The notes below the pieces were generated by a model that saw only the letters and a program-made list of their open reading frames with translations, did no database searches and was not told where the DNA came from. A program made the position numbers and the translations under genes. This document shows, one piece after another, positions 1 through 64,000 of a stretch of 64,000 bases of DNA (positions within the stretch are counted from its first letter, which is position 1; every line of letters starts with the position of its first letter). The DNA is from Hirundichthys speculiger (Eukaryota > Chordata > Actinopteri > Beloniformes > Exocoetidae): NCBI GenBank assembly GCA_018398805.1, contig JAGFBZ010000865.1:3658001-3722000 (forward strand). Reading direction: 5' to 3'.

Positions 1-82
1 TATATAATGGATTTGGCATTGTAGCAATAAATAAACATGCATTTTTTTTGCATAAGGGAAGCATTAGTGTACTCTCATATTA

Positions 83-640
83 GGCAAGGCAACTTTATTT
101 GTAGAGCACACTTCGTACACAAGGCAATTCAAAGTGCTTTACGGATGCATAAAGTCACAAGAAGGCAAATAGAATCATTCCATACAAGCATAAAAATAAT
201 CAATAATAAATAAAATTAATTAATAAAAAAATTAATTAATTAAATTAAAAATTAAGAGTGCAGATAAAATCCTTCCAGTCATCATCTTCACATCTAAACA
301 GAACTGTTTTCAGCCTGGATCTGAACATTGTCAGAGTTCAGGTCTGTCTCACATCTTCTAGAAGACTGGTCCAGATTTTAGGAGCATAAAACTGAAATGC
401 AGCTTCACCTTGTTTAGTCCTGACTCTGGACACCAGCAGGAGACCACTACCTGAGGTTCTCAGAGTCCAGGTTGGTTCATATGGATCTAACATGTTAGAG
501 ATGGACTTTGGGGCCATGAAGAGACTTGAACACAGGTAGAGCTGTTTTAAAGTCTATTCTCTGAGGGACAGGAATCCAGAGACCTCAGAACTGGACTAAT
601 ATGGTCATATTTCCTGGTTCTAGTCAGGACTCGTATTAAT
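83..640 (-). mobile_element. LINE 3' end, L2/CR1-like
   Basis: Read on the minus strand this is a frame-broken reverse-transcriptase C terminus (residues resembling MLDPYEPTWTLRTSGSGLL, then FYAPKIW) followed by a short 3' UTR that ends near the left edge with the motif GTGTACGAAGTGTGCTCTAC, AATAAA and GTTGCCTTG. The same 3' end, in the opposite orientation, forms the intron at 17109-17435, so both belong to one family. 5' truncation and stops show it is dead. The L2/CR1 assignment rests on the C-terminal RT signature and is less sure than the LINE call. Bases 1-82 show nothing I recognise. Confidence 0.65.
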
Positions 641-687
641 AAGAGTAATACAACTTGAAAAAGATCTGTATAAGGTGGATTTAGAAC

Positions 688-787
688 AGATAAAAATATG
701 CAATTAATTTGCGATTAATCATGATTAACTATTGACAGTCATGCGATTAATATGATTAATTATTTTGAGAAATTGACAGCCCTAATT
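688..787. mobile_element. terminal part of a miniature DNA element
   Basis: A cluster of ATTAAT/GATTAA palindromic motifs ends at GACAGCCCTAA. The reverse complement begins TTAGGGCTGTC, a terminal sequence I associate with fish non-autonomous DNA transposons. The partner end is not visible; the element seems truncated against the LINE. A related end is at 35728-35806. Confidence 0.4.
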
Positions 788-854
788 AAAACATTTCACA
801 TGAAATTCCACATCACACTTATTATCAATATAATGGACTATTAATTTATGTTAC

Positions 855-1227
855 CTGCAATTTTGTAAAACGCTTCTTTTATTTGAAGCGTGGGCAGATG
901 GCCAGGGAATACTACAAACATATTCAGCAGTTCAGTAAGAGCAAGTACAACCTTTATTCCAGTATTCTGGCTGAGATTTTCTGCATCACCAACTGAATGC
1001 ATGTAGGTTCCCGCAGCAAAGAAACGCAAAGAAACGCACACCGTTTGCGCTACTGTGAGCGCACGGCTGCGTTTGGTGGCGCTGCCAATATATGGCTCTA
1101 ACAGATTACAAATGTAACGTATTCCCTCAGCTGGAAATCCATAGCGTTCATAGAGAATATGGTCATGGGAAGCCAGCGGATCAGTCCAGTCTCTGTATAC
1201 TCTCCCTCCATTGCGCAATCCTGGCAC
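855..1227 (-). pseudogene. HARBI1-like (PIF/Harbinger) transposase, N-terminal exon
   Basis: This minus-strand open frame starts at ATG 1227 and matches the N-terminal part of PIF/Harbinger nucleases (HARBI1 family): RYGFPAEGI, then ALTVAQTVCVSLRFFAAGTY, HSVGDAENLS and FVVFPGHLPT. These enzymes are DDE nucleases that move Harbinger transposons. The frame runs into KIAG followed by a GTAA donor at 854-851, so the exon appears to end at 855. Compared with the family a few residues are missing around LSQNTGIKVV, and the catalytic exons with the DDE residues are absent downstream, where the MITE end and LINE lie. I read it as a truncated relic, not a host gene. Confidence 0.75.
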
Positions 1228-1570
1228 TCAGGTCAACGGGATTGGGTGAAAGTGAAAGGGTGGCGCTTGTTTATAGCCGATTTGAGCCTAAACTCTGCAC
1301 ATAACCTGCTCCAGACCAGGTTAAGCTTGCAGAGTAAATTACCATGGTGATCTAGCCAGGTTAAAAGAGAGCCACCTTTGTGGTACTGGAAATCCTGGCT
1401 TTAGACTCAACATACCTCACTAACCCTCTAATCTCGCTTCGTAGTACACCCCTCAGGTTGGTTGGTTGAATTCGTTTTTTTGGGCTGCTGTTGGTTGAAG
1501 AAGGAGAGAAAGGAAGGAGTGTCCATAGGCAGAGAAAAGAGGAAAATCAAGAGACTAGGGCTTAGAGTTG
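1228..1570. other. 5' flank of the Harbinger relic
   Basis: This holds probable leader sequence of the HARBI1-like exon (a palindromic CCTGCTCCAGACCAGGTT at 1308-1325 and several CAGGTT motifs), then purine-rich DNA. No terminal inverted repeat or gene is recognised. Confidence 0.35.
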
Positions 1571-2040
1571 GGATTTTAATGCTCAAATTCAAATTGATTT
1601 ATAAAGCCATTTTCATACAAGAGTAACACAAAGTGCTTTACATAATAAAAACAATCATTAAAATGACAACAATAAGAAAGAACAAGAAGACAACTTAAAA
1701 GCCATCACACACCCAAGGTTACAGCAAGAAAAAAAAACAAACAAAAAAACATCAACACCCAGTCATCCACTCTCTCTCATGCACACATACACATACTCAG
1801 TATTCATAGCCCCCCCCACCCCCTTTGGCCCCAATCTAAATAGACTCTTGAACATCCATCTTGGCACCAATGAACCAGGTGAGGAAAAACGATATCCTGG
1901 GGATCAGTTCCTGTCAAGACCATCCCCACGCACAATCACAGAGGTCATCGTCACAGGAACCACCCGGACCCAGGCTGACCAGGACCCACACCGCAAACAT
2001 CACCACGATATCTCTCAACATTCGTTGGGAGATACACCTC
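1571..2040 (-). mobile_element. LINE/SINE 3' UTR-like sequence
   Basis: On the minus strand the sequence runs GTAAAGCACTTTGTGTTACT to ATAAATCAATTTGAATT, the stem-plus-tail style common at fish retroposon 3' ends. Upstream of it lies a C-rich, CA-rich leader without a coherent frame. The plus-strand frame at 1779-2090 resembles nothing I know and is probably chance. Confidence 0.35.
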
Positions 2041-2399
2041 CCAACATGGATGGACTATGGCAGGAAAAGCTAGAGAGTTGGTTGACATGATGTAGAGGAG
2101 GAATGTGGATATTCTGTGTGTTCAGGAGACCAGCTGAAAACTAGTAAAGCTAGACGCTTAGGAGCAGGGTTCAAACTGTTTTCTCATGGTGTAGATGGAA
2201 AGAGAAGGAGTAGGAGTCATATTGAAGGAAGAGTTTGTTAGGAATGTTCTGGAGGTGAAAGGAGTGATGAGTCTGAAGCTAGAGATTGAAGGAACGATGT
2301 TTAATGGCATTAGTGGTTATGCCCCACAGGTATAATGTGAGTTAGAAGAGTAGGAGAAATTCTGGAATGAGGTGGATGAAGTGATGCAGAGTATCCCTA
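2041..2399 (+). pseudogene. RTE-type LINE, endonuclease domain (5' piece)
   Basis: Translation gives RELVDMM, VDILCVQET (the apurinic-type endonuclease motif with the metal-binding Glu), then GAGFKLFSHGVDG and, after frameshifts, further endonuclease sequence. This is the N-terminal nuclease of an RTE-clade LINE, which nicks target DNA to prime reverse transcription. It stops abruptly at 2399, where a Harbinger element is inserted, and resumes at 4383 within the same domain. Stops and frameshifts make it non-functional. There is no ORF1, as expected for RTE. Confidence 0.75.
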
Positions 2400-2514
2400 C
2401 GGCCCTATCTTACACCTCCTGCTACCCACTACCTGCAAATTGGAGCCTCTGCCAACCGCTAATGCAATCTTCTGTTCCCAAAAGCTGCTACCCATTATGC
2501 CGACTCCCTTACTC

Positions 2515-2795
2515 ACATTGTGGGCGCGGCAATGGACGTGTCTCTTGCGCTTTCCACAAATTCGGTATCTTGTTCTTTCTTATTCGGTAATCTGTATCTC
2601 GCAGATTTTGGATATCCGCAGATTTTGGATATTGGGTAGTGGGTGGTCAGACCACCCACTACCCAATATCCAAAATCTGCGAGATACAGGTACCGTAAGA
2701 TACCGAGTATGTGGAAAGCACAACTGGCATGTCGACGCGTAAAAGAGCACGTCCAAATCGCGACATTGTGCGTCCACCCAGTCACATGTGGACTG
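2515..2795. repeat. imperfect long palindrome within the Harbinger element
   Basis: Centred at about 2650 the arms GATATTGGGTAGTGGGTGG and CCACCCACTACCCAATATC pair perfectly and extend outward with interruptions (GCAGATTTTGG, TATCTC, CGGTA, GGAAAGC, GGACGTG). The left arm carries an extra copy of GCAGATTTTGGATAT. Each arm is roughly 120-140 bp with decay increasing outward. Confidence 0.85.
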
Positions 2796-3159
2796 CACAA
2801 CCGGCTCTAGCTCTCGATTATGCATCACTGTATTACTTGCATATGTTATTATTCTCTTAAGGGCAGATGATGTCTGTACAGCTGTGGCATGATCTCATTC
2901 AGATGTTTGCTGTGGAGGAAATGAGGAGATCACAGAACTCTGTTGTGGAGTTTCTTGTACTGTGCGCCTATCCCTCTGACCCTCTGGTGCTTGGAACACC
3001 TGAGATGCACTCAGTGGTAGAAGGTAGATGTCATCATACGTGTTCCTCTGGCTCAATGCTCATCCAATGATCCGTTCTGCAGTATTTTTAAAAGCACCGC
3101 TCCCAGCGACTATGCGTCTTGGCGCAGCTGTGCCTCTTGGTGCGTCTTGGCACAGGGGA

Positions 3160-3910
3160 TATGTTAGATAACTCAAAAAGTTAAGGATGGATTTTGATGA
3201 CATTTTCAGGAGTTGTCAGAAATGTGAAAAGGAAGAACTGATTTTATTTTGGGTGTGATCCGGAAGAAATCCTGGATTCTGGATCACTTTCAAATTTTCG
3301 ATAACATTGCGCTGTTTAGTTGTTTCTTGAACCCTAAAGCAACCACAATGGAGACAGGAAGGGAGTTCTGGAATTTTAAGAGTTTAATTCTCTGATGTAA
3401 AAAAGGAGGATTCGAGGGTTGGCAGCCAAACCAACAATCCAGGGGACGACGAAGGCAAGGAGGTGGCACTGCGAATGGCTGGATCAGGCGTTTCTCTGGG
3501 AAGATCTGGCGACGCGTCTGGTTGAATGATGACTGAATAGGTACAGGTGTGCAGTGCCACACCTGGGATGCTCGTTGGATGTGAAGGTGAAACATAGGTG
3601 TCAATGTAGAGGATTGAAGGTGGGGCAGTGGGTTGTGCGCAGGAGCCCCAGAGGTGGAAGGTTGCAGTTCACAACCCAGCTTGAGACCATAACATGCGCT
3701 CAATGGGGCCGGAAATTTTGTTTCTCAACATCTCCGTTAATTATTGCCCACAACTCATTAAATTTCACTCAGGTATTGACAATGAAAACCTCTATAAAAT
3801 TTCAGAGATTGATCTGGATCTGATCCAGAACGCGGATCTGTAAATCGCTGTATGGGAGAACTGTTGTGCTTGGCGGAGGTCTGCGCTCTCTGAGTGCTTT
3901 CCTAGTTAAG
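3160..3910 (-). repeat. dispersed teleost repeat, second copy at 55540-56065
   Basis: It runs from AACTCAAAAAGTTAAGGATG to CTTGGCGGAGGTCTGCGCTC with GAGTGCTTTCCTAGTT. The reverse complement matches 55540-56065 segment by segment (ATCCAGAATCCAGGATTTC; AATTAACGGAGAT; GAGGTTCCATTG-like). Class unknown: no coding frame and no clear terminal repeats. It is interrupted by the insert at 3314-3695. Confidence 0.7.
3314..3695. mobile_element. 382-bp insertion of unknown class
   Basis: Alignment to the sister repeat at 55540-56065 shows extra sequence only here. It is flanked by GCGCT on both sides (3309-3313 and 3696-3700), a likely 5-bp target duplication. It is GC-richer than its surroundings. I do not recognise a family; the minus-strand frame 3290-3703 spans it and shows no known motif. 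Confidence 0.5.
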
Positions 3911-4382
3911 AAATGCTTTCCTGGAAGTTCACTGGCTCAATTTTTTTCTGAGCAGTTTGTTGGAACTTCTTGGAGTACAAAAGAAATGATTAAATCATTT
4001 GCTACACATTAGTTAGAGCTAGTTATGTATATATCAGTGCAGAGGAGGAGAAGGAGGAAAGACGAGGAGGAAGCTCTACAGCAGAGTCCCAGACGAGCTG
4101 CCCATGAGAGCTGCTCCTATCTGGGTGAAAAGACGCTCCATAGCAGTTTGCAGGTACCGCAACCTGCTCTTAAAGGCAATGGCTACTGACGCACTGATTG
4201 GTTAAACGGGTGGAACGCCCTAACCACTCCCATGCATAATGAGTGCATGATATAGTGGTTGGTGCAGGTAATATCGTGGGTTTCGGGAGGTGGAAGATTG
4301 CGTTCATTGTGGGGGAACGCCCCTCCTGCTACCTGCTATCCCTTAATAGTATGTTTAGGAGTTTTGGCGCAAGATAGGGCCC

Positions 4383-6660
4383 CTAGAGATGAAAGAGTAG
4401 TGATTGCCGCATACTTCAATGGCCATGTTGGAGAAACAACAGAGGTCATGAGAAAGTGATGAGCAGGTTTGGTATTCAAGATAGGAATGCAGAAGACTCT
4501 GCAAAAAGGATGGAAATGGCTGTGATGAATACTTTGTTCCAGAAGAGACATGAACATGGGGTGACTTATAAGAGAGGAGCTGGAGCACACAGGTGCACTA
4601 CATTTTGTGTAGACGATGTAACCTGAAGGAGATAAGTGACTTCAAAGTAGTGGTAAATGAGAGTGTAGCCAGACAGCATAGGATGGTGGTGTGTAGGATG
4701 AATCTGATGGTGAGGAAGATGAAGTGGACAAAGGCAGAACAGAGGACAAAGTGGTGGAAGCTGAAAAAGGAAGAGTGTTGTGTGGGATTCAGAGTGGAGG
4801 ACAGGCTCCGGTTGGTCAGGAGGTGCTTCCATATGACTGGATGACTATAGCTAATGTGATCAGGGAGACACATAAGGGAGTACTTGGTGTGTCTTCTGGC
4901 AGGAAAACACAAAAGGAGACTTGGTGGAATGAGGAAGTGCAGGAGAATGTACAGAGAAAAAGGTAAGCTAAGAAGAAGTGGGACACTGAGAGGACTGACG
5001 AGAGTAGACAGGAGTACACAGAGATGCATCATAAGGTAAAGTTACAGGTGGCAAAGGTCAAACAAAGAGTGTATGATGATTTGTATCCATGTATGTAGGT
5101 TAGACAGTTAGGAGGGAGAGACTGATTTATAGAGGTTGGCAAGACAATGAGCTTGAGATGGGAAGGATGTGCAGCACACTAGGGTGATTAAGGATAGAGA
5201 TGGAAATGTATTTATTGATAGATGCAAGTGTGTATCTGTGTGGAGTGTGACAGGAAGATAAAAAGGGTACTTTGAAGAGTTGATGAACTTGGAAAATAAG
5301 AGTACTTAGAGTAGAAGTGGTAACTGTTGTGGACCAGGAGGCAGCAAAGATTAGAAAGGCTGAAGTGAGGAGGGCATTGAAGAGGAGTGGAATGGCAGTT
5401 GGTCCTGATGATATACTTGTGGAGGTATGGAAGTGTCTAAGAGGAGTGGCAGTGGAGTTTTTAAATTCAACAAGATCTTAGCAAGTGAGAGGATGCCTGA
5501 AGAATGGAGGAGAAGTATGCTGGTGCTGATTTTTAAAAACAAGGGAGACGTGCAGATTTGTTCCAACTACAGAGGAATAAAGTTGATGAGCCACACAATG
5601 AAGTTATGTAAAAGAGTAGTGGAAGCTAGACTAAGGACAAACGTGATCATCTGTCAACAGCATTATGGTTTTCATGCCAAAGAAGAGTACTATAGATGCA
5701 ATATTTGCTTTGAGGATGCTGATAGAAAAGTACAAAGAAGGCCAGAGGGGGCTGTATTGTGTCTTTGTAGACCTTGAGAAAGCATATGACGGGGTGCAGA
5801 GAGAGGAGCTATGGTATTGTATGAGGAGGACTGGAGTAGCAGAGAAGTATGTTAGAGTGGTGCAGGGCATGTATGAGAGCTGTAAGACAATGATGAGGTG
5901 CGCTGTAGGTGTGACAGAGAGGTTCAAGGTGGAGGTGGGACTGCATCAAGGATCAGCTCTGAGCCCCTTCTTGTTAGGTGAAGTATGCCCTGGAAAGGAG
6001 AGGAATGAAGGTTAGCCGTAGCAAGACAGAATACATCTGTGTGAATGAGAGGAACCCAAGTGGAATGGTGAGATTACAGGGAGGAGAGGTAAAGAAGGTC
6101 GAGGATTTTAAGTACTTATGGTCAATAGTCCAGAGCAATGGATAATGTGTAAAAAAGGTGAAGAAGCGTGTGCAAGCAGTTTGGAATGGGTGGAGTAAAG
6201 TGTCAGGTACGATGCGTGATAAAAGAGTTTCAGCAAGAATGAAAGGAAAGATGTACAAAATGGTGGTGAGACCTGCAATGTTTTATGGCTCAGAGACTGG
6301 CACTGAGGAAAAGACTGGAGTCAGAATTGGAGGTAGCAGAGATTAAAATGTTGAGGTTCTCTCTGGGAGGGATGAGGATGGACAGGATCATGAATGAGTA
6401 CTTCAGGAGGACAGCAGATGTTAGATCTTCGGAGAGAAAGTCAAAGAGACCAGACTGAGATAGTCTGGACATATATAGATAGTGACTATATCGGTAGAAG
6501 GATGATGAGGTTGGAGCTGCCAGGCAGGAGCCCGAGAGGAAGGCCAAAGAGGAGTTTTATGGATGTAGTAAAAGAGGACATGAAGTTAGTTGGTGTGAAA
6601 GAAGAGGATGCAGAGGATAGAGTTAGATGGAGGCAGATGATTTGCTGTAGTGACGCCTGA
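4383..6660 (+). pseudogene. RTE-type LINE, rest of endonuclease and reverse transcriptase
   Basis: The element resumes with PRDERVVIAAYFNGHVGE (endonuclease core), then linker residues (VDDVT-like; WWNEEVQENVQRKR), then reverse transcriptase: PEEWRRSMLVLIFKNKGDVQ, CSNYRGIKLMSHTMKL, FVDLEKAYDGVQREELWY and GLHQGSALSPF. At about 5980 the frame jumps from SALSPFLLG straight to GMKVSRSKTEY, so the palm segment with the catalytic F/YADD box is deleted. The C terminus (ELPGRSPRGRPKRSFMDVVK, EDAEDRVRWRQM) ends at TGA 6658-6660. Several frameshifts (4620, 5700, 6140) confirm it is dead. The long purine bias of the plus strand is characteristic of this family. Confidence 0.85.
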
Positions 6661-6944
6661 AGGGAAAAGAAAAAGACACTCCTCTCCTTTCCTTTTCTGA
6701 GCATTACCTTCTCCTTCTTTCCCATCATTTTCCTCATAAACCTATATCATGTGCCAGCCATATTCAGGTATCCCCCAATTCAGAAGTGGTGCTAAAATAG
6801 TAGGGACGGCAACATCTGGTCCTATTGAATCTAGCATACTTTAGTGTAACACAGAATGATAGGTTAACTGCAAGACAGAGATTAACAGAGTTTTGTAATG
6901 TTTTGTCCAACTGACAAGACATCAAACAACCTGACTGGTTCAGG
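6661..6944. other. RTE 3' flank to Tc1 boundary
   Basis: A C/T-rich stretch follows the LINE stop and may be its 3' UTR. From about 6760 to 6944 lies AT-rich sequence that may be the eroded end of the Tc1 element; CAACCTGA/TCAGGTTG at 6928-6948 forms a small hairpin. No intact Tc1 terminal repeat is visible. Confidence 0.35.
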
Positions 6945-7481
6945 TTGTAATATCCCTTTGCAGCTAGAACAGCTTCAACTCTTCTGGGAATGCTGTCCAC
7001 AAGGTTTTATGAGTATGTTTATTGGAATTTGTGACCAGAAGTCACAAAGAAGTGCATTTGTGAGGTCACACATTGATGTTGACTGAGAAGGCCTGGCTCT
7101 CAGTCTCTGCTCTAATTCATCCCAAAGGTCTTCTATCAGGTTAATGTCAGGACTCTGTGCAGACCAGTCAAGTTCATCCACACCAGACTCTGCCATCCAT
7201 GTCTTTATGGACCTTGCTTTGTGCACTGGTGCACAGTCATGTTGGAAGAGGAAGGGGCCAGCTCCAAACTGTTCCCACAAAGTTGGGAGCATGGAATTGT
7301 CCAAAATGTCTTGGTCTGCTGAAGCATTCAGAGTTTCTTTCACTGGAACTAAGGGGCCAAGCCCAGCTCCTGAAAAACAACCCCACACTATAATCCCCCC
7401 TCCACCAAACTTTACACTTGGCACAATGCAGTCAGACCAGTACCGTTCTCCTGGCGACCGCCAAACCCAGACTCTTCTATC
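6945..7481 (-). pseudogene. Tc1-like transposase, C-terminal piece
   Basis: The minus strand encodes [33 protein letters not shown] (second catalytic Asp), [15 protein letters not shown] (catalytic Glu in the IE dipeptide) and, after a frameshift at about 7000, [15 protein letters not shown]. This is the DDE catalytic domain of a Tc1/mariner transposase, which cuts and pastes at TA sites. The piece ends at 7481, where a hAT element is inserted; it continues at 9921. The frame is remarkably well preserved apart from one frameshift. Confidence 0.9.
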
Positions 7482-7800
7482 CAGGCCCGTCGATAGGGGG
7501 GGACAAACGGGTCTGCTGTCCCGGGCCCAGGGAGAGGGGGGCCCACAACTGGGCCCTCATTAAATTGTGGAATTTAAAAAAAAATGTCAGAATAGTCCTA
7601 TTTGTGGAAAACTATTATTTCAATCAGTTTAATAAGTAATAAGTCAATAAGTTTTTTTATTTGTATTCTTCTAGTTGTCCTTGAGAAATATTGATCATGA
7701 ACCCTCCCACCCCACACAAAAATGGTTTGGCCTAGATCACACTCAGGGCCGTCGCGTGAAGGCAGGCAAACCAGGCAATTGCCTAGGGCCCCGAGCTGTC

Positions 7801-8087
7801 AGGGGGCCCCCAGACAACGACTGATTAAGAAGTTAATGCAATGACACATACGGTCTGCCTCGCTGTGGTGAAAGGAAAATGCAGCGACAGATCGCCCTCG
7901 GAGGCCCCCCTCAATGTGGGGCGGGGCCCCGCACTTGTGGTTCATCTCCCGACCAATCGGGGGGCCCCCAGACAACGACTGATTAGGAACCAAATGCAAC
8001 GACACACCGTCTGTCCCCCTGTGGTGAAAGGTAAATGCAGCGACAGATCGCCCTCGGAGTACCCCCTCAACGCGGGGCGGGGCCCCG
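7801..8087 (+). repeat. tandem duplication in the hAT leader
   Basis: Two copies (about 7801-7958 and 7959-8087) share GGGGCCCCCAGACAACGACT, GTGGTGAAAGG, AATGCAGCGACAGATCGCCC and GGGGCGGGGCCCCG. The shared GGGGCGGGGCCCC is GC-box-like, so the duplication may have doubled a promoter segment; that role is inference. Confidence 0.75.
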
Positions 8088-8161
8088 TCCCCTCAACCAA
8101 TTTTGGCTTTGGACTTCAGCCAGCAAAAGTGTATTTAGCGGCGGAAAATTTAAAAGGAAAA

Positions 8162-9025
8162 ATGAAACGAAGTTATCCTTCCAGTTATGAAAAACGGAAG
8201 AAGAAAAAGGAATTGGAGGCAAAGAAAAAGCAAGACACCGGTAAGTGACAGTTCATTTGATAAATTAGGAGTTTGAGTCTTCAGTGTTGTACAAGTGCAG
8301 CTATTAGGCCAAAAGAAAAAAAAAAAGCTAGGCTATGCGTGAGGATGAGGTCTATTTTCGCTAGCTCGCTGGCTGGCAAATGCTAACGAATGCGAACAGT
8401 TTCTCTTTCTCTGCATATATTACCTAACGTTATTACCTCTGGAAACAGCACTGTTAACAACAAAACATAGCTGTGTAGTAACAAATAGTGTTGCTGTTAG
8501 CTGCTGCCATGTTTTAACTAATGCAAAATATTCATTTAAACTGCATAAATGAAGCAGTGGTGTTTTAACAACTCTTTTATTACTCTTGTTACTACTGAAA
8601 ACACCTGTTTTTTTTACAACAAAACTCCACTTATGTTGTTCACTGTTTTTAAAGCATCAGCTGTCTAATTTTCAAGCAGAATGCTAAAATCTGTTGTCTG
8701 TTACAGACTACTCTATAGCTAGGCTAAATCAATGTACTAAACATACAAATCAGAAAACTAACCAGATCTTTTCTTACTCCTTCAAGGTTCTCTGCTTAAA
8801 TTCATGGAACCTCTTCCTCCAAAGGATGCTCCCACTGCTGATGGTAAAGTGAATTTATCTCCCTGAGCTGTTTGTAGTGATCACTTTTAATCTCAGCAAC
8901 ATTGTTATATTTAAATACACCATCAACTTCTCATATTGAAGATGAAGACACAGGAAGAGACTCGAGAGAGACTTCAACATCAAGTGGTACCCTGGCCTCC
9001 ACTCCCAGCACTTCATCAAGAGAAG
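8162..9025 (+). pseudogene. hAT transposase 5' exons (three phase-1 exons)
   Basis: Exon 1 (8162-8240) starts MKRSYPSSYEKRKKKKELEA and ends before GTAAGT. Exon 2 (8787-8843) encodes GSLLKFMEPLPPKDAPTAD and lies between AG and GTAAAG. Exon 3 (8942-9025) encodes EDTGRDSRETSTSSGTLAS-type acidic, Ser/Thr-rich sequence and lies between AG and GTAAC. All junctions are phase 1, so the frame is continuous across them. The lysine-rich start followed by LLKFxxP is what I expect for the N terminus of fish ZMYM-like hAT transposases. The BED/catalytic and dimerisation parts are missing. A transcript would encode only a short basic peptide, so I treat it as a remnant. Confidence 0.65.
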
Positions 9026-9920
9026 GTAACACAAACTTGGCCCAGAATCTAGGTGATGGAACCAAAGACCACTAACTATTTATTTATTTTAACTTTTTTA
9101 TTTTTTGCTTGATATTTTTTGCTTGATTGTGTTTTTGTCAAACTTTGCACATTTCAGTTGTGTTTGTTATGTTATATTGTATTTTAAGTGGTCTTAGATT
9201 ATTGTGCACTTCTGTTATTTAAAATAAAAGATTTTTGGATTGAATGATTTTTCTTGGTGTTTTTGGGCCGGGAGGGCCGTGCGCGTGATGGCAAAATGAA
9301 CGCCTTTTTCAGAGAGGGCAAAGGAATTGCAGGCAGATGCAGAGGGCAGGCAATTTTCCACATCCCACAATGGACGGGAAAAAATAGATAGGGACTGGTT
9401 AACATATAGCAGCTCAAAAAAGCCCTGTTTTGCCTCCCATGTTTGTTGTTCTCTTTTGAAGTAGAAAAAAAGTCAACAAGTGCCCTAAATTCAAGAGATG
9501 GAGATGTTCATTTGGTTTTGAAGATATAAAACTGACAATTCAAGTTTTCATATAAAGTTTGATATACATGTTTATTTACTGTATTATCAGCTGACAAAGA
9601 GAAAATTCTTCAAATTAAAATGCCTAATTTATTCTTCCCTGGTCTATTTTTCCTGCATGTATAAGAATTAAAAATGTGTATGCATAAATCTTAATAATAT
9701 TAGCAGGTCCTTTCATATTTAACTAAAACTTCAGCTGCCATGGAAAGCTAAGATTTTCTCCTCGTATACAATACCTTATTTATTGCATTACACATCACAA
9801 TATATCAAACATAACTGGTGATGTTTAGTGACAAAAAAAATGGCGGTGGTGTAGGGAGGGCCCATCCAACATTATCTTGTCCCGGGCCCAGACAAGACTG
9901 TCAGCTGGCCTGCTTCTATC

Positions 9921-10002
9921 AGATTGTCAGATGGAGAAGCGTGATTCATCACTCCAGAGAACGTTCCTCCACTGCTCTAGAGTCCAGTGGCGGTGTGCTT
10001 TA
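9921..10002 (-). pseudogene. Tc1-like transposase, middle piece
   Basis: This fragment joins 7481 in sequence and encodes VLWSDESRFS on the minus strand, containing the first catalytic Asp (codon at 9950-9948). It lies between the hAT element and the LTR-like insertion. Together with the C-terminal piece, all three DDE residues survive but are split by more than 2.4 kb. Confidence 0.85.
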
Positions 10003-10904
10003 TGTGGCGAGGTCCCGTGTATATATTGGTGGCTAAACACCATAAAAAAATTGTAGTAAATTAATTTAGGCTAAGAACTACAATTTTACCATTAAGATGA
10101 AAAACCGACAACGCCACCTGGGAGTGAGCCCAGGACTCTCTAAGGCTCGCAGGTTATTAAAGGAAACAGAGCTGAGCAGAGTTAAAGACTCTAAATGTCA
10201 TTAAAAAGTTTTATTAAAAACTAAAACAAACAATGACGATGTCCATAAAAAATATAAAAAAAGAATCCCGGGGCAAGCGCCCTGTAGTCGTCCGTCAGTC
10301 GATCCTTGCCTCGTCCAGTCAGTCCCCGCAGCCCACAAAGCTGCGATATTCCCGGCCTGGCTCCTACCGCGTCCGGCGGCGCCCTCACAGTCTGGCCATC
10401 CTCAGAGGTCCTGTCGAAAGAGACGGAGATACCTGGTGCCAGTAACGTGGATAAACGACGTTAAACCATCCACCCTCAGCCCGGCCCCGCAGCCAACCCT
10501 CTTGTACCCGCTGCACGAACCCGGGGGGTACTCACACTTTTCCTGGGCAGCGAGCGAGGCACAGAGTATCCGCTCTGAACGGGTACAGGTTGCTGCGCTA
10601 CAGGCTGAATCCACCTGGCTCCAGGTCCTCATAATTTCTGCTCCCCCTGTATTCGCAGGGACTCCTCGACGCTGAGTCCTCCGTGTTTTCCTGGGCGAGG
10701 TGTGGCGTCCTCGTTCACGTAGCCGGTCCCTTTTAATTTCCTCTTAATGCGTTGTACCTGCTGCTCATCAGTCCAACCTGGGGATTCAAACTAGATACTG
10801 CCCCTAGGGGCAAAAAACACTGCATGCATAAAAACAACCACTCCTTCACTGCAAAATATGAAAATGAGCAAAACACACATCCCCCAGAAACGGTCCCGTT
10901 CACA
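10003..10904 (-). mobile_element. probable solo LTR inserted in the Tc1 element
   Basis: On the minus strand the segment begins TGTGAACGGGAC and ends GACCTCGCCACA (TG...CA), flanked by TTTA (9999-10002) and TTCA (10905-10908), a 4-bp duplication with one mismatch. Removing it rejoins the Tc1 transposase. AATAAA (reverse complement at 10209-10214) precedes an AT-rich tail, as in an LTR polyadenylation region. It is GC-rich with no protein motif. No internal retrotransposon body or second LTR is present, so a solo LTR left by recombination is the best reading; another 0.9-kb insert is possible. Confidence 0.55.
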
Positions 10905-11240
10905 TTCACACCACTGCATCCAACGCTTTGCATTGCACTTGGTGAGGTATGGCTTGGATGCAGCTGCTCCACCATGGAAACCCATTCATGAAGCTCTCTG
11001 ACACTGTTGTTGAGCTAATCTGAAGACCACATGAAGTTTGGAGGTCTGTAGTGATTGACTCTGCAGAAAGTTAGTGACCTCTGCAGTATGCGCTTCAGCA
11101 TCTGCTGACCCCGCTTCATCAGTTTACGTGTCCTACCACTTCGTGGCTGAGTTGCTGTTGTTCAGAGACACTTCCATTTCTTTATAATACAGCTGACAGT
11201 TGACTGTGGAATATTTAGGAGCGAGAAAATTTCATGACTG
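10905..11240 (-). pseudogene. Tc1-like transposase, N-terminal piece
   Basis: The minus strand carries the helix-turn-helix start (CNKSSHEIFSLLNIPQSTVS, IIKKWK) and then, in broken frames, the linker region leading to CNAKRWMQW, which joins the middle piece at 10002. This is the DNA-binding part that recognises the transposon ends. It is more decayed than the catalytic domain (several frameshifts around 11040-11160). Confidence 0.75.
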
Positions 11241-11600
11241 GATTTGTTGCACAGGCGGCTGTGATTATAATGATGATGGCTGGGAATTCTTGAGAGGAGA
11301 GTAAGAATATCTAAAGTGGATCCCAAATTTTGATGAGCCTGTTGGTTATTGTGGAGACGATCTGACAAATTTTGAGCCACTTGATTTCATCTCTCTTTTT
11401 CTGAATGATAAATTCTGGAGCCTCATCACCTGTGAAACATCCGTCAGTGTGGAGTAGGTCTTTGTGCTGTGCCTTGCAATGAAAAATACCACACACTGAA
11501 AAACTAAAAAGCAGTGCCATCTTGATCATTGAAGGTCTTTGAAATTAATACAAGTCCATATGTCCCCCAAACAGTGCTTAAAGATTATACAAATTGGATC
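11241..11600. other. no recognised feature
   Basis: A minus-strand frame (11529 down to about 11390) begins with a hydrophobic run resembling a signal peptide (MALLFSFSVCGIFHC), but there is no splice site or family match, so I do not call a gene. Confidence 0.3.
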
Positions 11601-12245
11601 AGTGATTCTATCAAAAATTTTATTTCATACTGAATATATTTCACATTGACTGTTGAAAGTATTCCCTTATCTCGAACCGCTCAAATTATAGCCTTTTGAA
11701 ATCTTTATAAGAAAATTGACAATTTCCAATATGGCTGCCACCTGTTGATGTCACAATATGCAAATTAGTCAACAATTTACTTACAGCCCAAATTTTGCTT
11801 CAGCAATATTCCTCAATTATAGTATGCCCTTATCTCAAACCACTTTCAAATTGCAGCCTTTTGAAATCTTGAAAACAAAAATGGATGTTTTCTATGCCTG
11901 CTACCTGGTGATGTCACAAAAATCAAATTAGATGACAAATCTACTTCCATCCCAAATTTTGGTTCATACTGAAGATATTTCTCATTTACAATATGCCTTT
12001 ATCTCAAACCACTTTAAAGTTATAGCCTTTTGAAACCTTGATATCAAAATTGAACATTTCCCAATTTGGCCGCCACCTTGTGACGTCATAATATGCAAAT
12101 TATTTGAATAATTTCACTCCTATCACAAACTTTGAGTCATACTGAACAATTTTCTCATTGACAGTATACCTCTATCTCAAACTGCTTTCAAGTATAGCCT
12201 TTTGAAATCTTGATATCAAAATTGAATATTTTCTTGAAAAAACTC
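11600..12245. repeat. degenerate tandem repeat, period ~165-172 bp
   Basis: The anchor GCCTTTTGAAA recurs at 11691, 11856, 12025 and 12197. Each unit also has CTTATCTCAAACC-like, CCAATATGGCTGCCACC-like and TGATGTCA...ATGCAAAT segments. In the third unit TGACGTCA (12081-12088) is a consensus CRE and ATGCAAAT (12093-12100) an octamer; unit 1 has TGATGTCA (11746-11753) and ATGCAAAT (11758-11765). Copies are clearly diverged. Confidence 0.85.
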
Positions 12246-13090
12246 CGGCGCCTAAAGGGTTAATGGATAAGAGAACAAAAGGTGAGGAAGCCCACTGGTC
12301 TCACTGAAAGAATTTGCACTCTATTTTTCAGTCACTTCAGAAGTTGGCTGCAAATGAATGAACTTTTTCTGTTCTATTTTGGTATTTTCTTTCTATGGAG
12401 GGTTGATGGTGTCTTGGCTTCAAAGACTGAAGTTTACATACTCATAGTTGGTTGTTGCTGCAGAAAGCCTGAAAAATTCTACACGATAAAAGTTGTATGA
12501 AAAATCACAGCCTAATCACTATATAGCGTCCCTTTTATATGTTTTCTGTAGGCACACAAACATAAAATTACCTTGATTTGGGCTACCGGAAAGCTAAACT
12601 GGTTGATAAATATCGAGACTAAAGTCCTCATGTGGCCAACTGAGGTTCAACTCCCAGCCTGTGATACTTTACTGTGGCTCTTCCCTCTTTTCTGCTCAGT
12701 TCTATTTTTCATAGAAAAAAGCAACTAGAAACACTAAATATCAAAAAGAATTTTAAAAAAATTACCCAAATTTGTCCAAACAAACCTTATCCATACTATC
12801 ACCTAAGAGGTCTGTGGATATTCTCATTTATCCAGGTAAGTTCCATTCTCGCAACAATTGAATCATAGGCAACTGGACTTAGATTTGTCTAGTAGACGTT
12901 TCGCCTCTTATCCAAGCAGCTTCATCAGTTCAAAGAGGAATTACTTTTTTTTTGAGTTTAGCCAGAGGCTCAAAATTACCATTTTTTTTTTTAACATATT
13001 CATTTTGACTCCAAGTTACTAGCATTAATTGCCATTTTGCTGCAAACACACACTGTGTTCTAACTCAAAACTGCTTTGATTCATGTTTGT
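12246..13090. other. mostly unrecognised; short dispersed repeat at 12825-12935
   Basis: The segment GACGTTTCGCCTCTTATCCA with CTTCATCAGTT is a familiar fish repeat fragment whose class I cannot fix. The remainder is AT-rich and shows no gene. Confidence 0.4.
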
Positions 13091-13098
13091 CTTGAGAT

Positions 13099-13896
13099 TA
13101 GAGGTGGGCGATACTGGGAATTTTGGTATCGATCCGATACCGAGTAAATATAGGGCCAGTATCGACGATACAGATACCGATACTTTTTTATATAAAGCTT
13201 GATCTATCATGAAACTGCTGACCTTTTGATGTTTTTGTGATTTTTGTCTTCAGATTATTTTGTTAAAACCTAGAATACAATTTCTGCAAACTTTATAGGT
13301 GACAGCAAAAATACTTTATTATTACAATTAACATTTTTCTGTAAATATTGTTTGGAGTTGAATATTCTCTTCATGTTTTTTTTAGTCCACCTCTTATATT
13401 ATATATTTCAGTACATGTGTAATTTTGTTTGCACTGTGTGCAATTACCTGTTGCTTTTACTATAAATGTTCCCGTTGTGGGATAAATAAAGGAATTTATA
13501 ATGTTATTTTATCTTAGATAACACCTTTCAATGGGATACGTGACATGTACTGGGTTACTTTAGGGTCTTAATTATGTTTTTTCAGCTGGTTCCAGTAACA
13601 TATGAAGTAACATGTACTTTGAAAGTTAATATGAACTGATGCTGAAATCGACCACTCTTATCCACCTGGTCCAGATTATTATCCAGGTGACCTGGATACT
13701 CTCTGTTGGACTGAAGGAGGGCACAGCGACAGTGTGTCAGACACAGATTTCAATGAATTCGCACTTCGCAGCAGTCAGTGCTTCTGGGAGACAAAAAAAA
13801 GGTTGAGTATCTATCTTTTTATACAAGTATCATTCGATATCAATACCAGCGTTGGTATCGATATTATCGATATTTGGATCGATCTGCCCACCTCTA
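13099..13896. mobile_element. hAT-type non-autonomous element, 798 bp
   Basis: The termini TAGAGGTGGGC and GCCCACCTCTA are inverted repeats and an exact 8-bp duplication CTTGAGAT flanks them (13091-13098 and 13897-13904). Sub-terminal regions are rich in GATCGAT/TATCGATA motifs (GGTATCGATCCGATACC on the left). No transposase frame is present. Confidence 0.9.
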
Positions 13897-13904
13897 CTTG
13901 AGAT

Positions 13905-14364
13905 TATGGGATATGGGATATCTTCCCATAGATCCCATCAGAATGATATCTGGGGAGTCTGGAGAACAAATTAAAACCTCAGACTCTTTCTGAGAACTTC
14001 TTAAAAAATGTGTCTATAGGTCCATTAATGACCTGCTGGGTGATTTGAGGAGCCATGAAAGCTCATAATGCTTTGGCTGATCAGTGTATATTTCTATGGA
14101 AAACCTAAAAAAAAAACCACAATTTGCTTTTGTCCTAACTGCAGTTATGAGCCGCCTGTTTTCATTGTAATGCAATTGTCAGACTCAAAATAATAATAAT
14201 GATAACTAGAAAATTCCGGAGAAATTTTGATATGTGCATGCCCGCTTGCAGCACATTAATTGTCTGTGTGTCTGTTATTGTCTTGAGTAAATAACTAGAA
14301 CATTTCGGAGAAATTTTGAGGCGTGGCCAATTAAACCGCCAATTAAGCCGCCCGTCAGCGGATA
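13905..14364. other. unrecognised, with a short direct duplication
   Basis: AACTAGAAAATTCCGGAGAAA (start 14203) recurs with changes as AACTAGAACATTTCGGAGAAA at about 14291, spacing ~86 bp. Nothing else is recognised. Confidence 0.5.
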
Positions 14365-14570
14365 ACCTGATAGAAGACTTCTGGGATATTGACTTTCTGG
14401 GCCAACATCAGTGTGTGACCTCAGAAATGCACTTCTGGAAGAATGGTCAAAAATCCCCAATAAACACACTTCCTAGAAGTGTTTAAGCTGTTCATGCTGC
14501 AAAGGGTGGAGCCACATCATATTGATAAGGAATGGGATGAACTAAAGCTCATATGTGAGTCAAGGCTGTG
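14365..14570 (+). pseudogene. Tc1-like transposase C-terminal fragment
   Basis: The nucleotides CCTGATAGAAGACTTCTGGGA, then CATCAGTGTGTGACCTC, then GCTGCAAAGGGTGGAGCC parallel the 3' end of the Tc1 coding region at 6945-7130 (opposite orientation). Translation gives TSVCDLRNALLEEWSKIPN before the frame breaks. Everything upstream of the IE catalytic region is lost. Confidence 0.75.
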
Positions 14571-15814
14571 ATCATTCTCATAATATATCATATACTGTGC
14601 CTGAAGAACAGGCAGAAAGGGGCGGGGCTTCAGGGGAGGCAGTCACATGTGCGGCTCCTCCTGCGTGTGTATGTGTGTCTGTGAGGTGAGAGAGAAAAAA
14701 AAGGCAGTGACCTCCTAATTATACTGCCTCCAGTCAGTCCAAACCTGGATTTTTGTGTCCTAACAAACAGCTGTAATTCAAAAGCTGAATAAGTTTTTGA
14801 AAAAATTCTTGAACCGTGAGCGCCACAAGGCTTTCAGCTACGCGGTGATATATATTTTATTTCGTAAATGTTTTCCGTTTTTAAACTAGAGCAGTTTTAA
14901 AAAGTATAAATTTACCCTCTGGAGCAGTAGGCTGTTGATTCTGTCAAAGTCCGATTTTCCATGTCCTGAACAAACTGCTCTAATTCAAAAACCGAATAAG
15001 TTTTTGAAAAAAATCTTGAACCGTGAGCGCCACAAGGCTTTCAGGATTCTAGTGATATATTTTTTGTTTGGCAAATGTCTACGGTTTTTAAATGACGGCA
15101 GTGTAAAAAAATGAAAATTTTTCTTGTCAGACGAGACTTTTGAAAAATTTCCCCATAGAAATATATAGGAGCCGGGAAGGACCACCTTCAACTCTAGGTT
15201 GATTTGACGGAAAACTAAACACCACACAGACACAGTCACATCATCTGAAAGAGGACAAAAATGCCTACGTTTTGATGTATAATTTATGTAGGTTGAGCAA
15301 AAGGAGTGGACGTGAAAAAGGAAAAGGCAGTTTTAATTTTTTTTTTCTTCTCTCCTCGGAGCTAGAGTGCGTGATGACATCACTAGAGTGAGGAGGGTTT
15401 TTTGAAGATCTTGTAAAAATCATAAAACGTAAACCGCGATTTCTCAAAGACCGTAAATCACAACAATACACGGCTTCAGTATGTCATAGGTCAAAGTCTT
15501 GTGACCTGTTTAAACTTCGAATAGTGTCTCTGTGATGAAATATGGCTGAGCTATAGAGCTCCAAAAAGGGCTGGGTTTGAGCTGATTTGAGCAGATTTGC
15601 TCGGAATCCGGCAAAATCCCATTCATTTCTATGGGACGATTTTCGCCGTTTTTGGCGTCTAGCGTCGCCACGGTAACACTTTTGACGGAGAAAAGTAATA
15701 GCCCGCATCGCACGGTCGAGACCTACGTTTTGATATATTTCATGCATGTGTGCACCTTACGGTTATGCCCCTATTAACGGACGAAAAATGATGCGGAATA
15801 ATAAGAAAAAAAGG
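14571..15814. repeat. unclassified fish repeat with internal duplication
   Basis: CTTGAACCGTGAGCGCCACA recurs at about 14809 and 15014, and the shared context (TAATTCAAAA.CCGAATAAG, ACGGTTTTTAAA) shows a ~205-bp tandem duplication. The 15240-15800 part includes CATTCATTTCTATGGGACGA and CGTCGCCACGGTAACA, which I know as widespread fish repeat sequence of uncertain class. No convincing protein is encoded. Confidence 0.55.
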
Positions 15815-16315
15815 GAAATCCATCCTGGATACTAATATTACGCCTTCAAAAACGCGTTTTTTGTCGTTTTCTCAGTCGTTTTTTTTTTTTTTTTGGATTT
15901 TTTTCTTCCATAGCGAGGGATGCCCCTGCAAAGCAGGGGCATCTTGGGTATTAGTATTGTCGTATTGGGTATTAGTATTGTAGTATTGGGTATTGTCGTT
16001 TTCTCAGTCGTTTTTTTTTTTTTGGGGGATTTTTTTCTTCCATAGCGAGGGCGGTGTAACCCAAGATGCCCCTGCTTTACAGTTGAGCATAACAATATGT
16101 GCTGCCAATGCATTGGCATGCACATAAAAAGGGAAACCCATCCTGGATACTAATATTACGCCTTCAAAAACGCGTTTTTTGTCGTTTTCTCAGTCGTTTT
16201 TTTTTTTTTTTTTGGATTTTTTTCTTCCATAGCGAGGGCGGTAAAATGGCCCTCTGCTTCGCAGAGGGCCATTTTACTACATAACAATATGTGCTGCCAA
16301 TGCATTGGCATGCAC
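15815..16315. repeat. two ~314-bp direct units carrying perfect hairpins
   Basis: GGGAAA.CCATCCTGGATACT begins each unit (about 15816 and 16130), followed by CCTTCAAAAACGCGTTTTTT, a long T tract and CTTCCATAGCGAGGG. After CGAGGG unit 1 has hairpin GATGCCCCTGC-AAA-GCAGGGGCATC (15919-15943); unit 2 has GTAAAATGGCCCTCTGC-TTC-GCAGAGGGCCATTTTAC arms (16241-16277, 17-bp perfect stem). A third partial copy of the T-tract block ends at 16060 with an unpaired GATGCCCCTGCTTTACAG. ATGTGCTGCCAATGCATTGG closes the unit. Confidence 0.85.
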
Positions 16316-16439
16316 ATAATAATTGAATCCTAACAATAGTCAGATTTTATTTTTAAACATGAATCAAAGATATTGATTTTAAATGTAGATATGCATTAAA
16401 AAGTAGTATGGGTGTGGCTTTGGAACTCAAACCTCAACG

Positions 16440-16452
16440 GAACATTCTAGAA
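16440..16452 (+). promoter_or_regulatory. heat-shock element (three-unit consensus)
   Basis: GAACATTCTAGAA reads GAA-nn-TTC-nn-GAA, the exact three-unit binding site for heat-shock factor trimers. It lies about 60 bp upstream of the TATA box of the coiled-coil gene. A CACCC-type GGGTGTGGC is at about 16408. Function is inferred. Confidence 0.55.
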
Positions 16453-16461
16453 AATGATGTA

Positions 16462-16503
16462 ACAGGACATCATTATGATGTCACAGGACATCATTATGAT
16501 GTC
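16462..16503. promoter_or_regulatory. tandem palindromes upstream of TATA
   Basis: ACAGGACATCATTATGATGTC occurs twice in direct tandem (16462-16482, 16483-16503). Each contains the perfect palindrome GACATCATTATGATGTC (centres 21 bp apart, about two helical turns). The 3' flank makes TGATGTCA, a CRE-like site. They end 10 bp before the TATA box. Confidence 0.7.
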
Positions 16504-16512
16504 ATCGGGGGG

Positions 16513-16520
16513 TTATAAAG
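16513..16520 (+). promoter_or_regulatory. TATA box
   Basis: TTATAAAG, about 150 bp before the start codon, predicting transcription start near 16543. The predicted 5' UTR contains ACGGATCACTG twice. Confidence 0.6.
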
Positions 16521-16667
16521 CACCAGAGCCAAACATTCCATCATTTCAGTTAGATCGCTCCAAACGTTCATACGTGACGGATCACTGCTTGCAAGACAGG
16601 CAAACGGATCACTGAAAGCATTGACGGATTGACATCTATCGTTCAGATAAAGACAAAAGAACTGGAA

Positions 16668-17108
16668 ATGGCTTCTCAAACATGGAGGTTCCCTGACGGG
16701 AGGTACGTTGGTCAGGCGAGGAGAGCGGGAAACCATGAAAACCAGATGGGCCACCGCGGGCTTGTTGAAGAAATCAACAGGCTGACTTACCTGCTGAACG
16801 TGGAAACGGGTAAATTCATGGACGCCAACTCCAAAGTATTTCAACTGTCGAAAGATTTGGATGAAACACGACTCCAGTTGAAAAATGCGAAACAAGGGAC
16901 CGAAACACTTCAGGGACAAATTAAGTCTCACGTGGACAAGACGGTGCATATCATGGCTAACCTGAAAGCTGACCTGGACTCTCTCAACCATAAGAGGGAG
17001 CAGGAAAGGGCCTCCCTGCAACAAGCCAACGACTCATTTCAAGAGCTCAGCTGTAAATATGAAGCTGATATTACAGCACAAAGAAAGGAGATGGAAACAC
17101 TTCAGCAG
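16668..17108 (+). CDS. coiled-coil repeat protein, exon 1 (residues 1-147)
   Basis: I place the start at ATG 16668 (GGAAATGGC; upstream in-frame codons lack another ATG). The product begins MASQTWRFPDGRYVGQARRA and from about residue 28 is a heptad-patterned coiled coil (EEINRLTYLLNVE, LSKDLDETRLQLKNA, LKADLDSLNHKREQERASL). No transmembrane segment or signal peptide is seen. The exon ends METLQQ|GTAAAG, phase 0. Splicing to 17436 gives a 511-residue protein; without splicing translation stops at 17168. Exon 1 residues ~95-147 are similar to ~165-230 in exon 2, so the coiled coil grew by internal duplication. I do not recognise a named family; it looks like a fish lineage-specific cytoskeletal or scaffold-like protein. 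Confidence 0.75.
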
Positions 17109-17435
17109 GTAAAGTTGCATTTCAGTTTTATGCTCCTAAAATCTGGAACAGTCTTCCAGAAGATGTGAGACAGGTCTCAAGTCTGACAATGTTCAGATCC
17201 AGGCTGAAAACAGTTCTGTTTAGATGTGCATATAACAACTGAAAGGATTTTATCTGCATTCTTTATTTTTAATTTAAATGATAATTTTTTTAATTAATTT
17301 TTAATTTAATTTAATTAATCAATGATTATTTTCATGCTTGTGTGATTCTATTTGCCTTCTTGTGATTTTATGCATCTGTAAAGCACTTTGAATTGCCTTG
17401 TGTACGAATTGTGCTCTCTGCCTTGTCTTCACCAG
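17109..17435 (+). mobile_element. intron made of a LINE 3' end
   Basis: The whole intron is the 3' end of the LINE family at 83-408 (reverse orientation). Donor GTAAAGTTGCATTTCAG aligns with the LINE's GTGAAGCTGCATTTCAG. Within it the LINE RT C terminus is still open (AFQFYAPKIWNSLPEDVRQ through LKTVLFRCAYNN, stop 17240-17242), followed by the 3' UTR to TGCCTTG (17425). CTTCAGCAGG (17100-17109) and CTTCACCAGG (17427-17436) flank it as a target duplication with one mismatch. The acceptor AG (17434-17435) sits in the second copy. Removal restores the uninterrupted coding sequence. Confidence 0.8.
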
Positions 17436-18530
17436 GAGCTCAAAACTGAAGTTAAGGCTCATGAAGAAACAGGGATGAAAAACCAGCAGCTCATCAACAA
17501 TCTGAGAGCTGAGCTGGACTCTCTCCGCCAGCAGACGGAGCAGGAGAAGGCCTCCCTGCAACAAATTTCCAAAGAAATGGAAATTCGTTTGCAGTTGGAG
17601 CTGGAACACCTGAAAGACTCGAGCCAAGAGCTCAGGTGCAGATGTGAGGCTGATGTTCAAGCAGCACGAGACGAGGCAGAAAGACTTCAATGGGAACTGA
17701 AAGAACTGAAGGTGCACGTTGAAGACCTGAAGCTCAAAAACCAGAGAGCTGAGAAGGACTTGGAGGATCTGAAAACTGACCCCAAACAGCTTATCTGCCC
17801 CGACGATCACGGCAGAGATGACTTTGGTCTCGCAATTGTCACGTGTGATGGACTGAGCCAACAGGTGGCGAGCCAACCAGAGGAGACCCCCGTGGTCCCC
17901 TCTGGTCCTGAAACCCCTGTGGTCCCCTCTGGTCCTGAGACCCCTGTGGTCCCGTCTGGTCCTGAGACCCCTGTGGTCTCCTCTGGTCCTGAGACCCCTG
18001 TGGTCCCCTCTGGTCCTGAGACCCCTGCGGTCCCCTCTGGTCCTGAGACCCCTGTGGTCCCCTCTGGTCCTGAAACCCCTGTGGTCCCCTCTGGTCCTGA
18101 GACCCCTGTGGTCCCCTCTGGTCCTGAGACCCCTGTGGTCTCCTCTGGTCCTGAGACCCCTGTGGTCCCCTCTGGTCCTGAGACCCCTGTGGTCCCCTCT
18201 GGTCCTGAGACCCCTGTGGTCCCCTCTGTGGTCCCCTCTGGTCCTGAGACCCCTGTGGTCCCCTCTGGTTCTGAGACCACAGAGTTGGTCCAGTCGTCTG
18301 AGGAAGGAAAGGATCCTGATACTGAGCCCATATCGGTGGCTCATGCCTCAGAGGAAATCTTCCCAGAGACAATAGAGGAGCTTGACCCTGAGCCCCAAAT
18401 GTTGGACCAGCCTTCTGAACAAACTGTCCCAGAAACAGGGAAAAAGAAAAAATCAGTTTTTCAAAGAATGAGGAGCTTTCTGAGCTTGAAGAAATCAAAA
18501 AAATCAAAAAGACAGAAGCCCACAACTTAA
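17436..18530 (+). CDS. coiled-coil repeat protein, exon 2 (residues 148-511)
   Basis: The exon begins ELKTEVKAHEETG in the same phase and continues the coiled coil (LRAELDSLRQQTEQEKASLQ, ELRCRCEADVQAARDEAERL, LKVHVEDLKLKNQRAEKDLE) to about residue 275. Residues ~297-428 are the PETPVVPSG repeat, probably disordered. An acidic stretch follows (EEIFPETIEELDPEPQ), then a lysine/arginine-rich end (KKKKSVFQRMRSFLSLKKS) that could bind nucleic acid, membrane or tubulin. The stop is TAA 18528-18530. Reading frame, codon periodicity and promoter/poly(A) context support a real gene; function is unknown. Confidence 0.75.
   Translation, partial: ELKTEVKAHEETGMKNQQLINNLRAELDSLRQQTEQEKASLQQISKEMEIRLQLELEHLKDSSQELRCRCEADVQAARDEAERLQWELKELKVHVEDLKLKNQRAEKDLEDLKTDPKQLICPDDHGRDDFGLAIVTCDGLSQQVASQPEETPVVPSGPETPVVPSGPETPVVPSGPETPVVSSGPETPVVPSGPETPAVPSGPETPVVPSGPETPVVPSGPETPVVPSGPETPVVSSGPETPVVPSGPETPVVPSGPETPVVPSVVPSGPETPVVPSGSETTELVQSSEEGKDPDTEPISVAHASEEIFPETIEELDPEPQMLDQPSEQTVPETGKKKKSVFQRMRSFLSLKKSKKSKRQKPTT
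17883..18278 (+). repeat. 27-bp coding minisatellite (PETPVVPSG)n
   Basis: About 14 tandem copies of a 27-bp unit encode P-E-T-P-V-V-P-S-G with rare V/A or P/S changes and one partial 12-bp duplication (VVPSVVPSG). The near identity implies recent homogenisation. Because 27 is divisible by three, changes in copy number keep the frame. The array creates long open frames on the other strand that I regard as artefacts. Confidence 0.95.
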
Positions 18531-19305
18531 ATCCCCTCGCCCTTCCTTTTGATTATCCATTTGAGGAGCTCTGACTTTATTTCTTTATTTCTTTATTTCT
18601 GACTTTATTTATTTATTGGTTTTGATTTTGACTGTAAATAACTTTGTTGACTATGAGCTGTTCTTTATTGTTTGCAGAGTCTCAGTGGCCTGGTGTTCTC
18701 ACATTAGAGATGTCCAGACTATTGAGTGTATCTCTGTTGAAAGCGCATGTCATCTTTCTTGCTTTGATCACAGTTACTTGATTTTTATTGTTAATATTGA
18801 ATTTAAGGTCATTTAAGTCCTGTTTCAGTTTGTTGGTGCTTTATTGATTTATTAGCTGACTACTGATTCAGGAATGAGCGGATTTTTGCTCATACTTGTT
18901 AATAACCATTCTTATTTGCCGTTGCTTTATTGATTGATTGTTTGAGTTACATTTATTAATGACCATCAATTTAAAGATTTTGATTGTATTTATACTTTTA
19001 ATTCCTGATTTTATTTCTTGTTATTTTATTGATTTATTCGTCAATTTACAACTGATTCAGGAATTTTCTGACTTTTCATCATATGTATACTTGTTATTTC
19101 CTGATTTATTTAATGTTGCTTTATTTACTTAATAGTTATTATTCCTTACATTTATTAATAACCATTGATTTATGAATTTCGGCTGTTTGTATGCCTTTAA
19201 TTTCTGAATTTATTGATATATTTGCTGTTTTAGTTTTATTTGCTGATTGCCTGTTATTGATTAAATGCATATTTGTTTGAAATAAACTTTCACTTCTCTT
19301 GACCC
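18531..19305 (+). other. predicted 3' UTR with AU-rich elements
   Basis: After the stop lies ~750 bp of T-rich sequence to AATAAA at 19281-19286. It contains TTATTTATTTATT (about 18605) and many ATTTA motifs, the signature of unstable mRNAs. CTGATTCAGGAAT recurs at about 18862 and 19043, showing a diverged ~180-bp duplication. Confidence 0.55.
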
Positions 19306-19915
19306 TTTAGTAAAGACTCATTGATGTATTTAATTTGCAATTCTTTGCATTTTAAAATACCTGCTGCCTCGCTTTGCCTTTATAATTATACAGTAATTGA
19401 TTTTTAAAGGCTGTGCACTGGCACAGCTCTATTATCAAATAAGTACATATACTAGTTATCAGTAGGGTCATAATGACAGTAATATCATGGAAATGAGAAA
19501 ATGTGTATAATGTTTGCTATAACATTTGCTGTCGTTTGCTATTCTGAGTCAGAATCATCATTCCTTGATCTGCCATCTAATAAAACACATTAAAACGTGG
19601 AGATGTGGAAACTCTGCATCTCTATGAATCTAAACTTTACTATCAGACACACACAGAAATAGATGTTTCTAAACTGTTAGTAAACATTTCTGGTTTCAAC
19701 TTTCATTTCACACATGAAGCAAAAGTAAACAAAAATGTGACTTGTAATTTTTAAGTGGATGTATTGCAAACTCTATGGATGTCTTAGTATGGGAATTCTC
19801 CTGATAGGGCAGATTTTAGCATAGACGAGGGCTGTGCGAGTTCATAAGATGGACAACTACCAGCTATGTGTCATGATGTCACCAACCCACTCCATGTAAA
19901 AGGGCAAAAATTCAT
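19306..19915. other. no recognised feature
   Basis: AT-rich intergenic sequence. I see no gene, hairpin or known repeat. Confidence 0.5.
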
Positions 19916-20575
19916 CTAATGTTAATACATTTACAGAAGCTTTGACAATTTTAAAGTTTTCAACAGCACACCAAGGGAAGGATTATCAGTCTCTACTTCA
20001 TGGAGTTGTTTTTTTTGTTAAGTTGGATGATGTTTGCTCTAAAGTGTCAGTTATTACTTGTGGTGTTCCCCAGGGGTCCGTGCTGGGCCCTTAACTATTG
20101 ATTTTCCATGTTAATGACATAGACAGTGTCTCTAAATGTATGGAAACATTCTATGGTTTTATTTTTATTTGCAGATGATTCAAGCATCTGTTGTTCTGGT
20201 GATGATGTGAGCTACTTGTTTGAGATCAATACTACAATAATACTCAGACTAAAAATATGGTTTAATATGAACAAATTATCATAAAACTTAAGTAAAATGA
20301 AAACAATGTCATTTGGAAACTGTACAACTCATTACTTCTAAAGTAAATATCAAAATAGATGGAGTTAACATAGAAAGAGTCAATAGGAATAAACGTCTTG
20401 ATGTTATAAGATACAAAAAAACTGAGCTGGAAATTATACATGTACAACACATACAGAACAAACTGTCCAGATCCACTGCAGTTTTAAATAAAGCAAAATA
20501 TATTCTTTGTCCAAGGTCACTGCATATTATATACGACTGTCTTGTGTTACCATATGTGAAGGGAACTATAATTTA
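19916..20575 (+). pseudogene. LINE reverse transcriptase remnant
   Basis: The plus strand encodes SVITCGVPQGSVLGP (RT motif B region), an FADDSSICCSGDD segment with the catalytic FADD (20168-20179), and VNIKIDGVNIERVNRNKRL, HIQNKLSRSTAVLNKAKYIL and LVLPYV. Frameshifts and stops separate these blocks. It is a non-LTR retrotransposon of the jockey/Rex-like superfamily, lacking endonuclease and N-terminal parts. Confidence 0.75.
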
Positions 20576-21032
20576 AGGGGAACACAGAGGTTTAAACTGA
20601 GCAGGCTGAGAACAGACTTTAGAGCTCAGTCTGGCTCATATGTTGTTGGATTTATTGAACTGTCATCATAGAAAATGTGAGCAATTTCTCAAAGTTTTGT
20701 TTATCCTAGCTTGATTTCATGACCGTCAACATAAGCTGAAATTTGACCAGTAAGAAAACACAAGACAGCAGAATCTCATCTTCAAGGAGGTTTGTTCCTG
20801 ATCATCCTCAAGTACTTTCTGGTTTATTTGATTCTTTTTTTGTTCACCTGTAGAAAGCTCTTAGAACAGCTTACCCTACCTTTATCAAGACAATGTGGAA
20901 ATATGATGCATTATAACATATAAAGTTTGTATGTGTACGTGGTCCAGCTCTACACATGACCCCAACTTTCAACTCTTATTCTTCATGACTATCATTCTCA
21001 CCTATTTCACCTCAAAGGCTAAACGTGCAAGA
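20576..21032. other. possible LINE tail, otherwise unrecognised
   Basis: The first ~150 bp may continue the LINE; the rest is AT-rich with no recognised feature. Confidence 0.35.
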
Positions 21033-21329
21033 TTAACCTTTGTGTCATGTTCGTTTCTCCCCCCTTACTTTAGTGCTTCCGGTCAAATTTGACAAGCCTG
21101 TTTTAACTGCTCCTACATTAACAGAAAAACCACTGATTAACACCAAATTTTATTTAACTCCTTTTTAAGCTGTAAACAATGTCTCAGACCACTGGTTTAT
21201 ATGAATAACTGCAGTGAATATACATAAAATAGACACAGAAATAGTAAACTGTATTCCAAAATTATCATTTATTGTAAAAAGAAAGTAACAAAAATCAAAA
21301 CAGTGACCAAATTCACACATCAACATAAG

Positions 21330-21494
21330 CCTATCATTTGTATGTGTGTATTTGTGTGTGTGGGTGTGTGGGGGGGCTGTGTCTTCACACACAGGAGTGG
21401 CATCCTAACAATATTTTCTACTCTTGCTCTTCCTCCTCTTTCCTGGGTGGATGAATACCAGAGCAAATTGCCATCCTTGGACTGCAATATCATG
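21330..21494 (+). repeat. direct repeat flanking the hairpin array, copy 1 (copy 2 at 22239-22414)
   Basis: CTATCATTTGTATGTGTGT, a GT-rich stretch, TCTTCACACACAGGAG, GGCATCCTAACAATATTTTC and TTTCCTGGGTGGATGAATAC through CCATCCTTGGACT.GAATATC recur at 22239-22414. The array lies between the two copies. A third, inverted fragment of the same segment is at about 22186-22238. Confidence 0.9.
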
Positions 21495-22190
21495 GGACAA
21501 CTCCCACCGCTACACCAGGCTGTGGGCTTGAACGTGAATGTTCAGTACCGGACAGCTCCCACTACTACTACCGAACATTCACGTTCAGCACCGGACAGCT
21601 CCCACCACTTCTCCAGGCTGTGGGAGCTGTCCAGTGCTGAACGTTCATATTCAGCACTGGACAGCTCCCACAGCCCGGAGTACTGGTGGGAGCTGTCCGG
21701 TGCTGAATGTGAACATTCAGCACTGGACAGCTCCCACCACTTCAGCACCGGACAGCTCCCACCATTTCTTCAGGCTGTGGGACCTGTCCAGGGCTGAACG
21801 TTCATATTCAGCACTGGACAGCTCCCACAGCCCGGAGTAATGGTGGGAGCTGTCCAGTGCTGAACGTTCATATTCAGCACTGGACAGCTCCCACCACTTC
21901 TCCAGGTTGTGGGAGCTGTCCAGTGCTGAACGTTCATATTCAGCACTGGACAGCTCCCACAGCCCGGAGTAATGGTGGGAGCTGTCCAGTGCTGAACGTT
22001 CATATTCAGCACCGGACAGCTCCTGCCACTTCTCCAGGCTGTGAGAGCTGTCCGGTGCTGAAGTGGTGGGAGCTGAACATTCAGCACCGGACAGCTCCCA
22101 CAGCCTGGAGAAGTGGTGGGGGCTGTTCGTTGCTGAACATTCATGTTCGAGCCCACAGCCCAGTGTAGCGGTGGGAGCTGTCTCGTGATA
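21490..22190. repeat. array of ~65-bp alternating inverted repeats
   Basis: I count 11 copies of GGACAGCTCCCAC (or close variants) and 10 of its complement GTGGGAGCTGTCC, mostly alternating. Each pair encloses a 14-nt loop that is alternately CACTTCTCCAGGCT or AGCCCGGAGTAATG, themselves near reverse complements. The junctions between hairpins are the palindrome GTGCTGAACGTTCA.ATTCAGCAC. The period is ~65-66 bp from 21593 to 22013. Confidence 0.95.
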
Positions 22191-22325
22191 TTCCAGTCCA
22201 AGGATGGCAATTTGCTCTGGTATTTATCCACCCAGGAGCCTATCATTTGTATGTGTGTGTGTGTGTGTGTGGGGCTGGGGGGGTGGGGGTGGGGGCATGT
22301 GTCTTCACACACAGGAGCGGCATCC

Positions 22326-22617
22326 TAACAATATTTTCTCTTCTAGCTCTGCCTCCTCTTTCCTGGGTGGATGAATACCAGAGCAAATTGCCATCCTTGG
22401 ACTGGAATATCACAGGTGCCTCTTCCACAGGTGTGTCTTCCTCTGGAGCCTCTTCCTCGCCATCTGTTGACTGGTCAGTCTCACAATGGTCTGGATCAAA
22501 ATCAGAATCAATGTTGTCTTCTATTTCTGAGACATCCTCCTTTATTTCTGGTTGAACTTTAATCCCCTGTTCATCAGGTTGAAATAAAAGGTCCAGAGCT
22601 TCTCTGACAAGAAATCA
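22326..22617 (-). pseudogene. piggyBac transposase N-terminal fragment
   Basis: The minus strand encodes REALDLLFQPDEQGIKVQPE, an acidic stretch (EDVSEIEDNIDSD, TDGEEEAPEEDTPVEEAP), then SKDGNLLWYSSTQERGGRAR and ENIVRM. Acidic N-terminal sequence before a WxSTQ-like motif is typical of piggyBac/PGBD4-type transposases. It then runs directly into non-coding repeat, so the DDD catalytic domain is deleted. An AT-rich TATATA at about 22681-22689 lies upstream on this strand. Confidence 0.65.
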
Positions 22618-22952
22618 TCTGATCGGGCGCCTAGTCAACGTGTTCATAGTAAAATGAGGGCAATGCACACAAAAAAAAACTATATATAAGGGGTCTCTGA
22701 GAAGATATGATACATTTTGTATCAGAAAGTGCGGTTCACGTGGGGGGATGGGCACATAAGCCTGGGAAAGAGACGATCCTCATAACAAACACCTAATTGT
22801 TGACTTTGAAATGTGGAACAAGTGTTAGTGTTATACATTTAGTTTGGAAAGTGTGGTTCATATGGGGGGATGGGCACATAAGCACAGGAATGAGGTGGGA
22901 AGAGGAGACACCTATTTGTTTAGTCTGAAAGGGGTTCACGTGGGGTGGTGTG

Positions 22953-22956
22953 GTGT

Positions 22957-22990
<34 letters not shown>
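22953..22990. repeat. (TG)n microsatellite
   Basis: About 18 TG dinucleotides with one interruption, inside the piggyBac-type element. A shorter TG tract is at 22250-22272. Confidence 0.95.
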
Positions 22991-22993
<3 letters not shown>

Positions 22994-23278
22994 GTGGTGT
23001 ATTTGTGGTTGTGTACAATCTGATGGATAGACACAATCTAGGGTCACCCATTAATTTCCTATGGCGGTCATTTTTGACCTGGAACACCACAGGTGTTACA
23101 AAGTTGAATAAACTACTCAAAATTCAGAGAAAATGGTGATCAACAATTATATATGTTCAAATTGCTAGTGTGAAGGATATCATAAGGCCCTGAGACAATC
23201 AAATGTAAAACACAATATTTATGATTGATGGAAGTAGGAAATCGGTCAGATTTGACCCGAACACGACAGAAAGGTCAA

Positions 23279-23689
23279 ACTATTCAGGAGATGATTCTGT
23301 GTATCTTTGACTTATAATCTATCATGAAAACCAGTTTAATATTTGTTTAGATGCTGAATGACCAGAGTATAGTTGATTTTTTTCTTTATAAAGAAACACT
23401 GAGAAACTGGGAATCCAGGAGACCAGGAGGTCCTGCTGGTACTGAGGAGGGACATTAGTGACATTCATGCTCATTACTGCTAAACATATTTTACAACGGG
23501 TCTTCACGTGGACTCTCGAAAGTCCTCGGTCTGAAGCTTCAGTTCTTCACTTGTTCTTCACTGAGCTGAAAACAGTTGACAGGTTTTCAGTTTTGTCAGT
23601 GTGCGTGTTTCTCTAAGATTGATATTCATCAACATACGATTCCCCAGAGAGCGAGGGAGTGAGTCCCGAAGTCAGACCGGGGAGCTGCA
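23279..23689. other. no recognised feature
   Basis: Spacer between the piggyBac-type element and the LINE fragment. The last ~60 bp (CCGGGGAGCTGC region) is probably LINE-derived flank of the hairpin. Confidence 0.4.
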
Positions 23690-23740
23690 ACAGGACCACA
23701 GATGTAGGCTTCTGTGCACGGCCTACATCTGTGGTCCTGT
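23690..23740. repeat. perfect 20-bp hairpin at a LINE breakpoint
   Basis: ACAGGACCACAGATGTAGGC (23690-23709) and its exact complement (23721-23740) enclose an 11-nt loop. The right arm belongs to LINE coding sequence on the minus strand (RQDHRC); the left arm is an inverted copy of it. Confidence 0.95.
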
Positions 23741-24000
23741 CTGGTGTGGTAAACATTGGCCTCTATAGATCTTGTGTTTAGGTCCTGTTCTTGTGCAGCC
23801 ATGATCAGTGCCTCAGCGCTGTTTTTCAGTCCAGCTTTTTTCAGCTATTGGTATGTTTTTCTGATGTCAGCCATCTCTTAAATTTGGCAGGGGTACCATG
23901 CCATGCAGGGCTTATCCGTCCATGATAACCCCTCAGATTCCTCCTCCATGCTGGGATTCAGCTGCCTGAGGCATTCACTTAGCAGGTAATCTGTGTCATA
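23721..24000 (-). pseudogene. LINE ORF C-terminal fragment, restriction-like endonuclease type (Rex6/R4-like)
   Basis: The minus strand encodes DYLLSECLRQLNPSMEEE, LSWTDKP, EMADIRKTYQ, LKKAGLKNSAEALIMAAQEQ and YHTRQDHRCRPC (start of a zinc-knuckle-like block). This region normally lies between RT and the C-terminal PD-(D/E)xK-like nuclease of R4/Rex6-type LINEs. Two stops are present. It terminates in the hairpin at 23690-23740. Family assignment is from memory of the motif order, hence moderate. Confidence 0.6.
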
Positions 24001-24733
24001 TATATATCACATCAGCATACCTAAGACATCTCCCTCTCCTTGTCTCTCTCTCTCTCCCTCTCTCTCTAATATATGTATGAAGAAGGTCAGTGATGGAAGA
24101 TAAACTAATATATATATATATGATGCTAAAAGTTTGATTGGCTGAGGCCCCTCTTTAAATGGGCCCTCCAAAGGTTTCTTCCTTGAGTCTTCTTTTTGAG
24201 AGTTTTTCCTTACTCTCACCAAGGGTCTAGAACTGGGTTGTTTCTTGTTTTATTTAGATAAATTTCTTTATTCTTGCTTCCCTGTGAAATGTAATAAATA
24301 ATTTACAAATAAAATGATCTTAACTTATTGTTGATTTATTCCTATTCTTTTCATGTTTCTTTTCAATCCAGAGATTTTTTTTTTTTGCATTTGAACCATT
24401 TTATAAAAACTTAATTTGGAAACTGTGAAATATGTATATTGATCGTGAGAAAGTAACAGGAAAAAGTCTGAAAATGTAGTGACATATACATTTATTTAGC
24501 TTTTGCTCCCATTAAAATGGTATATGGATGACTAAAATCATACTTTTGGGTATGCTTGTGGCTTTTCTGTGTTCAGTTTAAGATTATTAGGCCAAAAGTA
24601 GATTTAAGTTTGAGCCAGATAAATGAGTGAAATACTCAACATGATTCAATCACTATTAAAATAAATTAATTATTCAGTGCTAAAAAATTAAAACCTTGTT
24701 CTTGATTTATATATATATATATATATAATATAT

Positions 24734-24795
<62 letters not shown>

Positions 24796-25292
24796 TATAT
24801 TAAGAGAAGTAATTACCTTAAAAAGGAATAATATTTCAAGAGTTTGGGAGATCTCATTAGTTTTTGTGTTGAGAGGTAAAAAGCTTTATGCCTCTCATGT
24901 TTGTACAATAAAGATGAAGCTGCTGTGAACTAACAGTTCAAGGAGAAAAAAATCAAGCTTGGCTCTATATCCTCTACCCTTAATTTGCTTTTTGTTATAC
25001 TTTTTAAGAAAATATATTTTCATTTAAGCAGCATCCAAAACCTTTTTTCCCCTTTTCATTTTACAGCTTTTGTAAATTTAAAGAAAACTCCTGATTAAAA
25101 CAAAATAACTGTTATTTACAAGGAAAACCTGGTTAGAAATTTCATTATGTTTTGAGTTAGCTCTTGAGTTAAACTTAAAACTTGATAACTTATGGTTAGG
25201 AAAAAGTTTTCTTTTTTAATATCTGCTACGCTTTCTATATTGAGCTGTCAAAAAATCCACACTCTTCTGCTGGTCAGTACGTGTATAGAACA
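24001..25292. other. simple repeats and a possible retroposon tail
   Basis: There is a CT-rich tract (24030-24068), then GGGCCCTCCAAAGGTTTCTTC and GAGTTTTTCCTTACTCTCACC (24160-24222), which resembles the 3' region of common fish retroposons, then AT-rich DNA with a (TA)n tract. No gene is seen. Confidence 0.4.
24706..24797. repeat. (TA)n microsatellite
   Basis: About 90 bp of TA dinucleotides with a few interruptions. Confidence 0.95.
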
Positions 25293-26536
25293 CAGTGGCG
25301 GGCCGTGCATTTCACACCTAGGCCTTCAGTAGTGCTCCGTCTGAATCAATCGAACCCTCAATAACAATTTTATGGCTATAAAACTTCTACTGCAGGTACA
25401 GCATAAAAAAGCATCAATAAATACCTCATAAAATTGCAATATTATTTTGGAATAAAGCAACATTTTACTCACCAAAAATCCTGATTATTTGTGCACAAAA
25501 TCCATCCTTTTTTTCCTCAAGGAGATTTCAATTACTCTGTCGTGCAGATTATCCGTGCGTTTCAGTTCCATCAAGAAGTCCTTTTCTATTGCCATTGCTG
25601 CCATGCTAAAAGTCGAGCCTGCCTTGTCGTATTTCTGGTATAAGTTTTAATTCGCTTTAGGGGCTGAGAATGTCCGTTCGACAGAAGCAGTGGACACGGG
25701 GATGGTCACTGACAAACACACAAATGTGTACAGCTGCCCCATACTCTCATTCAGATTTTTCTGCTGAAGGAAGTCAAGATCAGTTGGAGATTTTCCTGCA
25801 AAATCATCCATGGAATACATTACAGTCAGTTCTGTTCTTAGCTGAGGCAGATCGAAAAGTGCTCCGTGGCTCTGCATTAAGCTGGAGAAGGCTGCATGCG
25901 GCAAATTCTTCTTGTATTCCCAGAAACTTCTGGGGGTCGAGGAGGGTGACAAACATCAGTTTTTCATGGTCTTGAAATCTGGTCTGTGTCTGGTGAATAA
26001 TATTATCCAAATCCATTTCTTCTCCTCCTTCAGCCATTGTGGGTTGACAAAACAGTTATTAAATTATAACAAACACTATCTTTCTTTGCTTGTGCAGCTC
26101 GCTACAGATGCAGTTTGCTAGCTCTGGCTAGTACGCTCTCTGACTATCCAATCGAAGCGTGTGAATACGCCGACATTTCTGTACGCCTGTAGAGGGCCTT
26201 GCTGTCGCCAACTCAAAATCTGATTGGTTCAAGCAACAGTTTGATCAACACTTATTTTATGCTACAGGGCACACAGAACTGATTGTGAGGGCCTCCAGGC
26301 AGATTTCTTTGACCCTGGCAACAAATGGTGGCTGAAATATGATTGGTTAAATGCTTAAATATGAAAATACATGTCTGGAAGCAGCGCAACCAGGGAACAA
26401 GCAATTAAAGGAAGCGGATAGACCATTTGGAATTATTTAATAAGTAATCATGGAAAAAATATAAAACATCAGTCTGTGATTCAGATACTTTTAGGCCAAC
26501 AGAGAAGGCCTTGCAGGCCCTGACGGCCCACCACTG
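25293..26536 (-). mobile_element. internally deleted hAT element
   Basis: The left end CAGTGGCGGGCCGTGC and right end, reverse-complemented CAGTGGTGGGCCGTC, are hAT-type inverted repeats. Flanking 8-mers (ATAGAACA and AACATTAG) do not match, so the target duplication is lost or the boundaries are off by a few bases. The interior encodes the C-terminal part of a transposase on the minus strand. Confidence 0.75.
25485..26037 (-). pseudogene. hAT transposase, C-terminal dimerisation region
   Basis: Starting at ATG 26037 the minus strand encodes MAEGGEEMDLDNIIHQTQ and FQDHEKLMFVTLLDPQKF, then after a frameshift near 25905 AAFSSLMQSHGALFDLPQL, LTVMYSMDDFAGKSPTDLD, LYTFVCLSVTIPVSTASVER and TFSA: the hAT dimerisation (Dimer_Tnp_hAT) signature, which holds transposase subunits together. 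A further frameshift leads to AMAIEKDFLMELKRTDNLHD and a stop at 25487-25485. The zinc finger and RNase H-like catalytic core are missing. Confidence 0.85.
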
Positions 26537-26569
26537 AACATTAGAAAATGTTGTCTTACTGCATTCATC

Positions 26570-27050
26570 CGCGCTGAATTTAATTTAGACTGAACTTCTC
26601 ATACTTGGACAAATACACCCAAATGATGGAGTTAAAGTCAAGTTAATCCTGCACGTAAACATTCAGTGGGACTGGAGCTAGCTTAAATATTCTGCATGTG
26701 AACCACAGTTTCTTCCCTGGGCTTTGACCTGGAAGTACTGGAAGAAGCTGAAACAAAGCGATACAGAAAATACAATGAAAACTAAAGTATACCGGGCACA
26801 CAAAATGTCCAATTCACCATTTGCCATATTTTCCAATTTGCTGAAACTAGCTAAACAGTTTTTTTTTTTGGTTTGTGGCATAACTGGAAAAACTGCAATG
26901 CTAATGTGTTGAAAACAGGCACTGTTGCCACCTTCAGTGATGGTGTCTGATATACTTTGTTAAATCAATACCCTTCATGGCCCAGTTGAGCTATAGCCGT
27001 GGCTCAACTAAACTATATGTAAACGTATTGATGCAGATGCGCAGGGAGGA
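26570..27050 (+). repeat. dispersed repeat, second copy at 51120-51620
   Basis: TGAACTTCTCATA.TTGGAC, GCTTTGA.TGGAAGT.CTGGA, AGCGATACAGA and AAAACTAAAGT.TAC.GG recur in the same order and orientation at 51120-51450; CATAACTGG- and AACTAAA-type matches extend the similarity. Class unknown; no coding frame. Confidence 0.6.
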
Positions 27051-27879
27051 ATAGGTTAACACCATTCATTATTCTTTTAAACATGTAACTGATGATCAAA
27101 TCATTTTACTACATAAAGATTTTGTGTCAGTCTGCATGTTTCACAGGGTGGTGATCGATGTAACATTTATCAGTTGAACTTTTTAATTGCAAATATACTA
27201 TTTGAAGGTTAAACTGAAATACAAAGTTTCGATTGGTTCACTCTTTTCATAAAAAGAAAATAATATTCAGGGGGAACATAAGCATTAGATTACAACAATT
27301 CTTACTGGATTGTATATCAAAGACCATAGTCTCCCAGAACAAGAACCATTGAGTTCTTGCTGATATCTTGCCGAAAAAAAGGTTTCACATGTGAAGTGTT
27401 GAACTCCATCAGGCCCTGCCATAACACTCCTACAGGTTAAATAAACGGTACTGCATGAACACTAACACTAAAACGTAATCAGCTGCTGATGGATAACGCA
27501 CAGCCATGCGGCATGGTTTCTGCCATGTCTCCATGTGGAGGAAGGAAGGCAAAAAAAAAAAAAAAAAAATCACAGAGCAATTGTACTTAGTTTATTTCTT
27601 TTCCTCTAACAATCTTTCTGTCCCCAAACTAGGTAGAATTAACACAAAATGTTCAATCATCTTTGTAGAACAATAAGAACGAAATGTTATCTATGCAAAG
27701 AAAATAACATCAGAGGGGCTGCTTTGAGTCTGTTTTCTACTTCACATCTTTAAAAAAAAATAACAAAGGGAAAAGGAAGGAAAAAAAGTACAGGTATTTG
27801 GCAAAACAAACAAACCAACAAAAAAGTGTTAGGATTTTGTTTCTAGTCACTGTAATAAGCCTAACTTTCTCCTGCAGAT
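27051..27879. other. no recognised feature
   Basis: AT-rich spacer with a poly(A) tract (about 27551-27569). No gene or element is recognised. Confidence 0.45.
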
Positions 27880-28240
27880 CATTCAAGTGAAGCTGAAAAC
27901 TATGAAAGTGGTAAGATTACTTTGCATTGTTTCCAACATATTTTCTAACACCCTTTCTTGCAGCTGTGACTAATCTCCCAAAAGTAGAAATGGAAGAAGA
28001 CAGGCAAAATACTGCAGTTCCATCAGTGGATAGTCCGCTTTCTGTCTCTCATCATCACGGATGTGTGGTTTGTTTTGTGTAACCCAAAAATGAGTCTGGG
28101 GTGTCCAATATGGAAACATCAGTTCTGCCTACATTTTCCAGATGAGGAAAAAAAAGAAGCATCATTGGAAAAATCAGTTAAAAATCACTGGGTTAATTCA
28201 AGGCCAGACATTCCTGATCATGAAGAATTTACAGAAGAAG
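27880..28240 (+). other. candidate cassette of short phase-1 exons
   Basis: Three AG-to-GT segments can be read in one phase. 27880-27911 (after CTCCTGCAG, before GTAAG) encodes DHSSEAENYES. A segment from 27964 (after TTCTTGCAG) encodes VTNLPKVEMEEDRQNTAVPS and PLSVSHHH, with an uncertain donor near 28066. About 28141-28240 (after TTTTCCAG, before GTACTT) encodes EEKKEASLEKSVKNHWVN and PDIPDHEEFTEE. All are acidic, low-complexity and phase 1-1, like the hAT linker exons at 8787-9025. It may be a transposase relic or part of a host gene; I cannot tell. Confidence 0.3.
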
Positions 28241-28429
28241 GTACTTCCATCCAACTACCAACTAATACCCTGTCTCTTAGTACTGAAGCTCCTGTCTGTC
28301 TGTCAGTCATCATAGAAGTCAAGATGAGTAGATGCATGACTCAATTTATGAAGCTCAAGTTGAGTAAAAGAAAGTTATGCAAGAGGGGCCAAGCGGCAGG
28401 TACTGTCACTGTTTGGGGTTCAACTTTAC

Positions 28430-28759
28430 TTCCTTGTTTACTTTGAAAGTCTGTTTTCCCCTGTTCCAGCTTTACTTTACTCTCTTTGTTCATCTTCCTG
28501 ATTGTTTTCACCTGTGTCTTGTTTGTACTTGGGTTTATTTAAGTGTTGTCTGCCCTTCTCAGGTTTGCTGGACCATCTGTTTATCTTCCTACCTGTGTTC
28601 CTAGCTCTGGGTTTTCCTCTTATGTTCCTGCCCTGCTGTCTCTCTGTTCTTTTGGAATTACTTAAGTGTTGTTCTTATTTTTGGGCTATTAAAAGTCTAT
28701 CTTTGTTGGACACTCCTGCCTCCTATTCTCCTGCATTTGGGTCTTAAACCCGTGACAGA
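28430..28759 (+). repeat. C/T-rich teleost repeat ending in GTGACAG
   Basis: Pyrimidine-rich sequence with TGTGTCTTGTTTGTACTTGG, CTGCATTTGGGTC and terminal CCGTGACAG resembles a very common fish repeat I remember from intergenic DNA. The overlapping plus-strand frames (28377-28747) are compositional artefacts. Confidence 0.45.
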
Positions 28760-29202
28760 TGCTGATTGAGTTCTTGGAGCAACACCAATAGGATATTAGG
28801 AGCCTTCATTAAACACTCAATGGTACTGTCAAAGACAACACTATAGTAATGAAATGGAACACTAGAGTTGGCTATGGCTCTGTAGTTGGAGCAGACTTCT
28901 ATCAATTGAAAGACCCAAACACTGGCCTCCAGAGTCGAAATGCTGAAGTGTCTTTGGAAAAGACACCAAACCCCATATTGCTCCTGATGTGTTATTTGAA
29001 TGTGTTTTAAAAAAAAAAAAGGCGAAACATTCAGTGAGCTAAAAAAGAAAAACTGCATATCCTAAGGAGGTGCTGTATGAATGGATGACTATGGCTTTCA
29101 CATAAAATAGGTTTGAATGGTCATCAAGACTAGAAAGGTTCTATTAAAATGTTGTCCTTTTATTTAAACTTCCACACTATATCCAGGCTAAAGAAAAGAG
29201 CA
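28760..29202. other. no recognised feature
   Basis: Sequence between the C/T-rich repeat and the piggyBac cluster. GGAACACTAGAGTTGGCTAT and nearby sequence could be coding-like but the frames are broken. Confidence 0.35.
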
Positions 29203-29206
29203 TTAA

Positions 29207-29565
29207 CACTAGAACCGCCAACATTCCAAACTTCCTAGAACCGCCGAGGGGGGTCATTTTGACCCCCTTGATACAACAGCGTCACTGATGCTAAGATGTC
29301 ATTTCTAGAAGTTGTGAAGTGGCTAATTCCTAAATATTTCTGAAATAATAATGGAAACTTGTCAAAATAAGTGTTTAAAATGTATATTTTTGCTAGCTTT
29401 TTTCTCCGTAGCCGAACGCTGCGCCCGCTCTCTCTCTCAGCCACACAAATAAATACATCGGTACGTTCATCAACAAACTGTAGGAGCTGAATGTTAACAC
29501 AAACATGAAAACGACAGCAATCGAATGACAGACTATTTACAATACAAAACAACAGATTTCAGATG
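29207..29565 (+). mobile_element. piggyBac-type miniature element A
   Basis: A 359-bp unit between TTAA 29203-29206 and TTAA 29566-29569. The outer end is CACTAGAACCGCCAACATTC and the inner end ...AGATTTCAGATG. A second CTAGAACCGCCGAGGGGGGT lies 33 bp in. Its inverted near-copy A' is at 30648-31006; by eye they differ at about eight positions. Confidence 0.85.
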
Positions 29566-29569
29566 TTAA

Positions 29570-30643
29570 CACTAGAACCGCCAAGGGGGTAATTTTTACC
29601 CCCTAGCATTTTCAAACGTTTGTATTTCTGTTAAAATAAAACCCCTACATCTGTAAGTTCATGACTTTTCCTAAAATGGAATTATTAATCATTCAGTGAA
29701 TTTTGGTGAGTGTGTGATGAAGAAAAAAAATATTATGACCATTTATACCTAGAAACCCCCGCCGAGGGGGGTAATTTTTACCCCCTCACATAAACGCTGT
29801 ATACAGCTGCCCCCTTTTGCGCCACGCCCCTCCCACGTCTCTCTGTTGCTTAGCAACGCCCAAACTTTGTGCCATCATCAGACTTTGACAACTATTTTCA
29901 TCACTAAATCTTTCAAACAAACAGCAAAATTTAAGAATTGAACCCAACAAAAATAACAGCTGGCTGTTGTACCAGAGATCTGAGTGAGGGAGAGTCAGAA
30001 AGAGCAGAGATCACCGTAGATGTGAGTGAGGAGGAATCGGTGGAGGGGGAGACCGACGACTCGTCATTTTTACCAGGTGATAAGACATCAACTGAAGATG
30101 AGGAGCCGAATTTATGAAAAACGGCTTCTATAAGTGAGGGGTCACCACCACATACATTCAGTCCTCAGACACAGTGGGGGCTCGCGGAAATACTCTGACA
30201 GGTAAATTCGGAAGTCAAGCGTTTTAGTTTCCTCTGGTTCTAATCATTTGGTATTTTAACGAGGCAACGACTCTGACTGATCTAATCATAAATATTATTT
30301 TTATAATTATATTTACATTGTTCAGAGCTCAACCTGTATGTCAGCTACATGAGGGGGCCAAGGATGGGTCTCCGTTTGGAGACCCATAAAGCTGGGACTG
30401 CGGACCGGTCCAGTCCAAAAATGTCCCGGTGGAGAGAGGTGGTCCAACTGCATACGCGCGCCACAACATTGACGATCCTGTGAATGCGTTCATGTACCTG
30501 ATGGACCGGGTGATACAGCACACCTGTGACTGAACGGTGGCGGAGCCGCGCCGGTGGAGAGGAGGGCTGGGAATGGAGTCATGTGTGCGTGAGGGGGGAG
30601 CACGTAGCGTTAATCCGTTTTTCAAAAATTAATAAAATATCTG
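29570..30643 (+). mobile_element. piggyBac-type arm B
   Basis: A 1,074-bp unit between TTAA 29566-29569 and TTAA 30644-30647, starting CACTAGAACCGCCAAGGGGG. It carries decayed piggyBac transposase coding sequence: an acidic N-terminal stretch (DLSEGESERAEITVDVSEEE, ETDDSSFLPGD, about 29975-30110) and, later, DPVNAFMYLMDRV (about 30470-30515). The inner end GAAAAACGG...AATAAAATATCTG abuts TTAA. Its inverted partner is 31011-32080. Confidence 0.8.
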
Positions 30644-30647
30644 TTAA

Positions 30648-31006
30648 CATCTGAAGTCTGTTGTTTTGTATTGTAAATAGTCTGTTATTCGATTGCTGTT
30701 GTTGTCATGTTTGTGTTAACATACAGCTCCTACAGTTTGTTGATAAACGTACCGATGTATTTATTTGTGTGGCTGAGAGAGAGAGCGGGTGCAGCGTTCG
30801 GCTACGGAGAAAAAAGCTGGCAAAAATATACATTTTAAACACTTATTTTGACAAGTTTCCATTATTATTTCAGAAATATTTAGGAATTAGCCACTTCACA
30901 ACTTCTAGAAATGACATCTTAGCATCAGTGACGCTGTTGTATCAAGGGGGTCAAAATGACCCCCCTCGGCGGTTCTAGGAAGTTTGGAATGTTGGCGGTT
31001 CTAGTG
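30648..31006 (-). mobile_element. piggyBac-type miniature element A' (inverted copy of A)
   Basis: Exactly the same length as A (359 bp), inverted, between TTAA 30644-30647 and TTAA 31007-31010. It sits at the centre of the B/B' palindrome, where AAAATATCTG-TTAA-CAGATATTTT would be a perfect palindrome without it, so insertion into that TTAA is the simplest history. Confidence 0.85.
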
Positions 31007-31010
31007 TTAA

Positions 31011-32080
31011 CAGATATTTTATTAATTTTGGAAAAACGGATAAACGCTGCGTGCTCCCCCTCACGCACACATGACTCCATTCCCAGCCCTCCTCTCCACC
31101 GGCGCGGCTCCGCCACCGTTCAGTCACAGGTGTGCTGTATCACCCGGTCCATCAGGTACATGAACGCATTCACAGGATCGTCAATGTTGTGGCGCGCGTA
31201 TGCAGTTGGACCACCTCTCTCCACCGGGACATTTTTGGACTGGACCGGTCCGCAGTCCCAGCTTTATGAGTCTCCAAACGGAGACCCATCCTTGGCCGCC
31301 TCATGTAGCTGACATACAGGTTGAGCTCTGAACAATGTAAATATAATTATAAAAATAATATTTTATGATTAGATCAGTCAGAGTCGTAGCCTCGCTAAAA
31401 TACCAAATGATTAGAAGCAGAGGAAACTAAAACGCTTGACTTCCGAATTTACCTGTCAGAGTATTTCCGCGAGCCCCCACTGTGTCTGAGGACTGAATGT
31501 ATGTGGCGGTGACCCCTCACTTATAGAAGCCGTTTTTCATAAATTCAGCTCCTCATCTTCAGTTGATGTCGTATCACCTGGTAAAAATGACGAGTCGTCG
31601 GTCTCTCTCTCCACCGATTCCTCCTCACTCACATCTACGGTGATCTCTGCTCTTTCTGACTCTCCCTCACTCAGATCTCTGGTACAACAGCCAGCTGTTA
31701 TTTTTGTTGGGTTCAATTCTTAAATTTTGCTGTTTGTTTGAAAGATTTAGTGATGAAAATAGTTGTCAAAGTCCGATGACGGCACAAAGTTTGAGCGTTG
31801 CTAAGCAACAGGGAGAAGCGGGAGGGGCGTGGCGCAAAAGGGGGCAGCTGTATACAGCGTTTATGTGAGGGGGTAAAAATTACCCCCCTCGGCAGTTCTA
31901 GGAATAAATGGTCATAATATTTTTTCTTTTCATCACACACTCACCAAAATTCACTGAATGATTAATAATTCCATTTTAGGAAAAGTCATGAACTTACAGA
32001 TGTAGGGGTTTTATTTTAACAGAAATACAAACGTTTGAAAATGCTAGAGGGTAAAAATTACTCCCTTGGCGGTTCTAGTG
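31011..32080 (-). mobile_element. piggyBac-type arm B' (inverted copy of B)
   Basis: Inverted copy of B (1,070 bp) ending GGCGGTTCTAGTG at TTAA 32081-32084. By eye it is a few percent diverged from B, with small indels (for example around 31915 and 31255). The same transposase remnants occur on the opposite strand. Confidence 0.85.
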
Positions 32081-32229
32081 TTAACAGCACAGTAAGACAG
32101 TTTCTGATGTTTCTGACCACTGGTAGGGAGCATACATTCTAACTAGCACATTTTATGAGCATTACCAAACTGGTTGCATTGGGTTGGGCTTTATGCAATG
32201 ATTTTTACTGGTTTGTTCAAGAGCCAATA

Positions 32230-32447
32230 TTCAAAATAACCAAGATGGCCTCCATCACATGCTTTGGTTCTCCAATTGGTTGTAAGCCTATCCAGTGGAG
32301 TCCGGAGACAGTTTCTTCTGTGTCCTTGGGTACTGCAGTCTGTACATTAAATCCAGAAGGACCCGACCAATTCTTTGTATCAAAGGAGATGTCTAGATCT
32401 TTCTTCAGTCAGCCTAAAATAGCATTAAATACAACAAGTCAGATACA
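32230..32447 (+). other. candidate exon with strong splice donor
   Basis: An open plus-strand frame includes MASITCFGSPIGCKPIQW (ATG 32245), SVSLGTAVCTLNPEG and FFVSKEMSRSFFSQPK and ends at ATACA|GTAAGTTG (32448), a consensus donor. No acceptor is clear on the left, and I know no matching family. It might be a 3' exon-like part of the gene hinted at 27880-28240, split from it by the piggyBac cluster. The same open frame could be chance. Confidence 0.25.
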
Positions 32448-32459
32448 GTAAGTTGAACA

Positions 32460-34299
32460 TACATTTTTTTCAGATTTTTTGATTTCTTTTGATTTTGTTT
32501 TTGTAATCTTCTTTCTATACTTTTTATTTGGATGGCTATTTATTTCTAAAGCTTGCCTTCTTAATTCCATTTTCTATCATGGGCAATTTAAAGAGACTTA
32601 AACTCCCCTTTAAGGCTTTGAAAACATTAATTAAATAATTACACTCTAAAAGGAATCCAAGGAAGTTCTGTTGAAATGCTGTTGGACTGTGTCAGGGTTT
32701 TATTGATTGCCCTTTAGCTGTTTGGTTGACATTTATAGGCTAGCTTAGGCCTTTCACCTGTTGTCCTTTTAAAAACTACCCCCCCCCAACCCCCCCACAT
32801 AAAGACCAGCCCACTGATGATAAAGATATTGTAACCGCCCTCTCAGTGGAATGGTGCCTGAGGAGAAGATCACTGTTAAGATCTGTCTTAAGCCATTGAT
32901 CAGTGCACAGAAGTACGTTTACCTGTGTGTTTGATTAGAGGAAGATTGAAGAATGCAGCATTTTGCTGCATAATGGCTTCATATCAGCCTGAAGTCTCAT
33001 CAAAAGGCAGTGAACTCCTCAGGCAGCTCATTTAGTCCCTTATAGAAGACTGCTATGGAGTACCTCCTCCTGCTGCTTATCCATCATGCCTTGAACACAA
33101 CAGATCCAGCAACGTTAGACTTAACACAGTTTACGCTTTTCTCTGTGTTGTGCCTTTATTCAATTTAGTCCCAGCCCAGGTATGGTCTGGAGTCTCTGTG
33201 GAGAGGGTGATGGCTAGACAAAAGTCAAAGGAGAAACAGTTCTTGTATACCACCACTTTGAAAACAGGCTGGGAGAGAATCTCTTGTGATTTAAAGGTTA
33301 GAGATTTGATGCCTGCGAAATGAAGAAAAGGGGAGCAATATCATTGACCTTAAATCCTTTGTGTGTCTGTGCAAAAACAACAGATGGTTTCTGCAACAGA
33401 TTGGTTTCTTTAGTGGCTGTGTCTGTGGGGGAGGGGGGGCAAACATATTGGAGCTTGTTGCTTAAAAAATTCAGGTGCCTGTAATTTGTTCGAGCAGGCC
33501 TGTGTCCCCTCTGAAATATTTTCACCATTTTGCTATAAGTAAGGCTTTTTGAGACCAACCCACATCCCCAAAAGCCTTACATTCACTGTGTGACAATTGG
33601 TCTGTGGACGTTTGATCAAGAGCAAGTGTGTTTGGGAATATGGGAATACTCTCCACTTTAACACGATAACAAGCAGCCTGAAGGTGCATCTTATATTTTT
33701 ACCTTATTTTGAATCTCAGTTTTAGAATCCGGTTTTCAAAGAATGTTAACACATTCAAGAAACAGAATTTCATGCGGTTTTGAAGTTTTTATTCCAGGGC
33801 GTCAGTCTCACTTGATAGGTAACACGTAATGATTTAATAATTTCATGTGATTGACAAATTCATGTATTTCACGGGTGATGATGCTGGGCACCTAACTGTT
33901 TTCTGAACTTGCTTCTACACATTGCTTAAGTTGCCACTTGTAATTTGGGGCAGCAAAATTTGCTCTGTATATGAGCGTTAGCTGCTTTCACCAATGATGA
34001 AAGATTTTTTTAGATCTTATTAACTCCTAATTTGATTCAGTTGGTTTCTGGCCTCACACATATAAGGGGGCACATGCTGGACCTACTGCTGTCAGTGATT
34101 GTTAATGAGATCTATGATACTTGTATGTTTTCCATCTGCCTTTTTTATTCACCACAGCTGTTGCTTGTTGTATGAAGTCGTGTCCTCCTGCCATGTTCCT
34201 GTAGACTGATAGTCACATCTTTAAAGACACTTTCCTTTTTAATACGGGTGGCCATACTTATGGTTTTAGTAATGTTTGAGCTTTTAACTCTTTCTCAAT
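32460..34299. other. no recognised feature
   Basis: AT-rich sequence with a C-run (about 32780) and short purine tracts. No gene or known repeat is recognised; the right-hand ~150 bp may be LINE 3' UTR. Confidence 0.45.
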
Positions 34300-34990
34300 C
34301 CTCTAGAGCTGGGGGTCATCAGCATAACAGTGAAACTTAATTCCATGGTTTCTTTTGTTATCTAAGGGAAACATGTAAAGAGTAAACAGATTTGGTTCAA
34401 GTCCAGTACCCTGTGGAACACCGGCGCTAACTCTGGAATGTGTAGAGGATGTACCATTTACATGGACAAACTGAATTGTGTCTGATAAATATGGCCTAAA
34501 CTAGCCTAAAGCAGAACCCTTGATCCCAATAAAGGTCTCAAATCTATGTAATAGAATTCTGTGGTCACTGGGTCACAAGCTGCACTGAGGTCCAGCTGAA
34601 CAAGCTCAGAAAGAAGACTATCGTCAGAGCCAATGAGGAGGTTGTTTGTAACTTTAACTAAAGCACTTACAGTGCTATGAAAACTAAATCCAAATTTGAA
34701 ACTTATCATGTTAACTTTTTCTGCATATGATCAGTTAATTGTTTTAGGACAACTTTTTCAAGAATTTTGGAAATGAAAGGACAGTTAGAAATGGGTGTAT
34801 AACTGGCTAAATCATTAGGATCAAGACTGGACTTTTTGAGGAGTGGTTTCACAATAGCTAACTTAAATGACTGTGGTACATAATCAGTTGATAATGAAAT
34901 ATTAATTTGGTCAAGCGAAGAGGAGTTAATGGGAAGTAGAATATTTTTTAAACAGTTTTGGTTGTCTGCTCCATGTGTTGACTGTCCTGC
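34300..34990 (-). pseudogene. LINE reverse transcriptase (L2/Rex1-like)
   Basis: The minus strand encodes SFKLAIVKPLLKKSSLDPND, SNCPFISKILEKVVLKQL, FGFSFHSTVSALVKVTNNLL, ELVQLDLSAACDPV, SAGVPQGTGLEPNLFTLYMF and HCYADDPQL. Fingers and palm motifs are in order and the catalytic YADD box (34326-34315) is intact. Stops and frameshifts make the copy inactive. The endonuclease of apparently the same element is at 37560-38085 on the same strand, separated by insertions. Confidence 0.85.
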
Positions 34991-34999
34991 TGTTCTCTA

Positions 35000-35720
35000 G
35001 CTGGTTACCTCAATGCAGCTCCAACTAGTGGCACAGATGTGTAATGACAGCAGAAAGTCTGTTCCTTGATTATAAAACAAAGCCATTTCTGGGTCACGTA
35101 AACCAGACAAGAAAATATTAAAAACAAATTCAGTCCCGTGGCTTGTTTGCTAAAACTGAAATATTAAAAACTGGCATTTTTTTTTGTGTTAGATTAAAAT
35201 ACGAAAAAAAAAAGTCACATTTTAATTTTTTAAATTTTTGATTGAGAATCAAAAATGGGAACAAAAACAAATGATACACAGATAATAACGGATTGGTAAA
35301 GTTACTGAACTTAACGTGGACATTTTCATTTTAAAGTTCTCCCAGACGGAGGATTCAACAGAAACAAGGTTATTTGTAACAACTCCCAAGTTAAACTCCT
35401 CATTAAAAGTTTCTGCTGTTACCTCAGAAATTGCCTGTTTTAATGTTCTGATTGTGCTGAGCCACAATCATTTTGTTGAATTTTGTTTGACATTTCTTAT
35501 TTTTTATAAAAACAGGGTGACATTAATGCCCTGGCAGTGGCAATAAGCTTAATTTAATTTTACATTTTTCAAGATGAGATCTACACTAAATATGTGTTAC
35601 TGACAAGTGCTGATGTTAAAAGTGTTTGAACAACAAATGTTATGGCACTTTAGTTCATACGGCAGCAGAGCATTTAAATAAAAGTGCATTTTACGCTACT
35701 TTTGAATTCATTATTTGATT
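35000..35720. other. probable LINE linker, unrecognised
   Basis: Lies between RT and endonuclease of the minus-strand LINE and may be its linker plus unknown insertions. No motif is recognised. Confidence 0.3.
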
Positions 35721-35727
35721 TTGTGTA

Positions 35728-35804
35728 GACAATGCAATTAATCGTGATTAATCAGGAAAATAATGCGATTAATCACAATTAAAAATTTTAATAATTGCCC
35801 AGCC

Positions 35805-35806
<2 letters not shown>
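35728..35806. mobile_element. end of a miniature DNA element
   Basis: GATTAATCA palindromic motifs lead to TTGCCCAGCCCTAATA, whose complement TTAGGGCTGGGCAA resembles the terminus at 688-787. A (TA)n tract (35808-35846) follows directly. Confidence 0.45.
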
Positions 35807-35847
<41 letters not shown>

Positions 35848-35849
<2 letters not shown>

Positions 35850-36396
35850 TTTTGTTATAACAAGTGGGACACAATTGTGAAGTGGAATGCAATTTATTGG
35901 ATATCTTAAACTTTTTTAACAAATAAAAAACTGAAAAGTGGGGCGTGCAATATAATTTGGCCCCTTTACTTTCTGTGCAGCAAACTCACTCCAGAAGTTC
36001 AGTGAGGATCTCTGAATGATCCAATGTTGTCGTGAATGACTGATGATGATCAATAGAATCCACCTGTGTGTAATCAAGTCTCCGTATAAATGCACCTGCT
36101 CTGTGATAGTCTCAGGGTTCTGGTTTAAAGCACAGAGAGCATCATGGAAGACCAAAGAACCCACCAGGCAGGTCCCAGATACTGTTGTGGAGAAGTTTAA
36201 AGCTGGATGTGGATACAAAAAGATTTCCCAAGCTTTAAATATTTCAAGGAGCACTGTGCAAGCAATTATATTGAAATGGAAGGAGTATCAGACCACTGCA
36301 AATCTACCAAGACCCAGCCGTCCCTCTAAACTTTCATCTCAAACAAGGAGAAGACTGATCAGAGATGCAGCCAAGAGGCCCATGATCACTCTGGAT
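35848..36396 (+). pseudogene. Tc1-like element, 5' half with transposase DNA-binding domain
   Basis: It starts with sub-terminal Tc1 sequence (AACAAGTGGGACACAATTGT, TTTATTGGATATCTTAAAC) without the outermost repeat. The frame then gives DTVVEKFKAGCGYKKISQAL, NISRSTVQAIILKWKEYQTT, LPRPSRPSKLSSQTRRRLIR and DAAKRPMITLD, the bipartite helix-turn-helix that binds the transposon ends. The usual ATG near 36144 is one base out of frame (an extra G). At 36397 a hAT terminus cuts the element off; the DDE catalytic domain is missing. Confidence 0.9.
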
Positions 36397-36520
36397 CAGG
36401 GGTGTCAAACTCAATTACACAGGGGGCCAAAATTCAAAACATGCTTCAGGTCGTGGGCCAAACAGGTTAATCTGATCTATATATTGATACTCTATATTGT
36501 ATATTGGTATCATTACTGTC
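36397..36520 (+). mobile_element. hAT-type terminus inserted in Tc1
   Basis: CAGGGGTGTCAAACTCAA and GTGGGCCAAACAGGTTAATC are the start of a common fish hAT-type non-autonomous element. Its other end is not found, so it is truncated. Confidence 0.6.
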
Positions 36521-36877
36521 TAACCATATGAGGGTGAATCCAGGTAGATCCACGATGGAGTTGATTTAACCAGGTTTTAGTAAAACACGTAAGGCTGGAC
36601 TCACTGTACACTTTCTGACTCTTCACCGGTATCTCCAGTTTACCACTCTGGTTGGTCAGGGAGTTGATATTTCCCATGAGGCCAAAGGCAGAAATGGCTT
36701 CTATCTCCATTTCCTGGCTTTCACCTTTGCACCAGTGCCACAACCACGAAAACTCCACTTGATCTCAGCTGGAATAGGATGATGTACACCAGATTTTCTC
36801 CGTTTCAATGAAAGAAGCTCCTCTTGAATAACCGCTTCTCTCCACAGTAATATTCACAGGATTATCCATCAGTAGTA

Positions 36878-36880
<3 letters not shown>
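36521..36880 (-). pseudogene. LINE endonuclease N-terminal fragment (second LINE family)
   Basis: The minus strand encodes MGNINSLTNQSGKLEIPVKS and YSESSLTCFTKTWLN, the beginning of an apurinic-type endonuclease domain (Asn and Glu/Lys positions of N-x-R-S-L and T-E-T-W blocks; the catalytic Glu of TETW is changed to Lys here). It differs from the copy at 37560-38085, so it is a separate insertion. Confidence 0.6.

Positions 36881-36881
<1 letters not shown>

Positions 36882-36913
<32 letters not shown>
36882..36913. repeat. poly(A) tract
   Basis: About 32 consecutive A, possibly the tail of a retroposed sequence. Confidence 0.95.
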
Positions 36914-36914
<1 letters not shown>

Positions 36915-37032
36915 AAGAAGAGAGTAGTCTCTTAAATCTCTTGTTGGAGTTTACTAGTATATTCCTGTGGTAATGAGTTTTTGCACAAGATTCTATAAGG
37001 CTGTACACTTTCGTAACAAAAGTTATTAAAAA

Positions 37033-37198
37033 CCTAGATAGCAAAATATGGTTGAATTAACGACTGAAAGCGTGTCAGCAGTGATATTGATTTTACGTTG
37101 AAACTTGGCATTGAAATTGTACAGAAAGCGCAAAGGAATTCTACCTTTCTTCAACATTGAGGTTTCAACCATTCACTGACACTATAGCAACGTTTTTA

Positions 37199-37231
<33 letters not shown>

Positions 37232-37510
37232 CATATATCAAGCATTTAGATATATTACCATTTAGGTGATGGTTGAATCCTGACGTTGATTCAACGTAAA
37301 AATCAACTACAATGTGCTTGCAGATTACCATTTAGATGATGGTTTAATCAACGTTGATATAGTGTCAGTGAATGGTTGAAACCTCAACGTTGAAGAAAGC
37401 GCAAAGGAATTCTACCTTTCTGTACAATTTCAATGCCAAGTTTCAACGTTGAATCAATACCACTGCTGACACTCTTTCAACGTTGATTCAACCATATTTT
37501 GCTATCTAGG
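37033..37510. mobile_element. palindromic MITE inserted in the LINE
   Basis: The ends CCTAGATAGCAAAATATGG and CCATATTTTGCTATCTAGG are perfect inverts, and similarity continues inward for ~170 bp per arm (TGAAACTTGGCATTGAAATT, GCGCAAAGGAATTCTACCTT, GGTTTCAACCATTCACTGAC). TTCAACGTTGA-type motifs recur. The centre is AT-rich with (TA)n. A target duplication is not clear. Superfamily undetermined. Confidence 0.85.
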
Positions 37511-37559
37511 AAATGATCAGACAACAAAGGATTATGAGGATATACACCTAGTTGTTCTA

Positions 37560-38085
37560 TTTCAATGCCGTATGTTAAGATAAGATCAAGTGTGTGCTTG
37601 TGGCAGTGGGTGGGATTTTTTACCATTTGACAAAACCCAATTCCAGTAAGGATCTAAAAGCAATATTAAGATTGTCAATGTCAACATGAGTATTAAAGTC
37701 TTCCATTATGATCACCTTGTCAAACTTTAGTAACAGTTCACATAAGAATCCAGAGAAATCAGCCAGAAACTCATTATAGGGCCAGGAGGATGATACAAAA
37801 TGACAAAAATGAGTACTTTTTGAGCTTTTCTAACAGGATCAGAGAGGTAGTGTCATGCTTTCAAAAGAACTATAGCTAGTCACTTTTGTAATTGATGACA
37901 TACATTGAATCAGCTGAAGACTTGACTTATTTATGGCTGCCACTCCTTTTCTGTCTGAGTTATGAGCTTTATGGAAATTTATGTGACTAGGTGGTGTAGA
38001 TTCATTCAAGGTGGTATAATCGTCTTGATGCTGCCAAGTTTCTGTTAAACAAAGTAAATCAATTTTACGATAAATCATGAGATCA
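37560..38085 (-). pseudogene. LINE apurinic-type endonuclease (L2/Rex1-like)
   Basis: The minus strand encodes IDLLCLTETWQHQDD (Glu of the TETW motif), LNESTPPSHINFHKAH, YSSFESMTLPL, then IMEDFNTHVD (the GDFN-type motif with Glu for Gly) and NIAFRSLLESG. It nicks the target DNA for LINE insertion. It probably belongs with the RT at 34300-34990. Stops are present. Confidence 0.8.
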
Positions 38086-38800
38086 TTCAGAAGTAGTGAT
38101 TTGGATGACTCCTAGGAGTCCACATTTGATAATTGCTGGAGTTTGTGGGCTCTGTTGCTGAATACTGACCAGATTCTGAGAGCAGGAGCCAAATTATTTA
38201 CTTATGGAGTCACCAATAATCAGCGTTGAAGGTGGAAACAGCAGTCTGGGACCAGAGGACTGCACTCAGTCAGGACCTCAGTCTGACCTGCTCCTCACCA
38301 ACATGCCGAGGATGCTGGGCTCTGCCTGACAGTTGTAGCGAAGGAGAGGCGTCTCCCATCCCAGAGATGTTACCTGTGGGTTCTGAAGGAGTGAGGGTCC
38401 TGGAGTGCCTCCGGAGCAGAGCACTGCCTCCTTTTTTAGCTTGTGGCAACGGCAGGAGGACGAGGAATTTGACACTGAAGGAGTATGTTTGGTTCCATTC
38501 CGTCTGTCCGAGCTCTGCTGTGGATTATCATCAGAAAAAGGTGGTTTTGCTATCAAAACCACAGAAGTTAGTGGGATTCCTCCTACCTCGGACTGGAAAC
38601 TGTGAGCTTCATCCAGAAGAGGTGCAAAGCAGTTTAAGAGCTCTAAGGAATGGGTGCATGGCTGCAGCATTTTGGTGGTTCTTAATGCCGCGGACTACCT
38701 CAGTCCACAATGTTTTTGGGTGAGGGCTGGCATGGGGGTGAAGGCATGGGTCTTGGGTCATGCTCCCAGGCGGGCCCAGTCAGCAGCGTGCTGAGATGGG
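38086..38800. other. possible LINE 5' region with overlapping open frames
   Basis: Both strands carry open frames (plus 38226-38723, minus 38278-38670) without recognisable motifs. Position upstream of the LINE endonuclease would suit an ORF1 or 5' UTR on the minus strand, but I see no zinc knuckle or esterase signature. Confidence 0.3.
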
Positions 38801-40753
38801 ATTAGGTTTGAAACCAGTGGAGATTTCCGGTTTTCCAAACAGGGGAAGCTCATAGTCGGAGTACATCATAAAAACGTGTCAATTTATTTATATGTAAATT
38901 CTGCCCTTCCCTTCCCTTTCCTACAGTGAGTGTGATTTATTTACAATGTAAGAAATTAAGTATTTTGCTGTAGAAATGCCAACAATTGGTCGCTGCTTGT
39001 CATTCGACTTCGCATTCAAAATCCGCAATGGACTGAAATCGTGCATGAGACATAAAAGTATAGATATATCTCGGAAACCTGTCATTCAGAACTGCACTCT
39101 GCTTTTCCTCCAGTCACCATGCAGACTGATCAGAGTCTGGGCCAGCCGAGGCCAACCCACAGCTCCATTCACTCCCAGAGGTGCTGAGAGTCTGGGGGCC
39201 GGGGGGCGGGATAACATTTATATTTAAGGCAATGCCCGTTGAGTTTTGCAGCAATGAAAAAAATGCTCCATGCAGTCCCAGAGACTCTCAGCTTCTATGG
39301 GGAAATGCATTGACCAGAAAGTGGTATGGGAATGTACGGACAAGTTAACTACTTTACTGGTGAAGAAGTAGCTGATTCTGAATCAACTCATCTTCATGTT
39401 TAACGTGTTCTAACTCATTTATAGTCAATGAAATGGTAACACAATTGCACATATAAGGTCGTTTGTTTTTTTGACATTATAGGGCAGGGAGACGGGGGAA
39501 GCTCAGCTTCCCTTGCAGTCTCAGAGGAATCCCCTCTGTTTGAAACGGCATCAGTGTCAGGAGCTGTGAAGCCGTGACTCAGACTGTGGGGACAATTTTC
39601 TTTTATAATATTCAATCTGTAAGCCAACATGCTTTTAAACAATGTCTTCTTGGTGCAAGTTTTATACCTCATTTAACTATGCCATGCATAATTGAAGACA
39701 ACATACTAATGTACATTAGAGATATGCAGCATAATAATAATGGGGCTATGCAGAGACATTGGCACAGCCCCAGAGACATCATGGTAGCCAAGATGCTCAA
39801 ATGAAGGAAAAGAACTAATGTGTTAAGGAACTATGAGAACATCCCATCAGTCATTTAGCCTTTTGAATTTTCATATTCAAAGAAAATGCAACATGGAATT
39901 GCATTATGCAATGTGTAGGCCTACTGCTAGTCCTCCAGTGAAATTATCAGACATCAAAGTCTCCTGAGTGCTCCAGTCTTTTGCAACTGTGTATCAGAGA
40001 GAACAAATGACCGACACAGCAAGAGACAACATCAGAGCATTTTCTTTTAGGCTTTATGTTGACCTCTCTCTCCCATGCTTTTATTTTGGCTACGCACCCA
40101 TGTCAAAGTATTTCACAGTGTAATGATCGAGTCTTCCAAAAAAGATAGTTTTGCACAGTGTTCTGCTGTAAATGGACGACACAGTGGCATTTCTTTTCTC
40201 GTTTAACTCCATACAACACTTTCCATTTCCACAGCCCTTGTATGGTTCGATCTTAAGGTAAATTTAACTGATGTCATTCATTCTTTATGCTAAATAAATG
40301 AAATGAGACGGCTACCGGTGAAATAAACTGGTCCACTGGAGGCTATATTTGGGCCAATAGGACATCAGTTCAATGGCAGTTTATTGGAAAACTGGGTTGT
40401 CAGATTAATGGGGTGTTGGACCAATGAGGAGTCCCGACAGGAGAATCCTTGGAGATAAAATTTGCACGTTTTTTTGAGCCACTTTAAAACGTACAATTTT
40501 TAAGAAACACCTGTTTTCTTTTGCAGCTATTTAGATGTCAAAAAGGAAAAAAACCTTGTGACAGCCCTGACCAGTGGCGACATGTTGCAGGAATTTCTTT
40601 ATTATTAAAGCACCACAAATGAACAAATGAACGGAAGTGCAAAGTCTGTTTTTTGCTGATAGCAGGAATGGAAGATCGCTGCAGCTAGGCAGCACTTCAA
40701 AAAGGTAGACAAGTATTCCTTGACATTAAATTAACACATTAACACTTGACATA
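38801..40753. other. mostly unrecognised, possible dispersed repeat at 38970-39560
   Basis: GACTCTCAGCTTCTATGGGG and GGAAGCTCAGCTTCCCTTG resemble sequence of fish DNA-transposon fragments. The rest appears unique and non-coding. Confidence 0.35.
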
Positions 40754-40922
40754 TATTTTGGGGGGCACTAGTGGCCTTTATTCAAAGTGAAGAGAGGACA
40801 GGAAAGTGGGCATAGAGGGTGGGGAAGACACGCAGCAAAGGGTCGCAGGTCGGGAGTCGAACCTGCGACCACTGCAGAGAATACAGCCTCTGTGCTTAAA
40901 CCACCGGACTATGCAGAAGCCC
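40754..40922 (-). mobile_element. tRNA-derived SINE
   Basis: On the minus strand TAGTCCGGTGGTTTAAGC is an A-box-like and GGTCGCAGGTTCGACTCCCG a B-box-like RNA polymerase III promoter, followed by CTTCCCCACCCTC, TTTGAATAAAGGCC and a short tail. This is a SINE head with tRNA ancestry, not a tRNA gene: it lacks an acceptor stem and continues into an unrelated body. Confidence 0.75.
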
Positions 40923-40941
40923 ATGAACTAATATTCTAATG

Positions 40942-41237
40942 CAGTGGTTCTCAAATTTTTAATGCTGTGTACCACCTGAGAAACTATTGAGCTCTCAGTA
41001 CCACCATGATGACCTATCTTAAAATATAGCCACATATGCCTTCTCAATTAGCTTTAAACACACAGGAGAGATGTTTATTCCTCATTGTGGTTATTTATTG
41101 TGACCTGAATTTCATTTGAAACTTTGTATTTATAATGCTTTGTCATGCATTGACAAGTCATGACGTTCCCCCCCCGTACCACCAGAGAGCGCTCGCGTGC
41201 CACCAGTGGTACGCGTACCACAGTTTGCGCACCGCTG
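40942..41237. mobile_element. hAT-type non-autonomous element, 296 bp
   Basis: CAGTGGTTCTCAAA at the left and, reverse-complemented, CAGCGGTGCGCAAA at the right, with a perfect 8-bp target duplication TTCTAATG (40934-40941, 41238-41245). TGGTACGCGTACCA near the right end is a perfect palindrome. Confidence 0.95.
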
Positions 41238-41245
41238 TTCTAATG

Positions 41246-44241
41246 AGAAGAAACGTCCTTTGTGATGCTTTAATGTTGCATTAATGAAAAGCCAGTTCAC
41301 AAGCTCTGCAATGTTGTCTTTGATACATTTCATCTGGTCTAAATTAATTAAAGAGTAATATTATTATAGCTAAAAAACATTGGACATCACACAGAGGATG
41401 ACTGTCTAATCTGTCATCTGTGCACCATGCGCCATCCAAATCTCTTTAAATCCATCTTAACCCGTTCACATGTACGTTATGCTTTAATAAACCATTCTTA
41501 AAACTGCAGTGAAACAACAGACCGGGGAGACTTTCCAGAGACCTTTTCATTTCTCTTTGTTTTTCCCAGAGTCTTAGACACGATAATTTGACTGCCGACT
41601 GGTGTTTGTCTTAACCTTTGGCTCACAGCTCGCAGCAACAAAAATGACATCACTTTGGAATATACGTTTTGTTTTTTTTTTTGTTTGTCAGGGGAAAGTG
41701 AGGGTAGCCACGGTTGCTCCTTCCAGCTATGCGCTGTTTAACATTCTGGGTGAGCTGCACATGTTTATGCCTGGGAGCAGCTCAGCACCGCCGTGCTCTT
41801 CAGCTGTTGACCACTCAGCAGCTCCAGCAGAGAAACCAAGGTTGCGTCTCACTCAAGGGCAATTGGTTGAAAGTGGTGACAGGTCCTTCAAGGACTAATC
41901 CTCATCTGTTTGCTTTTATTTCATGTAGTTTTTTGAAAATAAGAAAAGAAAATACGTAAGGGAAGCAGAATTAATATTCTCCACCGCACAAAAACTGAAA
42001 AGCTAAATTAGTATTAATATTATTTCTAGTTAGAAAGTAGACTCTCTATTTTTGAATTTCTGGGCTCTAAAAGTAGCTCCTTAGTCTCTTTTAAATCCAT
42101 CTTTTTTGCCCTGTGCTATGCATATCCACCATCCTTGTATACCCCCTGAGGTTCCAGCCCCAGATTCTCACTCACCGGCTACGATAATCATGTTTATGGT
42201 AACTGCCTAAGAATGCTTTGCTGTGTTCGAAGCGGACAACAAACGAAGAGCGAGGGGGGATGGGGGTGAGACATGCTCTGGGCTTTTCGTTTCATTTTCA
42301 GCTGTTTTCCAGCCATCGGTTATTCATCCATGTTCTAAGTCCATCACTCACGCTCACTTAGGAATCCCCAGATCGCATCAAAAATGGAATTGGGTGAATG
42401 CTGCTTTTCTTGGCATTCCTACTCCACATATAAAGAAAGACCAAAGAAATCAAGTTGAGACGTCCAATATCATTAATTCCAAATGCATCTCTGACCTCTT
42501 CATGTTAGAAAGGGAAAAGACAGTGCTGCTTGTCTTCCAGGCCAGCCTAGTTTATCGATTGCCGTTAGAGGGAAAATGCATGTACTCGTTGGATGTAGAT
42601 GCGTCATATTTTTGGAGCAGCGCATTGCCTCATATACATCTCTCACTCCATCAATCATTGAGCTTGTCAGTTTTACATTCTGGTCTGTTGCCGAGATATA
42701 AGGCTGGAAGTGGTTGTTCTGGAGTCACAGATGAATAATCTATGTGTCTGCTAAATTCTGCCTTCATCCTGCTGGGAAATGAATACCAAACCAGCAGTGC
42801 TCAGCGAGGTGTGGGACTCAAATCCCCGGCTCTTTTCTTTTATCTTTTGGTGCAAATATTTGTCTCATGAATTTCTCTGCCGAGTGTTCCCAGAGATATT
42901 ATGTCCCCGAGATATAGCACGAGTTCTCCTCGACATTTATTCAAATCTTTATTATCTGTTCATGCTCTCCTTAAAGCTCTTAGCTCAGGGAGTACTGCAT
43001 TCATACTTTTGCTGCTGGAGTGTGTACAAAGGGTTGTAGCGTGTCCTGTCGGTGTGAAATGTATTTGTCTGCCAGGAGTCGGAGCAGAGGGCTACCTGCC
43101 TGTGTAATGTGTTAATTCAGCCTCTGAATGCATCGCTCTGCTCAGATTAATTAGTGCTGCAGGGATGACTTAAAGGTTGCAGCCCGGGGATCAGTCAATA
43201 GGGCCTTTGCTGCCTTGGGACACTGTGGGATAAAGTAAATGAATATGTGAGCGCTGAACAGAAGAACTGGAAGCAACAGTGTTTGCCGTCTGTGTGTGTG
43301 CTTTGGCGACTTAGTTTAGGCATACTGTGATGTCTTCCATGTAATTTGTGGAAGGCAATTACTGCTACAGGTAAAATATACTATGCTAAATATATAAATA
43401 TTACATAAGTTATTGGACATGCAAATTTCAAGGAATATATTTTTGATTGATTTTTTTCTTTCTTTGGTAAGAATAGAGCCTACCTGAGTACTGTGAAAAT
43501 GCTGCTACTTTTATCCTCTAGCTGGCAGCACCAGTCATGCATTTGGGCCTTTTAGCAGACACGACCACTTCCTGTAAATAGAAAACGAGAAAAGTCAAAA
43601 CAAGACAGACAAGAATGTCTAAGTGTTGAACCCCACAAGACCCACAAGGCAACGTTCCTATCATCTTTAAGGAAGGAAGAGATCAGCACTGACAGTTTCA
43701 TGAGTGGTGATCCTGTCTACTTTTCCTGGAATAAGTGGAGGGAGGTTCTAACGTGGGGAAGACAGGAAAGGCACAGGGCTCTCATATATAAATGTTGCGT
43801 ATGCACGAAAAAGAGCCTGATAGTTGCACGCCACTTTCCACTCAAAGATTGTGATCTATGAAAAAAAAATGAAAACTTAACACTAGAATGTGTGCACCTG
43901 TAGGTAAATTCTGATCCTCGCACACAAACATTTTGGAGATGCGTGACACTGGTGGTCCAGATGGTGAGGTGGTATGTTCATATATCATACTTCCGTATTG
44001 AAATTAAATACTATTGCAGTTTATATCACTGATTGAAGCATCGATTGTGACAAGGTGTGCAGCAATCACTCTAACTGCTGAGTAAACACATAAATAGTGC
44101 AGCGACACTCGTGCGTAGTGATGAATATGGAAGTGCTGATCAGGATCAGGATGGAGAGAGTTTTGAGGGACCACTGAGATCTTTTGGCCCATGATGATGA
44201 CTAGCTGATATTTAGACGCCCTACAGCAGTGCTCTTGGATC
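41246..44241. other. no recognised gene or repeat
   Basis: Repeat-poor sequence. The longest frame (42223-42738, plus) has no recognisable domain. It may be intron or intergenic spacer. Confidence 0.45.
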
Positions 44242-44243
44242 TA

Positions 44244-44609
44244 CAGTCATGGAAAAAATTATTAGACCACCATTTTTTCTTCACTTTCTTGTTCATTTTA
44301 ATACCTGGTACCACTAAACGTCATCATGTAACTAAAACAGACAGAAAAGAAAACACTGAATGCATAAAAGCAGTGTTTTTGGCAGTACAACGCCATAGCT
44401 ATTGATGTAAAAACTTAAGTGATTTAGGTCATAATCAAGAAAACCATGGAAAATGGTAAGATATCAGCTCTTAAATAAAACTCTTATGAGCAATCTTTGT
44501 GGTTATCGTTATGTTTGTCCAAACAAATGTACCTTTAGTTGTACCAGGCATTAAAATGAACAAGAAACTGAAGAAAACAAGGGTGGTCTAATAATTTTTT
44601 CCATGACTG
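44244..44609. mobile_element. Tc1/mariner-type MITE, 366 bp
   Basis: Ends CAGTCATGGAAAAAATTATT and its inverse, flanked by TA (44242-44243, 44610-44611). The inverted repeats extend to ~75 bp (GTTCATTTTAAT.CCTGGTAC). No transposase. Confidence 0.95.
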
Positions 44610-44910
44610 TATGTGCTGAACTAGGTCCCCTGGGTCCCATTCCTTAGAGCAGTGTAGGAACAGACTGGGCACTGTTATGTTTGTAGTCAGGCAGACATTG
44701 TTAGTACATGCACTACAGAGATGACGATATAAACAGGTGTGGGCAGCAACACTTAGGTGGTCAGAGGGTCAGACTGCAGGTCAGCATGTTAGTTGATATC
44801 CTATAGAGACATCTAGACAAACAAATGGAGGTAAACACCCAGTTGCTCACAGGGTGGAACTGCTGGTCAGTATGTAGCTCTGGAAGCTTGGGTCTGCAAA
44901 CATATACAGA

Positions 44911-44947
44911 AAAAAAAAAGGGGGGGGGGGGGGGGGGGGGGGGGGGG
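44911..44947. repeat. A-run followed by 28 consecutive G
   Basis: Poly(A) followed directly by an uninterrupted G28 (44920-44947). It could form a G-quadruplex on the plus strand; such runs are also prone to assembly error. Confidence 0.9.
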
Positions 44948-45789
44948 AGCAGCACAGAACAGCACAAAAAAAAAAAACTACAAGAATAATGAAGTGCAGT
45001 TATGAGTTGGTTCATTCAAATTGTGAGGGAGATCTCCTTTTTACAGCTCTCTTTTCATATGCTTTCAATAAGCTTGAGGTCTGGCCTCTCTCAAGGCCAA
45101 AAAGACTTCAGAAGACTTGCATATTATTTTTTGTAATGTGGAGATTACAGGACATAGTAGCCACATGCAAGCAGTAACCAGTATCTACCAGAAATTCCTG
45201 TACTTCCTTCAGTTCATAGACATTTTTAGGCATTTGCTGAAGCACAGCTCCCTTAAAGGAACATTACAGAGTTGAAACATCTCTTAGCCTATTTTTAGAT
45301 ATTAAGAGGTGTAAAATTTCATTTGCATCCAAAACAAATGAATTGAAGCATTTTTGAGTGAAAATGGATAATGTTTGCAGCAAAATGGAAATTGATGTTA
45401 GCAGAGGGGACAAGAAGCTGCATCAAAATAAATTACTATCTTGAGTCTCTGACTCAACAAATGTCATTCCAAAGTTGCAAATGTTGCAACGTACTGTCAA
45501 ATGCGCAAAACAAGGAGAGTTCATGGACCTTCTCTAAAAGGGGGTTATATATTAAAAAATTGTTTAGCACTTGAGTGCATGTATTTTGGTGTTTTGAAGT
45601 GAAAATCAAAAAACTCTGACATACCACAACCCTGTAAGTTAATTTGAGGCAGTTTCTCCTGGAAAGCTTTCCAAATAAACCTTGCTTATTCGAGCAACTT
45701 CTAACAGTGCTGTCAAGGAGTTTAACATTTAACATGCTTAGTGAGGCCTGTAAGTTCTAGGTTTTTTTTTTCCTTTTTTTAAATTTCTC
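44948..45789. other. no recognised feature
   Basis: AT-rich; no gene or known repeat apart from T-runs near 45760. Confidence 0.45.
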
Positions 45790-45984
45790 TGACCATTGCA
45801 CTCTTACCTTGGTTGATTTGCTGGGATATCCACTCCTGGGAAGACTGGCAGCTGTCTTGAATTCTTTCCACTTGTGACTAATCTTTCTCACAGTGGAGCG
45901 CTGCACTTAAAATTGTTTGGAAATGGTTCTATAACCCTTTCCAGACTGATGCGCAGAAACAATAATTTTCTTTTTCTTCCCCAT
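45790..45984 (-). pseudogene. Tc1-like transposase, N-terminal helix-turn-helix
   Basis: From ATG 45984 the minus strand encodes MGKKKKIIVSAHQSGKGYRT and ISKQF, then (after one stop) VQRSTVRKISHKWKEFKTAA and SLPRSGYPSKSTK. Order and spacing match the paired helix-turn-helix of Tc1 transposases. The catalytic domain is missing. The surrounding 45740-46400 is probably the remaining element, without visible terminal repeats. Confidence 0.8.
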
Positions 45985-48900
45985 TAACTTCTAAATCTAG
46001 TATTGAGAAAAGACATTTTTTCTCAAACTACCAAAAAGTCTGCTGATGATCAAGTCATCAAGAGCTGATGATTAGGAGCACCTGTCCAGAACCCTCTTAA
46101 GTTCTATGGGACCAGTATGGGGATACTTAGCATTGCTCATATAATTTGTTTTTTTCTTTGGGGTTTATTTTCTTTAATGAATAATGTTAAGTGAAAAAGC
46201 TGTATATTCCTCATACTTTGAACCATAATGATCATATGATTTATGTCAAGTTTTAATGCAAAACTGTCAGAGAATTTAAAGAAAACATACTTTTACTGTA
46301 ACTCATAGGAATAACCAAGCTTTGCAGGATTTTAGTATGTATAAGGGCCATTTACAGGGGGACTAATACCCTTTTCTGGCATATTTCCAAACTGTAAACA
46401 AAGCAGCATTAATGTATACAATATGCTAAGGAGTATTTATTAACGCTTACTGTTGAAGCAAACATGAGTATGAAGGATTGAACTGCTTAATTCTGCATAC
46501 AGTCTAGAAAGGTTAAAATATGTATTAAGGAATCTTTATATATTTAATGAATTGTATTTTTCTATGTCTTTTTACAGTTTCCAATCTTACTTATCAATGG
46601 CAATAATTCACTCTGCCAAACTTATAGATCTGGGTCAGTCAGAGCCCAAAGTGTTATTCTTGATGGGGGGGGGCAGAATGGATCATAAATAGCAATACCC
46701 TTATTGAAATATTGTATGTTTTTTTAAGTAGTTCTTTATTTTTAAAATATTCAATTTTAAATAAATTTTGCCATCATAAGAATGGGAAAAGCAGCCAACG
46801 GTTCAGATCTCAAACCAACTGAATGAGTATGGTGGATATTGGGAGAAAAAAAATTAGCAAAAAACAATCATGCAAACAATCTTTTCTTTTAGTTTCTGTA
46901 CAAGGAAGTTGAAATCTTACTGTTTTTGGTACATGTTTTTTCTTTTTTTTCCCCTCTCAAGGTTGGGCAAAAAAAACAAAATATGCCATTAATTAAAGAA
47001 AATTATTTATTTATGTAGTTTTTTATATGTTAAGGTATATCTATCTAGGCTATAATGAAGCTGTGGAAAAAAAAAAGTTTCATGTCACATCTGTGATGTC
47101 TTTCTTTTCTACAATATAAAAGAAACGAATGAAAATCATCCAGTAGCGGCGATTCTGTATTTTTCACCAGAGGCTGTATTATCATAATGGCGTTGGAGAA
47201 AATGCATAGTTTCTCTCGAGTCCCAGAGTGGATTATTATCTCCACACCTTTTAGCACTGACATCAAAAGATGACTCCTATTCCCAAATGTGCATCTCTCG
47301 GTCTCCAAGCTTCCTTTTTCCTGTTTTTTTTCCTTTTTTTTTTTCCCTGAGAGACAACAAAACCCTCTTTCTTGCAATAGCAATTTTGACCTAGCGTGAC
47401 TTTCCAGGTGTTGAATTATTCTCGTTTCTCCACTTCTGAGATGTTTCACTTACACAACAGAAAGTGAAAGCCAGCATTGTTTTCAGGCACGTTTTACCAA
47501 ATGGGCTAATTAGGATGACTGGCTACCGCTCACACTGCGTTTTAATTTGCTTCCCACAGTGCAGAGGTGTTTCACTTTACAGTTTGTTGACTGCCAGTGA
47601 ATAAAATGCTGATTTTGGCTAGGAACATTAATAACAATATCACTTCTGCCACGCTGGGCGCACACATCTAGATAATGGCATTCAAACTGTTCCTACTGTG
47701 TTCTTTACAACACTCTCTTGGAGACTAAGGCAAAGTGAACACAATTTAAAAATGACAAGACAGCAGTATTCTGATTAGATAGCTGCTGCCACTACACATA
47801 ATCACCTCGGAGACATTGGACTCCATCTTGTACACTTCTAGAATCTGTTTTAATCACAACTATTCACCACTTAACTGTCATAAAATGCTGTTCCTGTACA
47901 GAAAAGGATACGAAAAATGTTGTAAAGAGAAAACAAAATGCCCTCTGCTACATGAAAAACAGCCTGCTCTGGAAGTGACATGGACCTTCACACATATCAG
48001 GGCACACAAACCATTAGCAGAGTGCAGCATGGAAAATGAAGACCTGTTTTGTGATGTTTTGCTCAAAATTACAGTCTGAGGGAGGCATCTCGTAGAGAGG
48101 TATGTGGGTGTCCAAGCAGAGAGCATGAATTGTGAATGAGCAAGTGTCTGAGCTGCACACTTGCATAACAACTTAGCTGGGAGAGAAATGTAGCTCAGTG
48201 AAACTGAAAAGGAAGCATGGAGTGTTCTGAAGGCATCTTGTCATTTGGAAAGAGATTTCTTATTCCTTAATACAAGATTATGGTTCACTCATTTAGGGTA
48301 TTCATAAATCATTGAATGCTCTTTTGAATAACATCCTCTGAAGGTAGAGGGGCATTTTAAATATATGGTACATTCCTTTTAAAGCTCTAGGTGCTGATGG
48401 GGTTAATTAAATAAAGTAATTTCATGAATAACTTTTTTCTCTGCGGCAGTCTGGAGAGGATACAACTGATGGAAAGGAATTCACTTCACAGAATGTCATC
48501 CTGTTGATTTAGATTTAAAAGGGAACAGCTGTCAGTGTTTACACTGATGAGATGAAACGTTACGGTAATTTTTCTTTATTTTGTATTCTGATAAAATAGA
48601 ATGGAAGCCCTTTTGAGCAACAAGCATAGATTGGACAAACTCCCAGTGACACTCGTACATTTTCTGAAGAGTGCTTTGGAAGCCTCTTTTCCCCATATTA
48701 TATATTTGCGCAATGTTATTTTGTAAAAAATGGAGAACCTGTAGGGTTGAGAAATTGGTTGGAGCACACTCACCTTATGTTAGTCACAGTTAGCTATTTT
48801 ACCTTGGCTGGATGATGCTAACCAATAATGCTTATTATTATTATTATTATTACTTTATCTTAATTCTGATTTAAACTGGTTTAAACATATTCACTTCAAA

Positions 48901-49770
48901 CATTGCTACTGAAACATCTAAAACTAGTGCTACCAGAGCTGAAACGAAGACCTGTTGGTTAGCCTCTGTTTAGCCATGGCTAGCAGCCTTCAAACAGGAG
49001 TGAAGATAGCAAGTTTAGGGTGCTTAGCTTTGCCTCTGAACCCTTCCGGGCCAAACAACAAGCCATATCATCTTGGCTAGTCACTGGCTTGGAAGTCCTT
49101 CAATCTAAAGAAAAAAAATAACCTCCCTTACAATTTTTATGGGATGTGAAATATGGAAACCAAAACCTTTTTTTTTTTTCAAACCCTTGTTGATGTGTGA
49201 CAATAAACTGTAAAAAAAAAAATGTAGTAGTCCCACTAGGATGGGTGTCCAAGGTTACTTTGGCCGGTTTTTGCCAATAGCAGGGATGGTAAATCGCCAC
49301 AGCAAGAGAAATGTTCCTTCAAATTAATTGAGATTGATATTTCGATGTTTTCTGCCGCATTGAAAGTAAATACAAGTGGTGCCACACTGTTCTGTCTTTT
49401 GGAGCCATTTCGAGATGTTGTAGCTATGGAAGCACATTGTAGTCAATAAGGATGAACTCCAGAAAACAGATTCACACGTGCAAATTCTGACTGCACGTAC
49501 GCAAACTATGTTCAGCCTGTACAATTTCACCAGTTGAGAGAGCAAATTCAACAATCAAGAGCCAAAAAAAGTGTTGCAAGAGCACAAAACTGCCACTGGG
49601 TGGAGCCAAAGCCCCAGTACTGCTCCCTTGGTAATTTCTTTGCTTGCTCTGAGCTTTTATGCTCGCTAGGAGTATCTTATTGACCACAGTGTCCTTCCAT
49701 AGTAGCCCGCATACAAAACAGCAACACCTCATGTCTCGGTGTAGCAGTTATATATGTTTATATACACTCT
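45985..49770. other. mostly unique, no gene recognised
   Basis: Contains a short (TTA)n tract at 48832-48851 and, at 49590-49740, sequence (CACTGGGTGGAGCCAAAGCC) that resembles a frequent fish dispersed repeat. None of the open frames shows a known domain. Confidence 0.4.
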
Positions 49771-50580
49771 ATCAAAAGACACATAACCTTTTTTTTTTTG
49801 TCACTGTTTGACATTAACTCAGTCTAAACATTTCCTGTTTTAGGTCAGTTAGGATTCAGCTGAGGGAACTTCATTTTTCCTGCTAGTTTTCACATTGTAC
49901 TATATTGACAGAAGCTTGTACTCACCTTGGCTAGCTGTACTGAACATCACTTGTAAGATCACGACAGGGACTTGGACAGTTCAGAGGCAATTTAGAATGA
50001 CTTAGAACCAGGTAATAAAGAGATAATGTCCTGTTGACAATGGCATAACATTAGCAAATTAGTTTTCATGTTAAAAGTGCTTCTTCTCAGAACTTCAATC
50101 CATTAAAAAAATCTCTTCCTTAAACTACGTTCAAGGAAGCCCAATCCTGCCTAATTTCACTCATGCTCTTGACAGTATACAAATGTCTACATACAGTGCT
50201 CTTCGAGGGTTTTTCATGCTTTAGATGTTTGGATAATAATCCACCAAGGAATCCTGTTCGTGAGGCATCTAAGTGGTTGCAAATTCATGCTGCAGCATGA
50301 CATCAGCTCTAATCATACAGCCAGATTTATAACGAATCATCTTCCACCACAAGCACTCCTCTAACAGATGGTACAGCCACCACAAAGCCCTGGTCTCAAA
50401 ATTGTCAAATCATTGTGATATTACCAGGGACAGCTGAGACAACTCAATCCACAGAACTGTTGCCAGTTTTCCAGCAAGATGCTTGAAACAACATTACCTG
50501 CTGTGTGCCTTGAAAAGCTGTGTGCACTAAATGAGCTGTACATGCCAAAGGTGGTCACACTTGATAGGTTATGGAGTTTC
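49771..50580 (+). pseudogene. highly decayed Tc1/mariner-like element
   Basis: The plus strand at 50287-50345 gives LQHDISSNHTARFITNHLP, resembling the second catalytic Asp block (QHDNxPxHT) of Tc1 transposases; further on LRQLNPQNCCQFSSKMLETT fits the C-terminal part. Frames are heavily broken. CACTCTATCAAAAGACACAT at 49767 may be one end. Assignment is tentative. Confidence 0.4.
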
Positions 50581-51119
50581 CCTGCACTTTCATCAAATTA
50601 CTTTTGAAAACATTCACACAGCTGCCTAAACCTTTACACAGTCCTGCATACATATATCAAAATTCTGCACGCAACACCACAGTACTGTGGGTTTGCATGA
50701 TAAAGTGTTCTTCATCCTGCATTGAGGTTCATGCCAATTCTGTCAGAGGAAATTGGAAACTCTTTGAAGTTCTTTCAATTAGTCTAAGTAGTCAATGTTC
50801 TTATAGGGGCACTTCAGACAATGCGTAAAGGTATGAAACTCATAAGAGGCAGATTTTAAAACCATGGTCAAGATTTAAATAGTTATATCTAAGAAATCCT
50901 GACTGAAAAATGCATTTTGACATGTAGGTCTTTCATCAAACCCTCATTTCCTATGAAACATTTCTTATGTTTCCTGTAGTATTGTATTTTGATTTTGTAG
51001 CCCCGAGGCTTAAGCGAAAGAAACTCTAATGGCCTTGTTACATTTATTAATCTCTATTTCTTTTTATGCGGCTATTTTAATGCCGCCTCGCAGAAATTGG
51101 AGTTTAAAACATCTTTGTC
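50581..51119. other. no recognised feature
   Basis: AT-rich, non-coding as far as I can see. Confidence 0.4.
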
Positions 51120-51620
51120 TAACTGAAATCAAACTAGACTGAACTTCTCATAGTTGGACTAATACATTAAACAGGCTAATCCCTGAATGCAAGTGATGCA
51201 AAGGTCCATGTGCTCAGCACATAATCTACAGTTCCTGCCCCCAGCTTTGATGTGGAAGTCCTGGAAGAAGCTTATATAGAGCGATACAGAGAAGGGAATA
51301 AAAACTAAAGTGTACAGGATGTAAGTAATGTATTAGAGCTGTCAGTGTACTGCTGCCATTGCTGCAATTTGCTGTCACTAGCTAAACAAACAATTTATCT
51401 GTTGTTTTGGTGTTTGGTATAATAGCTCAACCAGAAAAGCCAAATGCTAACAAGCTGAGGGAGGACATTATTGCAGAATATTGTGACTGTACTTTGGCTG
51501 GTAAATCAATTATCTCCACGTGCATGTATATTGGGACAAAAGAAAGGCGTCAGATTAAACATCCTACTTGAACTATAACCATAACTGGACTAAATTGTGT
51601 ATGTAATCGTACTGTGTATT
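51120..51620 (+). repeat. dispersed repeat, second copy of 26570-27050
   Basis: Shares ordered blocks (TGAACTTCTCATAGTTGGAC, TGGAAGTCCTGGAAGAAGCT, GAGCGATACAGAGAA, AAAACTAAAGTGTACAGG) with 26570-26800, same orientation. Class unknown. Confidence 0.6.
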
Positions 51621-54116
51621 GTCAGTGGCTCTTTTGTCCACCCTGTCAATCTATGTGTTTAACATGGCATCACAATGGTTGCCCTTTGATTCATTTGGTT
51701 GATTTATTAAATATTTCAAAAGGGTAATTCTTACATATGGCACCTTTTTAACAGACTGAGCTCTCTTTTTTACTGCATATCTGTTGAGTGCCCTTTCAGT
51801 TCCCACTAATGAAACCCACCAATAGACATACACCTCCAGAGTCTGTAGATATTCAAATCCCAATATCCCGCCCAATAGAAAATGCCAAGAACAAAATCAT
51901 GAGGTGATATTAATATTTGAAGATAAGGTCCTAATTCCAACCAGAAAAACAATTCAAAAACTATAATTAACATGGTTTAAGATGAGACAGTTAACCAGTC
52001 ATGTTATATTATGTTGTATCCAGTCATCCTATAGGTTCTTCCGTCAATCTCTTTAACATGTCCAACATTAGACTGAACAAACTTTTTTAATTTGTTCATT
52101 ATCCATTGGATACAACTGCAGGTCATACTACTTTAAAACTGTTATGGAAGGTACTGATTCATAGCCTAAACCATGACTGGCATACTCTTTAACAGGGTTA
52201 TTTAAGGATATGTTCCACATGCTTTTAGTGGAGATGCTGTCCTCCACAGCAAAATTTCCTCCTCTGTTTTTGCATCACCACTGTGTGCTCTGAGTTCTCT
52301 TCAAACATACTTAAACTTATTTTTCATTTTGTTTCTTCCTCTTTACAAGCCTTGCCCTTTAGCTGGCACACACGTGTTTTTGGAAAAATGCTTACTCTTA
52401 AATCATTTAGCACTTTTTGTGGATCAATGATCCCCCTCCAAGTTTGGAGAAACGATGTGTATTGGATTGATGTTTCCCAGAGCAACACTCTGAGTAAATA
52501 TATCTGCATTCATTGAGCTGCTCTGCTCAATCATACTGCTTTGGCTGCAGTACTACGAGGTAGCTTGCACCCAGAGGGAAAGATACTGGCAAACACTGTA
52601 AGGTGATGTGTTGACTGCTAAAGAGCCTTTATCTGTGTGATTCCACATCACATAGTGCTTTCACAGATTTTAATGTCTATATATAAAAAAGACTTTACAT
52701 TCAAAGTTTTTAGTTTTTTCCCTTGTGACTTGATTTGTGATAATTACACTACAGAAGTAAATTCTTATTTATTTATTTTATTTTATCTTATCCTGGCACT
52801 TCATTTATTCTTTTAGTTTTTTTTTTTGTGACTGAAAATGCTGAAAATTCATTTGCCATCTTTGTCATCAGCTGTCATGCTTTTTTATTTACAGTATGTA
52901 TTGTAGATACTGTACCCTGGTTCTGTTTAATCAGTTTGTTTAGATCCAGGCATGATGTAGTTTGTTAAATTCCATCTAAGGATAGAAAAATGCAAAAAAT
53001 TGCTCTTGAAATGTTCGAGAAAGTGCAGCACTTCACATGAGATCCATCAGATTAGATGACCTCCAGATTTCTTCTGTACATCCGCTGCTGTCACCAGACA
53101 AGTAATCAATAGGGCCTCGTGAGGACAAAAACAATCCCAGAAGACGTTTAAAAAATGTATAAACCGCTTTCACTTGTTTAATGGCTTGGCTTATTCCAAG
53201 ATGCCTGCCAGAAAAAGGGCGATGCCATCTGTTTTAAATTGGTACTGGCCAGGAAGGCAGCTTTTGACGGTGTTGTTCAAATCAATCAGACAGAAGACAG
53301 AAGGAATCTCATTATAATTATGCTGATGCTGGAAATCATTCATGACCTAGAAAATGTTTCCCCCAAAATCTTTTACAGGAGGTATTTTTACGGGGCAACT
53401 TGTTTCTGGACAGATGTCTTCTCTCTCTATCTGATCTCTGAGTCTTCAGCAGAGAAAATGAACTAAACCATAAAAAGAAGACCACATTTAAAATCAGTTT
53501 CCTTATTGAAACACTTTCCCAACGAGATGGCTCTCCTGTGAATTCAAAGTTCCATCCCTCTGCTGTTCTTTACAGCTTTGTGTGTCTGATGGACAGGTTT
53601 ATGAAGATAAAGCTTGGGGTGGGACGAGGACTGGAGTGGTGAAAAATAAAGCAACAATATTCATGACTTTGAGCTGGTACTATAGATGAGGCGACTTAAA
53701 TTGCTTTTAAGTTCAACACATCAATGACCCAATACTGGACTGAGACTTGTGATTTAAGAGTTGCAGACAAAGTTTTAGAATTCAATTTTTCCACCATGAT
53801 GTCCTGCTCTGTTGGGATGCCATTCTCGACAGTGTGACGTATCCTTAAGCATATATTGTCTTTTCTGCTAAAACCCCTGTAACTTAACCACATCTGCCTG
53901 CGATGCCTTTAATACTAAAGTTTGGATACAGCAGCTGTACCTGGGGCGACGCATGGACCTGCCATCTATGACATCTGCAGCTGCAGAGATGCTGGACTCA
54001 CCACGTTTCATTTTTTCCAACACCTCAAAACCAAGTTACTTAAGAGTTACTCAATAATCAATCAAAAATCAATACTGCGGACTGTTCTACCAAAAGGAGG
54101 TTCATTTGATTATAAA
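51621..54116. other. no recognised gene or repeat
   Basis: Apparently unique sequence. The frame at 53239-53466 lies in a slightly GC-richer, less repetitive stretch but shows no domain. Confidence 0.4.
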
Positions 54117-54130
54117 GGCATTTCAGATAT

Positions 54131-54296
54131 ATAGGGACTATGTCTCTCGGCTGGCCTGGGAACGCCTCGGGATCCCCCCAGAGGAGCTGGAAGAAGTGGC
54201 CGGGGAGAGGGGGGTCTGGGCCTCCTTACTCCGGCTGATGCCCCCGCGACCCGACCTCGGATAAGCGGAAGAAGACGGTACGGTACGGTACGGTAC
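54131..54296 (+). mobile_element. 5'-truncated Rex3/RTE-like LINE tail
   Basis: The plus strand encodes the very end of an RTE-like RT ORF (DYVSRLAWERLGIPPEELEE, VAGERGVWASLLRLMPPRPD, stop) followed by GCGGAAGAAGACGGTAC and a (GGTAC)n tail. A perfect 14-bp target duplication GGCATTTCAGATAT flanks it (54117-54130 and 54297-54310). Only 166 bp remain, as expected for target-primed insertion with severe 5' truncation; perfect duplication indicates youth. Confidence 0.9.
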
Positions 54297-54310
54297 GGCA
54301 TTTCAGATAT

Positions 54311-55539
54311 CCCCACCGAAACAAAATCTAAGACAAAGACTGCTGTAACCTGAAGGACTACTTCTGAGCTGCAGACTAGCGCTATGTAATTTATATTTGA
54401 TATAATTATAAAACTGCTGGCTCAGGCTGGGACCAGCAGTCTTCGTTTCAGCTCTGGCAGTCATTTGACTCAGATGCTGTTTTGGTTGCAATATCTGAAA
54501 TGAGCATGGATGGATGGATGGATTTAGAGTCTAATGATGTGAGATAACATTAGTTGGCATCATAGATTAGCATGAGCTAAGCGAAGCTAAAATGGACAGG
54601 TTTGACTGCTTCTGCCCACAGACCATCCCAGGCCTACCTATATATTTAGCAGAACAACAAGCTAGCTAATATAGATCAGTTAGTAAAAATTTCACAACAC
54701 CCAACCAAGTACATAAATATTCACCCACCCGCAGAGTGGTCATGGCTGATGAATCAAGCCATGGAGTCTAAAACCATTTATTTTACCAGCTGTATTTATT
54801 TCTATGGAAAAGTTTAACATTTTGAAGTCAATGAAGATTGACTGACTTTTGGAGCCAGCCCATAGTGGGCTTCGAAGAGCTGCACATTTAGGCACTTCTG
54901 CATTGGTGTCGAAAAGAAAACCAGAGGTTCCTTTCTGGTCCTGAAGTCCCCATTTTTTATCTGGCCTTTTCAGTGAGGCCACTGTGAGCAACAACTTATA
55001 TTACTGAATAAAAATAAATTTGTCAGGACTACAATGGCTGTTGAATGTGTGGTAAACTTGTTAGACAAGACAGCAAATCTAGCTGGCAAGAAACAGAATC
55101 AGCATTCTTCAGGGGTCCAGTAACACAAACCACTGCAAGGCGGGGCACAACATTAATAATTTTACCCTTAAATACTTTTAAGTATACAGACTTAATTATG
55201 TGGGCATTACCAAGTAACAACTAAAGCAATCAGCATCAATCAGTACCAAATTTCAGTGCCTCGGGGCACATCTGTGTGGTAGAGTAGATTAACTTTGAAG
55301 ACAGAGAGCCAAACTCCACGGTTTGTTGGAGTCCAAAACAGTGAGAGCAGTGCAGTATTTCCCAGCCAATGCAGTCCTTTATTTGTTCTTTCACGTTCTT
55401 CATGTCGTAGAATCACAATAATTCTCGTATTCTCCCTCACTCCACAAAACAATCGTACTGCTCTTGTTCTCCACTTTTTCTAGGTTTTCTTTCGGCGATT
55501 TTATCATTTCATCCACATGAACAATCTAATATCCAGCTA
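54311..55539. other. no recognised gene; short (GATG)n
   Basis: A GGAT-type microsatellite lies at 54508-54523. ATAACATTAGTTGGCATCATA with AGATTAGCATGAGCTAAG (54545-54590) has a relative at about 58516-58556, an unclassified dispersed repeat. Confidence 0.4.
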
Positions 55540-56065
55540 GAAAAGCACTCGGAGAGCGCAGACCTCCACCAAGCACAACAATTCCCCATATAGTGATTTA
55601 CACCATAAATATAAGTCGTACATATAGCACTGACAAAATGGGACCACTAAAAAAGTACCATATCTTCCTTTATTTCGTGATGTACACAAAAATAAATAAT
55701 AGAGCTATAAAGATTTCATGCAATATTTGTTTCCAAAGTCAGTATATTGAAATGAAATTTGATAGAGGTTCCCATTGTCAATCCCTGAGTCAAATTTCAT
55801 GAGTTTTGGGCAAAAATTAACGGAGATATTGAGATACAACATTTTTGGCCCCATTGACCACAATGTTATCGAAAATTTTAAAGTGATCCAGAATCCAGGA
55901 TTTCTTCTGGATCACACCCAAAATGAAAACAGTTCTTCCTTTTCACATTTCCGACAACTCCTGAAAATTTCATCAAAATCTATCCGTAACTTTTTGAGTT
56001 ATCTTGAACACAGGCAAACAAACAAACAGACGGCAAAAACATAACCTCCTTGGTGGAGGTAATAA
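55540..56065 (+). repeat. dispersed teleost repeat, sister of 3160-3910
   Basis: From CTAGAAAAGCACTCGGAGAG to CATAACCTCCTTGGTGGAGG. It is the uninterrupted counterpart of the copy at 3160-3910 and shows where that one was invaded. No open frame of note. Confidence 0.7.
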
Positions 56066-57082
56066 ATTTCTTTGGAATTTCTTTGTCATGAATCCAAAAA
56101 CAATGATCGATATGTCTTAAATTCACCAGTAAATGAACCTCCTTTTCCTGTTTCCCTTAAAAAACAGCTTGTAAGCCAAACCTCTACATCCAGCTCTTAT
56201 AGAGCCAGTCCCACTATACCTCGTTTTTGAGGCTAGTGGATATAGGCAAATATCCAATATTGTGCACCCCCAGTAAAGATGTATATGGAAATACCAACGG
56301 ACCATTCATAGTTGTTGCGTTCTGCATCAGTATACTGTGATATGTCATCAGTTGTTCTGCTAAAGTTGTATTTAGTTAACCTTACTAATGAGGCCAAGAA
56401 GGTAAACACTAAACACTAATCATGTTTCTAAAAAACCCCAATGAGATTCAACCCAAACCAGAGAAGAAAACCTAACTTTCAGATATTGTAGAACTCAGTA
56501 GATCCAAGTAGAACTGAATGATAACTATTTTTTGCATACAAGTGGTCTTTCAGTACATTGATAAATAAAATAAAAGTAGTGATTTTTCAGGATTCATTAA
56601 CATTTATCACGAAGCCTCTCTGCTTCACCTAAATACTGCCGTCCCTGTTAGTTTGCATTCACGCAAAAGGTATATTTTGTGGGATTCATATGCAAACCAA
56701 CACTGCCAATGTAAAATAGTGAGCCCAAAATGCATGACACAAGATTAAAGCACCCTGCTCCCAGCTGCCAGAGAAGCACATACACACTCAAACGCACACA
56801 CAGGAGAGCGTGTGCAAACATGCACACACTCGCGCCAGGGCTTTGAATAAAAACTAATAAAAAGCCTGGCAGAAGAGGAATGTTTTGAGCCCCGTCGTTA
56901 AAGCGATAAGATTAGGGGCACGTTGCAGGTCATCCGGCATGCTGTTGCACAGTTTCAGGGCAGACTGACTCAAAGTGGCTTCACCAGATTTTGATTCCAT
57001 TCTTGGAGCAATGAAAATTTTCCTAGTAGATGATCAGAGCAGTCTGCTGCTGATAAAAAAAGAAAAAAAAAAGAAAGGGGTG

Positions 57083-57125
<43 letters not shown>

Positions 57126-58130
57126 GGGGGGGGGGTAAGTTAGTGAGAAATGCATTATGGAGCCAGGTCATTCTGTGCTTTTTAAACTTGAAGTGCATTC
57201 ATAAGTGGGATTAAGTGGAGCTTGTTTAAAGGCAAAAGCGCAGGAGTGATGGTTCATCTAAGCAAGATATGATGCAAGTGCAACAGAAACAAGCAGTGGG
57301 AGGTTTTTGGACCTCTCATGCTTGCTGGTGTCAAAGTTAGACAGCTTTTTAGTAGATTACCACTACTGTTTTGACATTATATACCAGGGGGACTTTCATG
57401 TTCAAAACATTTACAGTTTTTACACACAGAGAAGCAGGGGTCTCGTTTCTGTATCCAAATGTACAGTTATCAAATAAGCACACTGTAATGTATCAATATG
57501 ATCCTTAGGGTAAGTACTGGGGGCCTTTGTTTAAGTACGGGCCCCTCTGAGTGCAGTGGGGTCTGGATGTGCTACGCAAGCGCTTGTAATTTGTGGCCAT
57601 TCAGGCCAATGAGGGTGGTCCTACCAGTGAAGAAACGGTGCATTTTGGGATACAACTGTATTTTGGCATTCAGCTGTGAGAAGCCAGAAGCCAGTCTATA
57701 TATAAAATAAGCCACCACCTGCAGGTTTTGACATGTACATTGATATTATGTTAGTGTGTGTGTGTGTGTGTGTGTGTGTTGGGGGGGGTCAAGATAAGAA
57801 AAAAATAAAATAAAATAAGTCAGAGGGTCTCAGAAAAGATTGCAGACATGAACCAGTACAGGTTTATTTTAGAAGTGGAAGAGCACAATTTATTTAACAG
57901 CACTCATCCTTCTTACAGGGGTTTTAGCAGAAAAGACAAGATATGACAAGGAATACATTTTTAAATGAGAATATTACTGCTTAATTCTCGTGATCACATT
58001 ACTTTTGGGTGAAAATAGGAGCAAAAGAAACAAACAAAAAACCCACCAAGGGGTGTGTCTTTCACTTGAACTACTTAGTGTATAGGATTATCGGTGAATT
58101 TGACACCTGTGCCCTAAATGAAAAGTTCAT
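56066..58130. other. no gene recognised; several microsatellites
   Basis: Includes CA-rich sequence (56780-56830), (GT)n at 57085-57122 followed by a G-run, and (TG)n at 57752-57779 also followed by a G-run. No coding region is recognised. Confidence 0.45.
57085..57135. repeat. (GT)n microsatellite with poly(G) tail
   Basis: About 19 GT units and then 12-13 G. A similar TG-then-G8 arrangement is at 57752-57788. Confidence 0.95.
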
Positions 58131-61100
58131 AGACTATAATCAAGCCATTTGATCTTGTGGCTCGTGATCTTTGGCCAGGAGCTTAGCGAAGCAGCTGAGA
58201 GCAATTACCTTCACCCTGGCTGGAGGCTGCCAGAGAGGGCGAACCACCTCGTTGGCTCGTCGGTCGCTACCTTTTGCAGCAGGTAGAGCAGTCAAGTCCT
58301 CCAGTTGAAAGACCTTCGCCTCAGACCGTTCTAGGAGCCCTCCATGTTGACTAACCAGAGCACCAGCTAGCGGGTAGCCGGTTGCGATCTTTTGCAGCAG
58401 ATGCCAGGTTTCTAGACAACCGAGCAACTGCGGGCTAGAGTGGAGCGCCACCAGTCTTTGTTTTAGTTCTTTTAACTCTGAAATGTGGATAGACGGGCAG
58501 ATTTGATGAGAATGAATGTAAGATAATGTTAGTATCATAGGTTAGCATAAACCAAGCAAAACTGAAATAGATGACTTTAGGAAGTGAGCAAATGTGGGCA
58601 TCTTCTAGTTGGCTTTTAGGCTTGCTTGTTCCATTAGCCATCTATGAGCTAATTTTTGCTCTGTTTATTTATTGGGACATGCAGCATGTTGATGTGATGG
58701 TTATTGCTGTAGCCTCGCAGCTAGAAGGTCCTGGTTTGAATCCTGACTGGGGCCTTTCTGTGTGGCCTGTTCTCCCTGTGCCTGCATGAGTTTTCATCCA
58801 TGTTGACATGCATATTAACTGGTGATTTGAAAATATCAGGAGATGTGATCCTCAGCATGTGATGAATTTCAACCTGTCTTGGGTGTGCACATCCATCTTG
58901 TAGGGGCGAGGGGAAAAAAATTGCTAGATGCATCGCCCTGCAGACATGGGTGATTCTAAAGTAGTCTACAACTGTCCAAAATTATAACATTTTTATTTAA
59001 CAAAAATGTTTAAAAATGTGAAATAGACAAACCAAAAGAGCCAAACTCAGAATGATGGCCGAGGGGGGAATCCAACTAGCTCTGTGTGGAGGTACTTTGG
59101 CTTCTACAAAGTTGACTCCTTCAGTGAATTAGACAAGATTTATGCTCATTTGTGTCGCACTAACATATCACACAAGCTGCACTGCACATTTCTATCCAGA
59201 AGAGGAAGGAAAATGCTGCTTTCGCTGCTACTAGTGCCTTGGAACTGACATACGACACGCCGTTTCCATCGGTATTTCAGTGACAGGGCCATCCTGAGAC
59301 ACTGCTACGAAACCACAAAGAAACACTTGAGCTGCCAGTACAAACAATATGACATCTTTTTCTATGAAACGGTATCTGTTACTTTGGTCTATTATTAAAA
59401 TATTAGAAGATTTTAGTTTTGGCTGAAAACTACAAGATTTAGTTTAGAAGTTGCTGTATATTGCTGTATATTAGCTAAGGATTTTGTTACTTTGGGTCCT
59501 TTACAGTTCAACTGTAACTTTCCAGTTTACACACACCTTTATTTGAATTGTAAGGTGTCTAAGTAATCCAAACCGGGATATCTCGTCTGATGAAAGCTTT
59601 CCAGAGTCCCTTCACAGTACGAAGCGGTCAAATGAATAGCATAAAAGGTCTGCTGATTTAAAAATGTGATTTGTTTTTTGGCTTCAAAAAGGTACATTTT
59701 GTACCGGAACATAATGGTATGTGTGGTCACAAGGGTTGTAGAAATTCAAGCTCTTGTACCCAGCTTTTTAGGAACACTCCTGAACCTTGATTTTTTTTTT
59801 TTTTTAAGTGTGTAGGCTAGAGCATGTCATATTCTAATACACTAACCGTACAAGACTGCAGCGTCCTCAGGGAACGGTAAACTCTTCTTGCTAGAATATG
59901 TGATCTACCTGCATCATGATTTATTGTGACAGGTGTTCTGTGGTCAATTCATTGCACCTAAACTTCAAAAGTTCTCCTCTCGCCATGCTGGCTGAGCAGC
60001 CTTTGATTGAAGTTGAAGTGTGAAGGACCATTCCTTTCTTTTGGGGCCTTGAGGCAGTTTTCCACTCCAAGAGATAGGTAGAGCAGCGAAGACGGCTGAT
60101 TTATAAGATGCTGCAGCCAGAATTAAGTTCCTGCGTAAGGAAGTAGTGTGAAGTAAACAATGCACCTTAAGTCTGTTCAGCCAGACACAATCTAATCACT
60201 GTTTATGTCTCTGGAAACTGAGAATTGCACACATAATCTATGATCTGTTCATAGATAATTTAAGTATTTTTTTCACACATGCACACAATGTCTAAATGCC
60301 TTTTATATCTATAATACAAATGCATTATGGCCATGTGATATCAATGTTATCAAACAAGAATTTTGCCTTATTTTGAGGGAAAAAAGTGGAACATGGTTCT
60401 GACACGCGTGTGTGTTTTACTTTAACCGGAAAATGTTCTTCTCCATTTGTTTTATCTTGTATATAATCCATTCAGTCTGTGATAAATCCTTTTGCTGTTG
60501 CTGTTTTCATTTCTTTTCTTTGGTGTTCATATGCTTTAAAAGTAGAAAGGTGACCATATAATGCCTGGTTATGGTGATGAATCTAGTTAGCCTCAATGAC
60601 TTGCATGACTTTGTATTAAACACCAGTAGGATTGTAGAAAATTTATTATGTAGACAATTTGCAAATGCCTTTTTAAAAAACACAAAAGAAAAAGAAAAAA
60701 AAAAGCTATGTACAGACTGCCCACATTCCAGAAATATTTATTTCCCTGGAGACTGAGCTGACAATCATTTTATGCCTTATTATGGACAATTATTGTTACA
60801 GATTTAGGTCTGTACAAACACATACAGACAAGCTAAAATCAGCACTGAAAAATTATACGTAATATTAAATGGAATATTTTGATTTTTAGCACATAATGTT
60901 TGGTTTCCAGCTAAAAACTGTTTTAGTTCAGTCTCTGTTTTCAGAAGACTCATTTGCAGCTGCAGCTTCGGCTTTTTTCAGCTAATTGGAAACGACTACT
61001 TCACTATTACTGAGTTCCAGGAGCACAACGCTGAATGAACTAGATGTGTATAAAGGAAGTTGTTACTGCAACAGTAACTTTAGAGGATACCATTAATGTA

Positions 61101-63492
61101 ATGGATGTTTCACCGACACCAGAGCAATCAAAACATTTACAGCATTTCCAGTCTCTAGCTGGAACCTCCTAAGGCAAAAATATTGGTTCAGTTCTTTAAA
61201 TTAGTTCCTAGAATGATGCTACTTTGGCAAAACTGTTTTGACCAAATGTTAAACCAACTTGTTCCCATTTCCAAGAACTATAATGTCGTAGTTTCTGACC
61301 CGACATACGAACAATTCTGAATCTTACTGGCCAGTAGAGAGAGTGTTATACTCGGTCCATGGTCCCCGTTTATGTTCTCCTGATCCAGAAAGCTTTCGGT
61401 CAGGAAACAGGCTAGAGGTCCTGAAATATTCACCACACATGAGCGCTTACCATTAACAAAAAACCACAACCAATATCTAACTCGTCAGTTATAAAACAGG
61501 TGAGAATATCATAATCACATGCAGAACAATTGATTCAAAGTTCTGACTTTTTAAAAATTATTTCTATTCGCTTTCAGTTTATTCATATTTATTTGCTTCA
61601 CTGATATTTGGGTTGATTATTATGATGCCAGTTTAATCCCAGAGTATTCATTCCCTTATTTTGTACTTTTTTTTCCCAGTTAATGTATTCCAAGTTTTTA
61701 TCTGCATGAAATCTCCATTTCTCTCCCTCTGTGCCCAAACTATGCCTGACTTTCCTGGAAGATGTTTCTTTCTCCGTCATTTCCGCAATTTTTCTTAATG
61801 TTGTTCCCTAATGAGGGTTTTCTTTTTTTCATTGTTCATTTTGATCCCACAGTGTTATTGATTGTTGTCATTATGTAATCATTCAAAACAGGGATGGAGG
61901 CTTTGAGGGTACAGCACGGGTCTATATTTCAGTCTGAGTGAATATGAGTTGACTAGCTGCTAACCAGACCGATGATTTATTCATGATTTGAGTCAAATTC
62001 AACTGTGGTAACCAGCAGACTGACTTCTTGCACCTCTCTGTCTCCAGACAGTGAAACAGGCTGTTGTTATCATCTGCTCTCCAACATGTTCTGGAGATGA
62101 CTCACCCTTTACCAGCAGTATACAAAGTCAGCATTTATGAAATGTATATTAATGCATTTAACTTCATAACTGAGCATCGGGGTGTTTAACTAATGTTATT
62201 AAAAAGCAATAATGAACACTGTGTGCATTGCTCTCATGAGGTTCTCTTTGAGCAGAACCTTTATGTTGGTCATGTTCACTGTAATGAAGAAAGATGTTGA
62301 TCAATACAAAAGCATGCCTCAGCCTGCTTTTAATTGCTTTCAACAGCACCGGACATCAGAGGCATATAACGAGCATTCATTCATCTTTGGCCTCACATAA
62401 AATCCTTGCATTATCAAATTACTTTTCATTTGTGTCTCTTTCATCTAGAGCACTACCATTTCTGACCACATGGGGCAGCTTATCACAAGAAAATTCATAT
62501 GCCAGATTCTGGTGGAAGAAAGAACAAAGTGCACCTCTAGTGGGAGACAGCTGTATTACAAGACGTGGCAAACTGTTTAAGCTCATTAGTGCAGTATTGT
62601 CGGTGGCTTTTTTTTTTTGTCAACATAGCAGATTATGTCCTCATGTGGTCAGAAGTGGTATTGCCGCAAAGAGTGACGATAATGATAGTATTTTAACACT
62701 TTTACACAAATGTCTTCCCTGACAGTTCTGTTGGGTGTAGCAGGGTTAGCATTGTTTCACCAGAGCTAGAGGGTTCCTGGATTAAATTCTTGCTGGGTCC
62801 TCTCTTTGAATGTTCTTGACAAACCCCAGTTTGATGTCACACAAAGAGTTCCTAAATCCTGCCATTGAATCCTCTTTTATGTCTCATTGCAAGACATTAT
62901 GTTGGTGGGTAATAATGCAACTCATCCTCATAAAATCCAAAAAATTAGTTGAACAAGAAAGTCTGGAATCCAACTGCAACACACACATCTTAGCTCTGAC
63001 ACTGGAAGTAATCTTTTTTATCTTGGGTGTCTTACATTCACTGGTATCACAGGGGGTCACTGGGGTCACCTGCGAATGCCCTGTGGGTCAACCAAGTGTA
63101 ATTATTCTAATATCTAATTATTCTAATTATTCCTATTCTAAAGACGATTTTGAAATAAGAATGACTGCTCTGCTGGGTCTTTTATTCACTGGTAGGAAGT
63201 CAAGTCAAGACAGAGCTAAGTGCTAAGTAGCATCTTTGCATTAACTACAGCCATGGAGCTGGCCATGGACACCAAAACTGCTTTTTGAAGCAGGGTGTAA
63301 ATATGTTTATTTCTGCTGCAAAGTCATACATTTTAACATAGGAATCAGTCGACATTGACTGTGCTCAGATTCAACCAATCATTTTAGCACAGTAAAAAGG
63401 TTTATCCTAATGGGATGTTTATAAGTTACTTTATGTTAAATATGTTATGCTAAAACAAGCAAATTCCTCAGTTTGAGTCTCTTATATAGCTA
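58131..63492. other. no recognised gene or repeat
   Basis: Long repeat-poor stretch; poly(T) at 59792-59806. The minus-strand frame 58140-58538 (132 residues) has no known domain. Could be a large intron or gene-poor spacer. Confidence 0.4.
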
Positions 63493-63494
63493 TA

Positions 63495-63800
63495 CAGTGA
63501 TCCCTTATTTTTTGCCGTTAATAGGGACAGGAGGCCCCCCCCGGCGAAAATCAGCATCCGCGAACGGGACCCGGAGCCCCCCGAGCTTAAATAATGTGTT
63601 TAAAATATGTTTAAAAACCGCAAAAAAGTAGCGAGGCACTGCAGCGAAACAAGACAAAGGCTCAACTGTGGTCTTTCTGTTACCTTCACAGCCTCTGGTC
63701 TCTGAACCGTAGTAAAGAAAATGCTGGTATTGTGCTATTTTTGGCTTGTAATTAGCAGCTAACATGCTAGCAACAACAAAAGAAAAAGTACGGTTTTCTC
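63495..63800 (+). mobile_element. Tigger/pogo-like element, left end
   Basis: TA followed by CAGTGATCCCTTATTTTTTG, then AAAATCAGCATCCGCGAACG, a terminus style of pogo/Tigger-type Tc1/mariner elements (CAGTGATCCC... then CGCGAA). The opposite end is not visible before the window closes, and no transposase frame is seen. Confidence 0.55.
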
Positions 63801-64000
63801 TGCATGGAACGGGCACTTGATTCTGGCACTGCAGGAACTTGTAACATCACACAGGTTGTATTGTTGGGCTCCTGTTGGTTAACAGAGAATGTAAATCTAT
63901 ACACGCTGGGCTGCTGTTTATGCTCACTCCACTTTTCATCTAACCCCGTTTTCTTTCTGCCTTTCCACGACACACACACTCCATTACCCATAAGGCTACC
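63801..64000. other. no recognised feature
   Basis: Right edge of the window; the Tigger-like element may extend into it. Confidence 0.3.

What the first reader, a model, noticed from the sequence alone, without database searches (positions are those of the whole stretch)
17100..17436. A LINE insertion that appears to have become a precise intron
Seen: the only intron of the coiled-coil gene is, end to end, the 3' end of the LINE family also present at 83-408. CTTCAGCAGG before and CTTCACCAGG after it form a target duplication with one mismatch. The donor GT is at the first LINE base and the acceptor AG lies in the second duplicate, so splicing removes LINE plus one duplicate and restores the old frame exactly (METLQQ|ELKTE, phase 0) in mid coiled coil. 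The LINE RT tail inside still has an open frame, so the event is recent. Known: introner-like elements create introns by supplying one splice site and borrowing the other from the duplication. Inference: a LINE fragment has done the same here in a vertebrate.
Basis: partly seen in the sequence, partly recalled or inferred. Interest (0 to 1): 0.88.

Follow-up and report, generated by a model that had tools for sequence, protein, structure and literature searches.

The report
Fish gene intron born from LINE
A fragment of a jumping gene (a LINE retrotransposon) that landed inside the protein-coding part of a fish gene seems to have turned into a removable intron, and the gene then multiplied with that intron in place, which gives a rare chance to watch an intron being born in a vertebrate.

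Summary
Window 17109-17435 is the 3' end of a LINE, 5'-truncated at GGTGAAGCTGC, flanked by CTTCAGCAGG/CTTCACCAGG. It is not a single-locus event: the 1.04-Gb genome (jawed vertebrate by RAG1) has at least 40 places matching this coiled-coil gene. Of 35 copies read, 24 carry the LINE at the same base and 11 lack it. In 10 of the 24 the two 10-bp duplicates are identical. All 24 keep GT and AG. The introns form one clade against five ordinary LINE copies: one insertion. Spliced, six of 24 copies read full-length (411-584 aa) instead of stopping at 166-277 aa. Exon 2 of ten open copies evolves under purifying selection in the spliced frame only (dN/dS 0.42 against 1.46 and 1.23); the last 28 intron bases vary four times less than the intron body. 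Caveats: no RNA was available; exon 1 shows no frame-specific signal; the 11 intronless genes show a sister-repeat site, so they are not proven pre-insertion alleles; the window copy has lost a branch-point-like stretch. Transposon-made introns are known, as are Alu-made 3'UTR introns in primates; I found no LINE-made precise coding intron in a vertebrate in eight searches of an open-licence library.

The parts
16316..19373 (+). Gene unit shared with the dispersed paralogues (5' flank, both exons, intron, 3' UTR, about 90 bp past the poly(A) signal); homology runs further in some copies
   Evidence: blastn of paralogous loci against the window
16514..16519 (+). TATAAA, likely promoter TATA box of the gene
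   Evidence: read by eye; no promoter scan was run
16668..17108 (+). Exon 1 coding part, ATG to CAG, 147 codons, coiled coil
   Evidence: translation
17100..17109 (+). Left target-site duplicate CTTCAGCAGG; its CAG ends exon 1, its last G opens the donor
   Evidence: the nine exonic bases read CTTCACCAG in 10 of 24 copies
17109..17435 (+). LINE-derived intron, GTAAAG...CACCAG, phase 0
17107..17417 (+). 5'-truncated LINE 3' end in sense orientation (end of its open frame, then 3' UTR)
   Evidence: 86% to window 103-410; introns are 93-95% identical on average to genomic LINE copies L046-L049
17418..17426 (+). LINE tail CTGCCTTGT, likely polypyrimidine tract; a 10-bp deletion lies just before it in this copy only of 24
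   Evidence: alignment of 24 copies and with LINE copies
17427..17436 (+). Right target-site duplicate CTTCACCAGG; gives the acceptor AG (17434-17435)
   Evidence: CTTCACCAG in 23 of 24 copies
17436..18530 (+). Exon 2 coding part, GAGCTC to stop, ending KKSKKSKRQKPTT; holds 27-bp coding repeats (about 17883-18278)
   Evidence: translation; selection in spliced frame
19281..19286 (+). AATAAA, likely poly(A) signal
   Evidence: read by eye
83..410 (-). Ordinary copy of the same LINE family; the element continues 5' beyond the truncation point of the intron

Best explanation
A LINE RNA was reverse-transcribed into a coding exon of a coiled-coil gene at a CTTCACCAGG-like site. The copy stopped early (5' truncation) at GGTGAAG, where the target's CAGG and the LINE's AAGG overlap, so the left junction reads CAG|GTGAAG, a good donor. 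At the right end the LINE's pyrimidine-rich CTTGCCTTG tail runs into the duplicated CTTCACCAG, which makes a polypyrimidine tract followed by the acceptor AG. Splicing removes the LINE plus one duplicate and gives back the old coding sequence, so the insertion was tolerated. The donor later became GTAAAG (22 of 24 copies; GTAAAT in L024; L028 keeps GTGAAG), and the gene with its intron multiplied to at least 24 copies. Shown: LINE identity, truncation, duplicates, single origin, GT/AG in 24 of 24, open spliced frames in six, selection on exon 2. Inferred: splicing in cells, target-primed reverse transcription, the order of events.
For: LINE match from the donor to the right duplicate in 23 of 24 copies and to nine bases short of it in the window copy. 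Four fetched LINE copies and the window's own copy run on 5' of the truncation point. Both duplicates identical in 10 of 24 copies. 24 introns one clade against 5 LINE copies, 96/96. Intron lengths 311-346, all three residues mod 3, yet the spliced frame reaches the family C-terminus in 6 of 24 copies (L010 507, L013 462, L019 411, L021 525, L037 584, window 511 aa), while unspliced reading stops at 166-277 aa in those six. Exon 2, ten open gap-free copies of 24: dN/dS 0.42 (0.26-0.67) in frame, 1.46 and 1.23 out of frame. Five full copies, exon 1 plus start of exon 2: 0.48 (0.31-0.73) in frame, 0.95 and 0.86 out of frame. Last 28 intron bases: diversity 0.012 against 0.050 in the body; 6 of 306 windows as low. 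Eleven paralogues align gap-free across the splice junction, 74-80 of 90 bases.
Against: No RNA evidence. 18 of 24 LINE-bearing copies do not give a spliced frame to the family C-terminus (two of them, L014 and L027, miss only the last residues), so many are pseudogenes. Exon 1 of nine open copies shows no frame-specific constraint (0.63 in frame, 0.58 and 0.69 out of frame). With 13 copies, two bearing stops, exon 2 gives 0.50 (0.29-0.92); in the six full copies alone exon 2 gives 0.59 (0.36-1.11) and the C-terminus 0.64 (0.31-1.49). For the last 15 intron bases, 13 of 319 windows vary as little. The 16 LINE-free sites seen (11 genes, 5 second repeats) are sister-repeat sites or look like them, so a LINE-free version of the very same repeat was not seen (the direct search did not complete). 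L037 carries the intron inside the intronless clade, so exchange between copies is likely. The window copy lost ten bases, 19-28 before the acceptor in its kin, with the ACTAAAC-like stretch.
Confidence: 0.86

Rival explanations
1. The LINE broke the gene. LINE-bearing copies are pseudogenes or make a truncated protein (166 aa in the window copy); the GT and AG are accidental.
For: 18 of 24 copies lack a spliced frame to the family C-terminus; no RNA; the window copy has lost the likely branch-point stretch; exon 1 shows no frame-specific constraint.
Against: Exon 2, downstream of the LINE, is under in-frame purifying selection in ten open copies; six copies are full-length only when spliced; GT/AG in 24 of 24; the end of the intron is unusually conserved.
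Confidence: 0.1
2. The gene had an older intron there and the LINE landed in it and took it over.
For: Splice sites look normal; CAG|G is expected at many intron edges and could account for 4 of the 10 duplicate bases.
Against: I see no sequence but LINE between the duplicates in the 24 copies; the duplicates are identical over 10 bases in 10 copies; the second repeat in 5 copies and the site in 11 paralogues are uninterrupted at the matching codon.
Confidence: 0.03
3. Exon 2 is translated from its own start as a separate gene, which would explain its constraint without splicing.
For: In-frame ATG codons exist in exon 2; exon 2 shows clearer constraint than exon 1.
Against: The single-exon paralogues L039 (564 aa) and L041 (492 aa) read through both parts. 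I read a TATAAA before exon 1 by eye and did not scan for promoters before exon 2.
Confidence: 0.03
4. The intronless genes are later products: they lost the LINE-bearing repeat by unequal exchange between tandem repeats. (Bears on polarity only, not on the LINE origin of the intron.)
For: Their site is second-repeat-like at 4-5 of 5 left positions in ten genes (2 of 5 in L045) and 5 of 6 right positions in all eleven; L037, inside their clade, has both repeats and the intron.
Against: The grouping with second repeats is weak (65/59) and the markers are not clean: L037's LINE-bearing first repeat is itself second-repeat-like at 3 of 5 and 5 of 6. L037's intron may have come by exchange.
Confidence: 0.45

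Closest known systems
Intron gain by transposon insertion (35 unambiguous events in Oryza, Drosophila, Oikopleura, Zea; table in Yenerall & Zhou 2012, PMC3443670; passages read)
   Same: Element intronized as a whole, target duplication supplies splice-site letters, coding sequence restored
   Different: That table lists no vertebrate for this mechanism; here the element is a LINE and the gene later multiplied
Alu-driven intronization in primate 3' UTRs (Sela et al. 2007, PMC2394776; passages read)
   Same: Retroelement insertion into a vertebrate exon creates an intron
   Different: Four cases, all in 3' UTRs, alternatively retained; here the coding sequence, the whole insertion, frame restored
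SINE intron in rice catalase A (as told in PMC2394776 passages; original not read)
   Same: Retroelement gives an intron in coding sequence
   Different: Plant SINE; here a vertebrate LINE
Introners (Gozashti et al. 2022, PMC9860276; passages read)
   Same: In some families one splice site is carried and the other borrowed from the target duplication
   Different: Introners make many introns and most families are consistent with DNA transposition; [quoted passage not shown] Here one insertion was copied by gene duplication
Novel introns in fish serpins and melanocortin receptors (PMC2746811, PMC3151243; passages read)
   Same: Intron gain in ray-finned fishes
   Different: No similarity to known repeats in the serpin introns; repeats were found in some medaka and stickleback receptor introns, but in the passages I saw they are not shown to be the origin of the intron

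Membership tests
Intron gained by transposon insertion | Element sequence fills the intron from splice site to splice site | tested here: met
   24 copies read; LINE match ends at the right duplicate in 23, nine bases short of it in the window copy, where those bases are still tail-like
Intron gained by transposon insertion | Target-site duplication at the two ends | tested here: met
   Identical in 10 of 24; 1-3 differences in the other 14, of which one change (L020) is in the right duplicate
Intron gained by transposon insertion | Relatives without the element and without the intron | tested here: inconclusive
   11 intronless paralogues and 5 second repeats are uninterrupted, but the genes look second-repeat-like; the search for the first repeat without LINE did not complete; no other species could be searched
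Intron gained by transposon insertion | Spliced transcripts | not testable with these tools
   No RNA data; indirect support from selection, open frames and conserved intron end
Introner | Same element forms introns at many different gene sites | tested here: inconclusive
   Of 40 scored hits (2086 candidates) 22 are this one gene family; 18 are LINE-only and were not checked for lying in introns; the 24 introns are one insertion
LINE (non-LTR retrotransposon) insertion | 5' truncation with a common 3' end and target duplications | tested here: met
   Five other copies run on 5' and share the 3' end; duplicates at this site, not examined at the other copies
LINE (non-LTR retrotransposon) insertion | Assignment to the L2/CR1 group by its reverse transcriptase | not tested
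   Recalled from the look of the open-frame end and tail; no full copy or reverse transcriptase was analysed
Intron gain by tandem duplication of AGGT | Intron is a copy of neighbouring exon | tested here: not met
   Intron is LINE, not exon

The most novel reading that the evidence does not exclude
The 3' end of this LINE family is a ready-made half-intron (pyrimidine-rich tail, branch-like A-rich stretch, GTGAAG inside), so sense insertions truncated at that point next to CAGG become introns at once. The genome would then hold further coding introns made this way: a retroposon-type introner in a vertebrate, with this gene family as the case caught in progress.
Probability: 0.12. Interest if true: 0.93.

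Novelty: new variant of a known kind. Interest (0 to 1): 0.74.

Why it matters
Where introns come from is an old question, and for vertebrates the papers I saw call the sources of new coding introns largely unknown. Here source, site, splice-site origin and later evolution can all be read in one genome, with dozens of parallel copies, so the steps from insertion to fixed intron can be tested directly: does GTGAAG splice, does GTAAAG splice better, is the LINE tail enough as an acceptor?

Tried and rejected
A second intron in exon 1 of L034-L037 was suspected from a block of about 324 bp; it is extra in-frame coding sequence without meaningful LINE similarity. I first read the 11 intronless genes as plain pre-insertion alleles. 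Repeat-by-repeat comparison showed their site to be second-repeat-like (redone with a proper alignment because three rows with indels, L009, L025 and L045, had been misaligned), so I withdrew that. Exact excision restoring frame was dropped as evidence, since any target-duplicating insertion gives it. Pfam gave nothing over a cut-off and the protein search gave no relative at E 0.001 among 3735 candidates (residues 1-250; which organisms that collection covers is not stated, so this says little). Rfam found nothing in the window at gathering scores. I looked for ends of the duplicated unit to see whether it is itself a transposon; flanks differ in a complex way and I found no clear ends. The query lies in the 3' region of the gene, not the 5' region I had meant, because that locus is stored in the other orientation; it is used only to count copies. 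A paper search with a two-letter term was rejected and repeated with another term.

Literature searches behind 'not found in print': (open-licence PubMed Central only; subscription papers mostly missing). Papers were seen as listings and passages, none read whole.

Full report
WHAT IS THERE. The window is G000:C865:3658001-3722000, in a genome of 1.04 Gb and 3002 contigs. RAG1 (PF12940) is present in three pieces on contig C80, best piece 1142 bits, 0 of 14 control genomes, so this is most likely a jawed vertebrate; interrupted RAG1 and Tc1-like and LINE repeats point to a teleost (recalled, not tested). At 16668-18530 lies a gene for a 511-aa coiled-coil protein with a 27-bp coding repeat, with no Pfam domain over cut-off and no relative in the protein search. 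Its reading frame is interrupted once, by 17109-17435. Joined at 17108/17436 the frame is open; one base off on either side it is not. Unspliced, it stops inside the insert after 166 residues.

THE INSERT IS A LINE 3' END. It matches the LINE copy at window 83-410 (minus strand) at 86%. The introns match three of four further LINE copies fetched from the genome at 94-95% on average, the fourth at 93%, and the window LINE at 89%. All five ordinary copies continue upstream of the point where the insert begins (ACAAGGTGAAGCTGCATTTCAG); the insert begins at AGG|T(A/G)AA. On the right the LINE tail CTTGCCTTG runs into CTTCACCAGG. Assignment to the L2/CR1 group is from memory.

IT IS A FAMILY, AND ONE INSERTION. 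Searching the genome with the insert plus its exon edges gave 40 scored hits out of 2086 candidates; 22 (the window among them) hold exon edges too, 18 are LINE only. A search with an uninterrupted repeat of the gene gave 16 contiguous matches (40 of 62 candidates scored; the query itself is one of the 16); 11 are at loci with no LINE and 5 are second repeats in LINE-bearing copies. Four more loci (C1036, C55, C606, C989) gave split matches and probably carry the intron, but were not read. A third search, with the 3' region of the gene, scored 40 of 50 candidates, all 40 matching. I hold 35 copies in sequence: 24 with the LINE, 11 without. The 24 introns form one clade against 5 LINE copies (96/96). 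Introns are 95.1% identical to each other on average.

TARGET DUPLICATION. The nine bases before the donor read CTTCACCAG in 10 copies, CTTCAGCAG in 6 (window included), CTTCGCCAG in 3, CTTCGGCAG in 2, CTTTACCAG in 2 and CTTTGGCAG in 1. The nine bases that end the intron read CTTCACCAG in 23 of 24 and CTCCACCAG in one (L020). The copy that serves as acceptor has stayed put while the coding copy has changed, which fits use as a splice site, though changes shared by descent are not independent.

DONOR AND ACCEPTOR. L028 keeps GTGAAGCTGC, the LINE letters; the other 23 begin GTAAA, 22 of them GTAAAG. The left junction is thus target CAGG overlapping LINE AAGG, followed by LINE. The right end is LINE pyrimidines plus duplicate. 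In 21 of 24 copies ACAACTAAAC lies 19-28 bases before the acceptor (LINE, L009 and L025: ACAAATAAAC), a possible branch point. The window copy lacks these ten bases; of five copies scanned, its nearest relaxed branch-like match is 45 bases out, against 21 in L010, L028 and L037 and 55 in L009. It may splice less well than its kin.

IS IT SPLICED? No RNA is held. Indirect evidence for: (a) GT and AG in 24 of 24, with lengths 311-346 in all three residues mod 3. (b) Six of 24 copies give a spliced frame to the family's C-terminus, 411-584 aa; unspliced these stop at 166-277 aa. Two others (L014, L027) miss only the last residues; the remaining 16 break earlier, and of the 11 intronless copies three are full or nearly full length (L036, L039, L041). 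(c) Exon 2 of ten open, gap-free copies: dN/dS 0.42 (bootstrap 0.26-0.67) in frame, 1.46 and 1.23 in the other frames; variable columns by codon position 16, 18, 33. With 13 copies, two holding stops, 0.50 (0.29-0.92). Five full copies over exon 1 and the start of exon 2: 0.48 (0.31-0.73) in frame, 0.95 and 0.86 in the others. Six full copies over exons 1 and 2 without the 27-bp repeats: 0.51 (0.38-0.69); three intronless genes: 0.30 (0.16-0.50). (d) Diversity of the last 28 intron bases is 0.012 against 0.050 in the body, 6 of 306 windows as low; for the last 15 bases 13 of 319. Against: exon 1 alone shows no frame-specific signal (0.63 against 0.58 and 0.69, nine copies); in the six full copies exon 2 alone (0.59, 0.36-1.11) and the C-terminus (0.64, 0.31-1.49) do not exclude 1; copies probably exchange sequence, and choosing open copies favours low ratios a little.

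THE INTRONLESS COPIES. All 11 align gap-free across the splice junction, 74-80 of 90 bases equal to the spliced window sequence. Ten of 11 share at least 580 bp upstream of the start codon with L036, which in turn matches LINE-bearing genes over that stretch and the 3' region, so they do not look like retrocopies; L044 is cut at its contig end. They form a clade at 100/100 that also holds L037, which has the intron (34 of 35 copies in that tree, L015 left out for too little sequence; 33 of 35 in the other, L015 and L044 left out; each tree needs two changes of intron state). But the site they show looks like that of a sister tandem repeat: in L014, L022, L024, L033 and L037 the LINE sits in the first of two repeats and the second is uninterrupted. 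The intronless genes are second-repeat-like at 4-5 of 5 left diagnostic positions (L045: 2 of 5) and 5 of 6 right ones, though L037's own first repeat scores 3 of 5 and 5 of 6, so the markers are not clean. In the aligned tree they fall with the second repeats, weakly (65/59), and the second repeat of L037 lies among them strongly (100/99). So they show what the coding sequence looks like uninterrupted, but they could have lost the first repeat with its LINE. That LINEs insert and are not precisely removed (general knowledge) gives the direction of change regardless.

COMPARISON. A 2012 table of intron gains lists transposon insertion in rice, Drosophila, Oikopleura and maize, none in vertebrates (PMC3443670, passages). 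Primate Alu insertions made four alternative 3'UTR introns (PMC2394776, passages). The large introner survey found them in two animal groups and finds no evidence for a pattern of gain in vertebrates (PMC9860276, passages). Fish serpin introns showed no similarity to known repeats (PMC2746811, passages). The human intron-gain survey of 2025 says its methods were not designed to find gains by transposable elements (PMC12124190, passages). In eight searches I saw no LINE-made precise coding intron in a vertebrate; papers outside the open library were not searched.

VERDICT. Origin of the intron from a LINE: near certain. Splicing: likely. Kind: known mechanism (transposon insertion), new, as far as I could search, in element class, host and completeness of the record.

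Noticed in passing
window 16316-19373 and L009-L045: The coiled-coil gene is a dispersed family of at least 40 places in the genome. Units run over 5 kb with subgroup-specific flanks (L015/L018/L021/L023; L012/L025; L010/L014/L022), and how they spread is not explained.
   Followed up: partly
L037 in gene orientation, about 359-3260: Mosaic copy: intronless-clade gene that carries the LINE intron and both repeats, with an intron nearly as short as that of L033 (311 and 312 bp); looks like exchange between subfamilies, though the two introns are not sisters in the intron tree.
   Followed up: partly
window 17883-18278: 27-bp coding minisatellite (GPETPVVPS) whose copy number seems to differ between paralogues.
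   Followed up: no
L034-L037 in exon 1: In-frame coding block of about 108 codons absent from window-type copies.
   Followed up: partly
window 6975-7556 (-) and 36040-36531 (+): Open frames that look like Tc1-type transposase pieces (motif recalled, not tested).
   Followed up: no
window 21228-22555: Long minisatellite-like tract with open frames on both strands (not run through a repeat finder).
   Followed up: no
window about 20301-20576: Open frame that looks like a piece of another LINE's reverse transcriptase (recalled), at the 3' edge of the shared unit in several copies.
   Followed up: no
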